64,000 nt of DNA from an uncultured Nocardioidaceae bacterium. GTDB lineage: Bacteria > Actinomycetota > Actinomycetes > Propionibacteriales > Nocardioidaceae. Position numbers and translations under genes: made by a program. Positions within the stretch are counted from its first letter, which is position 1, and each line of letters begins with the position of its first letter. The notes beneath the pieces are model-generated. The model had not been told where the DNA came from and made no database searches. It was given only the letters and a program-made list of their open reading frames with translations. Location of the stretch: NCBI GenBank assembly GCA_902805845.1, contig CADCUI010000079.1, positions 1-64,000 on the forward strand, written 5' to 3'. Shown one piece after another: positions 1 through 64,000 of this stretch.

Positions 1-80
1 CCGAGGTCAACGCGTCGTTCGACCGCTACCGCAAGACCCCCGGCGACCACGTCGGCCACGAGCCCGAACCCAAGCGCTGA
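1..80 (+). CDS. C-terminal end of an unidentified protein (cut by window start)
   Basis: An open frame runs from the window edge to a TGA at 78-80 and encodes the last 25 residues of a protein ending in a charged, Pro-rich tail (PEPKR). The stretch is too short to assign a family. Tandem intergenic repeats follow directly, which fits the real end of a gene. The strand and frame are supported only by the stop codon and by codon use rich in G/C at third positions. Confidence 0.5.
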   Translation, partial: EVNASFDRYRKTPGDHVGHEPEPKR

Positions 81-91
81 CCGACCCACCC

Positions 92-149
92 CCCGCCGAG
101 TCGGCGCTTGTGCACGCGCAAACCCCGTCGAGTCGGCGCTTGTGCACGG
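92..149. repeat. tandem intergenic repeat, family A (2 units)
   Basis: Two near-identical units of about 27 bp, starting at 92 and 123, share the core GAGTCGGCGCTTGTGCACG. Each begins with the short dyad GCCGA/TCGGC and ends in the palindrome TGTGCACG/CGTGCACA-like sequence. Two further units of the same family occur at 52030-52090, also just after a stop codon. No coding potential is evident; they sit between a plus-strand gene end and a minus-strand gene end. Confidence 0.85.
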
Positions 150-159
150 AGGGTGATGC

Positions 160-1563
160 CTACACGCGGCCGAAGAAGTTGGGCGGCACCCAGTAGTACA
201 TCGAGTCGATCGACACCGGGCGTCCCGTCCGGGGGGCGTGGATGATGAGGCCGTCGCCGAGGTACATCGCGACGTGGTGGATGGAGCCGGGGCTGCTGCT
301 CGAGCCCCAGAAGACGAGGTCACCGGGGCGGAGCTGTGCGGCGCTGATCGGGGTGGTGGCGGCGTACTGCGCGACGGAGTAGTGCGGCAGCGAGACTCCA
401 CCGGTCTGCCAGGCACCCATGGTCAGCCCTGAGCAGTCCCAGGCGTCCGGGCCCGCCGCGGCCCAGACGTACGGGTCGCCGAGCTGCGCCCGCGCGAAGG
501 CGATCGCACGGGCCGCGCCACCACGGGCCGCGGGCGGGGTGCTGGCCGGCGGCGGCGTGGCGACCGGGACGCTGGGGGGTGGCTCGGTCGGAGTGGGTTC
601 CGGTTGAGGTTCGGTGGGGGCGGTCTCCACGGGACCGGCGTCCGTGCGTCCGGTGTCGGTGGGCTCGTCGGAGCCGTCCTTGCCGGAGCTGCCGCCCGAG
701 GGCTGCCCGGCGCCGGCGAGGGCCTGAGCCTCCGTCTGGGCCTGGGCCTCGGCCGCGGCCCGGCGGCGCTCGATCTCTTCCAGCGCAGTCTGGCGCTGCT
801 GCGCGAGCGTCACCGAGATGCCCTGCAGCCGGGCAAGATCGCGCACCAGCTCGGTCTTCCGCGCGGCGATGGACGTTGCGGCCTGCTCCGCCGCGGCGGC
901 AGCGGATGCAGCCGCGTCACGTGACTCCTCGGCCGCGTCGAGGAGCGCGACCTGGGCGGCCTTCGCCCGCCGAGCCTGCTCCTGGAAGACCTCCGCCAGC
1001 GTCGCGGTGGCTCCGAACCGCTGCATCTGCGCGTCGACCGAGCCGGAGGCGCCTTCGAAGGCGAGCATCTGGCTCATCAGGCCCTCGGGACCCTCCGCTC
1101 CCAGGACACCATTGAGGACCGAGACGTCGCCACCGTCTTGGTACGACGCCGCCACCAGACCGGCGAGGACCCCGCGCTGGTCGAACACCTCACGCTTCGC
1201 ACGGCGCGCGTCCCGCATGGCCTGACGGAGCGCGGCGGTGGCCTGCTCGACCCGCCACTGAGCACCGTTGTAGGCCTCGAACGCCTGCTCCGCCCGGACG
1301 GCGGCGTCCTCCAGCTGCTGATTGGCCAGGACCAGCTCAGCCTGGATCGCGGCCACCTGGGCCGCCGCGCCCTGGGCGCGCGACCGCGCTTCATGGACGT
1401 CGCTGCGGGAGGGGACAGACCGCGCATCGTCGCCCCTGTCCGCGTCGGCGGACGGGCTGACAAGCAGCTGGAGGGCGAGCGCCGTGGATGCGATCACCGA
1501 GGCGGTCCATCGCCTGCGGCATGACCGTGTCGAGGAGAGCCGAGCCGCCTCCGTGGTTCGCAT
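160..1563 (-). CDS. secreted NlpC/P60 peptidoglycan endopeptidase with coiled-coil domain
   Basis: Predicted 467-residue exported cell-wall hydrolase that would cut peptide stems of peptidoglycan. Residues 1-42 form an Arg-rich n-region and hydrophobic signal peptide. About 60-290 is an Ala/Glu/Arg-rich coiled coil, as in RipA/PcsB-type hydrolases, followed by a Pro/Thr-rich linker. The C-terminal NlpC/P60 domain has catalytic Cys377 (WDCSG), His430 (HHVAMY) and a third polar residue near His442. I chose the ATG at 1563 because AAAGGGA lies about 7 nt upstream and the signal peptide begins there; the frame stays open 33 codons further upstream. It is not obviously in an operon. Confidence 0.9.
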   Translation of the reverse strand: MRTTEAARLSSTRSCRRRWTASVIASTALALQLLVSPSADADRGDDARSVPSRSDVHEARSRAQGAAAQVAAIQAELVLANQQLEDAAVRAEQAFEAYNGAQWRVEQATAALRQAMRDARRAKREVFDQRGVLAGLVAASYQDGGDVSVLNGVLGAEGPEGLMSQMLAFEGASGSVDAQMQRFGATATLAEVFQEQARRAKAAQVALLDAAEESRDAAASAAAAAEQAATSIAARKTELVRDLARLQGISVTLAQQRQTALEEIERRRAAAEAQAQTEAQALAGAGQPSGGSSGKDGSDEPTDTGRTDAGPVETAPTEPQPEPTPTEPPPSVPVATPPPASTPPAARGGAARAIAFARAQLGDPYVWAAAGPDAWDCSGLTMGAWQTGGVSLPHYSVAQYAATTPISAAQLRPGDLVFWGSSSSPGSIHHVAMYLGDGLIIHAPRTGRPVSIDSMYYWVPPNFFGRV

Positions 1564-1712
1564 GCCGTCCCTTTCCGTTCCTTCGCCTTCCTGGAAACGA
1601 AGGACCGGCCAGCCACGGTAGTGCTCTCCTGTCACATGCGAAACACTTTCACCAGAAATCATGCACGATCACGGCGCGTCGGGTTGACAAACTACGCTCG
1701 TGTAATTCGTGA

Positions 1713-1815
1713 CCGAGCCGCCCACAACGTCCGGTCGAGCCGCCCTCGATGCAGGCGGAGAGCCGCTGCCGCCGACATCGAGGGCGGGTCGGGCAGACCT
1801 GAGGGGCGGGTCGGC
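1713..1815. repeat. intergenic repeat, family B (degenerate copy)
   Basis: Contains GAGCCGCCC twice, followed by GAGGGCGGGTCGG and GAGGGGCGGGTCGG. The same parts, in the same order, recur at 42284-42359 and 55773-55826. The copy lies in the 548-bp gap upstream of the NlpC/P60 gene, between it and the structured RNA candidate. I see no start codon with a ribosome-binding site in it. Confidence 0.7.
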
Positions 1816-1828
1816 GAAGGGACGGCCG

Positions 1829-1874
1829 AAAAAAGAAGGGGTCCCGTCCGATTGGGAGGCTCGGACGGGACCCC
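1829..1874 (-). terminator. strong Rho-independent terminator
   Basis: On the minus strand a perfect 14-bp stem (1838-1851 paired with 1861-1874) encloses a 9-nt loop and is followed at once by TTCTTTTTT. The loop contains GCCTCCCAA. It terminates transcripts running leftward from about 2030, i.e. the structured RNA described separately, and lies about 265 bp before the NlpC/P60 start. Confidence 0.9.
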
Positions 1875-2030
1875 ATGTTCCTGTCCCATTGGGAGGGTGA
1901 GGCAGGAACCCTGAGCAAGCCGAGGACCGTGGAAGCGGGATACGGCGCTTCCGGTGGTCGCTCGCTGCGGATCCGGTTGCTTGAGCCGAATCCATTCCTT
2001 GCTCAGTGGAGATCCCCCCGGATCTCCTGA
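1829..2030 (-). ncRNA. structured small RNA candidate, about 200 nt, with anti-Shine-Dalgarno loops
   Basis: The minus strand shows stacked helices and no credible reading frame. 5' hairpin: a perfect 8-bp stem (2020-2027 with 2008-2015) with a GGGG loop. An 8-bp helix (1998-2005 with 1912-1919) closes a multibranch domain holding two arms: about 1969-1993 with 4+3 bp, and 1921-1964 with 4+4+7 bp around loop 1938-1945. Then comes a hairpin with GTTCCTG/CAGGAAC arms (1877-1909), and the terminator hairpin. Both 3' hairpins expose CTCCCAA in or near the loop, complementary to GGAGG-type ribosome-binding sites. The layout recalls actinobacterial 6C-type sRNAs, but the loops are not runs of six C, so membership is only a guess. 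A riboswitch leader is the alternative. Confidence 0.6.
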
Positions 2031-2035
2031 TTTCG

Positions 2036-2063
2036 AGAATACAGCAATCAGGGACGATGCAAA
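2036..2063 (-). promoter_or_regulatory. candidate promoter of the structured RNA
   Basis: Minus-strand TTTGCA (2063-2058) and TATTCT (2041-2036) are separated by 16 bp. This places a start near 2030, just before the first hairpin. Each hexamer matches the sigma-70-type consensus at 4 of 6 positions. It is supported mainly by its position relative to the hairpins and terminator. Confidence 0.4.
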
Positions 2064-2111
2064 GATGTTCGGCGATCCCGGCTCCGACTCCTGACGACGG
2101 ACGCCTCGCGT

Positions 2112-3233
2112 TCAGCTCCGGGCAACGGTCTGCGGCTCACCGGCGTCACGCGGCGACGATCCTTGGCTCTCCCCCGAATCTCGATCCCTGCGGCCGGTGC
2201 CGGGGCCGAAGCGGTTCCCAGTCGCGAGAGCCCCGAGCCAGACCGCAAGGTAGGCGATCGCTGCGCCGGCGAGGTCGTCGGCCACGTAGTGCCAGCCGAA
2301 GTAGAGCGTCGAGATGACCGTCAGGCCGAAGTACCCCCAGGCTGACCACTTCACGATCGCGTGCTTGACCGTCGCGTGCGCCACGAGCGCGATCACCAGC
2401 GTCAGCGCGACGTGCAGCGACGCGAAGCCCGCGACGCTCTGGACGGACTCGCTGAACGGGTTGAAGCGCACATCCTGACGTGCGTTCCACAACCCGTCCT
2501 GAAGCCGCTTCACACCGGTGATGTCGAGGTCGCGGTAGAGCCAGGGCGCGTAGAACGCCGGCCCCAGTGACGGTACGGCGTAGTAGCTGAGCGTCCCGAG
2601 CGCCCACGTGAGGCAGTTGGCGGTCGCGTACCAGTAGCCGTAGGTGATGTTGCGTGACCAGACGAGCCAGACCACCAGGCTCAGCGGTGCCAGCGGAAGG
2701 TAGAGGAGGTAGATGAACGCGAAGACGTGCGCTGCCCAGGTCTCCCCGAACACGGCATGCAGCACCGTCGCGGGTTCGTGCCCGAAGAACATCCAACGGT
2801 CCATCCGGTGGAGCAGCCGGTCCTGCTCGTTCTCGAAGGCGTCGGGCAGGAAGTTCTTGAGGTTCCGGTAGCTCACATAGGTGACGTAGAAGCTCGTCAG
2901 CCCGATGATCACCAGCGCCACCCGCCCACCCGTCCAGTGCTCCTGGATGGTCGCCCGGAGCTCCGGCACCCATGCGCGGAGCCGGCGGCGAGCACGCCAC
3001 AGCGACCGCGGGATGACGTCGACCAGGAAGGCGGCGAGCACCATGACGGGCAGCCGCACCCACACCGGCCCGAGGAAGCCGTCGGGGTCGTGGAGCTTGT
3101 CGCCGAGGGCCCACGAGGTGCCGACGGCGATGACCCCCATCAGGAGTGCGACCGTCACGAGCATCCCGTACGGCCGTCTCACAACGTCAGAGTCTAGAGA
3201 CCCGACGGGCTCGCGGCGTATGCCGGAGGTCAC
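2112..3233 (-). CDS. PAP2-superfamily membrane phosphatase
   Basis: 373-residue integral membrane protein of the PAP2/inositolphosphotransferase-like type. Hydrophobic segments lie near residues 25-42, 60-75, 105-122, 168-192, 198-222, 270-288, 298-313 and 318-336. The phosphatase signature is visible as SLH (272-274) and GWHYVADD (313-320), giving the two active-site histidines and Asp319. Its GTG start overlaps the stop of thiQ by 4 bp (GTGA), so it is probably co-transcribed and coupled with the thiamine transporter. A later ATG (residue 24) is the alternative start. Substrate unknown: lipid phosphates are typical of the family, but operon context makes an extracytoplasmic phosphatase acting on thiamine phosphates conceivable. 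Confidence 0.8.
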   Translation of the reverse strand: MTSGIRREPVGSLDSDVVRRPYGMLVTVALLMGVIAVGTSWALGDKLHDPDGFLGPVWVRLPVMVLAAFLVDVIPRSLWRARRRLRAWVPELRATIQEHWTGGRVALVIIGLTSFYVTYVSYRNLKNFLPDAFENEQDRLLHRMDRWMFFGHEPATVLHAVFGETWAAHVFAFIYLLYLPLAPLSLVVWLVWSRNITYGYWYATANCLTWALGTLSYYAVPSLGPAFYAPWLYRDLDITGVKRLQDGLWNARQDVRFNPFSESVQSVAGFASLHVALTLVIALVAHATVKHAIVKWSAWGYFGLTVISTLYFGWHYVADDLAGAAIAYLAVWLGALATGNRFGPGTGRRDRDSGESQGSSPRDAGEPQTVARS

Positions 3234-4276
3234 GCCTGAGGCCAGGCTGGGCCAGGTCCCTCCGACGTGCCGGCACCGGACACGACCGGAAGCAACGCCA
3301 CGCGGCTCGGGTCCACACCGAGCCGCACCACGTCACCCGGTCGGACAGCGACGTCGAGCCCCGCCACCGCATCCAGACGGCCCGAGTCCGGGAGGTCGAC
3401 GACGACCCGGGTCTGCTCGGCGGTGGTCCGCACGGAGTGCACCTTCCCGGTGAGGGGGCCGCCGACGCTGAGCCGGAGGGCCGAACGCCGAAGGGCCAGT
3501 CCCCCGGCGGCACCGGCTCGGAGCCCGGCGGCCGACAGCAGGGGTACGGCGGCCGCCCCCGCCACCACGGCGGCGTACCCGAGGAACCGGGCGGTGTCGG
3601 CGTCCGCGGGGTGCCGCCAGACCTCGGCCGGCGTGCCCTCCTGCACCAGCCGCCCCTCGCGCATCACCCCGATCCGGTCCGCCACCGTGAACGCCTCGTC
3701 GTGGTCGTGGGTCACCAGCAGCGCGGTCGTGCCCTCGGCGCGCAGGATGTCGTGGAGGTCCGCGGCGAGCCGCTCGCGCAGGTCGCGGTCCAACGCCGAC
3801 AACGGCTCGTCCAGCAGCAGCAGCCGCGGCCGCACGGCGAGGGCGCGGGCGAGGGCGACCCGCTGACGTTCACCGCCCGAGAGGGTCCCCGGCATGCGTT
3901 CGGCGTAGTCGGGGAGCCCCACCAGCCCCAGCAGCTCCGCCACCCGGTCGCGCCGCTCCGCGCGGGAGGTACGCCGCAGCCGCAGCGAGTAGCCGACGTT
4001 GCCGGCCACCGACAGGTGCGGGAACAGCTGGCCGTCCTGGAACATCAACGCGAACCCGCGGCGATGGGTAGCCGTGGTGGTCACGTCCTGGCCACCGAAC
4101 CGGATCCGGCCGGCCCGCGGCCGCTCGAGCCCGGCGACGGCTCGCAGCAGCGTCGACTTGCCACAGCCGGACGGTCCCAGGACCGCCAGGACCTGGCCGG
4201 CGGGAAGCTCGAGCGACACGTCGTCGACGGCGGCCGTGGCTCCGTAGGTGACCGTGAGGTGGTCGAGGGTGAGCAC
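3230..4276 (-). CDS. thiQ: thiamine ABC transporter, ATP-binding protein
   Basis: 348-residue ABC ATPase that would power thiamine import with the permease and binding protein encoded upstream. Walker A is GPSGCGKST (34-42), the Q-loop Gln is near 80, the signature is LSGGE (132-136), and Walker B LLLLDEP (152-158) is followed by a D-loop and switch His in VTHDHDE. Residues 240-348 form a TOBE-like C-terminal extension, as in the CysA/PotA group. The GTG start lies 1 nt after the thiP stop, and the stop overlaps the PAP2 start. Specificity is assigned from the TPP riboswitch at the head of the operon, not from the ATPase itself. Confidence 0.88.
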   Translation of the reverse strand: MLTLDHLTVTYGATAAVDDVSLELPAGQVLAVLGPSGCGKSTLLRAVAGLERPRAGRIRFGGQDVTTTATHRRGFALMFQDGQLFPHLSVAGNVGYSLRLRRTSRAERRDRVAELLGLVGLPDYAERMPGTLSGGERQRVALARALAVRPRLLLLDEPLSALDRDLRERLAADLHDILRAEGTTALLVTHDHDEAFTVADRIGVMREGRLVQEGTPAEVWRHPADADTARFLGYAAVVAGAAAVPLLSAAGLRAGAAGGLALRRSALRLSVGGPLTGKVHSVRTTAEQTRVVVDLPDSGRLDAVAGLDVAVRPGDVVRLGVDPSRVALLPVVSGAGTSEGPGPAWPQA

Positions 4277-4277
4277 C

Positions 4278-5927
4278 TCAGAAGGCTCCCGCGCCGGGGA
4301 CCCGGGTCCGTTCCACCCCGGCCATGACGACGGACGTGACCAGCCCGAGGACGACCGACGCGGCGAGCGCCCCCCCGAAGCCCTCTCCGCCCGGCTGGGA
4401 GATCAGCTGGTAGACCATCACCGGCAACGTGGGGGTGTCGGGGCGCGCGAGGAAGCTGGTGGCGCCGAACTCGCCGAGCGACACCGCGAAGGCGAAGCCG
4501 GTCGCGGCCAGCAGAGGCCGCCACGCCACGGCCAGGTCGACCGACGCCAGCACCCGGAGCGGGCTCGCTCCGAGCGAGGCCGCCGCCTCGCGCTGCCGGT
4601 CGTCGACCCCGCGCAGCGCCGGCACCACGGTCCTCACCACCAACGGGAGCGCCACCATCGCCTGGGCGACCGGCACCAGCCACGGGCTGCCGCGGAAGTC
4701 GAAGGGGGGCCGGTCCAGGGTCACGAGCAGCCCGAAGCCGACGGTCACCGCGGAGACGCCGAGCGGCAGCATGAAGACGCCGTCGAATGCGGAAAGGGTC
4801 CTCCGGGCCACCGGCCCGGCCACCCGCCGCGTCACCAGCACGGCGACCACCGTGCCGAGGGTCACCGCGAGCAGCGTCGCGTCGAACGCCACCCGCAGCG
4901 AGTTGCTCAGCGCGGTGCTCAGCGGGACCACGTAGGCCTCGGTCGAGTCGGCTTGCTGCAACCTGCGGTAGAACGCCAGCGACCACGTGCCGTCGACCCG
5001 CAGCGAGCGCACCACCAACGTGGCCAGCGGAAGCGTCACGAGCAGCACCACGACGCCGGTCACCCCCAGCGCGGGCAGGTCACGCAAGGCGGGCCGACGG
5101 TTCGTCGTACGCCGGTCGGCACGGTCGACGGGCCGGTCGCGGCCGGCACCGGTCCGACCTGCCACCGCCAGGAGCCCTACCACCACCACGATCTGGAGCA
5201 CGCAGAGCGCCGCGGCGGCCTGCAGGTCGAGGAACTGGGTGGTGAGCAGGTAGATCTCGGTCTCCACCGTCGAGTAGCGCACCCCGCCCATCGTCAGCAC
5301 CACTCCGAACGCGGTGGCCGAGAACAGGAAGACGACGCTGGCCGCGGAGACGATCGCGGGCCGCAACGCCGGCAGCGTCACCGTGGTGAGCACCCGCACG
5401 GGTGAGGCGCCGAGAGCGGCGGCCGCCTCCTCACGGCGCGGGTCCATGCCCTCCCACCACGGGCCGACCGTGCGGACCACCACCGACACGTTGAAGAAGA
5501 CAAGGGCCGCGACGATGGCCGCCGGGGTGCCGTCGAGGCCGAGCCCGCCCAGCGGCCCCGAGACCGAGAGGAGCGTCCGGAAGGCGACGCCCACGACGAC
5601 CGTGGGGAGCACGAACGGCGCGACCACGAGCCCGCGCAGGAGCCGCTGGCCGGGAAAGCGCAACCGGTGCAGGACAAAGGCGGTGGGTACGCCGAGCGCC
5701 ACTGTCAACGCCGTCGCAGCGGACGCCGACCAGGCCGTGAACCAGACCGCCTGGCCTACCCGGGGGCGCCACAGTGCCGCGGCGGCGCCGTCGAGGTCGA
5801 GCCGCCCGTCGGGGAAGAAGCCGCGCTGCAGCATCCCGGCGACAGGCAGGGCGAAGAACACCAGGAGGACGGCGAGCGGCACGGCCCCGGCCACGACGCC
5901 GAGAGCGAGGTAGCGGCGCCCGCTCAC
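4278..5927 (-). CDS. thiP: thiamine ABC transporter, two-domain permease
   Basis: 549-residue membrane protein with two homologous halves, each about six hydrophobic segments and one EAA loop. The first loop reads EEAAAALGASPVRVL and the second REAAASLGASPLRVL, where the ATPase docks. This fused layout is typical of ThiP/FbpB permeases. The frame is open far upstream, but I place the start at GTG 5927: GGAG lies 9 nt before it, it follows the thiB stop by 22 nt, and the hydrophobic N-terminus begins there. Iron(III) transport would be the family alternative; the TPP riboswitch favours thiamine. Confidence 0.88.
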   Translation of the reverse strand: MSGRRYLALGVVAGAVPLAVLLVFFALPVAGMLQRGFFPDGRLDLDGAAAALWRPRVGQAVWFTAWSASAATALTVALGVPTAFVLHRLRFPGQRLLRGLVVAPFVLPTVVVGVAFRTLLSVSGPLGGLGLDGTPAAIVAALVFFNVSVVVRTVGPWWEGMDPRREEAAAALGASPVRVLTTVTLPALRPAIVSAASVVFLFSATAFGVVLTMGGVRYSTVETEIYLLTTQFLDLQAAAALCVLQIVVVVGLLAVAGRTGAGRDRPVDRADRRTTNRRPALRDLPALGVTGVVVLLVTLPLATLVVRSLRVDGTWSLAFYRRLQQADSTEAYVVPLSTALSNSLRVAFDATLLAVTLGTVVAVLVTRRVAGPVARRTLSAFDGVFMLPLGVSAVTVGFGLLVTLDRPPFDFRGSPWLVPVAQAMVALPLVVRTVVPALRGVDDRQREAAASLGASPLRVLASVDLAVAWRPLLAATGFAFAVSLGEFGATSFLARPDTPTLPVMVYQLISQPGGEGFGGALAASVVLGLVTSVVMAGVERTRVPGAGAF

Positions 5928-5949
5928 GACGCTGCTCCGGTCCGCGTCC

Positions 5950-7053
5950 TCAGCCCGAGACCAGGTCGCTCCACTGCCGGATCCACTCGCTGCGTCGGGC
6001 GGTGATGTCCGCGGCGTCCACGGTGACCGGCCGCGGGGCGGGCTTCGCCCACTGGGACCACAGCGGCGGCAGGGCCGCGCCGGAGTCGACCGGGAACACG
6101 TACATGCTGTCGGGCAGCGCCTCCTGAACCGGTCGGCTGGTGAGCCAGTCGACCACCGCCTGGGCACCGGCCGGGTTGTCGCTGCCGCGCAGCACCCCGG
6201 CGTACTCCACCTGGCGGAAGCAGGTCTCCAGCAGCGCGCTCGTGGTGGGCCGGTCGTCGCCCTCGGGGATCGTGAACGGCGGCGAGGAGTTGTAGGAGAC
6301 GACGATCGGGCGATCACCGCCGCCGCCGCCCGCGGTGAAGTCGACCTCGTAGGCGTCGGACCAGCCGCTCACCACCCGGGCGCCGTTGTCCAGCAGTCGG
6401 CGCCAGTAGTCCTGCCAGCCGTCCTCGCCGTACCGCCCGATGGTGGCGAGCAGGAAGGCGAAGCCGGGCGAGGACGTCGAGGCGCCGGGGGTGACGAGCA
6501 GGTCCCGGTACGCCGGGTCGAGGAGGTCGTCGAGCGTCTGCGGCGGGGTGAGGCCGTGCTCGTCGAACCACACGTCGTCGACGTTGACGCAGACGTCGCC
6601 CCAGTCCACCGGGGTCAGGCTGTCCGCCGCGTCACCGGTCTGGTCGTCACTGTCCAGCCGGTAGCGGTCCGCCGACGGAGGAAGCCCCGCCGGGGTGTAG
6701 GGATCGAAGACCCCTTCGTCGACCGCGCGGCTGGCGAAGGTGTTGTCGACGCCGTAGGCGACGTCGCCCAGGGGGTTCTCCTTGGTCAGCACGAGCTTGT
6801 TCGTCAGCGCACCGGCGTCGCCGCTGCGAACCACGTCGAGGTCGGTGCCGGTCTGCTGCTCGAAGGAGCGGACCAGCTTGCGCGGCAGCGCCCAGGAGTC
6901 GTGGGTCACCAGTGTCACCGTGCCGCCCCGCTCAGCGGTTCCCCCGTCGCTGGCCTCGCCGGCACGGTCGGGCGGCCCGGCGACGGAGCAGGCAGAAAGC
7001 GCGGCGGCGGCCACGAGGGTCGCGGCCAGGACTGGGTGATGAGGCGCGTGCAT
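5950..7053 (-). CDS. thiB: thiamine-binding lipoprotein of the ABC transporter
   Basis: 367-residue solute-binding protein. A hydrophobic signal ends in lipobox LSAC with Cys22, so it is probably anchored to the outer membrane face by a lipid. The mature part begins with a typical VTLVTHDSWALP beta strand and resembles the TbpA/ThiB and iron-binding type 2 periplasmic fold; SPGFAFLLATI matches a conserved block of thiamine-binding members. The ATG at 7053 is preceded by GGGAG, which is itself embedded in a small hairpin downstream of the TPP riboswitch. First gene of thiB-thiP-thiQ-PAP2. Confidence 0.9.
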   Translation of the reverse strand: MHAPHHPVLAATLVAAAALSACSVAGPPDRAGEASDGGTAERGGTVTLVTHDSWALPRKLVRSFEQQTGTDLDVVRSGDAGALTNKLVLTKENPLGDVAYGVDNTFASRAVDEGVFDPYTPAGLPPSADRYRLDSDDQTGDAADSLTPVDWGDVCVNVDDVWFDEHGLTPPQTLDDLLDPAYRDLLVTPGASTSSPGFAFLLATIGRYGEDGWQDYWRRLLDNGARVVSGWSDAYEVDFTAGGGGGDRPIVVSYNSSPPFTIPEGDDRPTTSALLETCFRQVEYAGVLRGSDNPAGAQAVVDWLTSRPVQEALPDSMYVFPVDSGAALPPLWSQWAKPAPRPVTVDAADITARRSEWIRQWSDLVSG

Positions 7054-7059
7054 CGTGAT

Positions 7060-7093
7060 CTCCCTTGTCGAGGGAGGGTCCCGCCATGGCGGG
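7060..7093 (-). promoter_or_regulatory. Shine-Dalgarno-sequestering hairpins below the TPP aptamer
   Basis: Between aptamer and thiB start, the minus strand holds a 14-nt palindrome (7080-7093) and then CTCCC (7076-7072) that can pair with the GGGAG ribosome-binding site of thiB (7064-7060), loop 7 nt. There is no T-run, so the switch most likely works on translation rather than termination. Confidence 0.6.
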
Positions 7094-7103
7094 AAGAGCT
7101 CGA

Positions 7104-7190
7104 CTTCCTTCGCCGGTACTAACCGGATCAGGTTCGAGGGTCTGCGGCCGTTCCCGCACTCTCAGCGCCCGGTGGCGCTCCCCTGTCGTT
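7104..7190 (-). ncRNA. TPP riboswitch (THI element)
   Basis: Reading the minus strand, the aptamer shows the diagnostic blocks in order: AGGGGAGCGCC, GCGCTGAGAGTGC (the conserved CUGAGA of helix 2/3), then ACCCTCGAACCTGATCCGG (the pyrophosphate-sensing part) and TACCGGCGAAGGAAG closing helix 1. These are the hallmark THI-box sequences. It lies about 50 bp before thiB and should lower expression of the thiamine import operon when thiamine pyrophosphate is plentiful. Confidence 0.96.
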
Positions 7191-7286
7191 CGCCCGCCAC
7201 GATACCTCGCGCCGCTCGCCGCTCGGCGGCGACTGACGCGTCCGTCGTGGGCGACCCGTGCCGCTCACCCGTGGCAGGGTGGGCGC

Positions 7287-7958
7287 ATGTCAGACCGGCT
7301 GCCGATCGACGCCGCTACTCGGATCCGTCGCGAGCCGCACCGCCAGGTCGACGACCGTGCCGTACTCGACGCGATCCTCGACGAGGCGTTGATCGCGCAC
7401 GTGAGCGTGGTGCGGGACGGAGCGCCACTGGTGCTTCCCTTCGCCTGTGCGCGCGACGCCGACTCGATCCTCCTGCACGGCTCGACCGGTTCCGGTCTGC
7501 TCCGGCTGGCCTCCGGGGCACCGGTGTGCGTGGCGGTCACCCACCTGGACGGCCTGGTGTTTGCGCGCACCACCTTCGACTCCTCGATGCGCTACCGCTC
7601 CGCAGTCGTGCACGGGACCGCCACCGTGGTGTCGGCAGCGGAGAAGGAGGCGGCCCTGCGGCTGCTGTCCGACCACCTGTTCCCGGGCCGTAACGAGGAG
7701 CTGCGCGCGAGCACGCCGAAGGAGCTGGCTGCGACGACGGTCCTTCGAGTCGCACTCGACCGCGTCAGCGTCAAGGTGGCGGCCGGACCGCCGGAGGTGG
7801 ACCCCGACGATGTCGAGCCGAGGTCGGTGTGGGCAGGCGTCGTGCCGATGGCGGTCATCGCCGGCCAGCCGCTCGCCGCTCCCGACGTACCGGCGGGCGT
7901 GGAGGTGCCGGCATCCGTCCGGCGTGCCCTCGAGCGCGCCAGCAACGATCGCCATTGA
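7287..7958 (+). CDS. pyridoxamine 5'-phosphate oxidase-family FMN-binding protein
   Basis: 223-residue soluble protein of the split-barrel PPOX group (Pyridox_ox_2-like). The N-terminal region carries a conserved R-x-H/D pattern (REPHRQVDDRAVLDAILDEA) and the barrel strands that hold flavin, with LPFACARDADSILLHGS and the SVVVHGTA-type strand. Members bind FMN or F420 and reduce or sense small substrates; the actual substrate cannot be read here. The ATG at 7287 starts the conserved N-terminus. It is transcribed divergently from the thiamine operon, so its promoter must share the 7190-7286 interval. Confidence 0.85.
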   Translation: MSDRLPIDAATRIRREPHRQVDDRAVLDAILDEALIAHVSVVRDGAPLVLPFACARDADSILLHGSTGSGLLRLASGAPVCVAVTHLDGLVFARTTFDSSMRYRSAVVHGTATVVSAAEKEAALRLLSDHLFPGRNEELRASTPKELAATTVLRVALDRVSVKVAAGPPEVDPDDVEPRSVWAGVVPMAVIAGQPLAAPDVPAGVEVPASVRRALERASNDRH

Positions 7959-8058
7959 TCCGAGGTGCCCGCGGTGTGGGCGGCCGATGGAGTGCGCAGC
8001 CCTGGGATCCGTGTCCGGGAGCGCCCGCGTTCGACGGCGCTTGCTCAGCCGTCCTGCG

Positions 8059-8511
8059 CTAGTTTCTTCGCTTGCGTGTCGCGATGCGGTACGCCGCGCG
8101 CGGCATCGCCTCGCCGTGCTGGTCGAGGAACTCCGTCAGCCGTTCCGGCAGGTGGTCCCCGGCGTAGGCCAGATAGATGCCGACCGGCTTGTGCACGAGG
8201 GGGTCGGGGTCGGCGTGCAGCACCTCGGCGATCGCGATGCCTGCCTCGACGTCCGTGCGAGCGCCGTACTTCACGAACCACAGGGGGGCGGTCATCGCCG
8301 TACGCCGACGGAGCGGGTCGCTCGAGGCGGCGAGGTCGTGCAGCAGGTCGTAGGGCCCGCCGGTCAGGGTTGCGCCGATCACGCGGGGTGCCGCTCGATC
8401 GACCATGCCCCAGTCGTCGATCCGGTCGTGGTGACGAAGGTACGTGTCACGAAGCTGCAGGTCGCCGAGCCGCTTGCGGCCACGTCGGTGTCCGCGCAGT
8501 CCCCTGGCCAC
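8059..8511 (-). pseudogene. N-truncated DNA alkylation repair (AlkD-like) remnant
   Basis: The minus strand encodes about 136 residues that match the C-terminal two-thirds of AlkD-like HEAT-repeat DNA glycosylases: helical repeats containing YLRHHDRIDDWGMVD, RRRTAMTAPLWFVKYG and DPLVHKPVGIYLAYAG. The usual 220-240-residue protein has about 90 more residues at the N-terminus; these are absent, and the MFS gene ends only 27 bp upstream. A GTG at 8511 could start a 150-residue product but has no evident ribosome-binding site. I treat it as a decaying gene truncated at its 5' end, possibly by the event that placed the transporter there. Confidence 0.7.
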
Positions 8512-8537
8512 GGATTCGTCGCTGCAGCCGATGGCTG

Positions 8538-10091
8538 TCAGTGGCCCATCAACGCGGCCGGGTCGGCCGGCTTCTCGGGCCGCCGCCGGGGAAGCAGGAA
8601 CGCGGGGACGAGCACCAACGCCACCAGCGCCGTGGCCACCACGAACACGTCGGCGTAGGCCCCACCGAGCTGCGGCATCGCCCTCGAGGCGAGAGCGGCG
8701 ACCTGCGCCCTCGCCGCCTCGAGCTCCTGACCGCTGAGGCTCGGCAGCCGCATCTGCAGGCCGACGAGTGCTGGGTAGTCGGTGTTCTTCACGTTGTTGG
8801 TCAGCAGGACCGAGAAGAGCGCGGTGCCCATCGAGGCTGCGACCTGCTGGACGATGTTCATCAGCGTCGAGCCACGGGCGATGTTGTGATCGGTCAGGGT
8901 GGCCAGCGCGGAGGCCATGATCGGCATCATCGTGCCTCCCATGCCGAGCCCCATGACGAAGAGGGCGCCGATCATGAGGGGGTAGGAGGTGGTGTCGGTG
9001 ACCGTGGTGAACACCGCCATCGCGGCGGTGATCAGGACGATCCCCGTGACCACGATCTTGCCGGGGCCGATGCGGTCGGCGAGCACCCCGGCGATCGGCA
9101 TCGTGATCATCGCGCCGATGCCCTGGGGAGCCAGCAGGAGGCCGGCGCTGAGGGCGTCCTCGCCGCGGACCTGCTGGAAGTAGAGGGGGAACAGCAGGCT
9201 GGCCCCGAAGAAGGCGATCGCGAACAGCGACATCGCGATGACCGCGACGGTCATGTCGCGGTTCTCGAACAGCCGCAGCTGCACCAGCGGGTGCAGGTTG
9301 TGGCGACGCAGCGCCCAAGGGACGAACGCGGCGATCAGCGCCAGCCCGAGGAGCGCGGGGACGAGGACCTCGGCGTCCCACAGCGTGCCGGTCTCCGGGG
9401 TCGTGGACACGCCGTACAGGAACGCGGCGAGCCCGGGGGACAGCAGCAGCATCCCGACCCAGTCAAAGGACTCCGACGGCTCGACGCTGTCCTTGGGCAG
9501 CACGACGGCGGCGTAGACGAGGGCAGCCAGCCCGATGGGCAGGTTGATGAGGAAGATCCAGTGCCACGACGCGATGTCGATGAGCCAGCCACCGAGGATC
9601 GGGCCGAAGATGGGCCCGAGCAGCATCGGGATGCCGAGCACGGCCATCACCCGGCCCACCCGTTCGGGTCCGGCGGCCCTGGTGAGGATCGTCATGCCGA
9701 GCGGCATCAGCATCCCGCCGCCGAGCCCCTGGAGCACCCGGAACGCCACCAGCGCCTCGAGGGTCTCAGCGGTCGAGCACAGCACCGACCCGGCCGTGAA
9801 CAGCAGCACCGCCAGCAGGTACAGCCGCTTGGTCCCGAACCGGTCGGCCGCCCACCCGGTCATCGGGATCACCGTGGCCAGCGCCAGCGTGTAGCCGGTC
9901 ATGGTCCAGGCGACCTGGGCGGAGGTGGCGTCGAACTCCCGCTGGAAGGTCTGCAACGCCACCGAGACGACGGTGATGTCGAGGATCGACATGATCGCCC
10001 CGAGGACGACGACACCGGCCACGACGAGAACGCGCGCGTCGAGCCGGTCGGAGACCGGAGCCGGAGACTGCTCAGAGATGCTTGTAGACAC
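8538..10091 (-). CDS. DHA2-family MFS drug transporter
   Basis: Roughly 517-residue proton-driven efflux permease with 14 predicted transmembrane segments. Motif A (GWAADRFGTKR) follows TM2, a motif-C-like glycine/proline-rich stretch (GIPMLLGPIFGPILGGWLID) lies in TM5, and LDITVVSVAL in TM1 is the motif D1 typical of the EmrB/QacA branch. Substrate unknown. The GTG at 10091 precedes STSISEQSPAPVSDR; the frame remains open to 10142, and no start has a strong ribosome-binding site. It is divergent from the Gfo/Idh gene. Confidence 0.88.
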   Translation of the reverse strand: MSTSISEQSPAPVSDRLDARVLVVAGVVVLGAIMSILDITVVSVALQTFQREFDATSAQVAWTMTGYTLALATVIPMTGWAADRFGTKRLYLLAVLLFTAGSVLCSTAETLEALVAFRVLQGLGGGMLMPLGMTILTRAAGPERVGRVMAVLGIPMLLGPIFGPILGGWLIDIASWHWIFLINLPIGLAALVYAAVVLPKDSVEPSESFDWVGMLLLSPGLAAFLYGVSTTPETGTLWDAEVLVPALLGLALIAAFVPWALRRHNLHPLVQLRLFENRDMTVAVIAMSLFAIAFFGASLLFPLYFQQVRGEDALSAGLLLAPQGIGAMITMPIAGVLADRIGPGKIVVTGIVLITAAMAVFTTVTDTTSYPLMIGALFVMGLGMGGTMMPIMASALATLTDHNIARGSTLMNIVQQVAASMGTALFSVLLTNNVKNTDYPALVGLQMRLPSLSGQELEAARAQVAALASRAMPQLGGAYADVFVVATALVALVLVPAFLLPRRRPEKPADPAALMGH

Positions 10092-10223
10092 CAGGGAATG
10101 GTACGCCGCGCGCACCTGCCGTGACGGCGGTCGGCGCTCCACGGGACGTGGGTTCGGTCACCTCACCGGGAGGTACGGTCCCCAGGTGACTCGCTGCCCC
10201 GTTCACCAGCACCCGCGGACGCC

Positions 10224-11216
10224 GTGACCGGCGAGCTGCGCATCGGCGTCCTGGGCGCCGCTGCGATCGCCCCGGCCGCGCTCGTCGTCCCGGCGCGTGA
10301 CGACCTCGAGGTGTCGGTCGCCGCCGTCGCCTCCCGCGACCGCACCCGGGCCGCCGCCTTCGCCGCGCAGCACGGCATCCCGACTGTGCACGACTCCTAC
10401 GAGGCCTTGGTCGCCGACCCCGGCCTGGATGCGGTGTACAACCCGCTGCCCAACGGGCTGCACGGCCAGTGGACGGTGGCCGCGCTCCGGGCGGGGAAGC
10501 ACGTGCTCTGCGAGAAGCCGTTCGCCGCGAACGCCGAGGAGGCGGCAGCAGTGGCGGCGGTGGCGAGCGAGACCGGACTGGTCGCGATGGAGGCGTTCCA
10601 CTACCGCTACCACCCCTTCCTCTCCCGGGCGCAGGCCATCGTCGCCTCGGGTCGGCTCGGAGAGGTACGCCGGATCGAGACCTGGTTCCGCGCCCGGCTC
10701 CGGTCGGCGGCGGACATCCGCTGGGACTACTCGCTCGCGGGCGGCGCGATGATGGACATCGGCTGCTACCCGGTGCACCAGCTGCGCATGCTCGCGGGGG
10801 CCGAGCCGCACGTCCGGTCGGCGACTGCTGACGTCCGCGCTCCCGACGTCGACCGGTGGCTGCGGGCCGAGCTGACCTTCGAGGACGGTCGCACCGGGTT
10901 CGTGAGCGCCTCCATGCTCTCCCGGCGCAGCGGCGCGTCCGGCGCACGGGTGATCGGGTCCCGCGGTCTCCTCGAGCTGCACAACCTGATCAGCCCGCAC
11001 GTGCAGAATCTCCTGGTGCTGCGCACCCGGCGCGGCAACCGGCGCGAGCGCGTGGCCCGCGAGCCGACGACGTTCGCCCTCCAGCTCCGCGCCTTCGCCG
11101 ACGCAGCGCTCCGCGGTGCCGCGCCCCCGACCGGACCCGAGGACGCGGTCGCCAACATGCGCGTCATCGACGCCTGCTACACCGCTGCCGGCCTTCCCCG
11201 GAGAGAGCCCACCTGA
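10224..11216 (+). CDS. Gfo/Idh/MocA-family oxidoreductase
   Basis: 330-residue NAD(P)-dependent dehydrogenase. A Rossmann fold opens with GVLGAAAIAP (about 9-18), the conserved EKPF motif follows HVLCEKPFAAN (about 93-103) and supplies the catalytic Lys, and the C-terminal alpha/beta domain carries GGAMMDIGCYPVHQLR, typical of the trans-1,2-dihydrobenzenediol/glucose-fructose oxidoreductase branch. The start is GTG. Substrate not readable. It is separate from the following operon, with a 154-bp gap. Confidence 0.88.
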   Translation: MTGELRIGVLGAAAIAPAALVVPARDDLEVSVAAVASRDRTRAAAFAAQHGIPTVHDSYEALVADPGLDAVYNPLPNGLHGQWTVAALRAGKHVLCEKPFAANAEEAAAVAAVASETGLVAMEAFHYRYHPFLSRAQAIVASGRLGEVRRIETWFRARLRSAADIRWDYSLAGGAMMDIGCYPVHQLRMLAGAEPHVRSATADVRAPDVDRWLRAELTFEDGRTGFVSASMLSRRSGASGARVIGSRGLLELHNLISPHVQNLLVLRTRRGNRRERVAREPTTFALQLRAFADAALRGAAPPTGPEDAVANMRVIDACYTAAGLPRREPT

Positions 11217-11301
11217 CACGGTCGCAGCCGCGCCTCGAGAGGCTGCCGTCCCCTCGACGGCCGGCCTGGACGCCGTTGGTGAGCGCGGCGGTTGGCTGCC
11301 A

Positions 11302-11327
11302 GACTCCTGGGGTACTCCCCGGGAGTC
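11302..11327. promoter_or_regulatory. G/C-rich dyad upstream of the repeat-peptide operon
   Basis: Arms GACTCCTGGGG (11302-11312) and CCCCGGGAGTC (11317-11327) pair at 10 of 11 positions around TACT. The right part also contains the perfect smaller dyad ACTCCC-C-GGGAGT. It lies 44 bp before the start of the peptide gene and overlaps a CAGACT -10-like hexamer at 11300. Such run-of-C/G dyads are bound by CsoR-type copper sensors in actinobacteria, but that link is speculative. Confidence 0.45.
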
Positions 11328-11370
11328 GGCGCCGCCCGCGCCGCCAGTCCGCGCGACCGAGAGGAACCCC

Positions 11371-11571
11371 ATGACCACGACGCCCAACGAGCCGGTCAGC
11401 GACGACGACATCACCACCGCGGGCGCTCCGCCCGCCGCGGGTGAGATGGGGGTCGGCGGAGACGCCGACGGTGGGGACGCTGACGGCACCGACGGTGGCG
11501 ACGCCGACGGCACCGACGCTGGGGACGCCGACGGCACCGACGGCGGCGACGCCGACGGCACCGACGCGTGA
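11371..11571 (+). CDS. small Asp/Gly-rich octapeptide-repeat protein (possible modified-peptide precursor)
   Basis: 66-residue protein with ATG preceded by GAGG at 7 nt. A 27-residue leader-like part (Asp/Thr/Pro/Ala-rich, no signal peptide) is followed by GGDADG and then four perfect units GDADGTD(G/A), the last ending the protein. The DNA period is 24 bp with synonymous variation, so selection acts on the peptide. The stop lies 3 nt before the start of a JmjC/cupin oxygenase, which in turn overlaps a Fe-S protein gene. The combination suggests a ribosomally made substrate, plausibly hydroxylated on Asp or Thr, or a metal-binding peptide. Function is unproven; I do not recognise a described family. 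Confidence 0.8.
   Translation: MTTTPNEPVSDDDITTAGAPPAAGEMGVGGDADGGDADGTDGGDADGTDAGDADGTDGGDADGTDA
11441..11568 (+). repeat. 24-bp tandem repeat encoding GDADGTDx
   Basis: Direct repeats inside the small gene: a partial first unit and four complete 24-bp units, differing mainly at third codon positions (for example GGTGGC versus GCTGGG at the unit junction). Coding, in phase, and confined to this gene. Confidence 0.85.
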
Positions 11572-11574
11572 GCC

Positions 11575-12702
11575 TTGGAGGCTCTCGACCTCCTCGCCGG
11601 TGATGCACGGACCTTCTCGGAGAAGGTCTGGGGAGCCCGTGTCCACCTCCACCACACCGATCCGGAGCCGCTGGTAGCCCTGCTCGGACTGCCTGACGTC
11701 GACCACCTGCTCACCGGCGCCGCCCTCCGCACACCGGCGGTGCGCGTGGTGCACGACGGGACCGTGCTGCCCGCATCGAGGTTCACGCGGGCCGCCACGA
11801 TGGCGGGGGCGCCGCTCACGGGCCTGGTCGACAGCCGGAAGGTGCTGGCGCTGTTCGCCGGCGGCTCGACGATCGTCCTGCACGGCCTGCACCGCTACTG
11901 GCCGCCGCTCACCGAGCTGGTCCGCGACCTCGAGCTGGCGCTGGGCCACCCGTGCCAGGCCAACGCCTACCTGACTCCGCCGGGGGCCCAGGGCTTCGCG
12001 CGGCACAGCGACACCCATGACGTCTTCGTCTTCCAGACCCACGGTCACAAGCTCTGGGAGGTCGTCGAGGACGGCGAGGCCCGGGAGGTGCTGCTCGAGC
12101 CGGGACTGTCGATGTACCTGCCGACGGGCACGCCGCACTCCGCCCGCTCCCAGGAGGAGGCGTCGCTGCACGTCACCGTCGGCATCAACCGGCTCACCTG
12201 GCGGGACGCCCTCCGACGGGTCACCGACCGGCTGCTGGCCGACGAGCGGTACGACGCTCCGCTCCCGGCGGGTTACCCCGAGGAGCCGGACCGGCTGGCG
12301 GCGAGGCTGGCCGACGAGCTCACGGCGTACGCCGGGCTCCTGACCGGACTGGACGCCGGGGAGGTCGCCCGGCAGCACATCGACGGCTTCCTGACCGAGC
12401 GGACGCCCGCCCTCCACGGCGGGCTGCTCGACCTCGTCGGTGTCGACCGGCTCGACGACGCGACGCTGCTGGAGCGTCGGCCGACGGCGGCATGCGTGCT
12501 GCGGTCCGAGGGCGATGGGGTCGTCGTGATGCTCGGGGACCGCGAGCTCAGGATGCCGGCACGGCTGGAGGAGCCGATGGCGTTCGTCCGGGACCACGCC
12601 GCCTTCCGGGTGGCCGAGCTCTCGCCGTGGCTCGACCCGCAGAGCCGGCTGGTCGTGACCCGCCGGCTCGTGCGCGAGGGTCTGCTGCGGATCGCCCGGT
12701 GA
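11575..12702 (+). CDS. JmjC/cupin-4 family Fe(II)/2-oxoglutarate oxygenase
   Basis: 375-residue protein resembling ribosomal-oxygenase-like cupins (YcfD/NO66 group), which hydroxylate protein side chains. The iron triad is visible as His144-x-Asp146 in FARHSDTHDVFVFQ and His188 in TPHSA; Lys159 in GHKLWEV is the expected 2-oxoglutarate contact. The C-terminal about 150 residues are a helical/winged-helix region, as in the family. The start is TTG at 11575, three bases after the stop of the repeat peptide, with no own ribosome-binding site, so translation is probably coupled to the peptide gene. The adjacent repeat peptide is the obvious candidate substrate (inference). Confidence 0.85.
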   Translation: MEALDLLAGDARTFSEKVWGARVHLHHTDPEPLVALLGLPDVDHLLTGAALRTPAVRVVHDGTVLPASRFTRAATMAGAPLTGLVDSRKVLALFAGGSTIVLHGLHRYWPPLTELVRDLELALGHPCQANAYLTPPGAQGFARHSDTHDVFVFQTHGHKLWEVVEDGEAREVLLEPGLSMYLPTGTPHSARSQEEASLHVTVGINRLTWRDALRRVTDRLLADERYDAPLPAGYPEEPDRLAARLADELTAYAGLLTGLDAGEVARQHIDGFLTERTPALHGGLLDLVGVDRLDDATLLERRPTAACVLRSEGDGVVVMLGDRELRMPARLEEPMAFVRDHAAFRVAELSPWLDPQSRLVVTRRLVREGLLRIAR

Positions 12703-13610
12703 CCTCCGCCCCTGGGCCTGCGCCCGGCTTCCGCTGCGCGATCACCAGCCGCGAGGTCGGGGAGGCGGCGGAGGGGACCGCCTCCACGGTCCGCAGCTTC
12801 CTGCTCGTCGAGTGCCCCGGTCCGTGGGGGGTCGATGCGCTGCGCGACAGCCGGCTCCCCGAGCCGGTCAAGGCGAGACTGCGTGAGCTCGAGCGGACGG
12901 CGGGCGTGAGGCCGCTGCTGGTCCGGCGGCCGGGCCGTGCCGTGGCCGGGGCGATGACCGTGTTCGCCGCCTATGCGGGCACCGACGGATCGTGGCTGGA
13001 GCGCACCGTCGTCCCGGACCTGGCCCAGCTTCCCGACGCGACGCTGGCCGACATCGCCGCCGGAACCTCACCGGGATGGGCTCCCTGCTCCGATCCGGTG
13101 TTCGCGGTCTGCACCCACGGTCGCCACGACGCCTGCTGTGCCGAGCGCGGGCGGCCCCTCGTGGCGGCCCTGGCCGGGATCGCGCCGGACCTGACCTGGG
13201 AGGTCTCCCACATCGGCGGCGATCGGTTCGCCGCCAACGTCCTGGTGCTCCCCCACGGGCTCTACTACGGCCGGCTCGAGCCGCGGGATGCGCATGACCT
13301 GGTGGCTTCGCACGCGGCGGGGCGGCTCGACCTCGAGCACCTGCGCGGCCGGACGGCGTACTCGTTCCCACTCCAGGCCGCCGACATCTACCTGCGCAGG
13401 CACCTCGGCGACGACCGCGCCGCGCCGTTCAGGCTGGTGAGCCACGCTCGCCGCGGCAGCGACACCGACGCGGTCTTCGACGTGGACGGCAGGCGGTGGC
13501 GCGTGCAGGTGACCAGCAGCGCTGACGTACGGCGGCAGGTCACCTGTCGCGCGACGTCGGAGTCGGCTCCGCCGGTCCACCGGCTGTCGGCGCTCACCGA
13601 GCTCACCTAG
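12699..13610 (+). CDS. sucrase/ferredoxin-like (Suc_Fer-like) Fe-S protein
   Basis: 303-residue member of the Suc_Fer-like family, which has a thioredoxin-like ferredoxin fold. Conserved blocks are VCTHGRHDACCAERGRPL (Cys138, Cys146, Cys147) and WEVSHIGGDRFAANVLVLP (His171), which are expected to hold a [2Fe-2S]-type cluster. The GTG start overlaps the oxygenase stop by 4 bp (GTGA), making it the third gene of the 11371-13610 operon. It could donate electrons to, or maintain iron in, the oxygenase; its own function is unknown in most bacteria. Confidence 0.85.
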   Translation: MTSAPGPAPGFRCAITSREVGEAAEGTASTVRSFLLVECPGPWGVDALRDSRLPEPVKARLRELERTAGVRPLLVRRPGRAVAGAMTVFAAYAGTDGSWLERTVVPDLAQLPDATLADIAAGTSPGWAPCSDPVFAVCTHGRHDACCAERGRPLVAALAGIAPDLTWEVSHIGGDRFAANVLVLPHGLYYGRLEPRDAHDLVASHAAGRLDLEHLRGRTAYSFPLQAADIYLRRHLGDDRAAPFRLVSHARRGSDTDAVFDVDGRRWRVQVTSSADVRRQVTCRATSESAPPVHRLSALTELT

Positions 13611-13619
13611 CCCGCTGGG

Positions 13620-15107
13620 TCAGGAGAACCGGACGACCAGCCGTCTCAGGCACTTCGTGGCGAGGATGTACGACGTCACACCGAACGGCCACTGCGAGAC
13701 GATGCGACCGGTGCCGGACTTGAAGTAGCTGTCGGTCGTCCGCCACACCGTGCGTTGGAGTCGTGCCTGGAGCCACTCGTTGTACGCCACCATCGCCGAC
13801 GTCCGAAGGCGGGCCCGGGTGCGTCCCCTCCTGCCGAGCTTCGAGATGACGCCGGCCGCGAAGGCTGCCTGCGCCTCGTAGAAGTGGACGAGCGGAGACG
13901 CGTTCGTGTTCGGCCCGTACATCATGAAGAAGTTGGGATAACCCGGAACCATGAGGCCCAGGAAGGCCTGCGGCTCGCTCTTCCAGGTGTCGTGCAGCTC
14001 GATGCCACCCTCGCCGTACACCTCGTAGCTTCCCAGGTAGTTGGCGGCGTCGAACCCGGTCGCCAGGACCACCATGTCGAGGTCGTGCTCGTCACCGTTC
14101 GCGTCGACCACGCCCGTGCGGGTCAGCTCCTTGACGCCGTGGGGAACCAGGCAGACCTTGGGGTCGAGGAGCGCCGGGTAGTAGCTGTCGCTGACGACGG
14201 TCCGGCGGGCTTCGAACGGGAAGCTCGGAGTCGTGAGCTCGAGCAGCTCGGGCCGGCTGGCGAGCGAGCGGTGCATGAAGTCGATCGAGGCCTGCTTGCG
14301 GCGGCGGTTGGACCGACCGTCGGCTCTGACATGGCTCGAGCGGTACTGCCGGATGTCGTAGTCGAGATACAGCCGCCAGCGACGCCACTTGTACACGGGC
14401 GGGATCTTGTTGAGTCGCCGCTCGAGCGGGCTGAAGTCCCGGCTTCCCTTGGGCAGCAGCCAGTTCGGCTCCAGCTGGAAGATCTTCACCTCGGCGGCGT
14501 CCTTGACCGCGGACTCGATCACCTGCACGGCGGAGCTCCCCGTGCCGACGACCCCGACCGACTTCCCGGACATGCTCAAACCCTCACGCCACGTGGAGGT
14601 GTGGCAGAGGTCGCCCTCATAGGAGTTCGCGCCGCGTGCGAACGCCGGATACAGCGGGATGTTGAGGAACCCCACGGCGCTGATGACGGCGGTGAAGCTG
14701 CCGTCGTTGGCACCGGAGGAGGTCTGCACCGTGTACTCGGCGTCCGCATCGGACCACGTCACGGACTGCACCTTCTCCCGCAGCCGGACGTGCGGCATGA
14801 GCCCCCAGGTGCCCACGACGCTCTCCAGGTAGGCCTGCAGCTCTTGCCACCCCGCATGGGTGCGGCTCCAGTCGCTGTGCTGGAACGAGAACGAGTAGAT
14901 GTGCGACTCGAGGTCGACCTCGGCGCCGGGATAGCGGTTCTTCCACCACGTCCCCCCGATACCGTCGGCGGCCTCGAAGATGACGAAGTCGTCGATGCCA
15001 CGCTTCTTCAGCGCGATCCCGGCGGCGATACCGCTGAAGCCCGCGCCGATGATGGCCACCCTCACCCGCCCGGGCGACCCGGGCAGGGGGGATGCAGGAG
15101 TGCTCAC
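13620..15107 (-). CDS. flavin-containing (Baeyer-Villiger-type) monooxygenase
   Basis: 495-residue FAD/NADPH enzyme. The FAD site is GAGFSG (about 21-26) with the GGTWWKNRYPGAEVD block typical of class B monooxygenases, and the NADPH site is GTGSSA. The Baeyer-Villiger fingerprint FxGxxxHxxxWP is degenerate here: YEGDLCHTSTWR, with Tyr for Phe and Arg for Pro. It would oxygenate a ketone or heteroatom using O2. The GTG start has AGGAG at 8 nt. A 19-bp dyad (15157-15175) shared with other island promoters lies 50 bp upstream, so it probably belongs to the GntR regulon of the catabolic island. Confidence 0.85.
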   Translation of the reverse strand: MSTPASPLPGSPGRVRVAIIGAGFSGIAAGIALKKRGIDDFVIFEAADGIGGTWWKNRYPGAEVDLESHIYSFSFQHSDWSRTHAGWQELQAYLESVVGTWGLMPHVRLREKVQSVTWSDADAEYTVQTSSGANDGSFTAVISAVGFLNIPLYPAFARGANSYEGDLCHTSTWREGLSMSGKSVGVVGTGSSAVQVIESAVKDAAEVKIFQLEPNWLLPKGSRDFSPLERRLNKIPPVYKWRRWRLYLDYDIRQYRSSHVRADGRSNRRRKQASIDFMHRSLASRPELLELTTPSFPFEARRTVVSDSYYPALLDPKVCLVPHGVKELTRTGVVDANGDEHDLDMVVLATGFDAANYLGSYEVYGEGGIELHDTWKSEPQAFLGLMVPGYPNFFMMYGPNTNASPLVHFYEAQAAFAAGVISKLGRRGRTRARLRTSAMVAYNEWLQARLQRTVWRTTDSYFKSGTGRIVSQWPFGVTSYILATKCLRRLVVRFS

Positions 15108-15156
15108 TGATCTCGCTCCTCGGAACTGACGCTGCCCAGTCGCTGGATGGGCTTAT

Positions 15157-15175
15157 TGGTCTAGTATTTAGGCCA
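15157..15175. promoter_or_regulatory. candidate GntR operator, site 1
   Basis: TGGTCTA, spacer GTATT, TAGGCCA: a 19-bp dyad with 6 of 7 matching arm positions. The same layout, WGGYCWA-N5-TMGRCCW, occurs at 23499-23517 and 28759-28777. It is placed upstream of the leftward monooxygenase gene. GntR/FadR-type regulators commonly bind dyads of this size. Confidence 0.6.
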
Positions 15176-15198
15176 TAGAGTTGAGTGTCAAGCCGGCG

Positions 15199-15930
15199 CT
15201 ACTTGATCTGGGCCATCCACCCGCCGTCGACAACGAGGTCCGTGGCCGTGACGAAGGCGGCGTCGTCGGAGAGCAGGAAGGCCACCGCCCCTGCGACGTC
15301 GCCCGGCAGCCCCAGTCGCCGCAACGGTGTGCGGTTCTCCATGTCACCTCGACGGCCAGGCGCACGTTGGTAGAGGTAGTCGATCATCGGCGTGAGGATC
15401 GCTCCCGGGCACACCGTGTTGCACCTGATGCCCTCAGGCCCGAGCTGGAGCGCCAGGGAGCGCGAGAGCGACACCACCGCGGCCTTGCTGACCTGATAGG
15501 CGTCCAGCGGCGAGTCCATGCCGCGCAGCCCTGCGACGCTCGCGACGTTCACGATGCTGCGGCCCCTGCCCCGGCGGAGGTGCGGCACGGCCTCGACCGT
15601 CACCCGCCGCATGGCATGCAGGTTCACCCCCAGCGTCGTCTCCCAGACATCCTCCGAGGTGTCCAGCGCCGAGCCGTCCTCGTCGAAGAGGGCGACACCG
15701 GCCGCGTTGACCAGATAGTCCAGGCCGCGCTCGTCCACGGACCCGAAAAGTGCCTGGACGTCGTCTCGGAGCAGGTCGAAGGGGAGGTAGTCGACAGTCT
15801 CGGGCAGGACGACCCGAGGCTCGGGCGCCACGTCCGTGGCCATGACGTCACATCCGTCTGCCGCCAGTCGATGCACGATGGCGGCGCCGATCCCTCCGCC
15901 GGCCCCGGTGACAAGTGCCTGCCGCGTCAC
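15199..15930 (-). CDS. short-chain dehydrogenase/reductase
   Basis: 243-residue SDR with the cofactor glycine motif TGAGGGIG (about 8-15), NAAG (about 81-84) and the catalytic Ser with YQVSK (YxxxK). The C-terminal FVTATDLVVDGGW block is typical of classical SDRs. Cofactor and substrate are not identifiable. The GTG start overlaps the stop of the alpha/beta hydrolase gene by 4 bp (GTGA), so it is the last gene of the leftward run. In the island it could oxidise a hydroxy intermediate. Confidence 0.88.
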   Translation of the reverse strand: MTRQALVTGAGGGIGAAIVHRLAADGCDVMATDVAPEPRVVLPETVDYLPFDLLRDDVQALFGSVDERGLDYLVNAAGVALFDEDGSALDTSEDVWETTLGVNLHAMRRVTVEAVPHLRRGRGRSIVNVASVAGLRGMDSPLDAYQVSKAAVVSLSRSLALQLGPEGIRCNTVCPGAILTPMIDYLYQRAPGRRGDMENRTPLRRLGLPGDVAGAVAFLLSDDAAFVTATDLVVDGGWMAQIK

Positions 15931-16865
15931 TCCTCCGGTGTCCTCGAGAACGCGGCCGCGAGCCGCTGCCCGGCGGTCTCCATCGCCTCGGCTGCCGGAG
16001 GGAACACCTCGTCGAGGCCGAAGAATCCGTGGACCATGCCAGGTGTCTGGTGGACCAGGACCTCCACACCGGCAGCTCGCAGCGCCTCGGCGAGGAGCTC
16101 GCCCTGCGGCCGGATCGGGTCGCACTCGGCGAGGACGACCGTGGCCGGCGGGAGCCCGTGCAGCTTCGCGCCCAGGATGTCGACACGCGGGTCGGACGCC
16201 TCGTCGGGTGAGGAGAGGTAGTTGTCCTGGTGCCACTGCAGCTCGTCGCGGAAGAGCATGATCCCTTCGTACTCGGGGTCGATCCCGATGCTGAGGTCGC
16301 AGGTGGTGACCGGGTAGGCCAACAACAGGTGGAGCAGGTCGACCGCGCCGGAGTCGCGGGCCTGGATCGCCACCGAGGCGGCCAGGTTGCCCCCGGCACT
16401 GTCGCCGGCGACGGCGACGCGCGACGGGTCCACCCCGCTCAGGTTGCCGGGGGTGGCCGCCCAGACGACGGCGTCGTACGCATCGTGGACGGCGACGGGG
16501 AACCGCGCCTCGGGCCCTCGACGGTAACCGACGCTGAGGACCGCGGCTCCGGATGCCAGTGCCAGCTTCCGCGTCGCGGTGTCGTGCGAGTCGACACTGC
16601 CGAGGAGCCAGCCGCCACCGTGGAAGTACAGGGTCAACGGCAGTGCCGATCCGGTGCTGGGCAGGTAGAGCCGCGCGGGCAAGGTCTCCCCGTCCCGCGA
16701 GGGCACCTCGATGTCGACGACCTGCTCGACCTCGGGCTTGGCCAGGGCGCCGAAGTCGTCCTCGAAGTTCCGCCTGGCTTCGGGCACGGGGAGCAGGTGC
16801 GCGTTCGGGCGGTCGGAGGCCTGCGCGTCCTCGATCATCTTCTGGGCGGCGGGGTGCAGCGGCAT
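15927..16865 (-). CDS. alpha/beta hydrolase, HSL-type esterase
   Basis: 312-residue esterase/lipase of the hormone-sensitive-lipase family. The oxyanion motif HGGG (about 80-83), the nucleophile elbow GDSAGG (Ser about 155), Asp in AECDPIR and His in VHGFFGL complete the triad. The ATG has GGAAGG upstream. It lies 51 bp after the glutamine-synthetase-like gene and overlaps the next SDR. Beside two Baeyer-Villiger-type enzymes, it is the natural candidate to hydrolyse an ester or lactone product (inference). Confidence 0.9.
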   Translation of the reverse strand: MPLHPAAQKMIEDAQASDRPNAHLLPVPEARRNFEDDFGALAKPEVEQVVDIEVPSRDGETLPARLYLPSTGSALPLTLYFHGGGWLLGSVDSHDTATRKLALASGAAVLSVGYRRGPEARFPVAVHDAYDAVVWAATPGNLSGVDPSRVAVAGDSAGGNLAASVAIQARDSGAVDLLHLLLAYPVTTCDLSIGIDPEYEGIMLFRDELQWHQDNYLSSPDEASDPRVDILGAKLHGLPPATVVLAECDPIRPQGELLAEALRAAGVEVLVHQTPGMVHGFFGLDEVFPPAAEAMETAGQRLAAAFSRTPEE

Positions 16866-16916
16866 GGCGAGGGATTTCCTTCCCAGGGCAGGAGTGTCGT
16901 GGTGGATGGCGGTCGG

Positions 16917-18299
16917 TCAGACGCGCTCGTAGTAGCGCTTGGTCTCCCAGTCGGTGACGGTGCCGGAGTCGAACGACCTCAGCTCGGCAGTGGCCGAGGC
17001 GAGAAGGTGCTCGAAGACGTCGTCGCCGAACGCGTGCTGCGCGACCTTGGAGCCGGAGAACCGCTCGATGGACTGGTGGAACGAGGTGCTCATCAGCTCC
17101 ATGCCGCCGTGCTCCCACGCGTTGCCGGCGAAGACCGGTGGAGTCGCCAGACCGGCCTCCATGCCGTGCAGTCCGGCTGCGATGGTGGCGCTGAAGGCGT
17201 AGTAGGGGTTGACGTCGGCCCCGGGGATCCGGTTCTCCACCCGGTACGACGGGCCGTGGCCCACGAGCCTGAACGCGCACGACCTGTTGTCGTGCCCGAC
17301 TGCGATCGCCGTACCGGCGAACTGGTCCGGCTGGTAGCGCTTGTAGGAGTTCACCGTGGGGGCGAACAGGAGACCCAGGTCGACCGCGGACGCGAGCTGG
17401 CCCGCGACGAAGGAACCGAACGTCGCGGACATGCCCCGGTTGTCGTCGGACCAGCACAGCGGAGTTCGTGCATCGCGCGACCAGAGGCTGACGTGCAGGT
17501 GGCAGGATGAGCCGACCTCGTCGATCCGGGGCTTGGCCATGAAGGTCACCGTGAGGTCGGACCTGTGGGCAAGCTGCTTGATGCCGTACTTGAAGAGCGC
17601 GTGCCGGTCAGCCATGGCCAGGGTGTCGCAGTAGTCGAGGGTGATCTCCTGCTGACCGAGCCCCCACTCCGGCTTCGACGACTCCACCGGGACACCGAAC
17701 GCGGGCATCTGCTTCCTGATCTGGTGGATGAACCACTCGTCCCTCGCCGACTGGGTCATCTGGTAGTCCGACCGGTAGTCCGAGAGCATCCGGAGGTTGC
17801 GGTACTCCGCCTGCCAGGCCTCCGCGGGTGACGTCGCCGCGACGAAGAACTCGAGCTCCGAGGCGAACTTGAAGGCAACGTCGTGCTGCTCGGACCGGGC
17901 GATCTGGTGCTTGAGGATCGAGCGGGGTGCAACGGCGAGCAAGGTGTCGCTGTCGTACTCGTGGACGTCGCAGATCACCAGTGCCGCGTTGCTCTCCCAC
18001 GGCACCCTGCGGAGGGTGGCGAGATCGGGGACGAGCCTGATGTCGGCCCAGCCGTTCTCGGCGTTCGACACCGGGAGGTTCAGCGGGTTCATCTCGAGGT
18101 CGACGGCGAACACGAAGCTGCTCGCGTTGATGCCGTCGCCGCTCAGGCCGAGGTTGCGGAACGCCTCGATGGTGAGCCGCTTCCCCACGAGCCGGCCGTA
18201 GGGGTCGGGGGTGGCGCAGATGACGGTGTCGATCTCACCGGTGCGCGTGAGCTCCTCGAACTCGGCGAGGTCGAGGACCGTGTGGGCTGAGGTGGTCAC
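16917..18299 (-). CDS. glutamine-synthetase-family ligase (gamma-glutamylamide synthetase-like), copy 1
   Basis: 460-residue GS-fold enzyme expected to join glutamate to an amine using ATP. Visible GS elements: the metal-binding ELEFF segment, MAKPRIDEVGSSCHLHVSL (ammonium/glutamate and ATP region), NSYKRY and ENRIPGADVNPY. The absence of the adenylylation-loop tyrosine context and the sequence style place it with PuuA/IpuC-like enzymes rather than housekeeping GlnA. GTG 18299 overlaps the stop of the next copy (GTGA). It acts in the island's proposed amine pathway together with two paralogues. Confidence 0.88.
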   Translation of the reverse strand: MTTSAHTVLDLAEFEELTRTGEIDTVICATPDPYGRLVGKRLTIEAFRNLGLSGDGINASSFVFAVDLEMNPLNLPVSNAENGWADIRLVPDLATLRRVPWESNAALVICDVHEYDSDTLLAVAPRSILKHQIARSEQHDVAFKFASELEFFVAATSPAEAWQAEYRNLRMLSDYRSDYQMTQSARDEWFIHQIRKQMPAFGVPVESSKPEWGLGQQEITLDYCDTLAMADRHALFKYGIKQLAHRSDLTVTFMAKPRIDEVGSSCHLHVSLWSRDARTPLCWSDDNRGMSATFGSFVAGQLASAVDLGLLFAPTVNSYKRYQPDQFAGTAIAVGHDNRSCAFRLVGHGPSYRVENRIPGADVNPYYAFSATIAAGLHGMEAGLATPPVFAGNAWEHGGMELMSTSFHQSIERFSGSKVAQHAFGDDVFEHLLASATAELRSFDSGTVTDWETKRYYERV

Positions 18300-19579
18300 A
18301 GGTGCTCCAGGTAGCGGTCGGTTTCCCAGTCGGTGATGGTGGTGCGCAGCCAACGCTCGTAGCGCGTCAGCTCGTTGCGGCGGGTGGCGGCGTAGCCCTG
18401 CACGAACTCGTCACCGAAGAGCTTCTGGGCACGGCTGGAGCCCTCGAACAGCTCGACGGCAGGGCCGAGCGAGGCCGGCAGCGACGCGGCCTCCGCCTCA
18501 GCCGGCTGGGGCAACGGCCGCTCCTCCTCGATCCCGGCCAGCCCGCCGCCCAGGATCGCTGCGGCGACGAGGTAGGGGCTGGCATCGGCACCGGGACGGC
18601 GGTGCTCGACGCGGGCGCCGGGCATCGAGTCCAGCAGCACGCGACAGGCCGCGCTGCGGTCGTCGACCCCCCAGGTGGCCCGCTCGGCGACGAACATCTC
18701 CTTGTCGAGTCGCTTGTAGGAGTTGACGAAGGGATTGAACATCACCGTGAGGTCGGCCATCGTCTCCAGCAGCCCGGCGAGGAACCCAGAACCGGTGGAC
18801 GAGAGCTCGCCAGGTGCCGAGGCGAACACGTTCGCGGCATCACGAACGACACTGGAGTGGACGTGCCCACCGGCGCCTGACCGGTCGGCGTACGGCTTCG
18901 CCATGAAGCTCGCGCGAAGGCCATGCTCCGAGCACACCTCACGGAAGTACTCGCGTGCCCGAGCAGCGCCGTCCGCGGCCTGCAACGCCGGCTTCGGCTT
19001 GAGGGCGAACTCGAAGAAACCGGGGCCCAGCTCGGAGTGGAAGGCCTCGACGGGGATGCCGACCGCCTCCATGCGGTCGACGAAGTCCGCGCCGAGCCGG
19101 TAGGTCTCCGTGGATCGCGCGAGGCTGTAGGCGTTCTCGGTGCGCCCGAGGGGCCGCAACCGCTGCTTCCGGGCGCCCGGCTCGTCCTCGAACAGCCACA
19201 CCTCGTACTCGAAGCCGAAGACCGGCTGCACCCCGTGGTCGGCGAACCGCTCCTGGAGCCGGGCGACATGGCCCCGGGCCGACGCCGGGACGGGTTGTCC
19301 GTCCTCGTCCACCAGGTCTCCGATGACGGCCTGTGCGCCGTCGCGCCAGGGCAGGTCGATGCGCGTCGACTCGTCCAGCACGACCGGGGCATCCGGGTAG
19401 CCGTTGCCCTGGTTGCTGGCCCGCGTGTCCGTGACCTCGTCGACGAGGGAGAGCCCGTGGAGGATGGTGCAGAACCGGACCTCGCCGCCCGGCTCGAGCT
19501 TGTCGGCCCGGTAGAGCTTCCCGCGGAGGCCGAGGTCGTAGTCGGGCACCTCGAGCTGGGTCAGCCGGACCCCGGTCAT
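18296..19579 (-). CDS. glutamine-synthetase-family ligase, copy 2 (divergent)
   Basis: 427-residue GS-like protein. It has the catalytic-domain blocks FEYEVWLFED, FMAKPYADRSGAGGHVHSS, NSYKRLDKEMF, VEHRRPGADASPY and the C-terminal TDWETDRYLEHL shared with its neighbours, so the copies are clearly paralogous. The N-terminal domain is less conserved than in copies 1 and 3. The ATG overlaps the stop of the preceding gene (ATGA). Copies 1 and 2 may form a hetero-oligomer or act on different amines; neither can be decided from sequence. Confidence 0.85.
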   Translation of the reverse strand: MTGVRLTQLEVPDYDLGLRGKLYRADKLEPGGEVRFCTILHGLSLVDEVTDTRASNQGNGYPDAPVVLDESTRIDLPWRDGAQAVIGDLVDEDGQPVPASARGHVARLQERFADHGVQPVFGFEYEVWLFEDEPGARKQRLRPLGRTENAYSLARSTETYRLGADFVDRMEAVGIPVEAFHSELGPGFFEFALKPKPALQAADGAARAREYFREVCSEHGLRASFMAKPYADRSGAGGHVHSSVVRDAANVFASAPGELSSTGSGFLAGLLETMADLTVMFNPFVNSYKRLDKEMFVAERATWGVDDRSAACRVLLDSMPGARVEHRRPGADASPYLVAAAILGGGLAGIEEERPLPQPAEAEAASLPASLGPAVELFEGSSRAQKLFGDEFVQGYAATRRNELTRYERWLRTTITDWETDRYLEHL

Positions 19580-20643
19580 GGCCGGCCCCCGTCCGGCGCC
19601 TGAGGACGCCGGTGCGGCGTCCGGCCGACCCGCGCGTAGACGGAGTCGGGTACGAGCGACGGGTGGCGGTAGACCCACCAGGTGCAGCTGGGGTTCGCCT
19701 CCTTCGCCGGCCAGGTGGGAGGGTCGATGACCCTGGTCGGGTAGCCCAGTCGGTCGATCGGCATCACCTCGTTGAGCTGGCAGCAGTGGACGCAGTACGA
19801 GCAGATGCCGACCGTGTTCCAGGCCCAGTCGTGCCGCTGGGTGGTGACCGCGAACCCGTACGGCGCCCCTGCACGCGGCCGGTCCTCGGTGACGCCGCTG
19901 GACAGCGAACGACCACCCGAACCGCACGGCGCGAACCGGAAGCCGACGCGATCCCGTTCCTGGATCAGCTCGATGTCTCCGCTGCGGTCAGGCCCGGTCA
20001 GGTGTGCATGGAACCCGTCGACGATGGCGATCATGAGCTGCCGAGCAGACTCCGGCCAGTCCTGATGGCGCAGGTCGTAGCGCTGCTCGTGAGCGGCGTA
20101 CCAGTCACTCATGAGGTGATCCCACAGCGCGCCGAGGCGCTCCTCGCCGACCAGGCGGACGGCGACGTCGACGAGCCCGGAGACCCGGTCCACGGCACGG
20201 TCGTGGATCGACATCCACAGTCGACGGGCTTCCTCGATGGCGGCCGGGGACGTCGCGTCCCCTCGACGGCACAGGGAGCTCGTGGCGGCGACGGCAGCGG
20301 TGAACCCAGCCCATTCGGCCTCGATCCCCGTCATCGCACGGTCCCCGACCAGCTCCGTGAGCCTGTTGATCTCCGCTGCCAGGTCGGCCCGCGCCACGCC
20401 CTGCTGGAGGATCCACGCGGCAGTCTCCTCGGGCCACCTCCCGTAGACGTCGCGCAGCTCGTCGCCCTCGAGGACGGACACCTCGAGCAGCTCCGCCGCC
20501 TCCTGGTGCCGGCCGGCAGCGAAGGCCTGCGACGCCACCCGGAAGGTTCCCTGCTGCAGCTCCTCCCACGTGCCCGTGCGGGCGTCGCGTCCCAACGACG
20601 GCTCGAAGCCGACGGCACCGGTCCCTCTCGCGGCGTGGCTCAT
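19576..20643 (-). CDS. unrecognised protein with CxxCxxCC motif
   Basis: 355-residue soluble protein I cannot place in a characterised family. The first about 220 residues are predominantly helical and acidic. The C-terminal part has CGSGGRS (Cys240) and then CSYCVHCC (Cys281, 284, 287, 288) followed by MPIDRLGYPTRVIDPP and Cys320, an arrangement suited to binding a metal or Fe-S cluster. There is no signal peptide or membrane segment. Both ends overlap neighbours by 4 bp (ATGA), between an SDR and a GS-like ligase, so it very likely has a step in the same pathway. It could be an oxidoreductase component or a metal-dependent lyase; this is unproven. Confidence 0.75.
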   Translation of the reverse strand: MSHAARGTGAVGFEPSLGRDARTGTWEELQQGTFRVASQAFAAGRHQEAAELLEVSVLEGDELRDVYGRWPEETAAWILQQGVARADLAAEINRLTELVGDRAMTGIEAEWAGFTAAVAATSSLCRRGDATSPAAIEEARRLWMSIHDRAVDRVSGLVDVAVRLVGEERLGALWDHLMSDWYAAHEQRYDLRHQDWPESARQLMIAIVDGFHAHLTGPDRSGDIELIQERDRVGFRFAPCGSGGRSLSSGVTEDRPRAGAPYGFAVTTQRHDWAWNTVGICSYCVHCCQLNEVMPIDRLGYPTRVIDPPTWPAKEANPSCTWWVYRHPSLVPDSVYARVGRTPHRRPQAPDGGRP

Positions 20644-21413
20644 GTCAGCATGAACCCCCCGTCGACCAGCAGGTCGGCCCCGGTGACGAAGCCGGCCTGG
20701 TCGCTGAGCAGGAACGCGATGCAGTGGGCGATCTCGTCCGGACGCGCGAAACGACCGAGCGGAACGCGAGCCGAGACCGCAGGAGGCAGCGCATCGGTGC
20801 TGCCGTGGACCGCCGCCATCTGGGTGGACACGAATCCTGGCGAGACCGCGTTGACGCGGACGCCGGAGGCGGCGAGGGCGCGCGCGGCCGTCCGGGTGAG
20901 CATCGCCAGGCCGGCTTTGGACGCTGCATAGTGCGGCATCGGGTCGGGGTTGCTGAGTGCGACCACCCGTGTCGCCTCGACGGAGGTCACGTTGACGACC
21001 GCGCCTCCACCGGTCGCCGGCAGACGGCGACGGACGGCGTTGAGCACGTTGTAGGCGCCGACGAGGTTCACCTCGAGCGAGCGCCGCCACAGCTCCGCGG
21101 GGACATCACCGAAACCGAACTCCTGGAAGATCCCCGCACAGTTCACGACGTAGGCGACGCTGCTGCCTCCGACCGCGTCCGCGATGGCCTGCTCGATGCC
21201 GGCCACGTCGGTCACGTCGGCAGAGACCCGTCTCTGCAGGCTCTCGCGGCCGGGGACCGGCGCCGGCATGACCCTGTCCATGCAGATGACGGTGACGCCG
21301 GCTCCCAGGAGCAGTGCGGCCGTTGCCGCACCGATGCCGGCCGCCGCACCCGTGACGAGGGCGGTCTCCCCGTGGAAGGTGAGTGGCAGCAGCCGGTCAT
21401 CGGGTCCGGACAA
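20640..21413 (-). CDS. short-chain dehydrogenase/reductase
   Basis: 257-residue classical SDR: TGAAAGIG cofactor motif, NCAG, catalytic Ser in NVTSVE and YAASK (YxxxK), then a VDGGFML C-terminus. I chose TTG 21413, one base after the stop of the DUF1116 gene, with GAGG about 7 nt upstream; the frame is open further but would overlap that gene. Its stop overlaps the start of the CxxCxxCC protein. Substrate unknown. Confidence 0.85.
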   Translation of the reverse strand: MSGPDDRLLPLTFHGETALVTGAAAGIGAATAALLLGAGVTVICMDRVMPAPVPGRESLQRRVSADVTDVAGIEQAIADAVGGSSVAYVVNCAGIFQEFGFGDVPAELWRRSLEVNLVGAYNVLNAVRRRLPATGGGAVVNVTSVEATRVVALSNPDPMPHYAASKAGLAMLTRTAARALAASGVRVNAVSPGFVSTQMAAVHGSTDALPPAVSARVPLGRFARPDEIAHCIAFLLSDQAGFVTGADLLVDGGFMLT

Positions 21414-21414
21414 G

Positions 21415-22704
21415 TCAGACCTCGCCGTGCACCGCGGCGTGCGAGCGCAGGGCAGCCTCGAAGCACTCACGCGGTGCACGGATCACTCCGGCGCCGATCT
21501 GACCACCGTCGCGTCCCGCCAGTCCCACGTCCATGACGGGGAGGATGCCGGTGTCGATGACCTTCCGCGCATCGATGCCGGTCGGGGTCCCGCCGAAGGA
21601 GAACAGCGGGATCCGGTACGTCGGGTTCTCGCCATGCGTGATCGCGTACATCTCCTTGTTCCGCTCGATCATCAGCTCCGGCGAGCCGCCCTGGTAGTCC
21701 TGCAGCGACAATGCGCATGCCTGGGCGAAGCCGCCCAGGCCCACGGTCTCGGTGATGGGCGACTCACCGCCCATCCAGGTGATCTCGTCCTCGGTGTGCC
21801 CGGGAAAGAGCTTGCCCTCGTGGAGGGGAGGGGGGCCCTCGAACCACTGGTCGCCGAGCCCGGCGAGCCTGATGGCGAAGCCGCGGCAGCTGAACGCCAT
21901 CGCCGACACCAACGTCGACCCCGGTGACACCATGGCGTCGGCGCTGGCCTTGGAAGCAGCCATGGAGAGCCGGAGGAAGAAGTAGTCGTTCTCCGCGAGG
22001 TGGAGCATCGTCTCGCGGACGCCGGCCACCCCGTCGCGGACCATGTCCAGGACGGCGGGAAGGATCTCGCGGCTGAACAGCACGGAGGCGGCCGCGTTGC
22101 GGCTGTGCACCTCGTCGCCCATCCGGAGCGCTCGGGCGATGAGCGGCTTGAGCGCGACCCCGCCCTGCCGTCGGATCGCCTCTCCGACCACCGGAGCGAG
22201 CACCGTGTTGACGTGCAGCAGGCGCTCGTGCACACCCTCGTCGTAGCAGCCGTAGTTCAGGCGCCGGGGCTCCTTGCCCTCGTAGAAGTTGCAGAAGCCG
22301 ACGTTCCCCTGGTCCCGGTTCTCGACGACGAAGACCGGCATGGACGCGGTGTAGATCCCCGCGAGCGACCCGACCGCGCCGTAGTCGTGACAGGCCCCGA
22401 TCTCGATCGACCCGTCCGCGAATCCCGCGATCGCCCCTTCCCGGTCGGCCGCGAGGCCCTCGAAGAGCGCTCCGCCGATGAGAGCCTCCCGCTGGCCCCC
22501 GGTGTAGTCGCTCCACCCCATGGGTGCACCGGAGGTGAGCACGAGGTTGTCCCGATAGCCGGGCATCACGTCGCGTGCAGGCTGCACGTCGACGACCCAG
22601 GGATCGGCGGCCGTCAGCCGCTCGAAGGCGACGGTGTTGGCCCGCTCGGTGCCCGAGGCGCCTGATGACCCCGACGACCGGCGCTGCTCGTCGAGCTTCA
22701 CCAT
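21415..22704 (-). CDS. DUF1116 / AllG-like protein (oxamate carbamoyltransferase subunit family)
   Basis: 429-residue protein whose whole length follows the YlbE/AllG pattern: DPWVVDVQPARDV, SGAPMGWSDYTG, ALFEGLA, ACHDYGAVGSLAGIYTASMP, VENRDQGN, MGDEVHSRN, GLGDQWFEGP and GIDARKVIDTGILPV with GQIGAGVIRAP. In E. coli the AllFGH complex containing this family transfers a carbamoyl group between oxalurate and carbamoyl phosphate. No FdrA/AllF or AllH partner is visible here, so the role is probably different. The start overlaps the upstream SDR by 7 bp; a GTG 3 nt later is equally possible. Confidence 0.85.
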   Translation of the reverse strand: MVKLDEQRRSSGSSGASGTERANTVAFERLTAADPWVVDVQPARDVMPGYRDNLVLTSGAPMGWSDYTGGQREALIGGALFEGLAADREGAIAGFADGSIEIGACHDYGAVGSLAGIYTASMPVFVVENRDQGNVGFCNFYEGKEPRRLNYGCYDEGVHERLLHVNTVLAPVVGEAIRRQGGVALKPLIARALRMGDEVHSRNAAASVLFSREILPAVLDMVRDGVAGVRETMLHLAENDYFFLRLSMAASKASADAMVSPGSTLVSAMAFSCRGFAIRLAGLGDQWFEGPPPLHEGKLFPGHTEDEITWMGGESPITETVGLGGFAQACALSLQDYQGGSPELMIERNKEMYAITHGENPTYRIPLFSFGGTPTGIDARKVIDTGILPVMDVGLAGRDGGQIGAGVIRAPRECFEAALRSHAAVHGEV

Positions 22705-23429
22705 GCCGTGACGCCACCGTCGACCAGGAGGGTCTGCCCGGTGACGAAGGAGGCGCGGTCCGAGAGGAAGAACTCCACCACCTCGGCGACCTCCTCCGGC
22801 TCCCCGATCCGCTTCAGCATGGCGATGTCGGCCGACGCCTCCTCGCCGCCGGAGACCCGGGCCATCGATGCGCTCATGGGCGCGCGGATGACCCCCGGCG
22901 CGACGTTGTTGACCCGGATGCGCCGGTCGGCGAGCTCCTCTGCCAGGTAGCGGGTGTAGGCAGCCACGCCTGCCTTGGTGGCTCCGTAGACCGAGGCTCC
23001 GCGGAACCGGCTGAAGTGGCCGGTGATGCTTCCGACGTTCACGATGGCGCTCCCGTCCGCAAGCAGAGGGGCGCACACGTCCGTGACGCGGGCCATCCCG
23101 GCGATGTTCACCTGGAACATGCCGGCGAGCTTCGCCTCGTCGAGCTCGCCGAGGAACGAGTCGCGCAGGATCCCGGCGCAGTTGACGAGCCCCGCCAGCC
23201 GCTCGTCCGGCTCCAGCGCACTCGCGACGGCCGCCTCCACGCTCGACCGATCCGTCACGTCCATGACGACCCGTCCCGCGTCGGCACGCGCGTCGTCATC
23301 CTGGCCGAGAGCCGCCACCGCCTCCGCGAGATCGGCGGCAACAGGCGTGTAGCCGCCCTGGACGAGTCGGCGACAGATCGCCTGACCGATGACGCCGGCA
23401 CCCCCGGTGATGATCACTTTGCGGCTCAC
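22698..23429 (-). CDS. short-chain dehydrogenase/reductase
   Basis: 243-residue SDR and first gene of the leftward island operon. The cofactor motif is TGGAGVIG, followed by NCAG, SITGHF and YGATK (YxxxK), and it ends in LLVDGGVTAW. The GTG start at 23429 has AAGGGA about 12 nt upstream. A 19-bp dyad (23499-23517) lies about 70 bp upstream, between it and the divergent GntR gene. Probable roles are alcohol-ketone interconversion; specificity unknown. Confidence 0.87.
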   Translation of the reverse strand: MSRKVIITGGAGVIGQAICRRLVQGGYTPVAADLAEAVAALGQDDDARADAGRVVMDVTDRSSVEAAVASALEPDERLAGLVNCAGILRDSFLGELDEAKLAGMFQVNIAGMARVTDVCAPLLADGSAIVNVGSITGHFSRFRGASVYGATKAGVAAYTRYLAEELADRRIRVNNVAPGVIRAPMSASMARVSGGEEASADIAMLKRIGEPEEVAEVVEFFLSDRASFVTGQTLLVDGGVTAW

Positions 23430-23498
23430 TCGTGGAGTCCCTTCCCTCGTGTTCCCCGGCCTTGGCGGCGGCCTCAGTCTCGGCCTACCCCACACTAA

Positions 23499-23517
23499 AG
23501 GTCAAGACTTTCGACCT
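23499..23517. promoter_or_regulatory. candidate GntR operator, site 2
   Basis: AGGTCAA, spacer GACTT, TCGACCT: a 19-bp dyad matching the WGGYCWA-N5-TMGRCCW pattern with 6 of 7 arm pairs. It is embedded in a longer AAAGGTC/GACCTTT inverted repeat and positioned between the divergent SDR operon and the GntR gene, suited to control of both and autoregulation. Confidence 0.65.
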
Positions 23518-23581
23518 TTCACCAGGGGGTCGCAGGTCTTCACGGTCCCGACCTGGCACGGCGAGCCGACACGAGCCGACA

Positions 23582-23600
23582 CGAGCCGAGTCTCGGCTCG
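23582..23600. repeat. 9-bp inverted repeat before the GntR gene
   Basis: CGAGCCGAG (23582-23590) and CTCGGCTCG (23592-23600) are perfect inverted arms around a single T. They are preceded by two direct CGAGCCGACA units (about 23562-23583). The element lies 40 bp upstream of the GntR start and may be a second operator or an mRNA hairpin. Confidence 0.6.
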
Positions 23601-23640
23601 GCTAGTCTCGGCGGTGGTGGCAGAAGGGAGAGCCCACGCC

Positions 23641-24375
23641 GTGACAACATCTTCCATCGGACTGAAGCCGGTCCGCCAGATCGCCGCCCACGAGCTGGTG
23701 CTCGACCAGATGCGCCGATCGATGGAGACGGGCCAGTTCAGCCCCGGCGACCGGCTGCCCTCCGAGCGCGAGCTCGCCGAGATCCTGAGCGTCTCCCGCA
23801 CGGTCGTCCGTGCCGCGATCGCGATCCTCGAGCGGGAGGGCCGGATCCTCGTGCGCAGGGGTCGCGGCGGCGGCTTCATCGTCCAGGCCCCGACGTACAA
23901 CTCCACCGAGACGCGTCGAATGATGCGTCAGAACCGGGAGGGCGTCCGGGACGCCTTCGACTACCGGGTCATCGTCGAGGGCGCCGCCTCTCGGCTGGCC
24001 GCGGAGCGACGGCGGACCGCCGACCTGGCGGAGCTGCGGGAGCTGCTGACGAGCATGGAGGCGGCGCTCCTGGCGTCGTTCGAGGAGCAGACCCCGATGA
24101 AGGTCGTGGAGTTCCAGAGGCTCGACTCGGCCTTCCACCTGGGTGTCGCCCGCGCCGCCCGCAACCCGAGCCTGTACGACGCGGTCGAGGACGCGAGGCG
24201 CAAGATGTGGCTCCCGGTGGGGTCCGTCTTCGGTCGCCTCGAGAAGAACGCCAACGACCGGCACGGGGACGTCCTGGCCGCGATCGAGTCGCAGAACGGT
24301 GACCTGGCGGAGGCGACCATGGAAGCGCACATCAACGACACGCGGTCCACCCTGGAGGCGTGGCTGCAGCGCTGA
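23641..24375 (+). CDS. GntR-family transcriptional regulator, FadR/FCD subgroup
   Basis: 244-residue regulator. The N-terminal winged helix has the GntR signature GDRLPSERELAEILSVSRTVVRAAI (about 38-62), and an all-helical FCD effector domain follows with the metal/ligand-type residues D-R-H (FDYRVIVEGAA; DSAFHLGVA; DRHGDVLAAI). FCD domains usually bind carboxylates. The GTG start has AGGGAG about 10 nt upstream. It stands in the middle of the catabolic island between two divergent operons and is the likely repressor acting at the shared 19-bp dyads. Confidence 0.9.
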   Translation: MTTSSIGLKPVRQIAAHELVLDQMRRSMETGQFSPGDRLPSERELAEILSVSRTVVRAAIAILEREGRILVRRGRGGGFIVQAPTYNSTETRRMMRQNREGVRDAFDYRVIVEGAASRLAAERRRTADLAELRELLTSMEAALLASFEEQTPMKVVEFQRLDSAFHLGVARAARNPSLYDAVEDARRKMWLPVGSVFGRLEKNANDRHGDVLAAIESQNGDLAEATMEAHINDTRSTLEAWLQR

Positions 24376-24407
24376 GGGTCCGACCTCACGTGTCACCATC
24401 GACCCCG

Positions 24408-24426
24408 CTGCCATAAGACTTGACCT
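24408..24426. promoter_or_regulatory. candidate GntR operator, site 3 (half-conserved)
   Basis: The right half AAGAC-TTGACCT agrees with site 2 read on the other strand (AAGTC-TTGACCT) and with site 4 (AAGTC-TAGGCCA); the left arm CTGCCAT is poor. It lies 44 bp before the iron-ADH start, at the head of the rightward operon. Confidence 0.45.
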
Positions 24427-24469
24427 TTGGTCCTTTAATGGTGACGCCGCAGGAGAGAGAAGGGACGTC

Positions 24470-25662
24470 GTGTCGCACATGGACAGCCCGGTGGGAGTTC
24501 CCGCCTTCCGCAACCACCTCCCCGTCCGCGTCCGATTCGGTGACCACACCAGTGCTGCCGTGCCCGAGATCCTCGCCGAGGCCGCCGTCGAGCGCGTCCT
24601 CGTGGTGACCGATGCCGGCATCACGCACTTCAACCCGGCCGCGGCAGACGCTCTCGGGCTGCTCGACGCCGCGGGCATCCGGTCGGAGATCTACGAGAAG
24701 CCCCCGGGTGAGCCGACCGTCGACATGATCGACGCCGCGACCGCCGCGCTCGTCTCGTCGGGTGCGCAGGCGATCGTTGCCATCGGCGGGGGGTCCGTGA
24801 TCGACACGGCCAAGGCCGCGCGCCTGTGCGCGCAGCAGGGCATGACGTTCCGGCAGTTCCTTGCCTCCGCGCGGAGCTACCCGGAGCCCTCCCTACCTCT
24901 TCTTGCCCTGCCCACGACCGCCGGGACAGGCTCGGAGGTGTCCGGCGGGGCAGTCGTCTCCGACCCGGAGGCGGGCACGAAGTCGGGGATCGCACACCCG
25001 AACCTGCGTGCCCAGCACGCCATCGTGGACCCTGTCCTGACCTACAGCTGCCCCCCCGCGACCACGGCGTTCGCCGGTGTCGACGCCCTCGCGCAGGCGA
25101 TCGCCGCGGTGATCGCGCGCTCGAGCACGCCGATCGGGGACGCCATCGCCCTCGAGGCGGTCGGCATGATCAGCCGCTCGCTGGTGACGGCGTGCCGCGA
25201 CGGTTCCTCGCGCGCGGCGCGCTCGGACATGGCATGCGGCAGCATGATGGCCGGCCTCGCCATGAACATCTCCGACTGCACGGCTGAGCATGCACTCGGC
25301 CAGGCGATCGGGGGGATGTTCGACGCACCCCACGGGCTGACGGTGGGACTGGTCCTCGTCGAGACCCTCGAGCGCGAGCAAGCCCACGTGCCCGCCAAGC
25401 TGGAGCGGGTGGCGGACGCGATGGGGCAGCCGGCGGCAGCCGACGCCGACTGCCCGCGCGCGGTAGCAGCGGTACGCCGGGTGCTGGCCGAGCTCGACTT
25501 CCCCGTCCTCGGCTCGCTCGGTGTGACGACCGAGCACCTGGACGAGCTGACCGGACTCGCGCTGCAGGACTACTTCCTCACCGAGTCTCCGGCACCGTGG
25601 TCGGCAGCCGAGGTGCGCACAGCCTTCTCGCGGGCGCTGGCCACCACCACCCGGGGCCTCTC

Positions 25663-25666
<4 letters not shown>
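24470..25666 (+). CDS. iron-containing alcohol dehydrogenase-fold protein with altered metal site
   Basis: 398-residue group III ADH fold. The nucleotide-binding GGGS (106-109) and PTTAGTGSEVS are present. The four metal ligands of FucO-type enzymes (D-H-H-H) read here as Asp205, Gln209 (DALAQAI), Gln278 (HALGQAI) and His288 (APHGL): two histidines are replaced by Gln. Either the metal is held differently or the protein no longer uses iron. The GTG at 24470 has AAGGGA 6 nt upstream; an ATG 9 nt later is possible. Its stop overlaps the next monooxygenase start (GTGA). A role in oxidising a hydroxy-acid intermediate would fit, if active. Confidence 0.82.
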
Positions 25667-27303
<1,637 letters not shown>

Positions 27304-27316
27304 GGGGAGCTTCACA

Positions 27317-28696
27317 GTGCCAACCGTCGAGGAGGTCCTCAAGGGCCTCGGTGGTGGGGTGGACACGGTCGTCCTGGCCGGGACCGACACCCATGGGATC
27401 ATGCGCGGCAAGCGCCTGCCGGTCGCTCAGCTCGAGCGGGTCCTGAGAGACGGCATGGCCCTGTGTGACGTCTTCTGGGTCATGCATGTCGACGAGTCCG
27501 ATCTCGTCACGAGACCACCCGGCCACCAGGGGTACTTCCCTACCGAGCAGGCGGGCTATCCCGACATCATCGCCCTTCCCGACCTGTCCACGGCACGCCT
27601 CGTGCCCTGGCACGAGAGGACGGCTCTCTTCCTGTGCGACTGGCACCTGCCGCACCATGGCGGACCGGTGCCGATCGACCCGCGTCGAGTCCTCCGCTCG
27701 GTGGTCGAGCGTGGTCGCTCGATGGGCCTGGAACCTTTCAGCGCCATGGAGCTGGAGTTCTACCTGCTCCGGGAGAGCCCCGCATCGGTGGGAGGCCGAC
27801 GTGCCTGCGACCTGACACCGTTGCAGGTGCGACCGAGCACCTACGGGGTGGTGCTGGGCTCGCACCAGGAGCCGATCGCGCGCCGGATCAGAGAGCAGAT
27901 GATCGCCTACGGCATCCCCATCGAGGCCGCCAACCCGGAGACCGGCCCGGGGCAGTTCGAGATCAACCTGCGCTACACCGACGCGCTGACCGCTGTGGAC
28001 CAGGCGTTCCTCTTCAAGAGCGGGGTGAAGGAGCTTGCGGCCCAGGAGGGGCTGCTGGCCACCTTCATGGCGAAGCCGAACGCCGAGTGGGCCGGTAATT
28101 CTTGTCATATTCACATGAGCCTGCGCCAGAACGACGGAGGGAGCGCCTTCTACGACGAGCATGCCGAGCACGGGATCTCCGCCACTCTGCGTCACTTCAT
28201 CGGCGGGCTCCTGGCGGCCATGCCCGAGTTCACTGCGCTCATGGCGCCCAACCCCAACTCCTACCGGCGGTTCCGGCCCTACTCGTGGGCTGCGACCACC
28301 GCGACGTGGGGGATCGACAACCGTTCCGCGGGGGTGCGGGTGATCTGCGAGGGCGCCGCGGGCACCCGGATCGAGCAACGCCAGGCCGGCGGTGACGTCA
28401 ATCCGTACATCGCCACCGCCGCGACGCTGGCTGCGGGGCTCTCGGGCATCGCAGAAGGCTTGATCCCGCCGGAGCCGGTCGACGCCGACATCTACGCCCT
28501 GCCGCCGGGTCAGGCGCCCGGCCTGCCTCGCACGCTGGACCGCGCCGTCGACCTTCTCGACGACAGCTCCCGAGCCCGCGAGTGGCTGGGGTCGGACTTC
28601 GTGGACCACTACGTAGCCATGAAGCGAGCCGAGCTGGAGGCCCAAGCCGTCGCTGTCACCGACTGGGAGGTCGGACGCTACCTCGAGGCCCTGTAG
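27317..28696 (+). CDS. glutamine-synthetase-family ligase, copy 3
   Basis: 459-residue GS-fold enzyme with ELEFYL, PGQFEINLRY, FMAKPNAEWAGNSCHIHMSL, NSYRRFRPYSWA, WGIDNRS and EQRQAGGDVNPY; it ends in DWEVGRYLEAL like its two paralogues. It is most like gamma-glutamyl-amine ligases such as IpuC/PuuA-type enzymes. The GTG start is preceded by GAGGGGAGC at about 6 nt. It is third in the rightward operon, immediately before a promoter with the shared dyad and an amino acid/amine permease. Confidence 0.88.
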   Translation: MPTVEEVLKGLGGGVDTVVLAGTDTHGIMRGKRLPVAQLERVLRDGMALCDVFWVMHVDESDLVTRPPGHQGYFPTEQAGYPDIIALPDLSTARLVPWHERTALFLCDWHLPHHGGPVPIDPRRVLRSVVERGRSMGLEPFSAMELEFYLLRESPASVGGRRACDLTPLQVRPSTYGVVLGSHQEPIARRIREQMIAYGIPIEAANPETGPGQFEINLRYTDALTAVDQAFLFKSGVKELAAQEGLLATFMAKPNAEWAGNSCHIHMSLRQNDGGSAFYDEHAEHGISATLRHFIGGLLAAMPEFTALMAPNPNSYRRFRPYSWAATTATWGIDNRSAGVRVICEGAAGTRIEQRQAGGDVNPYIATAATLAAGLSGIAEGLIPPEPVDADIYALPPGQAPGLPRTLDRAVDLLDDSSRAREWLGSDFVDHYVAMKRAELEAQAVAVTDWEVGRYLEAL

Positions 28697-28758
28697 AGCA
28701 CGCTCCCGCGAGGGCGGTACAGGCCGCGACGACAGGTGATTGACCCCTGCGAACTATT

Positions 28759-28777
28759 AGGCCTAAAGTCTAGGCCA
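28759..28777. promoter_or_regulatory. candidate GntR operator, site 4
   Basis: AGGCCTA, spacer AAGTC, TAGGCCA: 19-bp dyad, 6 of 7 arm pairs, same spacing as sites 1 and 2, and overlapped on its left by the perfect palindrome TTAGGCCTAA (28757-28766). It lies 63 bp upstream of the permease start in a 143-bp gap. Confidence 0.6.
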
Positions 28778-28839
28778 CTAACAGCAGCGCTCCAGCGGTG
28801 TGTCACCCGGGCGGCGCGAACGAAGACCCAGGAGCGCGA

Positions 28840-30393
28840 GTGGCGACCCAGAGCAGCATTGACTCGTCCGAGAAGCAGACACACGCACACGGCGTACTGA
28901 AGCCCAACGCGGTCGGTCTGATGGGCGTGGTCTTCATGGTCGTGGCGTTCTCGGCGCCCATCACGGCGATGACCGGCAACGTCCCCGTGGCCGTCGGCTA
29001 CGGCAACGGGCTGGGTGCTCCTGCCGGCTTCGTCGTCGCGTGCATCGTCCTCACCATCTTCAGTGTCGGTTTCGTCGCGATGGCGCGCCACATCACTGCG
29101 GCCGGGGCCTTCTACACCTTCGTGTCCCGTGGGATCAGCCGTCCGGTGGGCCTCGGTGCCGGAGTGATGAGCATGCTCGCCTACATGCTGATCGAGGCGG
29201 CACTGATCGGGTTGTTCTCGGTCTTCTGCGAGACCACGATCCAGTCCCAGTTCGGTATCGACCTCCCGTGGATCGTCTACGGCGTGCTCGGCATGATCGT
29301 CATCGGCGTGCTGTCCTACCGGGACATCAGCCTGGCGACGAAGGTGCTCGGGGTCGTCCTCATCATCGAGGTCATCCTGTTGGCCATGATGGCGTTCGCC
29401 GTCCTGTTCAACGGCGGAGGACCTGACGGCCTGATGCCCGAGTCGATCAACCCGGTGAACGCGTTCCGGACCGAAGGGCTCACCGAGGGCGTCGCCGGCC
29501 TGGGCCTGCTCTTCGCGTTCTGGTCCTGGGTCGGTTTCGAGGCGACCGCCATCTACGGCGAGGAGTCCAAGAACCCGAAGACGATCGTCCCGCGGGCCAC
29601 GATGATCGCCGTGGTCAGCATCGGCGTCTTCTACACGTTCATCTCGTGGATGGCGGTCGCAGGCAACGGCGCCGAGCAGTCCTTGGCCCTGGCGCAGAGC
29701 GCCACACCGTTCGAGCTGCTGTACACCCCGATGCGTGACTACGTCGGTGAGTGGGGCGTGAGGGGCTTCGAGTGGTTCGTCATCGGCGGGTCGTTCGCCT
29801 GCGCGCTCGCCATCCACAACTCCGCCACCCGCTACCTCTTCGCCTTCGGCCGAGACGGGCTGCTGCCCCGGGTCCTGGGCCGCTCACACCCGCGGTACCA
29901 GTCCCCCGCCGTGGCGTCGACGTCGCAGACCGTCTTCACCGTCGTGCTGGTCGGCGGCGCCTACCTCGCAGATGTCGACCCCTACCTCGAGCTCTACGTC
30001 CTGCTCGCGGTGTTCGCGACGGTGGCGCTGCTGGCGGTGCAGTCGCTGACCGCGGTGGCCTGCATCTGGTACTTCCACGTCAAGAAGCAGCACCCCGAGA
30101 CCGCGAACGTGTTCCGGACGATCCTCGCCCCGGTCATCGGCGGCCTGGGCATGGTCTACGTCAACTACCTGCTGCTGTCGAACCTGTCCTCGGCCGCCGG
30201 TGCGGCTGCGGAGACGCTCTTCGGCAGGGCGCTGCCCTACCTGGTCCTCGCCTCGTTCCTCATCCCGGTGCTGGTGGCCCTCTACTGGCGGAAGAGCAAC
30301 CCCGCCAAGTACGACGCCATCGGGAGCACGATCTTCACCAACACCGGGCTGACCACGGACATCGACGAGCCCACGTTGAGCCACGGCATCTGA
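28840..30393 (+). CDS. APC-superfamily amino acid/amine permease
   Basis: 517-residue permease with about 12-14 hydrophobic segments. The first helix has the APC helix-1 pattern GLMGVVFMVVAFSAPITAMTG, and FWSWVGFEATAIYGEESKNP is the conserved TM6/loop block. Importers of amino acids, polyamines and amines share this fold. I chose GTG 28840 (AGGAG 5 nt upstream). It is transcribed after the GS-like gene under its own promoter region with operator site 4, and probably brings in the amine substrate of the island. Confidence 0.9.
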   Translation: MATQSSIDSSEKQTHAHGVLKPNAVGLMGVVFMVVAFSAPITAMTGNVPVAVGYGNGLGAPAGFVVACIVLTIFSVGFVAMARHITAAGAFYTFVSRGISRPVGLGAGVMSMLAYMLIEAALIGLFSVFCETTIQSQFGIDLPWIVYGVLGMIVIGVLSYRDISLATKVLGVVLIIEVILLAMMAFAVLFNGGGPDGLMPESINPVNAFRTEGLTEGVAGLGLLFAFWSWVGFEATAIYGEESKNPKTIVPRATMIAVVSIGVFYTFISWMAVAGNGAEQSLALAQSATPFELLYTPMRDYVGEWGVRGFEWFVIGGSFACALAIHNSATRYLFAFGRDGLLPRVLGRSHPRYQSPAVASTSQTVFTVVLVGGAYLADVDPYLELYVLLAVFATVALLAVQSLTAVACIWYFHVKKQHPETANVFRTILAPVIGGLGMVYVNYLLLSNLSSAAGAAAETLFGRALPYLVLASFLIPVLVALYWRKSNPAKYDAIGSTIFTNTGLTTDIDEPTLSHGI

Positions 30394-30406
30394 GGGCCAG
30401 GACACC

Positions 30407-31168
30407 ATGGGTGAGACACGAACCGCCCTGGTGACGGGCGGCACCCGCGGCATCGGCCGCGGGGTGGTCGACCGGCTCGCGGCAGCCGGCTACGCGGTGG
30501 TCTTCAGCGGACGTGACGACCAAGCGGGGGCGGCAGCAGAAGCTGAGCTGCAGGGCCGTGGCCACCGCGCCGTCTTCCGCGGCGCGGACCTCGTGGACGC
30601 CTCGGCGGTGACGCAGCTGGTCGACGCCGCCGTCGAGGAGCTGGGTTCGCTCGACGTGCTCTGCCATGCGGCCGGGATCTACCCCGAGCACCCACTGGCC
30701 GAGATGACCGCCGCCGACTGGCACCGCGTGATGGACACGAACCTCACCAGCGCCTTCCTCCTCGTGCAGCACACCGCACCGCACCTCATCGCGAGCGGCT
30801 CCGGGCGCATCGTCCTCATCAGCTCGATCACCGGGCCGCGCACCGGCATCCGGGGGCTGGCGCACTACTGCGCCTCCAAGGGAGGGCTCGAGGGGCTCAT
30901 GCGGGCCGCGGCGATGGAGCTCGCACCCACCGTCACCGTCAACGCAGTGGCTCCGGGCACGATCCTGACCGACTCCCTCGCCGAGCTCTACGCCGAGCCA
31001 GGAGTCATGGAGTCCGTCACTGCGATCATCCCCGCCGCCCGGCTGGGCACTCCGGCCGACATCGCGGCCACCGTGGAGTTCCTCGCATCCCACGACAGCG
31101 GGTTCATCACCGGGCAGAGCATCACCGTCGACGGCGGGCAGACGATTCCCGAGGTCCAGGGCGCCTGA
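30407..31168 (+). CDS. short-chain dehydrogenase/reductase
   Basis: 253-residue SDR. TGGTRGIG cofactor motif, HAAG in place of the usual NAG, catalytic Ser in ISSITG and YCASK (YxxxK), and a FITGQSITVDGGQT tail typical of FabG-like enzymes. The ATG follows the permease stop by 13 bp, probably in one transcript. It is convergent with the aldehyde dehydrogenase gene, whose stop is 25 bp away. Confidence 0.88.
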   Translation: MGETRTALVTGGTRGIGRGVVDRLAAAGYAVVFSGRDDQAGAAAEAELQGRGHRAVFRGADLVDASAVTQLVDAAVEELGSLDVLCHAAGIYPEHPLAEMTAADWHRVMDTNLTSAFLLVQHTAPHLIASGSGRIVLISSITGPRTGIRGLAHYCASKGGLEGLMRAAAMELAPTVTVNAVAPGTILTDSLAELYAEPGVMESVTAIIPAARLGTPADIAATVEFLASHDSGFITGQSITVDGGQTIPEVQGA

Positions 31169-31193
31169 CCGGAACCGGGCCTCTTCGCCGGGC

Positions 31194-32546
31194 TCAGTCG
31201 GCGCTGATGAACACGTTCTTCGTCTCGGTGAAGGACTCCAGGGCATCAGGTCCGAGCTCGCGACCCAGGCCCGACTCCTTGAACCCACCGAAGGGAGTCC
31301 AGTAGCGGACCGACGAGTGCGAGTTCACGGAGAGGGCCCCCGCCTCCACCGCCCGGCTGACGCGTAGTGCCCGCCCCACGTCGCGAGTCCAGATGGACCC
31401 CGACAGCCCATAGACGGTGTCGTTGGCCATGCGCACCGCGTCAGCCTCGTCCTCGAACGGGACGACGGTCACCACGGGACCGAAGATCTCCTCCCGGAAC
31501 GAGCGGTCGTCCGCGGAGCCCTGCAGGACCGTCGGCGGGAACCAGAAGCCCGGACCGCTGGGACACGACCCCGCGAAGGCGACACGGGCGTCGGCAGGCA
31601 CGTAGGAGGCCACGCGCTCGTGCTGCTGCCGGGAGATCAACGGGCCCATCTCCGTCGCCGGGTCCCGTGGGTCCCCCACCTGCACGCCCTTGACGGCCGG
31701 CTCCAGCAGCTCCATGAAACGGTCGTACGCCGTCCGCTGCACCAGGATCCGCGAGCGAGCACAGCAGTCCTGACCGGCGTTGTCGAACACGCCGTACGGG
31801 GCGGTGGCCGCTGCCTTCTCGACGTCAGCATCCGCGAAGACGATGTTTGCGGACTTGCCTCCCAGCTCCAGGGTGACGCGCTTGACCTGCTGAGCGCAGC
31901 CCGCCATGACCTGCTTGCCGACCGCGGTCGAGCCGGTGAAGACGACCTTGCGGACCTGCGGGTGGTCGACGAAACGTTGACCGACCACCGGTCCGGCTCC
32001 GGGCAGGACCGTCAGCACACCCGGCGGCAGTCCCGCCTCGATCGCGTACTCACCGAGCGCCATCGCGGTCAGCGGGGTCAGCTCCGCGGGCTTGACCACG
32101 ACCGTGCACCCGGCGGCAAGTGCCGGCACGAATCCCCACGCCGCGATCGTCATGGGGAAGTTCCAAGGCACGATGACGCCGACGACGCCCACCGGCTCGT
32201 GGAAGGTGACGTCGACTCCGCCCGGCACCGGGATCTGCTTGCCGAACAACCTCTCCGGGCCGCCGGCGTAGTAGTCCATCGTCTTGGCCACCAGCTGCGC
32301 CTCGGCACGCGCATTGCCGACGGTGTGTCCGGAGTTGGTGATCTCGAGGGAGGCGAGATCGTCCTCGTGGGCACGCACCACTGCGGCGAACCTTCTGAGC
32401 AGGTCGGCCCGCTCGCCCGGTGCCATGTCGCGCCAGGACGGGAGCGCCTCGTGGGCGCGGGCGATCGCCTCGTCGGTCTCCTCGACCGAGGCAAAGGCGA
32501 CCGATGCGATGACGTCTTCCGTCGCCGGGTTGATCACACCATGCAC
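31194..32546 (-). CDS. NAD(P)-dependent aldehyde dehydrogenase
   Basis: 450-residue ALDH; family members are usually about 480, so the N-terminus is slightly short. Motifs: [15 protein letters not shown] (cofactor), the general base Glu227 in LELGGKSAN and nucleophile Cys261 in GQDCCARS, then EEIFGPV and NSHSS. The GTG at 32546 is supported by GAAGGAG 6 nt upstream. The gene closes the catabolic island, next to tRNA-Tyr. It may oxidise an aldehyde such as gamma-glutamyl-aminoaldehyde or a semialdehyde to the acid (inference). Confidence 0.9.
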
Positions 32547-32598
32547 GAGGGGCTCTCCTTCGACGACGAGGGACGTGCCGGTGTCCCGGCGCTCACGC

Positions 32599-32682
32599 TG
32601 GTGGCAGGTGCAGGATTCGAACCTGCGAAGCTTTCGCGACGGATTTACAGTCCGCTTCCATTGGCCGCTCGGACAACCTGCC
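32599..32682 (-). tRNA. tRNA-Tyr (anticodon GTA), CCA encoded
   Basis: The minus strand begins GGCAGGT and ends ACCTGCC-A-CCA, giving a perfect 7-bp acceptor stem. The anticodon loop reads ACTGTAAATC with GTA. A long variable arm (GTCGCGAAAGC...) marks a class II tRNA, and the T-loop GGTTCGAATCC is canonical. Length 84 nt including an encoded CCA end. Confidence 0.98.
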
Positions 32683-32854
32683 GGGTGCTGTCGCCGCTCC
32701 CCGGACCAGCCGGGTTGAGAGGGACGCAGCGAGACGAAAGGATAGCGCAGCACGACGCGCCGCAAGAAAGCGGCAACCACCAGGCGACTGCTGCAGCACG
32801 CCCCGCGGCCGGGCCGCACCATCCAACCGCATCACACAAGGAGATCACCAAGGC

Positions 32855-33346
32855 ATGGCTGACTCGTCGTTCGACATCGTGAGCAAGATCGATCGCCAGG
32901 AGGTCGACAACGCGCTGAGCCAGGCCGCCCGCGAGCTTGCCCAGCGCTACGACTTCAAGGGCACCGGCGCCTCCATCACCTGGTCCGGCGAGAAGGCGAT
33001 CGAGATCTCGGCCAACGCCGAGGAACGTGCCAAGGCGGTGCTGGAGGTGTTCAAGGAGAAGCTGGTCAAGCGCAACCAGAGCCTCAAGATCCTCGAGCCG
33101 AGCGAGCCGCGGGCGTCAGGCAGGGAGACCAAGATCAGCGTCGCCCTCAAGGAGGGCATCTCCCAGGAGGAGGCCAAGAAGGTCGGCAAGCTGATCCGCG
33201 ACCAGGCCCCCAAGGGAGTCAAGGTGCAGGTGCAGGGCGACGAGCTGCGGGTCACCTCCAAGAGCCGCGACGACCTGCAGTCGGTCATCGCGCTGGTGAA
33301 CGGCCAGGACTACGACTTCGCGGTGCAGTTCACGAACTACCGGTGA
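32855..33346 (+). CDS. YajQ-family nucleotide-binding protein
   Basis: 163-residue protein that follows the YajQ pattern throughout: [21 protein letters not shown] at the start, [19 protein letters not shown] and a C-terminal [15 protein letters not shown]. It has a double ferredoxin-like fold; homologues bind nucleotides and, in some species, cyclic di-GMP, or act as chaperone-like factors. Start ATG with AAGGAGA upstream. It stands alone after tRNA-Tyr. Confidence 0.96.
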
Positions 33347-33356
33347 ATCGGAGAGT

Positions 33357-33408
33357 TCCCGCAGGTCAGGGCCACGGCGCACCCTGCCGGCTCGTGCTAC
33401 CTGCGGGA
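33357..33408 (+). terminator. large inverted repeat after yajQ-like gene
   Basis: TCCCGCAGGT (33357-33366) and ACCTGCGGGA (33399-33408) are perfect 10-bp arms enclosing a second hairpin (CAGGG/CCCTG, 33367-33386). It begins 10 bp after the stop codon. It lacks a T-run, so termination would be weak or Rho-assisted; it could equally be an mRNA-stability element. Confidence 0.45.
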
Positions 33409-33469
33409 TGGTGTTGGAGGGGCTGGGACGTTGATCGAGGAGAGGACCAGCGACCGACCCGCCGGGTGA

Positions 33470-34642
33470 TCACTTGATGGTCAAGGTGCTGGGGTAGTCG
33501 GTGGTGCCGTAGGCGAACAGCATGTTGTCGCTGCTGCCGGCGGTGACCACGACACGGATCCACAGACTGCGTCCGGCATTGACTGTCCTGGAGACGGTGC
33601 CGAGGTTCCAGTCCTTGGCCACCCAGGTCGAGCTGCCGCCACTCCAGCCACCGCTGCTGGTCACCGTCGTTGCGCCGAGCTGCACGCAGTTGTTCATCGG
33701 GGGGTTGCAGTCATAGAGACCTACCTGCACCGAGCCGTTCTTGACTGCGTCGAAGTCCTTCATCGCGCTCCACAGGCGGACCGTGGCGGTCCCGTTCAGC
33801 GTCGTGGCCGCCGTCAGGGTGTGTTGCCACGCCTGGATCCTGGTGGGATCGGATTCGTTCATCCCTTGGGTCGACCTGGCGAGCAGGAGCCCCGCGGAAG
33901 CGTCGCGGTTGGTGTCGTAGTTGTGCAGCGTGGTCAGCGTCGGTCGGCTCCCCTGCAGCGGCAGCGTCGCCGACGAGGCGGTCGGTCCGGTGGCGTTGGT
34001 CTTGAGGTAGTCGACGAAGACCGAGTCCAGGGCGGTGCCGGTGACCGTGACGGTGTCGAGCCAGTTCGACACCGGAGAGGTGCTGGCCCGGAACGTGAAG
34101 CCGATCGTTGACCCGCCGCCCTGTAGCTCAGCAGAAGCACTACCGGGCCAGGCGAGCTCGACGCAGAACGACTCCGTGCCGCCAGAGGCGAGAGTTCGCC
34201 GGGCCGAGGCGGAGCCGACGAAGCTCGGGCCGATCGAGGAGGCGGTGTTCGGCACGACGGTCCCAGTGCATGTGACGGCCGGTGGGCTGCCTGTCGGAGC
34301 GCCGTTGGTCACCCGAGTGACCAGGTCGCCGGCGAGTCCCGGACCGCTCGTCGTCGTCGCCGAGGCGTCGGCGTAGTAGACGAGAGGAATGACCCCGCTG
34401 TTCTTGACGGTCAGGACCCCGGCCGTGCTGTTCCCCGGCTCCAGAGCGGCGGCGCTCAGGGCGGTGTACCCGGTCACCGTGTCCTGGTCCTGAACCTTGA
34501 GGTCAACTGATGTGGTCTGGATCGCGGTGCCGCTCACTGCCGCCGAGTTTGTCCACGCGGCATACGTCCCGGTCACGCCGAGACCCAGGACGACTCCCAG
34601 GCTGAGCAGCAGCCGGATCTGCCGGCTGTCGACCCTCGGCAT
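33470..34642 (-). CDS. secreted protein with SipW-type signal peptide
   Basis: 390-residue exported protein. The N-terminus (MPRVDSRQIRLLLSLGVVLG) leads into GVTGTYAAWTNSAAVSG, the pattern of TasA/CalY-like proteins cleaved by the alternative signal peptidase SipW. The remainder is Thr/Ser/Gly-rich with predicted beta-sandwich modules and two Cys pairs, consistent with a surface or fibre-associated protein. No recognised enzyme motif. No SipW peptidase gene is seen nearby. An AACTTAGG/CCTAA-type dyad lies just upstream of its start. A second protein of this export type is encoded at 37368-37904. Confidence 0.8.
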   Translation of the reverse strand: MPRVDSRQIRLLLSLGVVLGLGVTGTYAAWTNSAAVSGTAIQTTSVDLKVQDQDTVTGYTALSAAALEPGNSTAGVLTVKNSGVIPLVYYADASATTTSGPGLAGDLVTRVTNGAPTGSPPAVTCTGTVVPNTASSIGPSFVGSASARRTLASGGTESFCVELAWPGSASAELQGGGSTIGFTFRASTSPVSNWLDTVTVTGTALDSVFVDYLKTNATGPTASSATLPLQGSRPTLTTLHNYDTNRDASAGLLLARSTQGMNESDPTRIQAWQHTLTAATTLNGTATVRLWSAMKDFDAVKNGSVQVGLYDCNPPMNNCVQLGATTVTSSGGWSGGSSTWVAKDWNLGTVSRTVNAGRSLWIRVVVTAGSSDNMLFAYGTTDYPSTLTIK

Positions 34643-34683
34643 GCCAGCACTTTAGGCCACCCTAAGTTGCCACGGGGCACAAA

Positions 34684-34703
34684 CGGACCAAAAAGGTCCG
34701 GAA
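34684..34703 (-). terminator. weak hairpin terminator after nhaA
   Basis: On the minus strand CGGACC-TTTTT-GGTCCG (34700-34684) is followed by TTTGTG. It lies between the end of nhaA and the start of the SipW-type secreted protein, both leftward. The stem is only 6 bp and the T-run short. Confidence 0.45.
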
Positions 34704-34715
34704 CTGACCCTCGCG

Positions 34716-35936
34716 TCAAAGGCCCTGGCGGGGCGAGGGGCGCTCGATGCCCGTGGCCCGGCGCCCCGAGAGGAGCATCAGACCCGCTCCGATCGAGCCG
34801 GCGAGCAGGGACCCGGCGAAGATCCCTACCTTCGCGGTCTCGATCAGGGCTGGATCGTCGTAGGCGAGGTCGGCGATGAAGAGAGACACGGTGAAACCGA
34901 TTCCGGCGACTGCGGCGACGGCGAGCACGTGCAGCGGCGCAAGGCCCTGGGGCAGCTTGCCGAGCCCCGTGCGGACCGTCAGCCATACCGCTGCGCTGAT
35001 GCCGACGGTCTTCCCGATCACCAGACCGAGCGCAACCGCCCACGTCAGCGGGTTGTCCGCGGCCTCGCCGAGCAGCCCGCCGCGAAAGTCGACACCGGCA
35101 TTGGCCAGCGCGAACAACGGCACGATGGCAAACGCCGACCACGGATGCAGCCGGTGCTCGAGGGTGTCCAGCACGCTGCGGCCGCCGACCTCGCCGACGG
35201 GGGTGAGCAGTCCCAGGGCGACACCGGCGATGGTGGCGTGCACTCCGGACTCCAGCGTCGCGACCCACACCACGAACCCGATGAGGACGTAGGGCCAGAT
35301 CGCGTGCACACCGAGCTGTCGCAGCACCAGCACCATGACCAGCCCGGCGAGCGCCCCGGCGAGCCACGCCAGCGACACCGTGTCGGTGTAGAAGATCGCG
35401 ATGACGGTGATGGCGATGATGTCGTCGACGATGGCCACGGAGAGCAACAACAACTTCGCCCCGGCCGGCACCCGGTCACCGAGCAGGGCGAGGACCCCGA
35501 CCGCGAACGCGATGTCCGTGGCCATGGGGATGCCCCAGCCAGCCGCGGCGTCCCCCCGGGCCAGGGCGACGAAGACCAGCGCGGGCAGGACGACCCCACC
35601 GAGCGCTCCGGCTGCGGGAAGAGCGGCAGCCCGGGGATCGCGCAGCTCACCGACGGTGAGCTCGCGCTTGATCTCGAGCCCGACGACGAAGAAGAAGACG
35701 ACCATCAACCCGTCATTCACCCAGTGCCGCAGGTTTTCGGTCAGCGCGGTCGGGCCCCACCCCAGCGTCAGGTACTGCCCCCAGAACGAGCTGTACGAGT
35801 CCGCGGCGGGGCTGTTGGCCCACACCACCGCAAGCAGTGCCCCGACCACCAGGACGACGCCGCCGGCGGCCTCGTCGTGGAGGAACCCCTCGAGTGCTCC
35901 GAGCGCCCTCTTCTTGGCCTTCGCGGTGGGGGACAT
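34716..35936 (-). CDS. nhaA: Na+/H+ antiporter
   Basis: 406-residue membrane antiporter exchanging Na+ for H+, with about 12 hydrophobic segments. It carries the NhaA transport-site residues: TDIAFAVG with Asp141 (equivalent of the E. coli Asp133 position) and the paired Asp171-Asp172 in VDDIIAI, plus the VFFFVVGLEIKREL block in the early helices. The ATG at 35936 begins a short cytoplasmic N-terminus. It is 27 bp downstream of the AI-2E family permease gene, so the two are probably co-transcribed. Confidence 0.95.
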   Translation of the reverse strand: MSPTAKAKKRALGALEGFLHDEAAGGVVLVVGALLAVVWANSPAADSYSSFWGQYLTLGWGPTALTENLRHWVNDGLMVVFFFVVGLEIKRELTVGELRDPRAAALPAAGALGGVVLPALVFVALARGDAAAGWGIPMATDIAFAVGVLALLGDRVPAGAKLLLLSVAIVDDIIAITVIAIFYTDTVSLAWLAGALAGLVMVLVLRQLGVHAIWPYVLIGFVVWVATLESGVHATIAGVALGLLTPVGEVGGRSVLDTLEHRLHPWSAFAIVPLFALANAGVDFRGGLLGEAADNPLTWAVALGLVIGKTVGISAAVWLTVRTGLGKLPQGLAPLHVLAVAAVAGIGFTVSLFIADLAYDDPALIETAKVGIFAGSLLAGSIGAGLMLLSGRRATGIERPSPRQGL

Positions 35937-35963
35937 CGCGGTGCTCCGTTCACGCGTTCGTTC

Positions 35964-37142
35964 TCAGGGCTCGATCGGACTCGACGCTGTGCGGCCGACC
36001 TCGTCGACCTGCTCCTTGGCGTACCTGGCCAGTGTCGTGGCCACGGCGAGCGCGGGTACGGCCAGGAAGGCGCCGGCCACGCCCGCGATCGTGCCGCCTG
36101 CGCTGACCGCCACGATGACGAGCGCGGGGTGGAGCGCCAGGCTGCGCCCCATCAACAGGGGTGAGAGGACGATGCTCTCCAGCTGCTGCACCAGCACGAC
36201 CAACCCGATGACCAGCAGCGCGGTCGTGGTCCCCTGGGTGACGAGAGCCACCAGGACAGCAAGGATGCCGGTGATGAAGGCTCCCACGATGGGCACAAAG
36301 GCGCCGACGAAAGTGAGCACCGCCAAGGGAAATGCCAAGGGGACGCCCAAGACGGCGAGGCCCACGCCGATGCCTACGGCGTCGGCCAGCCCGACCCCGG
36401 CCTGCGCTCTGATGAAGCCGCCAAGGACCCCCCACACCCGGCTGCAGACCTCGGCGACGTGGCGCGAGGCCCCTCGGGGAAGCCATCGGGCTACCCAGGG
36501 AAGGAAGGCAGGACCGTCCTTGAGGAAGAAGAACGACAGGACGAGCGTCAACACCGCAGTCACAGTCAAAGACCCCGCCGTGCTGACACCGGACAGCGTC
36601 CACCCAGCGATGTCCTGAGCCCGCCCCTGCAGCTCGGAGGTGCCGCGGGCGATCAACCCACCCAAGTCGTCATCGCTGAGGTTGAGTGGTGGTCGGGTGG
36701 TCCAGTCCTGCACCTGCTCCAGTCCAGAGACGACCGACCCGGCGACGTCGTCGAACTGATCGGCGACGCGAGCGCTCACCAGGGCTCCCAGACCAAGGAG
36801 CGGAGTCAGCGCTCCGACCATGGCGGTCGCAGCAGCAGCCGACGCGGGGAGGACCCGCCGGAGCACCCGTGCCGCCGGCCACAAAACGGTGCTCAGCAAC
36901 AGCGCGAGCAGCGCCGGGAGAACCACGACCCACAGCTTGGACACGAGGTAGAAGACAGCCACCACGGCGGTCGCGATGATCAATCCGCGCAGGCACCAGC
37001 GCGCCACCTCGGCGAGTGCGGTGCCCACCAGGGCCCGCGCCGGCCGGTCAGCGACGCCGTCGGACGGCGCCAGTGGTTCGGCCACTGCAGTCCGTGACGC
37101 GGCTCGGGCGGGGCCGCGTCGTCTGCCGAGGCGAAGCATCAT
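35964..37142 (-). CDS. AI-2E family (PerM-like) transporter
   Basis: 392-residue membrane protein of the AI-2E/UPF0118 family with about eight hydrophobic segments: a cluster of N-terminal helices, a periplasmic-type loop, then GPAFLPWVARWLP and the family-typical GVPLAFPLAVLTFVGAFVPIVG followed by QQLESIVLSPLLMGRSLALHP. Some members are Na+/H+ antiporters, which fits cotranscription with nhaA; others export small signals or metabolites. Two adjacent ATG codons begin the frame. Confidence 0.9.
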   Translation of the reverse strand: MMLRLGRRRGPARAASRTAVAEPLAPSDGVADRPARALVGTALAEVARWCLRGLIIATAVVAVFYLVSKLWVVVLPALLALLLSTVLWPAARVLRRVLPASAAAATAMVGALTPLLGLGALVSARVADQFDDVAGSVVSGLEQVQDWTTRPPLNLSDDDLGGLIARGTSELQGRAQDIAGWTLSGVSTAGSLTVTAVLTLVLSFFFLKDGPAFLPWVARWLPRGASRHVAEVCSRVWGVLGGFIRAQAGVGLADAVGIGVGLAVLGVPLAFPLAVLTFVGAFVPIVGAFITGILAVLVALVTQGTTTALLVIGLVVLVQQLESIVLSPLLMGRSLALHPALVIVAVSAGGTIAGVAGAFLAVPALAVATTLARYAKEQVDEVGRTASSPIEP

Positions 37143-37367
37143 CGGATCCGGTTCCCACGGTCAGGGCTCGACGAGCCCGTTTGCGGATGGCGTAACGAAG
37201 CTCAGCGCGGTGGCGGAGTCCGGGCTTGCCCGAACACCGTTCTCGCTGACGTTCCACCGGTTGCGGGTCGACGAACACGATAGCGGCGCAAAGACGGAGG
37301 GCCGCTGGCGGCACGGTTGCAGACGCCAGCCCCCCGGACGGACTCCACCAAGCTGCCCTCGACCGGG

Positions 37368-37904
37368 TCAGGAGTGCACCTGCGTCGCGGTCAGCGTGAG
37401 CGAGTCGAGGACCGTGGCGAGGTCCTGGGTGCTGTTGCCGGCCGCAGAGCTGAAGGTGACGGTGACCGAGGCCGACAGGGTGCCGCCGTTGGCAGCCTCG
37501 GTGAAGCTCGTGATCGACGCGCCGTCGAGCATGACGTCGGAGACGGCCGCGTCGAGGTTCCCGGCGAAGCTGCCGCCGGTGAAGTTGACGGCCGAGATGC
37601 CGACGGTGGCGCGCAGGTGGTTGCCGGTGGCCTGCACCGTGTAGGCGCACTCACGGGACAGCACATCGCCGGGGACGAGCGGGTCGCCGAGGTTGTAGCT
37701 CACCGGGGTCGACTCGTGCGCGTCCAGCACCCAGCCGCCGCAACCGGTGTTGGTCCCGTCGGTGACGATGCGCAGGTGGCCGCTGTTGATGGCTCCACCG
37801 GTGATCGGCTTGCTGTCGGACCAGACGGCGAGCGTCCCGCCCCCACCGAGCAGCAGTGCCACGCCGACACCCACGGCCAGCGCACCCTTGGTCGAGTTGT
37901 TCAT
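37368..37904 (-). CDS. small secreted protein with alternate (SipW-type) signal peptide
   Basis: 178-residue exported protein. The N-terminus KGALAVGVGVALLLGGGGTLAVWSDS is the SipW/alternate-type signal pattern, with cleavage expected before the WS-containing segment. The mature part is Thr/Gly-rich, beta-structured, with a Cys pair. The ATG at 37904 has a strong AGGAGG 4-5 nt upstream. Its function is not evident; TasA-like fibre subunits share this layout. The 225-bp gap on its 3' side (37143-37367) holds only a small GGGCTCG/CGAGCCC hairpin at 37164-37178 and no gene I can support. Confidence 0.82.
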   Translation of the reverse strand: MNNSTKGALAVGVGVALLLGGGGTLAVWSDSKPITGGAINSGHLRIVTDGTNTGCGGWVLDAHESTPVSYNLGDPLVPGDVLSRECAYTVQATGNHLRATVGISAVNFTGGSFAGNLDAAVSDVMLDGASITSFTEAANGGTLSASVTVTFSSAAGNSTQDLATVLDSLTLTATQVHS

Positions 37905-38096
37905 CGCTCCTCCTGAGCTGTGGGCGTCCAGCTCAGCCGGACGGCGTGCCCCTTCCTGGAGCATCACGGGTCCCGATCGGCTGCCCGTGGCCCGACGTGA
38001 GCGGAGGCAAAGTAAAGACCCGCTTCCTGGCCTCGCACGCACCGCGGCGCGATACTTCAACGAGCGGGCGCCACGGTCCGCGGCGGAGGGGAGCCG

Positions 38097-38351
38097 ATGA
38101 GCGATCCAGGCGACGCCGACTACACGGTGCTCGTGCACCGCGAGGGCGGGTCCTACCGGGCCGAGGTCGAGGAGCTACCGGGGTTCCAGGCCACCGGCGA
38201 GTCACTGACCGAGCTGTGGGACGCCTTCGAGAAGTCGCTCAGCCTCTACCTCAGCAGGGGCGACCGCACCGTCCGGGTGCTGCTCACGCGCGTCGAGAAC
38301 GTCGAGCCGGGGCGCGTCGAGCGTTACGAGGCCCGGATCCTGGTGGGCTGA
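38097..38351 (+). CDS. HicB-like protein (orphan)
   Basis: 84-residue protein with the HicB partial RNase-H-like fold: YTVLVHREGGSYRAEVEELPGF-type strands and GESLTELWDAFEKSLSLYL helix. There is no C-terminal DNA-binding domain and no hicA gene beside it, so it is either an orphan antitoxin-like protein or a diverged regulator. ATG preceded by GGAGGGGAG. It is upstream of the sirtuin gene by 56 bp on the same strand. Confidence 0.78.
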   Translation: MSDPGDADYTVLVHREGGSYRAEVEELPGFQATGESLTELWDAFEKSLSLYLSRGDRTVRVLLTRVENVEPGRVERYEARILVG

Positions 38352-38407
38352 CCCGCAGGCCCACCGGGCGTCGCCGGTGTGCCCGGCTGCGTCGTACCGT
38401 GGGCGCC

Positions 38408-39235
38408 ATGACGCCGGTCGCAGAGGTGGTCCCGGCGCTCCGGGACAGCGGCTTCCTCGCGCTGACCGGAGCCGGCATGAGCACCGACTCGGGCATCCCT
38501 GACTACCGCGGACCCGGCTCGGCGAACCGCTCCCCGATGACCTACCAGGACTTCTGTTCCGGGGCCGCCGCCCAACGGCGTTACTGGGCTCGTGCCCACC
38601 TGGGATGGAGCCGGATGAACGGCGCGGTGCCCAACGCCGGGCACCACGCGCTTGCCCGTCTCGAAGCGGCGGGGACCTGTACGGGAGTCGTCACGCAGAA
38701 TGTCGACGGGCTGCACGAGCAGGCGGGCGCCTCCCGCGTCGTGGCGCTGCACGGCCGGATCTCCGACGTCGTCTGCCTCGGCTGCGGCGATCGCCTCTCC
38801 CGTGCCCTGCTGCAGCGCGAGATGGATCTCCTCAACCCCGGCTGGCTGAGCAGGCACGCCGCCGCGCCGACGCGCCCGGACGGTGACGTCGAGGTCCTCG
38901 ACACCACAGGCTTCGTGACCCCGCACTGCCCCGCCTGCGGGGGTGCGCTCAAGCCCGACGTCGTCTTCTTCGGCGAGAACGTCCCCAAGGACCGGGTGGA
39001 GCGCTGCTACGCGATGGTCGATGCGGCGCCGGCGCTCCTGGTCCTGGGCTCCTCCCTCACGGTCATGTCCGGGCTGCGGTTCGTCCGGCACGCCGTCAAG
39101 CGCCGCACCCCGGTGGTCATCGTCAACCGCGGCGCCACCCGGGGCGACGCTCTCGTGACCACGAAGCTCCACCACGGCACCAGCGAGTTCCTGACCCACA
39201 CCGCCTGGGCAGGCTGCACACCGTCACTGGTATGA
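38408..39235 (+). CDS. Sir2-family NAD-dependent protein deacylase
   Basis: 275-residue sirtuin. Motifs in order: GAGMSTDSGIPDYRG (NAD site, about 20-34), TQNVDGLHEQAG (about 95-106), catalytic His in ALHGRISD, and the structural zinc cysteines CLGCGD and CPACGG. It removes acyl groups from lysines using NAD. The ATG at 38408 starts directly in the conserved fold. The aroQ gene follows by 7 bp, so they are probably cotranscribed. Confidence 0.95.
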   Translation: MTPVAEVVPALRDSGFLALTGAGMSTDSGIPDYRGPGSANRSPMTYQDFCSGAAAQRRYWARAHLGWSRMNGAVPNAGHHALARLEAAGTCTGVVTQNVDGLHEQAGASRVVALHGRISDVVCLGCGDRLSRALLQREMDLLNPGWLSRHAAAPTRPDGDVEVLDTTGFVTPHCPACGGALKPDVVFFGENVPKDRVERCYAMVDAAPALLVLGSSLTVMSGLRFVRHAVKRRTPVVIVNRGATRGDALVTTKLHHGTSEFLTHTAWAGCTPSLV

Positions 39236-39242
39236 CGGTGCC

Positions 39243-39716
39243 GTGACCCGCAGCGTCTACGTCCTCAACGGGCCCAACCTCGACCTGCTCGGGCGCCGCG
39301 ACCCGGTGGTCTACGGGACGGCCACGCTGGCCGACGTCGAGGAGCTGTGCCGGCAGGAGGCCGACCGGCTCGGGCTGCGGCTCGTCTTCCGCCAGTCCAA
39401 CCACGAAGGTGAGCTGATCGACTGGGTGCACGAGGCGTTCGACGTCGGCGCCGCCGTGGTCGGCAACTTCGGCGCCTACACCCACACGTCGATCGCCCTC
39501 ATGGACGCGCTGGAGGTCCTCGAGGCTCCGGTCGTCGAGGTCCACATCTCCGACATCCACGCCCGTGAGGAGTTCCGACGGCACTCCTTCGTGGGCCTGG
39601 TGGCCGACGACGCCGTCGTCGGCCAGGGAGTGGAGGGGTACCGGATCGCGATCCGACGGGTCGCGGAGCTCCTGGGTGCGGGTGCGCCGGATGAGAACGG
39701 ACCGACCACGCGTTGA
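39243..39716 (+). CDS. aroQ: type II 3-dehydroquinate dehydratase
   Basis: 157-residue dodecameric-type dehydroquinase of the shikimate pathway. It has NGPNLDLLGRRDPVVYG with the catalytic Tyr, RQSNHEGELIDWVHEA, and HISDIHAREEFRRHS with the catalytic His. The usual NPGAYTHTS/NAGGYTHTS loop reads NFGAYTHTS here, a Phe substitution next to the substrate. No other shikimate gene is nearby, so this may be a second copy. GTG start. The NHL/thioredoxin gene follows 7 bp later. Confidence 0.9.
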   Translation: MTRSVYVLNGPNLDLLGRRDPVVYGTATLADVEELCRQEADRLGLRLVFRQSNHEGELIDWVHEAFDVGAAVVGNFGAYTHTSIALMDALEVLEAPVVEVHISDIHAREEFRRHSFVGLVADDAVVGQGVEGYRIAIRRVAELLGAGAPDENGPTTR

Positions 39717-39723
39717 GCACGCC

Positions 39724-41529
39724 ATGACCGCAGCTCGACGTACCTCCAGGGTCCGGGCGCCCGAGCTCCGTGGCCGCGGGTGGCTCAACACCGGAGGCGA
39801 GTCCCTCTCACTGGCGGACTTCCGGGGACGCTTCCTGCTGCTGGACTTCTGGGCCTTCTGCTGCGTCAACTGTCTCCACGTGCTCGACGAGCTGCGGCCG
39901 CTGGAGGAGAAGTACGCCGGCGAGCTCGTCGTCGTCGGCGTGCACTCACCGAAGTTCGTCCACGAGGCGGATCCGGAGGCGCTGGCCGCCGCCGTCGATC
40001 GCTACCAGGTGCAGCACCCGGTCCTCGACGACCCGGACCTCCTCACCTGGCAGGCCTACACGGCGCGGGCCTGGCCGACGCTGGTGCTGGTCGACCCGGA
40101 GGGCTACGTCGTCGCGCAGTACGCGGGCGAGGGTCACGTCCACGCCATCGACGCGCTGCTCTCCGACCTGCGGCAGCGGCACCTGGACAGTGGAACGCTG
40201 CAGCCCGGCGGCTCCCCCTACGTCGCTCCCGAAGCACCGGCCGGTGACCTGCGCTTTCCGGCCAAGGTGATCTCACTGCCCGGGGGGACGCTGCTGGTGG
40301 CGGACGCCGGGCACCACAGCCTGGTGGAGCTCGCGGCCGACGCAGAGACCGTCGTACGTCGCATCGGGTCCGGCGAGCGGGGGCTCGTCGACGGTGGGCC
40401 CGCGGACGCGAGATTCAGCGAGCCGAACGGCCTGTGCCTGCTCCCTGCGAGCGTCGCCACCGACGTGGGTTTCGACGTCGTCGTGGCCGACACGGTCAAC
40501 CACGCTCTCCGCGGCGTCCGGCTCGCCGACGGCTCCGTGCGGACCCTTGCCGGCGACGGCCGGCAGCTGTTCCCCCACACGCCGAGTCCCACGGCCTCGC
40601 TCTCCAGCCCGTGGGACGTGGCCTGGTGGCGGGACCGGGCGTGGGTCGCGATGGCGGGCATTCACCAGCTGTGGGTCTACGACCCGCGCAGCGGGGCCAT
40701 CGAGGTGGCCGGCGGCACCAGCAACGAGGGGTTGCTCGACGGACCCCTCCGCGAGGCCTGGCTGGCACAGACCTCTGGGCTGGCCGCCGACGGCGACCGG
40801 CTGTGGCTCGCCGACAGCGAGACCTCCAGCGTCCGCCGGGTGGAGCAGGGCGCGGTGCACACGGAGGTGGGGTCCGGCCTCTTCGACTTCGGCTTCCGCG
40901 ACGGCCCCGCGGACCGGGCGCTCCTGCAGCACCCGCTCGGCGTCACGGTGCTGCCGGACGGGTCATTGGCGGTGAGCGACACCTACAACGGCGCGGTGCG
41001 CCGGCTGGCCGACGGGCAGGTGACCACGCTGGCCACCGGGCTCGCCGAGCCCAGTGGCGCCGTCGTCGTGGACGACCACCTCGTCGTGGTCGAGTCGGCG
41101 GCTCACCGGCTGACCCGCGTCCCGCTGGGCGGGGTGACCAGCGTGGACGCCTTCGAGCACAGCACCCGGCGGCCGGTCACCGAGGTCGGCCCCGGGGACC
41201 TCGAGCTCGTCGTCGACTTCACCCCGCCCCCGGGTCAGAAGGTGGACGACCGCTTCGGGCCGCCCGCCCAGCTGTTCGTGTCCGCCACCCCCGCAGCCCT
41301 CCTCAGCCGGGGAGAGGGACGAGGGACCGAGCTGCGGCGCACACTCACCTTGGACCCCGCGGTGGGTGACGGCGTCCTCCACGTCGCCGCGCGGGCCGCC
41401 TCGTGCGACACCCACGGCGGGGTCGGGGCTGCGTGTCACCTCCACCAGCAGGACTGGGGGGTCCCGGTGCAGATCTCCCCCGCGGGCACGCGGCGGCTGA
41501 CGTTGCCGTTGGCCGGCCGGTCGTCGTGA
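39724..41529 (+). CDS. thioredoxin-like/NHL-repeat protein (NHLRC2-like)
   Basis: 601-residue cytoplasmic protein combining a thioredoxin fold (about 10-150; active site FCCVNC, a CxxC variant) with an NHL beta-propeller (about 165-470; repeats such as ADAGHHSLVEL, ADTVNHALRGV, SDTYNGAVRRL) and a C-terminal beta domain. This is the architecture of NHLRC2, whose biochemical role is still poorly understood; redox-linked protein interaction is likely. The ATG is 7 bp after aroQ, and the stop overlaps the next gene start (GTGA). Confidence 0.9.
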   Translation: MTAARRTSRVRAPELRGRGWLNTGGESLSLADFRGRFLLLDFWAFCCVNCLHVLDELRPLEEKYAGELVVVGVHSPKFVHEADPEALAAAVDRYQVQHPVLDDPDLLTWQAYTARAWPTLVLVDPEGYVVAQYAGEGHVHAIDALLSDLRQRHLDSGTLQPGGSPYVAPEAPAGDLRFPAKVISLPGGTLLVADAGHHSLVELAADAETVVRRIGSGERGLVDGGPADARFSEPNGLCLLPASVATDVGFDVVVADTVNHALRGVRLADGSVRTLAGDGRQLFPHTPSPTASLSSPWDVAWWRDRAWVAMAGIHQLWVYDPRSGAIEVAGGTSNEGLLDGPLREAWLAQTSGLAADGDRLWLADSETSSVRRVEQGAVHTEVGSGLFDFGFRDGPADRALLQHPLGVTVLPDGSLAVSDTYNGAVRRLADGQVTTLATGLAEPSGAVVVDDHLVVVESAAHRLTRVPLGGVTSVDAFEHSTRRPVTEVGPGDLELVVDFTPPPGQKVDDRFGPPAQLFVSATPAALLSRGEGRGTELRRTLTLDPAVGDGVLHVAARAASCDTHGGVGAACHLHQQDWGVPVQISPAGTRRLTLPLAGRSS

Positions 41530-42281
41530 GCGCGCGCCAGCCGCACCTCGACGACCTCGGGGCGCCGGTGGAGCCGGTGAGGCCCGCCGCCCGGGTGGTC
41601 TCGCTGGTGCCGTCGTTGACCGAGTCGGTGGCTGCCACCCGGCCCGGAGCGCTGGTGGGCGCGACGGACTGGTGCACGCACCCCGCGGACCTGTCGGTGA
41701 CCCGCGTGCGCGGGACGAAGAACCCCGACGTCAAGAGGATCGTCGAGCTGCGGCCCGACGTGGTCCTGGCCAACCGGGAGGAGAACCGGGAGCTCGACGT
41801 ACGCCGGCTGCGAGACGCTGGCGTGCCGGTGTGGGTCACCGTCGTGGAGACGGTCCCGCAGGCCCTGGACTCCTTGACGCGGATGTTCGAGGACGCCCTG
41901 GGATGGGGCTCGCCGGCCTGGCTGGGCCAGGTGCGCCGGCGGTGGGACCGGCCCGTGCCCGGTGCGCGAGCACGGGTGGCGGTGCCGATCTGGCGGGACC
42001 CTTGGATGGTGGTCGGCCGGGACACCTTCACCGGTGACCTGCTGCGACGCCTCGGCTACGACAACGTCTTCGGGCAGCATGCCGACCGCTACCCGAAGGT
42101 CGAGGTGTCGGAGGTCGACCACGACGGTGTCGACCTGGTGCTGCTGCCCGACGAGCCCTACGTGTTCACCGCCGACGACGGGCCGGAGGCGTTCTCGACG
42201 GTCCCCACCCGGCTGGTCAGCGGCCGACTGCTCACCTGGTACGGCCCCTCGCTCGTCGACGCCGCCGACCTCACCTTCTGA
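41526..42281 (+). CDS. helical-backbone metal receptor (BtuF-like fold) without signal peptide
   Basis: 251-residue protein of the periplasmic binding protein class III fold. It starts the domain with RVVSLVPSLTESV, then GATDWCTHPAD, GTKNPDVKRIVELRPDVVLANREENR and later WMVVGRDTFTGDLLRRLGYDN. Homologues bind corrinoids, haem or iron chelates. There is no signal peptide or lipobox, so unlike BtuF it is probably cytoplasmic, as in several 'cobalamin-binding protein' annotations. It is coupled to the NHL/thioredoxin gene by a 4-bp overlap. Confidence 0.85.
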   Translation: MSARQPHLDDLGAPVEPVRPAARVVSLVPSLTESVAATRPGALVGATDWCTHPADLSVTRVRGTKNPDVKRIVELRPDVVLANREENRELDVRRLRDAGVPVWVTVVETVPQALDSLTRMFEDALGWGSPAWLGQVRRRWDRPVPGARARVAVPIWRDPWMVVGRDTFTGDLLRRLGYDNVFGQHADRYPKVEVSEVDHDGVDLVLLPDEPYVFTADDGPEAFSTVPTRLVSGRLLTWYGPSLVDAADLTF

Positions 42282-42283
42282 CC

Positions 42284-42359
42284 CCGAGCCGCCCACGATG
42301 TCTGGTCGAGCCGCCCAACATGTTGGGCGGCTCGACCAGACATGAGGGGCGGGTCGGCG
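42284..42359. repeat. intergenic repeat, family B, containing a perfect 46-bp palindrome
   Basis: After GAGCCGCCC the sequence at 42298-42343 is a perfect inverted repeat of two 23-base arms with no loop, centred between 42320 and 42321 (half-arm core GAGCCGCCCAACA). It is followed by GAGGGGCGGGTCGGC as in the other copies (1713-1815, 55773-55826). It lies 16 bp after a stop codon and could form a cruciform or a bidirectional terminator-like RNA hairpin. The rest of the gap to 42511 holds no gene I can support. Confidence 0.9.
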
Positions 42360-42511
42360 GGCTCGCGAGCCTGGCGGGCCGCCAGGACGTGCAGCCCGGA
42401 CGAGAAACGGCCTTCGCAGGGCTGATTTGCCGGCAGCTGCACGTCCAGATGGCCCACCGACGACCTACGGACGGCCTACAGATCGCTACAGGCCGAGGTC
42501 TCGCCCACGGC

Positions 42512-43657
42512 CTACAGGCCGAGGTCACGGCCGATGAGCTCCTTCATGATCTCGTTGGAGCCCGCCCAGATCTTCGTGACCCGGGCGTCCCGCCAGGCGC
42601 GGGTGACCCGGTACTCGTTCATGTAGCCGTAGCCGCCGTAGAGCTGCACGCAGTGATCGAGGACCTCGTTCTGCACCTCGGCGGAGATCCACTTGACCTT
42701 CGCGGCGTCGATCGGGGTGAGCCTGCCCTCGACGTGCTGCAGGACCGCCTGGTCGACGTAGGCCTGCACCATCTCGACCTTGGTGACCAGCTCGGCGACG
42801 AGGAACTTGTTGTGCTGGAAGGAGCCGATCGCCTGCCCGAACGCCTTGCGCTCCTGGACGTACTCGATCGTCTCCTCGAGGATCCGCGCGGCGTGGCTGA
42901 TGTTGGTGATCGCCGAGCCGAGCCGCTCCTGCGGCAGCCACGTCATCATGTGGATGAAGCCGGAGTCCAGCTCACCGATGATGTTGCTCGCCGGCACCCG
43001 CATGCCCTCGAAGAACAGCTCGGCGGTGTCGGACTCGTCCTGACCGGCCTTGTCCAGCTTGGGACCGCGGGAGAACCCCGGCATGGTCGCCTCCACGCCG
43101 AACAGCGTGATGCCGCGGGCCTTCTTCTCCGGGGTCGTCCGCGCCGCCACCACGACGAGGTCGGCCGACCAGCCGTTGGTGATGAAGGTCTTCGAGCCGT
43201 TGAGGACGAAGTCCTCGCCTTCCCTGACCGCGGTCGTCTTGAGCGCTGCGAGGTCGGAGCCGCCGGACGGCTCGGTCATCCCGATCGCGGTGAGGATCTC
43301 CCCCGTGCAGACCCGGGGAAGCCAGCGCTGTCGCTGCTCCTCGGTGGTGAGGTGCACGAGGTACGGCGCGACGATGTCGGTGTGGATGCCCACACAGGAG
43401 GGAAGTGCCATGTTGACCTTGGCGAGCTCCTCGGTGAGCACCGCGTTGAAGCGGTAGTCACCGGCCTCCGAGCCGCCGTACTCCTCGGGGATCGCCAGCC
43501 CGAGGAAGCCCTGCTTCCCCGCCTCGATCCAGAAGTCCCGGGGGATCTGCTTGGCGGCGGCGTGCTCCGCCAGCTGCGGCTCGACCTGGCGGTCGAGGAA
43601 CGCCCGCACCGAGGAGCGGAACGCCTCGTGGTCCTCGTCGTAGATCGAACGGCGCAT
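42512..43657 (-). CDS. acyl-CoA dehydrogenase
   Basis: 381-residue flavoenzyme of beta-oxidation type. FAD and substrate blocks AIGMTEPSGGSDLAALKT and FVLNGSKTFITNG are present, then RKAFGQAIGSFQ and the C-terminal QLYGGYGYMNEYRVTRAWRDAR and IWAGSNEIMKELIGR with Glu near the position of the catalytic base of short/medium-chain enzymes. ATG 43657 is chosen because GGAGG lies 7 nt upstream; the GTG two codons earlier overlaps that site. The 3' end shows a 15-bp direct duplication (42486-42500 and 42512-42526). Confidence 0.93.
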   Translation of the reverse strand: MRRSIYDEDHEAFRSSVRAFLDRQVEPQLAEHAAAKQIPRDFWIEAGKQGFLGLAIPEEYGGSEAGDYRFNAVLTEELAKVNMALPSCVGIHTDIVAPYLVHLTTEEQRQRWLPRVCTGEILTAIGMTEPSGGSDLAALKTTAVREGEDFVLNGSKTFITNGWSADLVVVAARTTPEKKARGITLFGVEATMPGFSRGPKLDKAGQDESDTAELFFEGMRVPASNIIGELDSGFIHMMTWLPQERLGSAITNISHAARILEETIEYVQERKAFGQAIGSFQHNKFLVAELVTKVEMVQAYVDQAVLQHVEGRLTPIDAAKVKWISAEVQNEVLDHCVQLYGGYGYMNEYRVTRAWRDARVTKIWAGSNEIMKELIGRDLGL

Positions 43658-43683
43658 GGGCACACCTCCGTCGGGTCAGGTGG

Positions 43684-44637
43684 TCAGGCGCCGGGAAGGC
43701 CCCGGCGCTGTGCGACGGCGTACAGCGCCACGCCGGCCGCCACGCCGGCGTTGAGCGACTCCACGGAGCTGACCATCGGGATCGACACCAGCTGGTCGCA
43801 GGTCTGGGCGACCAGCCGGGAGAGCCCGTCGCCTTCCGAGCCCACCACCAGCACCAGCGGTCCGTCGGCCAGGTCGAGATCGGGCAGCGAGACCTCCCCG
43901 TCCGCAGCCAGCCCGACGACCATGCACCCCGCATCCTGGTAGGCCTTCAGCTGCCTCACCAGGTTCACGGTCTGAGCGACCGGCACCCGGGCCGCGGCCC
44001 CCGCCGACGTCTTCCAGGCGGCGGCGGTCATGCCGGCGGCCCGCCGCTCGGGGACGACCACACCGTGTGCCCCGAAACCGGCTGCGCTGCGGACGACCGC
44101 GCCGAGGTTGCGGGGGTCGGTCACCGAGTCGAGCGCCACGATGAGGGGCGGCTCGCCGGTCTCGGCGGCGCGGTCGAGCAGGTCGTCGGCATGGGCGTAC
44201 GCGTAGGCCGGGACCCGCGCCGCCAGCCCCTGGTGGACGGCGCCGCCGGTGAGCCGGTCGAGCTCGTTGCGGGTCACCTCGAGCACCGCGACCCCGCGCT
44301 CGGACGTGATCCGGAACGCCTCCCGCAGCCGGCCGTCGCGCTCGGCGCCCTCCGCGACGTAGACGGCGCTCACCGGCATCGACGCGCGCAGCGCCTCCAC
44401 CACGGAGTTGCGCCCGGCGACCCACTCGGTGTCCCCGGCGCGGCGCCGGCGCGGCCCACCCTTCGGGGAGTCGTCCTTGTTACTGCCCTTGTAGGCCTTG
44501 TGACCGGGTCGCTCGACGGCCTTCGGGGTGGGCCCCTTGCCCTCGAGCCCGCGGCGCACCCTGCCGCCCGAGCCCGCGGTCGGGTTCCCCTTGCCGGTCC
44601 TGCGGACAGCGCCGCGCCGTGAGGAGTTCCCTGCCAT
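43684..44637 (-). CDS. rlmB: 23S rRNA (guanosine-2'-O-)-methyltransferase, TrmH/SpoU family
   Basis: 317-residue SPOUT methyltransferase. Residues 1-70 are a basic, disordered extension. An L30e-like RNA-binding domain begins at EWVAGRNSVVEAL, and the knotted domain has DSVTDPRNLGAVVRSAAGFG (motif 1), VVGSEGDGL (motif 2) and IPMVSSVESLNAGVAAGVALY (motif 3). It probably 2'-O-methylates G2251. The start overlaps the cysS stop by one base (TGATG), the usual actinobacterial cysS-rlmB pair. Confidence 0.93.
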   Translation of the reverse strand: MAGNSSRRGAVRRTGKGNPTAGSGGRVRRGLEGKGPTPKAVERPGHKAYKGSNKDDSPKGGPRRRRAGDTEWVAGRNSVVEALRASMPVSAVYVAEGAERDGRLREAFRITSERGVAVLEVTRNELDRLTGGAVHQGLAARVPAYAYAHADDLLDRAAETGEPPLIVALDSVTDPRNLGAVVRSAAGFGAHGVVVPERRAAGMTAAAWKTSAGAAARVPVAQTVNLVRQLKAYQDAGCMVVGLAADGEVSLPDLDLADGPLVLVVGSEGDGLSRLVAQTCDQLVSIPMVSSVESLNAGVAAGVALYAVAQRRGLPGA

Positions 44638-46058
44638 CAGCGCACCGACCAGGTCGGACCGGTGGGGGTGTCCTCGACCTCGACGCCGGCAGCCTTGACC
44701 TGGTCACGGATCGCGTCCGCGGTGGCGAAGTCCTTGGCCGCCCGTGCCGCCTCGCGCTGCTCGAGCAGCCCCGACACCAGCGCGTCCACCGCCTCGGTGA
44801 GCCGACCCTCGGCGCCGCTACCCCCGCGGGCCCAGTGCGGGTCGAACGGGTCGAGCCCCATGACCGCGAGCATGGCGCGGACGCTTCCCGCGGTACGCCG
44901 GAGCTCGGACGACTCACCCTCCGAGCCGCCGGCGAGCAGCTTGTTGCCCTCACGCACGGCGTCGTGGAGCACCGCGACCGCGGCGGGCGTGCCGAGGTCG
45001 TCGTCCATCGCCTCGGCGAAACGGGGGTCCACGTCACCCACGTCGACGCCACCGAGGACGTCGGCTGCGCGGTGGAGGAAGTGCTCGATGCGCTGGAACC
45101 CGGCCGCGGCCTCGTCGAGGGCCTCGAAGCTGAACTCGACGTGGGAGCGGTAGTGCGCGGACACCAGGTAGAAGCGCAGGTCGATGGCCCGGGTCCGCTC
45201 CAGCACCGCCGGGATCGTCAGGCTGTTGCCGAGCGACTTGCTCATCTTCTCGCCGGCGGTGGTGATCCAGGCGTTGTGCAGCCAGGTGCCGGCGAAGCCG
45301 TAGCCGGCGGCCCGGGACTGGGCCTGCTCGTTCTCGTGGTGGGGGAACCGCAGGTCGACGCCGCCGGCGTGGATGTCGAAGGCGGCGCCCAGGTACTTCA
45401 GCGCCATCGCGGAGCACTCGATGTGCCACCCGGGCCGGCCGGGCCCCCACGGGGAGGGCCAGGCCGCCGACTCCGGCTCGGTCTCCTTCTTCCAGCCCTT
45501 CCACAGCGCGAAGTCGCGGGGGTCACGCTTGCCACGCGGGTCGGCGTCCTCCGCCGGGCTCATGTCCTCGACCCGCTGCCCCGTCAGCTCGCCGTACGCC
45601 GGCCACGACCGCACGTCGAAGTACACGTCTCCAGAGCCGTCCTCCGCCACGTAGGCGTTCCCTGCGGTGATGAGCCGGCCGATGATCTCGATCATCTCCG
45701 GTACGTGCCCGGTGGCGAGCGGCTCGTAGGTCGGTGGCTCGACGTTGAGCGCGTCGTAGGCACGGTCGAGCTCGCGGCGCATGAGGTAGGCGAGGTTGTA
45801 CCAGGGGCGGCCCTGCTCGGCCGACTTGACCAGGATCTTGTCGTCGATGTCGGTGACGTTGCGGATGAAGGTCACCTCGTGGCCGCGGTGGGCCAGCCAC
45901 CGGCGGAGCACGTCGAAGTTGACCGCCGAACGCACGTGACCGACGTGGGGCTCGGACTGGACGGTCAGCCCGCACAGGTAGATGCCGGCCTTCCCCGCCT
46001 GCAGCGGCACGAAGTCGCGGACCTCGCGGGTCGCCGTGTCGTGGAGGCGGATCGTCAC
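44637..46058 (-). CDS. cysS: cysteinyl-tRNA synthetase
   Basis: 473-residue class I aminoacyl-tRNA synthetase. [18 protein letters not shown] holds the zinc-binding Cys and a HIGH-type motif, WHIECSAMA the second zinc region, and KMSKSLGN the KMSKS loop; the C-terminal helical anticodon part follows. GTG 46058 begins [12 protein letters not shown]. It is divergent from the C39-like peptidase gene and coupled to rlmB. Confidence 0.97.
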
Positions 46059-46141
46059 CGGGCAATCCTACGGGTCACGACTGCGTTGCTGATGTGGCCG
46101 AAGTGAACACACAGGGGGTCCGCCGGACCTACCGTGGCCGG

Positions 46142-47416
46142 GTGCGAAGCCTCCCCCTGGTGCTGGCCCTGGCCGGCGCGCTCACCAGCCTGCCCGTCAC
46201 CGTCGCCGACGCCGCGGCCCCGGCCCGCCGGATCGTCCTGACCCGGTGGGACGCCCGCGGCGACCTCGACAAGGGCAGGGTCGACGGCCTCGTCGTCCGC
46301 AAGGGGCGGATCCGGTTCGGGGGCGACAGGACTCCGCCCGCCGGCAGCAAGGGCGGCTACGAGTACGGCACCTGGACGTCGCCGTGGGTGGAGCCGGGGT
46401 TCGACTTCACCGAGCTCGTGCCGTCGTGGCAGGCCACCACCCCCGGCGCCTCGAGGATCCGGATCGAGGTCCGCGGTCGCGAGGCGGGGAGGACGTCGAG
46501 CTGGGACACGATCGCCAGCTGGGCACACGACGACTCGTCGTTCCGGCGCACGAGCGCCAGCAGCCAGGGCGACGACCTCGGTCGGGTCAGCTACGACACC
46601 TGGCTGACCTCCGGCGCGTCCGCGTGGCAGCTCCGGGTCACCCTGCTCCGTCGTACCGGGGGAACGGCGCGGCCCACCGTCGACGCGGTCGGCGCGATGG
46701 CCTCCCGGCTCCCGTCGGTGTCCTCGGTGTCGACGTCGGCCCCGGGGGGCGACCCCAAGGCGCTCGGCAAGGTGCTGGCGGTGCCGAGCTACTCGCAGAT
46801 GGTCCATGAAGGCGAGTACCCGCAGTACGACGGTGGCGGCGAGGCCTGGTGCTCACCGACCTCGCTCACCATGGTGCTCGGCTACTACGGCGCGCTGCCC
46901 TCGTCGCGCTCCTACGCCTGGGTCGAGCAGTCCTATCCCGACCGGGTCGTGCCGCACATCGCCCGGATGGTCTACGACGAGCAGCTGGGGGGCACGGGGA
47001 ACTGGCCGTTCAACACCGCCTACGCCGCCTCCCGCACCGGCTCCGGCGCCGGCGGGGCCTTCGTCACGCGGTTGCGCAACCTCCGCGAGGCCGAGCGCTT
47101 CATCGCCGCGGGCATCCCGCTGGTCGCCTCCGTGGCGTTCTCCTCCGGCCAGCTCGACGGCGCGCCGATCTCCTCGACCAACGGCCACCTGCTCGTGATC
47201 GTCGGCTTCCGCAAGAACGGCGACGTGGTCGTCAACGACCCGGCGGCGTCGAGCCGGGCGGGTGTCCGGCGGACCTACGACCGCGGCCAGTTCGAGGACG
47301 CCTGGCTCAAGCGCTACTCCACCGGTTCCTCCCTGCGGGGCTCCGGCGGGCTGGTCTACGTCGTCCACGACGACGATCACCCGCTGCCGGCACGCGACGC
47401 CAACCGCAACTGGTAG
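46142..47416 (+). CDS. secreted C39-like cysteine peptidase
   Basis: 424-residue exported protein. Signal peptide 1-26 (LPLVLALAGALTSLPVTVADA). A beta-rich N-terminal module (30-200) precedes a papain-like C39_2 domain with catalytic Cys237 (EAWCSPTSLTMVLGYYG), His in NGHLLVIVGF (about 345) and Asp in VVNDPAA. Such proteins cleave peptides or glycopeptides at the cell surface. The start is uncertain: GTG 46142 gives a clean signal peptide, but GTG codons at 46094 and 46103 are in frame and none has a clear ribosome-binding site. Confidence 0.85.
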   Translation: MRSLPLVLALAGALTSLPVTVADAAAPARRIVLTRWDARGDLDKGRVDGLVVRKGRIRFGGDRTPPAGSKGGYEYGTWTSPWVEPGFDFTELVPSWQATTPGASRIRIEVRGREAGRTSSWDTIASWAHDDSSFRRTSASSQGDDLGRVSYDTWLTSGASAWQLRVTLLRRTGGTARPTVDAVGAMASRLPSVSSVSTSAPGGDPKALGKVLAVPSYSQMVHEGEYPQYDGGGEAWCSPTSLTMVLGYYGALPSSRSYAWVEQSYPDRVVPHIARMVYDEQLGGTGNWPFNTAYAASRTGSGAGGAFVTRLRNLREAERFIAAGIPLVASVAFSSGQLDGAPISSTNGHLLVIVGFRKNGDVVVNDPAASSRAGVRRTYDRGQFEDAWLKRYSTGSSLRGSGGLVYVVHDDDHPLPARDANRNW

Positions 47417-48997
47417 CTACTCGGCGGTGAAGTCGATCGTGTGCCACCCGGTGGCGCCGTCGGGCACGACGTCACGGCGTACGGCCGTCTGGGTGTAGCC
47501 GGACCGGTCGGTCGCCCGGACGCTGACCTTGTGGTTGCCCGGCTCGGCCTGCACCGTGCCGCTCCACTGCACCCACGTGTCGACCGACGGGACGCCGCCG
47601 AGCTCGGTCGTGGTCCACGGACCGCCGTCCAGGCTGATCTCGACCTTCTCGATGCCGGTGTGCTGCGCCCACGCGACACCGGCCACCCGGAGGTCACCGG
47701 CCCTCACCCCGTGGTTCGCCCGGGGTACGTCGATCCGCGACTGGGTCCGCACCGGCCCCTCGGCCGACCAGCCGCGCTGGGTCCAGTAGGCGCTGATGTC
47801 GTCGAACCGGGTCACCTCGAGGTCCACCAGCCACTTGGTGGCCGAGACGTAGCCGTAGAGGCCGGGCACCACCATCCGCACCGGGAAGCCGTGCTCGAGG
47901 GGCAGCGGCTCGCCGTTCATCGCCAGTGCGAGCATCGCGTCACGGTCGTCGGTGAGCGCGGCGAGCGGGGTGCCGCACGTCCACCCGTCCTCCGACGTCT
48001 GCAGCACCGCGTCCGCGCCGGCGGCCGGCCCTGCCTCCGCCAGCAGGTCCGCGATGCGGATCCCGCTCCACCAGGCATTGCCGATGAGCTCGCCGCCCAC
48101 CGGGTTCGAGACGCAGGCGAGCGTCACCCAGGCCTCCGTGAGCCCCCGGTCGAGCAGGTCCTGGTAGGTCAGCCTGAGCTCCCGGCGGACCATCCCGTGG
48201 ATGCGCAGCCGCCACGTCGACACGTCGATGGCCGGAACCGCGAGCGCGGTGTGGATCTGGTAGAAGTCGCCGTTGTCGACCCGCCAGGGCGTCACGCCGT
48301 CGACCTCGACTTCGGCGTCCTCCGGCACCTCACCGCCCGACACCGGCAACCTCAACCGCGCCCGGGCCTCCTCGACCCGGCTGCGCCGCCGCCCGAAGAG
48401 CCTCCCGCCGACCGCCACGGCCAGCGTCCCCGCCCCGACGACGCCGACGCGCGTCAGGAACGACCGCCGGGAGTCGGGAGGCCCGATCTCCGCACGCGTC
48501 GCCCCCGTCGCGCCCGCGACCTCGTCGCGGCCCGTGGTCTGCGAGCCGGCGGAGCGTTGGCCGAGGACGGCCGCGAGGTAGCCCAGGACCGAGGTCCACG
48601 CCAGCGCGCCGAGCACGACCGGGGCCAGGTCGGCCAGGTCGCCTCCCGGACGGGTCACGACGGCGGCCACGGCCACGGCGGCCACGGCGCAGAAGAGGAG
48701 CTGGCCGCGCCAGAGGCCCCGACGTGCCGACAGCCCTGCCAGCGCCGACAGCACGAGGAGCCCGGCGAGCACGCCGGCCATCAGCAGCGGTTTGTCCCAG
48801 CGTCCGACGAGGTGGATCAGGTACAACGCCACCGGCCCCGGCGTCACCTCGATGACGGCCTCCGCGACAGCGTCAGGCGGGCTGAGCCGCTGCCGGAGGA
48901 CCGCCGCCGTCGCACCGCTCACCGCGACGCCGGCCAGCCCGGCCAGCATCCCCGCACCGGCGTACCGCACGCGGACTCCGAGCGGCGTTCTCGTCAC
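47417..48997 (-). CDS. membrane-anchored molybdopterin-dependent oxidoreductase (sulfite oxidase family)
   Basis: 526-residue protein. About five N-terminal transmembrane helices (residues 10-165) are joined to a sulfite-oxidase-type Mo domain. This contains [19 protein letters not shown], the molybdenum-ligand Cys in [22 protein letters not shown] and [17 protein letters not shown], and then a C-terminal Ig-like dimerisation domain ([16 protein letters not shown]). It is probably exposed outside; an Arg pair precedes the linker helix ([14 protein letters not shown]), compatible with Tat-type insertion. Substrate unknown. GTG start at 48997, near divergent ispF. Confidence 0.9.
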
Positions 48998-49076
48998 CTG
49001 CCCATCGTGGCACCGGTCCGCAACACCCCGCGACCGGACCGGACGCGTCGCAGTTCCGATGGGCGAGGATGGCGAC

Positions 49077-49559
49077 ATGACGGCTGTTCCCCGGGTCGGC
49101 ATCGGCACCGACGTGCACCGCTACGCCGACGGTGCCCCGATGTGGCTGGCAGGGCTGCACTTCCCGGACGAGCCGGAGGGGCTCGCCGGCCACTCCGACG
49201 CCGACGTCGCCGCCCACGCCGCCTGCGACGCGCTCTTCTCCGCGGCCGGGATCGGGGACCTCGGGGTCCACTTCGGCACCGACGAACCGGAGTGGGCGGG
49301 AGCGTCGGGCGTGAGGCTGCTGGCCGAGGCGGCGCGCCTGGTCCGTGCCGCCGGCTACGAGATCGGCAACGTCGCCGTGCAGGTGGTGGGGAACCGTCCC
49401 CGGCTGGGTCGGCGTCGGGCCGAGGCCGAACAGGCGCTGAGCGCGGCGGTGGGTGCGCCGGTCAGCGTGTCGGCGACCACGACCGACGGCCTCGGGCTGA
49501 CCGGTCGCGGCGAGGGGGTCGCGGCGATCGCCACGGCCCTCGTGCTGCCCGCCGGCTGA
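49077..49559 (+). CDS. ispF: 2-C-methyl-D-erythritol 2,4-cyclodiphosphate synthase
   Basis: 160-residue enzyme of the MEP isoprenoid pathway. Zinc ligands lie in GTDVHRY (Asp12, His14) and [11 protein letters not shown], with [13 protein letters not shown] and the C-terminal [19 protein letters not shown] block. The ATG has GAGGA about 9 nt upstream. ispD, usually adjacent in actinobacteria, is not in this window. The gene is convergent with carD across a strong terminator. Confidence 0.97.
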
Positions 49560-49568
49560 GACGCGAAA

Positions 49569-49597
49569 GGGCCCCCACGACAATGTCGTGGGGGCCC
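49569..49597. terminator. bidirectional terminator between ispF and carD
   Basis: A perfect 13-bp stem (49569-49581 with 49585-49597) with a 3-nt AAT loop lies 10 bp after the ispF stop and 12 bp before the carD stop on the other strand. On the minus strand it is followed by TTTCGCG. Its position suits both convergent genes. Confidence 0.88.
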
Positions 49598-49609
49598 TCG
49601 CAGCTCAGC

Positions 49610-50095
49610 TCAGGACGCGAGCACCTCGTCGAGGAGCGTCTCGGCCTTGTCCTCGTTGGTGTGCTCGGCGAGTGCGAGCTCGGAGACGAGGATCTGGCGG
49701 GCCTTGGCGAGCATCCGCTTCTCGCCGGCCGACAGGCCGCGGTCGCGCTCACGGCGCCAGAGGTCACGCACGACCTCGGCGACCTTCATGACGTCACCCG
49801 AGTGCAGCTTCTCGAGGTTGGCCTTGTAGCGGCGCGACCAGTTGGTCGGCTCCTCCGTGTGCGGAGCCCGCAGCACGTCGAAGACCCTGTCGAGGCCTTC
49901 CTTGTCGACCACGTCGCGGACACCGACCAGGTCGAGGTTGCATGCCGGCACCCGGACCACGAGGTCCTGCTGGGCGACGATGCGGAGGACGAGGTAGAGC
50001 CTGTCCTCCCCCTTGATGGTCCGGGTTTCGATGTTCTCGATCACGGCGGCGCCGTGGTTCGGGTAGACAACCGTTTCGCCGACGGTGAATGTCAT
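49610..50095 (-). CDS. carD: CarD-family RNA polymerase-binding regulator
   Basis: 161-residue global regulator that binds the beta subunit of RNA polymerase through an N-terminal Tudor-like domain ([18 protein letters not shown]) and stabilises open promoter complexes with a basic C-terminal helical domain ([17 protein letters not shown], conserved Trp near 85). Length equals mycobacterial CarD. ATG with AGGAAGGGG upstream; a TAGACT -10-like hexamer is on the minus strand at 50131-50126 with no clear -35. Confidence 0.97.
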
Positions 50096-50271
50096 ATTGG
50101 CAAGTACCCCTTCCTGAGGGTGACCAGTCTAACACGCCGTATCGACAGCCCTTTCGGCGTTTGTGCAGGTCAGAGGCCTATCGGGGCTTGACAGAAGTCT
50201 GTGCTCTGTGCCTTCGCCACCGCCGGCCGGGACGCGGCCGGTCCAGCCGCGTCCCGGGGGAGGAGGTCCCC

Positions 50272-50277
50272 TAGACT
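50272..50277 (+). promoter_or_regulatory. -10 hexamer for a probable leaderless transcript
   Basis: TAGACT ends 7 bp before the GTG start of the lipoprotein gene, so transcription would begin at or next to the start codon. Leaderless mRNAs with this -10 type are common in actinobacteria. No convincing -35 is seen at 17 bp; a TTGACA at 50188-50193 is too distant to pair with it. Confidence 0.45.
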
Positions 50278-50284
50278 CTGGCGG

Positions 50285-50875
50285 GTGATCTGGACCTCCT
50301 CCCGGCTCCGCAGGCGGATGGCCGCCACTGCCACGGCTCTCACCCTGCCGCTCGTGGCTTCCTGCGGGGTGAACTTCGACGCCCAGACCGACCAGCCCTA
50401 CACCCCCGGCGACGGGGTGAACTTCCGCGAGGGCACCGTGGACGTGCTCAACGCGCTGGTCATCAGTGAGACGCCGGGCACCGGCCGCGTGGTGGCCGGC
50501 CTGTCCAACAGCGACGCCGAGAACGACGACGAGCTGACCGGCGTGCGCGGGGTGGGAGACGACCAGGGGCTGCAGGTCTCCCTCGAGGGCGGCGCCACCA
50601 CGATCCCGGCAGCCGGGCTCCTCCAGCTCGCGGATCCGGAGTCCGCCGCGATCATCGTCGAGGGGGACCCGGAGCGCCTGACGCCCGGCGGGTTCGTCCG
50701 GCTCACGTTCACCTTCCAGAACGCCGAGGAGGCCGCGCTCAACGTCCCGGTCCTGCTGCCGGGCGCGGACTACGGCGACCTCGACCTCCGCGGCACCGGT
50801 GAGGCCTCGGCCTCCCCCACGGAGTCACCGTCCGAGTCGCCCTCGGAGACCATCGCCGACGTTCCCGAGGACTGA
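50285..50875 (+). CDS. putative lipoprotein of unknown function
   Basis: 196-residue exported protein. A basic n-region ([11 protein letters not shown]) and hydrophobic stretch end in lipobox LVASC, with Cys as the lipidation site near residue 27. The mature domain is predicted beta-rich ([39 protein letters not shown]), resembling copper-chaperone/DUF461-like immunoglobulin folds but without their Met/His copper ligands. The C-terminus is a Ser/Pro/Glu-rich tail. The GTG start is probably leaderless. Phosphoglyceromutase follows 4 bp later. Confidence 0.82.
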
Positions 50876-50879
50876 GGAC

Positions 50880-51629
50880 ATGGCGTCGTACGAGCTGGTC
50901 CTGCTCCGCCACGGCGAGAGCGAGTGGAACGCCAAGAACCTGTTCACCGGCTGGGTCGACGTCCCGCTCAGCGACAAGGGCCGCCGTGAGGCCGTCCGCG
51001 CCGGCGAGCTGATGGCCGGGGCCGGGCTGTTGCCCGACGTCCTCCACACCTCGGTGCTGCGGCGCGCGATCGCGACGGCCCAGCTCGCGCTCGACGCCTG
51101 CGAGCGCCACTGGGTGCCGGTACGCCGCTCGTGGCGGCTCAACGAGCGGCACTACGGTGCGCTGCAGGGCAAGGACAAGAAGGCGACGCTCGCGGAGTTC
51201 GGCGAGGAGCAGTTCATGCTCTGGCGCCGGTCCTACGACACTCCCCCGCCGCGGATCGACGACGCCGACCAGTACTCCCAGGTGGGTGATCCGCGCTACG
51301 CCGCCCTGCCCGACGAGGTCGTGCCGCGCACCGAGTGCCTGGCCGACGTGGTCGACCGCATGCTGCCCTACTGGTACGACGCCGTGGTCCCCGACCTGCG
51401 CAGCGGCGCGACGATCTGCGTGGCGGCGCACGGCAACAGCCTGCGCGCACTGGTGAAGCACCTGGACGGCATGTCCGAGGAGGACGTCGTCGGGCTCAAC
51501 ATCCCGACCGGGATCCCGCTGGTCTACCGCCTCGACGACCACATGCGGCCGCTCCAGCGGGGCGGGGAGTACCTCGACCCGGACGCCGCCGCAGCCGCCA
51601 TCCAGGCGGTCGCGAAGCAGGGCCGCTGA
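50880..51629 (+). CDS. gpmA: 2,3-bisphosphoglycerate-dependent phosphoglycerate mutase
   Basis: 249-residue glycolytic enzyme. It has [10 protein letters not shown] with the phosphorylated His, [31 protein letters not shown] with the catalytic Glu, and [18 protein letters not shown] with the second active-site His. Full-length match to dPGM. The ATG lies 4 bp after the lipoprotein stop, and the thioesterase gene follows immediately. Confidence 0.97.
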
Positions 51630-51633
51630 GCCG

Positions 51634-52029
51634 ATGGACCTGGAGGTCCTGAACGGCGACATGCGGGGCCCGTTCGTGACCTACCTGGGGCTGGAGTTCT
51701 CCGAGGTGAGCGGGGACCGGGTGGTGGCCCGCTGGACGGCGGGAACGCGCCACCACCAGCCGTTCGGCCTGGTGCACGGCGGCGTCCACGCCAGCGTGGT
51801 GGAGACCCTCGGCAGCGTCGGGGCCTCCGCCTGGCTGGGTGACCGGGGCAGGTGCGTGGGCGTCAGCAACACGACCGACTTCTTCCGCGCGGCCCGCGAG
51901 GGCGACATGGTCTCCACCGGGACCCCGGTCCATCGCGGCCGGTCACAGCAGCTGTGGCTGGTCGAGACCCACGACGACCAGGACCGGCTCGTGGCGCGAG
52001 GCCAGCTCCGCGTCCAGAACCTCACCTGA
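51634..52029 (+). CDS. hotdog-fold thioesterase (PaaI-like)
   Basis: 131-residue single hotdog domain with the PaaI-type active-site segment HQPFGLVHGGVHASVVETLGS, where the HGG loop and the following acidic residue (Glu) act on the thioester. Hydrolyses acyl- or aryl-CoA; the exact substrate is not readable. It begins 4 bp after gpmA. Family A repeats follow its stop directly. Confidence 0.88.
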   Translation: MDLEVLNGDMRGPFVTYLGLEFSEVSGDRVVARWTAGTRHHQPFGLVHGGVHASVVETLGSVGASAWLGDRGRCVGVSNTTDFFRAAREGDMVSTGTPVHRGRSQQLWLVETHDDQDRLVARGQLRVQNLT

Positions 52030-52090
52030 CCCCCGCCGAGTCGGCGCTTGTGCACGCCAAAACCCTGCCGAGTCGGCGCCAATGCACGCC
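52030..52090. repeat. tandem intergenic repeat, family A (2 units)
   Basis: Two units starting at 52031 and 52063 share CTGCCGAGTCGGCG/CCGCCGAGTCGGCG followed by CTTGTGCACGCC or CAATGCACGCC. The first is nearly identical to the units at 92-149; the second has diverged in the middle. As before, the array starts right after a stop codon (thioesterase) and before a minus-strand gene end. Confidence 0.85.
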
Positions 52091-52114
52091 GGAAGTCGAC
52101 CGGTCGGGCCGGAC

Positions 52115-53287
52115 TCAGGCCGCAGCAGCCGCGGTGCGAGCGGGGCCGGCGTTCCGGCGTACCAGCTTCGAGACCTTGGCACCAGGCTTCCGGTCGAAGA
52201 ACCCGTTCGGGAACGACAGCCGGATGATCTTCGCCCAGGCCGAGGCGACCTGCTTGGGGAGCGGGCCGGTGGTGTACCGCAGCCCGTAGCGCTCGAAGAG
52301 CGCCTCCACCTTCGGCGCGATCTCCTGGTAGCGGTTGCTCGGCAGGTCGGGGAAGAGGTGGTGCTCGATCTGGTAGGACAGGTTCCCGGTCATGAGGTGC
52401 ATCGCCTTGGAACCGGAGATGTTCGCCGAGCCGAGCATCTGCCGCAGGTACCACTCGCCACGCGTCTCACCGACGATCGAGCGGCGCGTGAAGGTCTCGA
52501 CGCCGTCGGGGAAGTGACCGCACATGATCACCGAGTGGGTCCACAGGTTGCGGACCAGGTTCGCCGTCAGGTTGGCGGTCAGCGTCGACATCGCCGACGG
52601 GCCCGACAGCAGCGGGTGGACGATGTAGTCCTTGGTGATCTGCTTGCGGATCTTGGTCAGCACCTGCTTGCCCCGGCGGCGGAAGTCGGGGTCCTTGAAC
52701 TGACCGCGCTTCACTGCGCCGCGGAGCTCGAGGTCGTACGCCGCGATGCCGTACTCGAAGATGCAGGCGTTCACGAAGTTCCAGAGCGGCTGACCGAGGT
52801 AGAACGGGCTCCACCGCTGGTCCTCGTCGACCCGCATGATGCCGTAGCCGAGGTCGTTGTCCTTGCCGATCACGTTCGTGTAGGTGTGGTGCAGCTCGTT
52901 GTGCGAGTGCTTCCACTGCTCCGACGGCGAGACGTTGTCCCACTCCCAGGTGGTCGAGTGGATCTTCGGGTCACGCATCCAGTCCCACTGACCGTGCATG
53001 ATGTTGTGCCCGATCTCCATGTTGTCGAGGATCTTGGCGACGCTGAGCCCCACGGTGCCCGCCACCCACGCCGGCGGGAAGCCGCTCGCCAGCAGCACCG
53101 CGCGGCTGGCCAGCTCCAGCTTGCGTCGGGCGTCGATCACCTTGCGGATGTACGCCGCGTCGCGCTCGCCGCGGGTGGTGAGGACCTCGTCGCGGATCGC
53201 GTCCAGCTCGTTGCCGAGGGTCTCGATGTCCTCGTCGGTGAGGTGCGCGATGGGGTTGTCGTCGGTCTTCTTCTGCAGCACGGTCAT
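52115..53287 (-). CDS. membrane fatty acid desaturase (DesA3-like acyl-CoA desaturase)
   Basis: 390-residue di-iron desaturase that would insert a double bond into fatty acyl-CoA. Three His boxes are visible: HNIMH (94-98), HSHNELHH (127-134) and QIEHHLFPD (about 314-322). Hydrophobic segments lie near 60-88 and 240-265. ATG 53287 has AGGAG 5-6 nt upstream, better than the GTG two codons earlier. It follows a ferredoxin reductase gene by 46 bp, the electron donor pair known from mycobacterial DesA3-Oxidoreductase (Rv3229c-Rv3230c). Confidence 0.94.
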   Translation of the reverse strand: MTVLQKKTDDNPIAHLTDEDIETLGNELDAIRDEVLTTRGERDAAYIRKVIDARRKLELASRAVLLASGFPPAWVAGTVGLSVAKILDNMEIGHNIMHGQWDWMRDPKIHSTTWEWDNVSPSEQWKHSHNELHHTYTNVIGKDNDLGYGIMRVDEDQRWSPFYLGQPLWNFVNACIFEYGIAAYDLELRGAVKRGQFKDPDFRRRGKQVLTKIRKQITKDYIVHPLLSGPSAMSTLTANLTANLVRNLWTHSVIMCGHFPDGVETFTRRSIVGETRGEWYLRQMLGSANISGSKAMHLMTGNLSYQIEHHLFPDLPSNRYQEIAPKVEALFERYGLRYTTGPLPKQVASAWAKIIRLSFPNGFFDRKPGAKVSKLVRRNAGPARTAAAAA

Positions 53288-53333
53288 GGTCACTCCTGAA
53301 GGTGCGGTAGGTCGGTGGTCGGCCGGCTCGGGG

Positions 53334-54446
53334 TCACACGTCGAGGTGACAGTTCCCGGCAGCGGCGTTGATGCAGGTCTGGATGTTCACGTTGTCGCCC
53401 TCGACGGCGGTGGTCAGCCGTCCGTCCCGGAGGTCGCGCACGACTCCCTCGCGCAGCGGCAGCACGCAGCCGAAGCAGACGCCCATCCGGCAGCCGGACG
53501 GCATCAGCACGCCGGCGGACTCGCCCACGTCCAGGAGCGGCGTGGTGCCATCAGCCTCGACGTGCACCCCGCTGTCGGTGAAGCTCACCTCGCCACCGTC
53601 GCCGGTGACGAGGGTGGTGAGCCGGAACTGCTCGGTGAACAGCGAGAGACCCAGCTCGTCGTGGTGACGCCCGAGCGCGTCGAGCAGCCCGCCGGGGCCG
53701 CAGGCGAAGGTGGTGCGGTCCTGCAGGTCCGGGACAAGCGTGGCGAGCTCGGAGACATCGAGCACCCCGTGCTGGTCGTCGTACCGCGCGACCAGCTGGA
53801 TGAGCCCGGCGTCGTGGAGCTCGCGGAGGTTGTCGAGAAAGATCGAGTCCGGCTCGGTCGGCGCGACATGCACCACCACGATGTCGTAGGCCTCGCTGCG
53901 CGGCAGACGTACGACGCCGGAGTCGGTGACGGGGTACAGGTTGCGCAGCATGCCGATCACCGGGGTGATGCCGGAGCCGGCGGTCACGAAGAGCAGCTTG
54001 CCGCCCTCGGTCGGGAGCACGAACTCCCCGGCGGCCTGCTCGAGGTGCACCAGCGTGCCGGCCTTGGCGCGGCGGACCAGGTGGTTGCTCACCATGCCGT
54101 CCGGCACGGCCTTCACGGTCACCGAGATGCGGCCGTCGGGACGCGGGCCATGGGTCAGGGAGTAGGCCCGCCACTGACGGACGCCGTCCACGTCGATGCC
54201 GATCCTGACGTACTGACCGGGGACGTGCCCGGCCCAGTCGCCTCCGGGCTGGATGACCAGCGTGGCGGCATCCCGCGTCTCTGGCTGCACCTCGACGATC
54301 CGGCCGCGCAGCGGTGCGCCCGAGCGGAGCGGATGGAAGAGGTCGAGGTAGTCGTCGGGAAGCAGCGGCGTGGTCGCCAGGCCCGCCAGACGGATCGCCC
54401 GATCACGCCAGGAGTCGCGGCGGCGCGACGGCGAGAGGAGGCTCAT
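53334..54446 (-). CDS. ferredoxin-NADP reductase with C-terminal 2Fe-2S domain
   Basis: 370-residue flavin reductase/ferredoxin fusion. The FAD part has RAYSLTHGP, the NAD(P) part VTAGSGITPVIGMLRNL and FACGPGGLLDALG, and the C-terminal plant-type ferredoxin domain has SGCRMGVCFGCVLPL and QTCIN, whose cysteines bind [2Fe-2S]. It passes electrons to the desaturase encoded downstream. It is divergent from the PucR-type regulator gene with a 74-bp shared promoter region. Confidence 0.94.
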   Translation of the reverse strand: MSLLSPSRRRDSWRDRAIRLAGLATTPLLPDDYLDLFHPLRSGAPLRGRIVEVQPETRDAATLVIQPGGDWAGHVPGQYVRIGIDVDGVRQWRAYSLTHGPRPDGRISVTVKAVPDGMVSNHLVRRAKAGTLVHLEQAAGEFVLPTEGGKLLFVTAGSGITPVIGMLRNLYPVTDSGVVRLPRSEAYDIVVVHVAPTEPDSIFLDNLRELHDAGLIQLVARYDDQHGVLDVSELATLVPDLQDRTTFACGPGGLLDALGRHHDELGLSLFTEQFRLTTLVTGDGGEVSFTDSGVHVEADGTTPLLDVGESAGVLMPSGCRMGVCFGCVLPLREGVVRDLRDGRLTTAVEGDNVNIQTCINAAAGNCHLDV

Positions 54447-54520
54447 ATGACTACTCTCCCCACTCGGAGGTCAAAATTCATGTCTCGAAGGGGCAGACCT
54501 GACCGGTTACCTTGTTCCTT

Positions 54521-55759
54521 GTGAACAATTCGCCAGTGAACAGTGACCGAGAGCCGGGCGAGGCTCCCCGCTGGACGCGCGAGGAGCTGGCTGCGCAGCT
54601 GGACCTCTCCCCCGAGGTGGTCTCCGCCATGCAGGCCGAGCTGCCCCGGGTCGCGGAGCAGGTCGTGGGCGCCGTGCGCGCCGAGGTGCCCGACTACGCC
54701 GACCCGTTCAAGGGCGAGATGGGACACAACATCGAGCACGCGGTCGCACTGGCGCTGGGTGGCTTCCTCGGCATCGCCTCCGCGGAGGAGGCCGGAGGCC
54801 CGGCGGCGTCGTTCGAGCAGGTGTACGACGCGGCGTACGCCCTCGGGCGGGGCGAGGCACGCAGCGGCCGGAGCATGGACGCGCTGCTCAACGCCTACCG
54901 CGTGGGCGCCAGGGTGGCCTGGCGGGACCTGAGCGGCAGCGGTGTCGAGGCCGGGCTGCCGGCGACCTCGGTGGCGCGGTTCGCGGAGCTGGTGTTCGCC
55001 TACATCGACGAGCTGTCAGCGGCGAGCGCGGCGGGGCACACCGACGAGCTCGCGACCACCGGCCGGGTTCGGCAGCGCTACCTTGAACGGCTCACCCAGG
55101 GGCTGCTGCGCGGCGCTCCGATCGACACGCTGGAAGCCGCCGCCGAGCGCGCCGACTGGCGGCCGCCGCGGCTGCTGACCGCGGTGGTCCTGCCCGACGC
55201 CCGGTCCCGCGGCGTGCTGGGACAGGTGGACTCCCGGACCCTCCAACCCACCGAGCAGGTCCCCGGGCTCGAGGCCAGGCCGGAGCTCACCGTCCTGCTG
55301 GTGCCGAGCTCGTCGGAGAAGGCTCGGGCGACCCTGATGCGGCGGGTGACGGGCAGGGAGGCGGTCGTGGGTCCGGCCCGGCCGTGGTGGCAGGTGGCCT
55401 CGTCGTACGACCGGACCCTGCGTGTCGTCGGCCTCGAGCTCGACCACGCCACGCCCGCGCCGATCGACACCGAGCACCACCTGCCCGAGCTGGTGCTGGG
55501 CGCAGACCCGCGGGCTCTGGAGGACCTGCGGCTCCAGGTGCTGGCACCTCTCGCGGAGCTGCGTCCGGCGGTGGCCGACAAGCTCCGGGAGACGCTGCGG
55601 TCGTGGCTCCTGCACCACGGGCGCCGGGAGGCCATCGCCGCGGAGCTGTTCGTGCACCCCCAGACGGTGCGCTACCGGATGCAGCAGCTGCGCGAGGTCT
55701 ACGGCGACCGGCTCGAGGACCCGTCATGGGTCCTCCGGCTCACGATCGCCCTCGCCTGA
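54521..55759 (+). CDS. PucR-family transcriptional regulator with RsbRD-like N-terminus
   Basis: 412-residue regulator. Residues 10-165 form a helical RsbRD-like sensor domain, the middle is a degenerate GGDEF-like region, and the C-terminal PucR helix-turn-helix reads LRETLRSWLLHHGRREAIAAELFVHPQTVRYRMQQLREVYG. I chose GTG 54521; another GTG at 54533 begins an identical GTGAAC(A) direct repeat, which may also be an operator half-site. Divergent from the desaturase system, which it likely controls in response to lipid state (as for the DesA3 locus regulators). Confidence 0.88.
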   Translation: MNNSPVNSDREPGEAPRWTREELAAQLDLSPEVVSAMQAELPRVAEQVVGAVRAEVPDYADPFKGEMGHNIEHAVALALGGFLGIASAEEAGGPAASFEQVYDAAYALGRGEARSGRSMDALLNAYRVGARVAWRDLSGSGVEAGLPATSVARFAELVFAYIDELSAASAAGHTDELATTGRVRQRYLERLTQGLLRGAPIDTLEAAAERADWRPPRLLTAVVLPDARSRGVLGQVDSRTLQPTEQVPGLEARPELTVLLVPSSSEKARATLMRRVTGREAVVGPARPWWQVASSYDRTLRVVGLELDHATPAPIDTEHHLPELVLGADPRALEDLRLQVLAPLAELRPAVADKLRETLRSWLLHHGRREAIAAELFVHPQTVRYRMQQLREVYGDRLEDPSWVLRLTIALA

Positions 55760-55772
55760 GGCGACCCCCGTG

Positions 55773-55826
55773 CCGAGCCGCCCAACATGCTGGGCGGGTC
55801 GGGCAGACATCGAGGGCGGGTCGGCA
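55773..55826. repeat. intergenic repeat, family B
   Basis: GAGCCGCCCAACATG followed by CTGGGCGGGTCGGGCAGACATCGAGGGCGGGTCGGC-type sequence in pieces: the left half matches the 42298-42343 palindrome, but the right arm carries substitutions, so the palindrome is imperfect. It lies 13 bp after the regulator stop, between convergent genes. Confidence 0.75.
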
Positions 55827-55835
55827 GATGGGGGG

Positions 55836-57068
55836 CTACCGGTGATGCCCAGCGAGATCGGCGGGGAGGATGCGGCCGCGGACCTCGCCGAGCGCGATCC
55901 GGCCGAGCGCACCGGGCGCCGAGTAGCGCAGCACCACCTCGTCGCCGTCCTCCAGGAACGTCCGCTCGCGGCCACCGGCGTGGAACGGCTCCCGGCCGCC
56001 CCAGCTCAGCTCCAGGAGCGACCCCCGTTGCGAGGGGTCGGGCCCGCTGATCGTGCCCGAGGCGAAGAGATCGCCGGTACGCAGCGACGCTCCGTTGACC
56101 GTGAGGTGGGCGAGCATCTGCGCGGGCGACCAGTACATCGAGGCGTACGGCGGTCGCGACACCACCTCGCCGTTCAGCTCGACCTCGACCGCGATGTCGT
56201 AACCGGCCGGCTCGTCGACGCGCAGGTAGTCCAGTGGCTGCGGGTCCTGCCCCGGGAGGTGGGTCCGCGCCCCCGCCAGGGCCGCAAGGGGTGTGACCCA
56301 CGCGGAGACCGAGGTGGCGAACGACTTGCCGAGGAACGGGCCGAGCGGCACGTACTCCCAGGCCTGGATGTCGCGGGCGGACCAGTCGTTGACCCCGACC
56401 ACGCCGAAGACGTGCGAGCCGAACGCAGCCGTGCCGACCGGCGACCCGGGCGTGCTCGGCACCCCGACCACGAACCCCAGCTCCGCTTCCACGTCGAGCC
56501 TCGTGCTCGGACCGAAGACCGGCACCTCCGCCTCCGGCGGCTTCCGCTGGCCGCACGGCCGGCGCACGTCGGCGCCGGAGACCACCACCGTGCCGGCGCG
56601 GCCGTGGTAGCCCACCGGAAGGTGCCGCCAGTTCGGCATCAGCGGCTCCCCGTCGGGACGAAGGATCCGACCGACGTTGCTCGCGTGGTCGAGCGAGGCG
56701 TAGAAGTCGACGTAGTCGGCGACCTCGAACGGCAGCCGCATGGTCACCTCGGACAGCGGCACCAGGTGCGGCACCACGACAGCCTCCGCCGCCGGATCGG
56801 TCAGCAGCTGCTGCAGCCAGCTCCGCACGGTCCCCCACACGCCCGGCCCGGCCGCCATGAGGGGGGCGAGCCCTCCTGCGGTCAACGGGCGGGCGTCGCC
56901 GTCGTACGACGAGGTGGCGAGCCCGGCGACGTCGACGACGTGGGAGCCGATCCTCACCCCGAGACGCGGCGGCGTCGAGGGGGAGCTTTCCTGGACGAAG
57001 ACGCCGTAGGGCAGGTTGTCGGCGTCGAAGGACGAGCCGGCCGCCGCCGGCACCCAGGAGGACCTCAC
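55836..57068 (-). CDS. fahA: fumarylacetoacetase
   Basis: 410-residue enzyme of tyrosine/homogentisate degradation that cleaves fumarylacetoacetate to fumarate and acetoacetate. The FAH fold is complete: [20 protein letters not shown] with the catalytic His, [24 protein letters not shown] (metal-binding Glu residues), [24 protein letters not shown] in pieces and [18 protein letters not shown] 57068 overlaps the stop of the TetR gene by 4 bp. Homogentisate dioxygenase is not in the window. Confidence 0.92.
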
Positions 57069-57664
57069 CGGGGACGGACCATGCCCATCGCGGCCCGCGC
57101 CGTCAGCGCGAGCACCTGGCGGGCCTGGTCCTCGTCGCCCCACGCCAGCCAGTTCAGCGCGAGACCGTCGACGACCGACAGCGTGTAGCGGCTCACCACG
57201 GAGACCGGTTCGGTGAACTGGAGGCCGAAGACGTCGGCAGCGGCGAGCAGCAGCTGCTCGTTCTCCTTGAGGTAGTAGTCGTACTGCCGTCTCGCGACGT
57301 CCTCGAGCTCCGGATCCCGGAGGGCCGCCGTGGTGAGCTCGTAGGTCAGCAGGTGCTCGTCGGGATGGTCGACCACATGGTCGAAGTAGGCGGTCAGCCC
57401 ACCGAGGACGACCTGGAACAGGTCGTCGGTGGGCCTGGACAGGACGGCTGCGTCGATGTCGGCCTTCGACCGCTGCGCGATGGTCTCGGCGACGCGGCTG
57501 ACGAGCTCCTGCTTGGAGTGGAAGGCGTAGTGGAACACCCCGAGCGGCATCTCGGCCTCGCTGGCGATGGCCCGGGTCGTAGCGCGCGCCACGCCGTCGC
57601 GCGTCATCACCCGGATGGCGGCCGCGACGAGCAGGTCGCGCCGCTCCTCGGCGGACATCCGCAT
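57065..57664 (-). CDS. TetR-family transcriptional regulator
   Basis: 199-residue regulator. The N-terminal HTH has [47 protein letters not shown] in the standard TetR arrangement (residues about 6-52); the C-terminal helical domain is unassigned. ATG 57664 has GAAGG upstream; a GTG four codons earlier is possible. Translationally coupled to fumarylacetoacetase, so it probably controls aromatic amino acid breakdown, with tyrosine-pathway metabolites as likely ligands (inference). Confidence 0.9.
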
Positions 57665-57769
57665 CGCGAGCACCACCTTCCACGCCGGCCTGCCGGTGCG
57701 AGGAGTCGGCGGTCTGCCTTCACTGTGACCAGCGCGGCGCTCCTGGTCAAGTGTCCAAGTCCGGCGTTC

Positions 57770-58045
57770 CTATGCCTGCGGACCGTCCGGCCCGAGGCTC
57801 ATGCCGGAGTCCTCGTCGTCGTCGCTCGGAGGCTTGGCGAGCGGGTTGTCGTCGGTCGGCTGGAGGTCCTCGGGCAGCTGTCCGTCGCTGACCTCGCCCG
57901 TGGCCGCCGACCCGCCACCTCCGCTCTGCTGGGTGGGCGCCGTGTCACCCTCCGCGGCCGGCGGAGTCATGTCGTTGCCCTCGCCGGGGTTGGCTCGCTC
58001 GGGCTGGTTGTTGTCGGATTGGGCATCAGGGGTCGACTGAGTCAT
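57770..58045 (-). CDS. small acidic disordered protein
   Basis: 91-residue protein rich in Pro, Gly, Asp and Gln, with no hydrophobic segment, Cys or recognisable domain; it is predicted to be entirely disordered. ATG preceded by AGGA at 8 nt. Its codon usage is normal and it lies divergently, 30 bp from the ornithine carbamoyltransferase start. Small proteins of this composition are widespread in actinobacteria without known function. Confidence 0.6.
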
Positions 58046-58075
58046 GCTTCGGTCCTACCCACGGGAGGAGCCGGC

Positions 58076-59080
58076 ATGCCGTTCACGATGCAGGGACGCC
58101 ACCTGCTCAGCCTGGTCCACCACAGCGAGCGCGAGATCCGCTACCTGCTCGACCTCGCCCGCGACCTCAAGCGCGCGAAGTACGCGGGCACCGAGCAGCA
58201 GCGGTTGCGCGGCAGGAACATCGCCCTGATCTTCGAGAAGACGTCGACCCGGACCCGCTGTGCCTTCGAGGTCGCCGCGCACGACCAGGGCGCGCACGTG
58301 ACCTACATCGACCCGGGCTCCTCGCAGGTGGGCCACAAGGAGTCGATGAAGGACACCGCCCGGGTGCTGGGCCGGATGTACGACGCGATCGAGTACCGGG
58401 GCTCCGCGCAGCGGATCGTCGAGGAGCTCGCGGCGTACGCCGGTGTGCCGGTCTTCAACGGGCTCACCGACGAGTTCCACCCGACCCAGATGCTCGCCGA
58501 CGTGCTCACGATGACCGAGCACTCCCCCAAGCCGCTCCACGAGGTGTCCTTCGCCTATCTCGGGGACGGGCGCAACAACATGGCGAACTCGCTGCTGCTG
58601 GTCGCCGCCAAGCTCGGGATGGACGTCCGCATCGGCGCTCCTCGCGGTCTGTGGCCCGACAGCGCCCACGTCGAGCTCTGCCAGCGGTTCGCCGACGAGT
58701 CCGGCGCGAGGCTGCTCGTCACCGACAAGCCCACCGAGGCGGTGGACGGGGTGGACTTCGTGCACACCGACGTCTGGGTGTCGATGGGGGAGCCGATCGA
58801 GTCGTGGGGTGAGCGGATCGACCAGTGCCTGCCCTTCCAGGTGAACGCGGACCTGATGGCCGCGACCGGCAACCCCAGGGCCCGGTTCATGCACTGCCTG
58901 CCGGCGTTCCACAACGCCGAGACGACGGTCGGGGCGCGGATCGCCGAGCAGTATCCGGAGCTGGCTGGTGGCATCGAGGTCACCGAGGAGGTCTTCGAGT
59001 CCCCGGCGAACCTGGCTTTCGAGCAGGCGGAGAACCGGATGCACACGATCAAGGCGCTCCTCGTCGCCTCGCTGGGCTGA
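58076..59080 (+). CDS. argF/arcB-like: ornithine carbamoyltransferase (catabolic-type context)
   Basis: 334-residue carbamoyltransferase. The carbamoyl phosphate loop is STRTR (57-61) and the ornithine site is HCLPAFH (273-279); [12 protein letters not shown] and [12 protein letters not shown] are also typical. Length and the following carbamate kinase gene suggest a catabolic role: citrulline plus phosphate to ornithine plus carbamoyl phosphate, then ATP. ATG with GGAGGAG 5 nt upstream. Arginine deiminase and an arginine/ornithine exchanger are not in the window. Confidence 0.93.
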
Positions 59081-59086
59081 GGCCGC

Positions 59087-59995
59087 GTGCGCATCGTCAT
59101 CGCCCTGGGGGGCAACGCCCTGCTCAAGCGGGGGGAGCCGCTGACGGCCGAGAACCAGCAGGCCAACGTCCGGATGGCGGCAGAGCGGATCGCGAATGTC
59201 GTGCCCGGCAACGAGATCGTCATCGCCCACGGCAACGGCCCGCAGGTCGGCCTGCTCGCGCTCCAGGCCGAGTCCTACCGGAACGTGAAGCCCTACCCGC
59301 TCGATGTCCTGGGCGCCCAGACCGAGGCGATGATCGGCTACGTCATCGAGCGGGAGCTCGGCAACCTGCTGCCAGAGGAGCAGCAGCTGGCCACGCTGCT
59401 CACCATGGTCGAGGTGGACCCTGCGGACCCGGCGTTCGACGACCCCACCAAGTTCATCGGCCCCGTCTACACCGAGGACGAGGCGCACCTCCTGGCGGAG
59501 GAGAACGGCTGGGTGGTCAAGCGGGACGGGTTGGACTTCCGCCGGGTCGTGCCCTCCCCCCGCCCCAGGCGGATCTTCGAGATCCGGCCGATCCGCGCGC
59601 TTGTCGAGCGCGGCGTGATCGTGGTGTGCGCGGGGGGCGGCGGCATCCCCACCTACCTCGACCAGGAGGGCCTGCTGCACGGGGTCGAGGCCGTGATCGA
59701 CAAGGACCTCGCCTCGGCGCTGCTCGCCCAGCAGCTCGACGCCGACCTGCTCGTGATCGCCACCGACGTGGACGGCGTGTACGCCGACTGGGGGGGACCG
59801 CAGCAGCGGCACCTCGACGCGGTGACGCCCGACGAGCTGGAGGCACTCGACTTCGCCGACGGATCGATGGGTCCCAAGGTGGAGGCGGCGTGCAGCTTCG
59901 CCCGTGACACCGGCAAGGCGGCGGTCATCGGGTCGCTGACCGACATCGTCGCGATCGTGGAGGGCGCCGCCGGTACCCGAGTTCAGGGCCGCTGA
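59087..59995 (+). CDS. arcC: carbamate kinase
   Basis: 302-residue amino-acid-kinase-fold enzyme making ATP from carbamoyl phosphate and ADP. It has [51 protein letters not shown] and [13 protein letters not shown], all diagnostic of ArcC. GTG start 6 bp after the carbamoyltransferase stop, clearly the same transcript. Confidence 0.96.
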
Positions 59996-60021
59996 GGGGC
60001 GCTCGCTGCCACAATGCCGGG

Positions 60022-60516
60022 ATGACCTCCCAGAGCGATCCGGTCTCGGCGGCCACCTCCACGGGCGGCGAGACCGAGAAGGAGCGGGCCACCCGCCGCT
60101 GGAACGAGATGCTCCAGGAGCTGCGGGTCGCCCAGACCGGCGTGCAGGTCCTCACCGGCTTCTTGTTGACGGTCCCGTTCACGCAGCGCTTCCCCGACCT
60201 GGGCGCGACCGACCAGACCGCCCTCCTCTTCACGATCTCGACGTCCATCCTGGCCGCCGGGCTGCTCATCGCTCCGGTGGCCTTCCACCGCGTGCTCTTC
60301 GGCAAGAGCGAGAAGGAGTGGGTGGTGCAGGCGGCCAACGTCGCCGCCCGCGTGGGGCTGACCATGCTCGGGCTCACCATGACCGGCGTGATGTTCCTGG
60401 TTTTCCACGTGGTCGTGGGGACGACCGCCGCCGTCGTCGCCTCCTTGGTGACGGTCGCCATGCTCGTCGCGCTCTGGCTGGCCGTTCCGTGGGTCGGGGG
60501 CGAGGTCGACGACTGA
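60022..60516 (+). CDS. DUF6328-type membrane protein
   Basis: 164-residue protein with a charged N-terminus, the family-typical RWNEMLQELRVAQTGVQVLTG segment, and four hydrophobic helices (about 50-68, 75-95, 112-134, 138-158). Function unknown. ATG preceded by no strong ribosome-binding site. It is 26 bp after carbamate kinase and may be read through from it, but no functional link is evident. Confidence 0.85.
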   Translation: MTSQSDPVSAATSTGGETEKERATRRWNEMLQELRVAQTGVQVLTGFLLTVPFTQRFPDLGATDQTALLFTISTSILAAGLLIAPVAFHRVLFGKSEKEWVVQAANVAARVGLTMLGLTMTGVMFLVFHVVVGTTAAVVASLVTVAMLVALWLAVPWVGGEVDD

Positions 60517-60524
60517 GCCCCGGT

Positions 60525-61904
60525 TCAGGCGTCGAGCACCGGGCGGAGCCGGTGGACCGCGACCTTGCAGCCGGGGGCTGATGGACCCTCGACGCCGAGG
60601 ACCCACGCGCCCGCGGCCGTGGGGTAGACGCGCTCGGTGAACACCGGCCCTCCGGCGACGTACACCTCCACGACGGAGCCGTCGACGACCAGACGGACGT
60701 CGACGCGGTCGCCGACGGGCAAGGTCCCCTCGGTGGTCCAGGGGCGTCGGGACTCCTCGAAGGCGGTGCGCCGGAGGCTCACCCGACCGCCGCCCGGGTC
60801 GACGCTCAGCACCACGCCCGGGCGCTCCGCTTGCGAGAGCGAAACCGTCGTCACGCCCCCGCCGTCCATCGACAGCTCGACCTCGACCGGACCCGGCGGC
60901 AGCGGCAGCCGTCCGTCGCGCACTGCGGGCTCTGCGGAGGCGGTCCTCAGGCCCTCCACCTCCCGGGCCGGGCTGCTCACCAGCCGTCCGTCGTCGGTCA
61001 GCCCCAGCTCGCGCGGCCAGGTGAGGGCTCCCGCCCATCCCGACGCGAGGACCTCCTCGGCGTCCCGGTCCTCCCACGTCCATCCCCAGAGCAGCACGCG
61101 GCCGTCCATGACCAGCACCGCCGGGGCGTAGAAGTCGTGCCCGGAGTCGACGAGCCCGCCGGCCGAGGGGAGGAACCGGGGAGCGCCGTCCTCCACCGTG
61201 ACGTCGCCCACGAGGTAGGCGACACGGGTGAGGGAGTCGTGGTGCACCAGGGACACGATGAGCACCCAGCGGTCGGCCAGACGCACGAGCTGGGGGCACT
61301 CCCAGATCTCGGCAGGTGCCAGCACCGACGCGACCGGGTCGCGACCGTCGAGCAGGTCCCCGCGGTGCTCCCATCGGTGCAGGTCGTCGCAGGAGTAGAC
61401 GAGCACCGACGCGTGGCCGTCCAGCGCCCCGGCTCCGACCACGGCGTACCGGTGGCCGTCGACGTCGAACAGGAAGGGGTCGCGGAAGCCGAGCCAGCCG
61501 ACGCCCGGGGGCGGGAGCGCGACCGGAGTGGCGTTCTTCCGCCACCGACGCAGCGCGTCGTCCTCGGCGTACGCCAGGCAGACGGTCGCGACCCGTGGGT
61601 CGTCGACCAGCCCCGTGTAGACGGCCGTCGCCACCCCGTCGTCGTCCACGACGCACCCCGACCAGCAACCGCCGGAGTCCGGGCCGCCGGGGGTGGGCAC
61701 CAGCGCGACCGGCTCCTGCCGCCACGTCGTCAGGTCAGCGCTGCTCACGTGCCCCCAGCAGATGTCGCCGTGCATCGGCCCCGCGGGGTTGTGCTGGAAG
61801 AAGAGGTGATAGCGGTCCCGCCAGCGGAAGGGGCCGTTGGGGTCGTTGACCCATCCCGTCGCCGGGCGGAGGTGAGCAGACGGGAAGGCCGGGTCCGCCT
61901 GCAT
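60525..61904 (-). CDS. glycoside hydrolase family 32 (beta-fructosidase/sucrose-6-P hydrolase type)
   Basis: 459-residue enzyme releasing fructose from sucrose, sucrose-6-phosphate or fructans. The GH32 triad is complete: Asp21 in WVNDPNG (nucleophile), Asp142 in FRDP (transition-state stabiliser) and Glu202 in the EC motif (acid/base). A five-bladed propeller is followed by a C-terminal beta-sandwich (about 320-459). No signal peptide, so it is intracellular and points to imported sugar; no sugar transporter or PTS gene is beside it. ATG at 61904. Confidence 0.94.
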   Translation of the reverse strand: MQADPAFPSAHLRPATGWVNDPNGPFRWRDRYHLFFQHNPAGPMHGDICWGHVSSADLTTWRQEPVALVPTPGGPDSGGCWSGCVVDDDGVATAVYTGLVDDPRVATVCLAYAEDDALRRWRKNATPVALPPPGVGWLGFRDPFLFDVDGHRYAVVGAGALDGHASVLVYSCDDLHRWEHRGDLLDGRDPVASVLAPAEIWECPQLVRLADRWVLIVSLVHHDSLTRVAYLVGDVTVEDGAPRFLPSAGGLVDSGHDFYAPAVLVMDGRVLLWGWTWEDRDAEEVLASGWAGALTWPRELGLTDDGRLVSSPAREVEGLRTASAEPAVRDGRLPLPPGPVEVELSMDGGGVTTVSLSQAERPGVVLSVDPGGGRVSLRRTAFEESRRPWTTEGTLPVGDRVDVRLVVDGSVVEVYVAGGPVFTERVYPTAAGAWVLGVEGPSAPGCKVAVHRLRPVLDA

Positions 61905-61962
61905 CGGTGGACCCGGCCTCCTCGAACCGCTTGCCGCGCTGACTCAGTCGCCCGTCAGCCGG

Positions 61963-62940
61963 TCAGCCGTTGGGGAACTCGCCGGAGGCGCGGTAGGCCA
62001 CCCACGACTGGCGCATCCGGTCTGCCTGACCCTCGGTGAACTCCGTCAGACAGCTGTCCGGCGAGTAGTCCATGAAGTTGTGGATCGGGTCGGTCCCGGG
62101 CTGCGGACACGTGTCGCGGTCGTCACAGTAGAACGACGGCGAGGCCTCGTACGGCGTGTCCTCGACCCGGTCCCCCGGGGCGCTGCAGCCGTTGGAGAAC
62201 GTGTGGAAGAGGTTCATCCAGTGGCCGGCCTCATGGGTGAGGGTGTCGCCCTCGTTGTAGATCGAGAACGATCCTCCCGGAAGGGACCGGTAGTCGATGA
62301 CCACGCCGTCGAAGTAGTCCGGCAGCGGCTGGCCCTCGTCGCCGGTGAAGCTGGTCGGATAGTAGGCCCAGCCGAGCAGGAACTTTCCGAGCGCCGCGCT
62401 GTAGACGTTCATGGTCCGCGCGTCACCGGTGTGCAGGAGGCGCTTCATGCGGACCTCCTTGCCGCTGCCCCGGTGGAACCGCGGCTCCCCGCCCTGGGTG
62501 GGAAGCTGCAGGAACAAGCCCGCGTCGGTCGTCCTGGTGACCTTCTTCAGCACGAACCGGAAGCCGGTGCCCGCATAGCCCTCGTTCAGAGCGTCCATCT
62601 GGGCGACGATCTGCGACTGGGGGACGTTGCCACCCGCGAGCGTGTTGTTCTTGCGGATCACGTGGAAGACGACGGGGACCGTCACGGTCGTCTCGGCCGC
62701 TGCGGCGGCCTTGAACCGCGCCGGGTGGGCAGCCGCCCACTCCTGCAGCGCGTCGCGGTGCATGGTGTGGAGGTCGTCGCGCGGGATCTTGCCCTTGGGC
62801 GCGTTCGCCACCTTGCCGTACTCGACGCACTTCTCGCCGCCGGACGCCGTCGGCGTCATCGCCATCACGGGCGACGCCGAGGTGGCGACCCAGGCGACTG
62901 CCATGCTTGTCGCCGCGAAACGGCGCTTCCAACCCCGCAC
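61963..62940 (-). CDS. secreted zinc metalloprotease, M43/pappalysin-like
   Basis: 325-residue exported protease. Signal peptide 1-28 (AATSMAVAWVATSASPVMA). The zinc motif HEAGHWMNLFH gives ligands His236, His240 and His246 with catalytic Glu237, and NFMDYS supplies the Met-turn of metzincins; four Cys in the catalytic part (GCSAPGD, YCDD, TCPQ, SCLTEF) likely form disulfides. The GTG start is preceded by GGGAGG at 7 nt. It is divergent from the small secreted protein gene. Confidence 0.92.
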   Translation of the reverse strand: MRGWKRRFAATSMAVAWVATSASPVMAMTPTASGGEKCVEYGKVANAPKGKIPRDDLHTMHRDALQEWAAAHPARFKAAAAAETTVTVPVVFHVIRKNNTLAGGNVPQSQIVAQMDALNEGYAGTGFRFVLKKVTRTTDAGLFLQLPTQGGEPRFHRGSGKEVRMKRLLHTGDARTMNVYSAALGKFLLGWAYYPTSFTGDEGQPLPDYFDGVVIDYRSLPGGSFSIYNEGDTLTHEAGHWMNLFHTFSNGCSAPGDRVEDTPYEASPSFYCDDRDTCPQPGTDPIHNFMDYSPDSCLTEFTEGQADRMRQSWVAYRASGEFPNG

Positions 62941-63092
62941 TGTGGACCTCCCTGACGAGCGGTCGACCTGACCGACCTGAAGGCTAAGGCCTGAAGTCCG
63001 TATACAGAAGTCCCGGTCCGTGAGAATCTGTCAGCTCGCGAGGAGCAGAGCCGTGGGGACGGCCGGGGGAGCCTCGCGGGGGCGAGGTCGTC

Positions 63093-63524
63093 ATGAAGCG
63101 GTGGCTGGGTATGTCGGCCGCTGTCGGTTCCGCGACCGCTGCTGTCGTCGCAGGGGCGGCGTGGGCCGGCCCGGTGGAGACCGCGGTCGCTCACGCCGAG
63201 GACGCCGGCGAGCGCGGGACGGCGCACTCCTGCGGTCATCGAGACATGCTCGACGCCCGGGTCGAGCCGCGAGGCGGCGGCACGGTGCTCGTCGTACGAG
63301 CCGTCGACGGCGTCGCCGATCCCGTGGAAGCGGCGTTCGACGGGACGACGGTGCGCATCCCGGGCCAGCGCGGCGCCGCCGCTGCAGGTGCGGGGTCGGC
63401 GGAGCTCCGCCTCCTCCTCCCCGGCGCGGCGGCCCCCCGCGACGTGCGTGTCGAGGCGACGTTCGACGACGGGATCACCCGCTGCGCGTGGACGGTGCGG
63501 GTCCCGGCGCCCCGCGAGGAGTAG
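63093..63524 (+). CDS. small secreted protein of unknown function
   Basis: 143-residue protein with a signal peptide (about 1-27, SAAVGSATAAVVAGAAWAGP). The mature part has a His/Cys pair (HSCGH) and a second Cys (TRCAW), predicted beta-strands and an Ala/Arg-rich linker; no family recognised. ATG preceded by GAGG at 7 nt. The 150-bp divergent interval to the metalloprotease gene holds no other feature I can support. Confidence 0.75.
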   Translation: MKRWLGMSAAVGSATAAVVAGAAWAGPVETAVAHAEDAGERGTAHSCGHRDMLDARVEPRGGGTVLVVRAVDGVADPVEAAFDGTTVRIPGQRGAAAAGAGSAELRLLLPGAAAPRDVRVEATFDDGITRCAWTVRVPAPREE

Positions 63525-63566
63525 CCGCGCCGCGAGGTACCCGGGCGAGCCCGAGCGCCGTAGGGG

Positions 63567-64000
63567 TCAGACGGGCACCGGCATGCCGCCGGTCACCGCG
63601 ATCACCTCCGCGGTGATGTAGCTGGCTTCCGCCGACGCCAGGAAGACGTACGCCGGGGCGAGCTCCGCCGGCTGCCCGACGCGACCGAGCGGCGTCTGCT
63701 GGCCGAAGGACTCGATCTTCTCCTCCGGCATCGTCGCCGGGATGAGGGGCGTCCAGATCGGACCCGGTGCCACCGCGTTCACCCGGATGCCGTCCGCGGC
63801 GACCATGGTCGCGAGACCGCGCGTGAAGTTGACGATGCCCGCCTTCGTGGTGGCGTAGTCGAGCAGCTCCGGTGACGGCGAGGACGACTGAACCGAGGTG
63901 GTGTTGATGATGCTGGAGCCGGACGTCATGTGCGGCAGCGCCATCTTGCAGAGCCAGAACATCGCGTAGAGGTTCGTCTTCATCACCCGGTCGAACTGCT
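63567..64000 (-). CDS. short-chain dehydrogenase, partial (cut by window end)
   Basis: The last 144 residues of a classical SDR; the N-terminal Rossmann half lies beyond the window. Visible: FDRVMKTNLYAMFWLCKMALPHM, catalytic Ser in NTTSVQSS, YATTK (YxxxK), RVNAVAPGPIWTPL and a C-terminal EVIAVTGGMPVPV. This pattern matches the YghA/general-stress SDR subgroup. The frame is open to the window edge without a plausible start. Confidence 0.9.
   Translation of the reverse strand, partial: QFDRVMKTNLYAMFWLCKMALPHMTSGSSIINTTSVQSSSPSPELLDYATTKAGIVNFTRGLATMVAADGIRVNAVAPGPIWTPLIPATMPEEKIESFGQQTPLGRVGQPAELAPAYVFLASAEASYITAEVIAVTGGMPVPV

Follow-up and report, generated by a model that had tools for sequence, protein, structure and literature searches.

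Three adjacent genes in the window, that is the whole stretch of 64,000 nt from an uncultured Nocardioidaceae bacterium that was analysed, encode a short Asp-rich repeat peptide, a JmjC oxygenase resembling NO66 and a Suc_Fer-like iron-sulfur protein. The best explanation of these genes, and one considered reasonably probable, is a compact operon specifying a RiPP-like cassette whose NO66-type oxygenase acts on the repeat peptide by hydroxylation, with Asp as the likeliest target; the chemistry, the product and the role of the iron-sulfur protein are what we infer. The coordinates are collected in Table 1.

Table 1. Features of the three-gene locus and its neighbours in the window.
Feature	Position	Strand	Details
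GFO/IDH/MocA oxidoreductase, upstream neighbour	10224-11216	+	
Asp-rich repeat peptide gene, precursor-like	11371-11571	+	66 aa
Peptide leader region, about 16 aa, D-D-D-I-x-T at its end	11371-11418	+	Position-wise conservation, 81 peptides
Peptide core, four 24-nt units GDADGTD(G/A)	11473-11568	+	Residues 35-66
JmjC_2 / NO66-like Fe(II), 2-oxoglutarate oxygenase	11575-12702	+	375 aa, TTG start, Pfam PF08007
Suc_Fer-like [2Fe-2S] protein	12699-13610	+	303 aa, GTG start, Pfam PF06999
Flavin monooxygenase-like gene, downstream neighbour	13620-15107	-	

The layout described in an earlier note on this DNA was confirmed in every part. The 66 residues of the peptide are MTTTPNEPVSDDDITTAGAPPAAGEMGVGGDADGGDADGTDGGDADGTDAGDADGTDGGDADGTDA, of which the leader region comprises MTTTPNEPVSDDDITT and the four GDADGTD units come later in the chain. 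The TGA stop codon of the peptide gene is separated by 3 nt from the TTG start codon of the JmjC gene, and the JmjC stop codon and Suc_Fer GTG start codon share the sequence GTGA. Both flanking genes lie outside the cassette as judged by conservation on clustering of flanking ORFs. A scan of the locus for promoters and terminators gave no result. A phage origin was ruled out since no match to the JmjC protein was found in phage records, and a defence system was ruled out since the three proteins of the window had no PADLOC match.

Among 295 genomes searched from the family to which the window belongs, a JmjC homologue of some kind was found in 158 and a full-length orthologue in fewer, indicating that the gene is patchy. 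The closest named relative found was Nocardioidaceae bacterium UBA4001 with a JmjC protein 73% identical to that of the window. Type 1 loci were defined as distinct loci with sufficient upstream sequence in which the JmjC protein aligned full length with an identity of at least about 45%. One scan of genome contigs gave a single locus, L034, which lies on the contig of L005. The order peptide, JmjC and Suc_Fer was found in all 80 distinct type 1 loci, with the Suc_Fer start located -42 to +59 nt relative to the JmjC end. With an identical threshold, the detector of Asp-rich ORFs responded at 14 of 3240 control positions (0.4%) in the same loci, and at 0 of 3240 when the leader pattern was added. 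A Shine-Dalgarno-like AGGAGGA sequence preceded the peptide gene in 46% of cases versus 4% of the background. The clustering of flanking ORFs, which relied on crude gene-calling, revealed no fourth conserved gene within about 6 kb. Of 49 loci, the method picked up JmjC in 47 and Suc_Fer in only 22, and is therefore known to miss genes; by it neither a protease nor an exporter of the cassette's own, nor a stand-alone RiPP recognition protein, was conserved, which counts against a RiPP-like system. Machinery for leader removal or export is usual, but not universal, in such systems. Three loci (L195, L196 and L197) contain an extra, less similar Suc_Fer copy immediately 5' of the peptide gene.

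The peptide gene has evolved under purifying selection, with a dN/dS ratio of about 0.16 (pS 0.357, pN 0.073) for 12 gapless peptide pairs at least 75% identical. The earlier note had drawn the same conclusion from synonymous variation among the repeats of the window; the conclusion stands on the comparison across species, whereas the differences among the four units at codon positions 1, 2 and 3 (0, 4 and 12, summed over six pairs) agree with selection on the peptide but are weak evidence when taken alone. A chance or shadow-frame ORF was ruled out by the linkage, the control positions, the enrichment of the ribosome site and the dN/dS ratio.

The N-termini of 81 type 1 peptides conform to the consensus M-T-T-T-P-x-E-P-L-x-D-D-D-[MI]-x-T, and the leader motif D-D-D-[MIL]-x-T was present in 80 of the 81, for which shuffled sequences predict 0.7. 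The remainder of the chain varies in length, giving peptides of 57-111 aa that contain from 0 to 10 DxDxxD units, a variation in repeat number that the earlier note had suggested looking for. The repeat unit D-x-D-x-x-D was found in 80 of the 81 peptides, and the type 1 cores are composed of D (35%), G (23%), T (16%), A (13%) and S (9%). Steps of 2 or 3 residues from one Asp to the next accounted for 96% in type 1 cores versus 38% in shuffled cores. This layout is that expected of a recognition leader followed by a repeating modified core, and the two parts may well be used in this way. Two features of a RiPP system were found, a short precursor gene beside a modifying enzyme (all 80 type 1 loci and all 34 loci of a second type described below) and, among type 1 peptides, a conserved leader with a variable core. 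The reading given in the earlier note is supported in part: its claim that a ribosomal repeat peptide is coupled to the oxygenase is strongly supported by the linkage, the conserved leader and variable core, the Asp spacing and purifying selection. The peptide of the window had no Pfam match, no Pfam or NCBIfam model matched the type 1 and type 2 peptides, and five distant precursors had no NCBIfam match; on these searches membership of the peptide in a known family was ruled out.

The peptide is very probably the substrate or an obligate partner of the oxygenase. In the proposed mechanism it is probably the NO66-type oxygenase that would bind the conserved leader, and this enzyme would then use Fe(II), O2 and 2-oxoglutarate to modify many equivalent sites in the core. 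The most likely chemistry would be beta-hydroxylation of Asp within the D-x-D-x-x-D units. The Suc_Fer-like protein may support the oxygenase, by re-reducing its iron or by some redox step on the product. A use for the product, for example metal binding, may be supposed.

The loci of type 2, with members in L066-L080, L084 and L169-L188, occur in other actinobacterial families of the same class and have JmjC enzymes related to those of type 1. A peptide was found in all 34, of which 31 were detected automatically and those of L039, L076 and L080 were read by eye. These peptides contain GPADGGA or DGGADGGA repeats with an Asp spacing of 4, and the cores are composed of G (39%), A (18%) and D (17%) with 4% Thr and 5% Ser; several contain long DGGADGGA runs in which Thr and Ser are almost absent. 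Despite the unlike cores, the motif D-D-D-[MIL]-x-T is common to 20 of 32 type 2 peptides and type 1. The core type follows the enzyme clade, with 33 of the 34 type 2 JmjC proteins falling to the same side of a branch that has weak support in the tree; L078 groups with type 2 yet bears DADTTD-type repeats. Suc_Fer was found in 32 of the 34 loci.

The earlier note had named homologous oxygenases lacking the peptide, or relatives that have lost the repeat, as findings that would count against its reading. The loci favour the link to the peptide, with rare exceptions in two members of the type 2 clade (L074 and L177) that lack Suc_Fer and encode an acidic non-repeat peptide with GPT[VI]EPGA at the end, possibly reflecting a change of substrate.

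Given that the peptide is the substrate or an obligate partner, Asp is probably the modified site, since Asp is constant across the core types while Thr falls from 16% in type 1 to 4% in type 2. The composition of the type 2 cores likewise bears on the alternative that the peptide is the substrate and that Thr or Ser is modified instead, or that hydroxylation is a step towards a further product, for example through oxidation, cleavage or dehydration, in whose chemistry Suc_Fer participates. This alternative is in keeping with the content of Thr and Ser in type 1 cores (approximately 25%) and with the nearly constant presence of an iron-sulfur protein that simple hydroxylation does not demand; the scarcity of both residues in type 2 cores, above all in the DGGADGGA runs, argues against it and it is judged unlikely.

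More distant JmjC enzymes adjoin peptides of about 40 aa, some containing DNDGTD, DSDGTD or DPDGSD. A plasmid of Streptomyces clavuligerus encodes ADNDPSDPPIAIADPDPFDPVI 5' of its JmjC gene, again with the D-x-D-x-x-D spacing. No Asp-rich peptide was detected beside the JmjC gene in L149, L151, L153, L156, L157, L166 and L168. Other JmjC copies on Streptomyces plasmids adjoin YcaO/TfuA, methyltransferase, carbamoyltransferase, peptidase and transporter genes. A JmjC relative lies next to YcaO, TfuA, methyltransferase and carbamoyltransferase genes on Streptomyces plasmids (L147 and L148), and plasmid psa3239 of Streptomyces yangpuensis (L201) contains a cluster with two JmjC genes, S9 and M13 peptidases, a carbamoyltransferase and an MFS transporter. 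In five loci (L152, L154, L158, L160 and L163) a precursor-like peptide with the C-terminal pattern PSDGG[GS]TG[RK][SG]D.ND is encoded 5' of a distant JmjC; among the three of these whose downstream genes were read, a phosphotransferase-like ORF lies 3' of JmjC in all (L152, L158 and L163) and an aldo/keto reductase-like ORF in L163, the ORFs being named by eye. Two further loci of a distant clade (L162 and L165) have a peptide ending ADPDGSDG and JmjC together with a Suc_Fer homologue that is encoded on the other strand.

Asp-rich sequence can bind metal unmodified, and the D-x-D-x-x-D spacing resembles that of acidic metal-binding repeats. The regularity of this spacing is therefore what would be expected if the peptide were an unmodified Ca- or Fe-binding acidic repeat, and the oxygenase and iron-sulfur protein shared its metal or redox response but left it unaltered. 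However, the leader motif and both enzymes are unchanged in type 2 where the cores differ in Asp spacing and in their high Gly content, and distant JmjC genes share clusters with YcaO/TfuA, peptidase and transporter genes, as those of modifying enzymes do. Such a role for the peptide is accordingly held to be quite improbable, and hydroxylation of the repeat peptide is the reading preferred here.

The JmjC protein of the window matched Pfam JmjC_2 (PF08007) with an E value of 2.7e-18 and a score of 66.2 against a cutoff of 22. Its AlphaFold2 model, with a pLDDT mostly above 95 and around 97, contains the ribosomal-oxygenase fold comprised of JmjC, middle and C-terminal winged-helix regions. 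The best structural match on VIA-align of the model was human NO66 (Z 27.3, 366 residues, 24% identity), a match that takes in the JmjC and the C-terminal helical/winged-helix parts, with MINA53 and YcfD ranking below. The iron site that the earlier note had described as intact was borne out by alignment to NO66, which identified H144-x-D146...H188 as the iron ligands and K159 as the 2-oxoglutarate lysine, all of them invariant across enzyme types 1, 2 and 3. Several arginines, R52 and R107 among them, do not vary in types 1 and 2 but do in type 3; it is a guess that they hold the acidic substrate. When a read-through of the peptide into JmjC (TGA as Trp) was modelled with AlphaFold2, the peptide had no confident placement, with pLDDT <50 for most of it. 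NO66, MINA53 and YcfD hydroxylate His or Arg in ribosomal proteins. It is quite improbable that the enzyme is likewise a ribosomal oxygenase acting on a ribosomal protein, with the peptide an unmodified acidic partner, chaperone or regulator, since although the match to NO66 spans the JmjC and C-terminal parts, the gene is patchy in the family, and a generic ribosomal oxygenase needs neither a linked peptide nor a core type that follows the enzyme clade. It is this gene linkage that argues for the peptide rather than a ribosomal protein as substrate.

The Suc_Fer-like protein matched Pfam PF06999 with an E value of 1.4e-19 and a score of 71.4 against a cutoff of 34.9, and its AlphaFold2 model had a pLDDT of 94.5. 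The model is comprised of an N-terminal part, a thioredoxin-like [2Fe-2S] ferredoxin domain at about residues 132-218 and a C-terminal cystatin-like sheet. The ferredoxin domain matches the thioredoxin-like ferredoxin of Aquifex over 87 residues (Z 12.7, rmsd 1.7). Residues C13, C138, C146, C147, H171 and C283 are invariant, and position 175 in the HIGGD motif (HxGG[D/H]) is Asp in 93 of 94 sequences. Yeast Apd1, reported to have a 2Cys2His site, shares with the protein of the window both PF06999 and the thioredoxin-like ferredoxin domain (PMC11126956). The bacterial proteins keep Cys residues and H171 but have Asp175, so that their fourth ligand may differ from that in Apd1. Homologues of Suc_Fer exist outside the cassette. 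Two loci (L189 and L190) encode homologues with 42-44% identity located 3' of an ORF of ~1000 codons, with neither JmjC nor an Asp-rich peptide. Enzymes dependent on 2-oxoglutarate require no stoichiometric supply of outside electrons; for this reason, and because 2 of the 34 type 2 loci are without Suc_Fer and homologues occur elsewhere, that the protein supplies electrons is a guess. From the conservation of Suc_Fer, which is not absolute, and its occurrence beyond the cassette, maintenance of the oxygenase in its working redox state and a direct part in the chemistry are equally likely. A function in redox support is put forward tentatively.

A search of the open-access literature, with subscription journals and preprints mostly outside its scope, found no paper on the gene set of JmjC, Suc_Fer and an Asp-repeat precursor, and the decRiPPter paper mentions neither JmjC nor cupin. 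Hydroxylation of peptides by JmjC proteins is already known within RiPP pathways, as is Asp beta-hydroxylation in a graspetide cluster, while the combination found here is apparently an undescribed family of ribosomally made peptides, and there is a real chance that the cassette is a distinct class. A broader possibility, plausible although short of probable, is a widespread and undescribed actinobacterial RiPP class in which an NO66-like JmjC protein is the primary enzyme with Suc_Fer, the products are poly-beta-hydroxyaspartyl repeats that may be metal chelators, and the D-x-D-x-x-D spacing is reused by several precursor families. If true, a common peptide-modifying system of actinobacteria resides in small genes without a Pfam or NCBIfam model, and the range of JmjC hydroxylation in bacteria, so far ribosomal proteins and tailoring at single steps, would grow to include the modification of a repeat peptide at many sites, with the three-gene cassette as a simple test bed. 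A chain of beta-hydroxyaspartates made on the ribosome would be a novel kind of metal-binding polymer, although this is speculation.

The enzyme of the window resembles NO66, MINA53 and YcfD (PDB 4ccm, 4bxf and 4liv) in whole-length fold, iron ligands and the 2-oxoglutarate lysine, and differs in that its gene is tied to those of a small repeat peptide and Suc_Fer. SmaO is an Asp beta-hydroxylase in a graspetide cluster, as cited in PMC13097080; compared by that description, the likeness lies in the proposed type of reaction only, Asp beta-hydroxylation of a RiPP precursor, and the SmaO cluster has an ATP-grasp ligase, no gene for which was conserved around the cassette on clustering of flanking ORFs. 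The JmjC protein BipG is the RiPP ornithine hydroxylase of biphenomycin biosynthesis (PMC12707348), to which PbsQ, a JmjC or cupin hydroxylase, is related (PMC12257519). The likeness of BipG/BpmG and PbsQ to the enzyme of the window is that of the JmjC fold, the use of Fe(II) and 2-oxoglutarate, and a substrate (in the window a probable one) that is a precursor peptide made by the ribosome. They perform a late tailoring of ornithine in a cluster that also has MNIO, B12-radical-SAM and protease genes, whereas in the cassette described here no modifying enzyme other than JmjC is obvious, its partner is Suc_Fer and the core consists of an Asp repeat.
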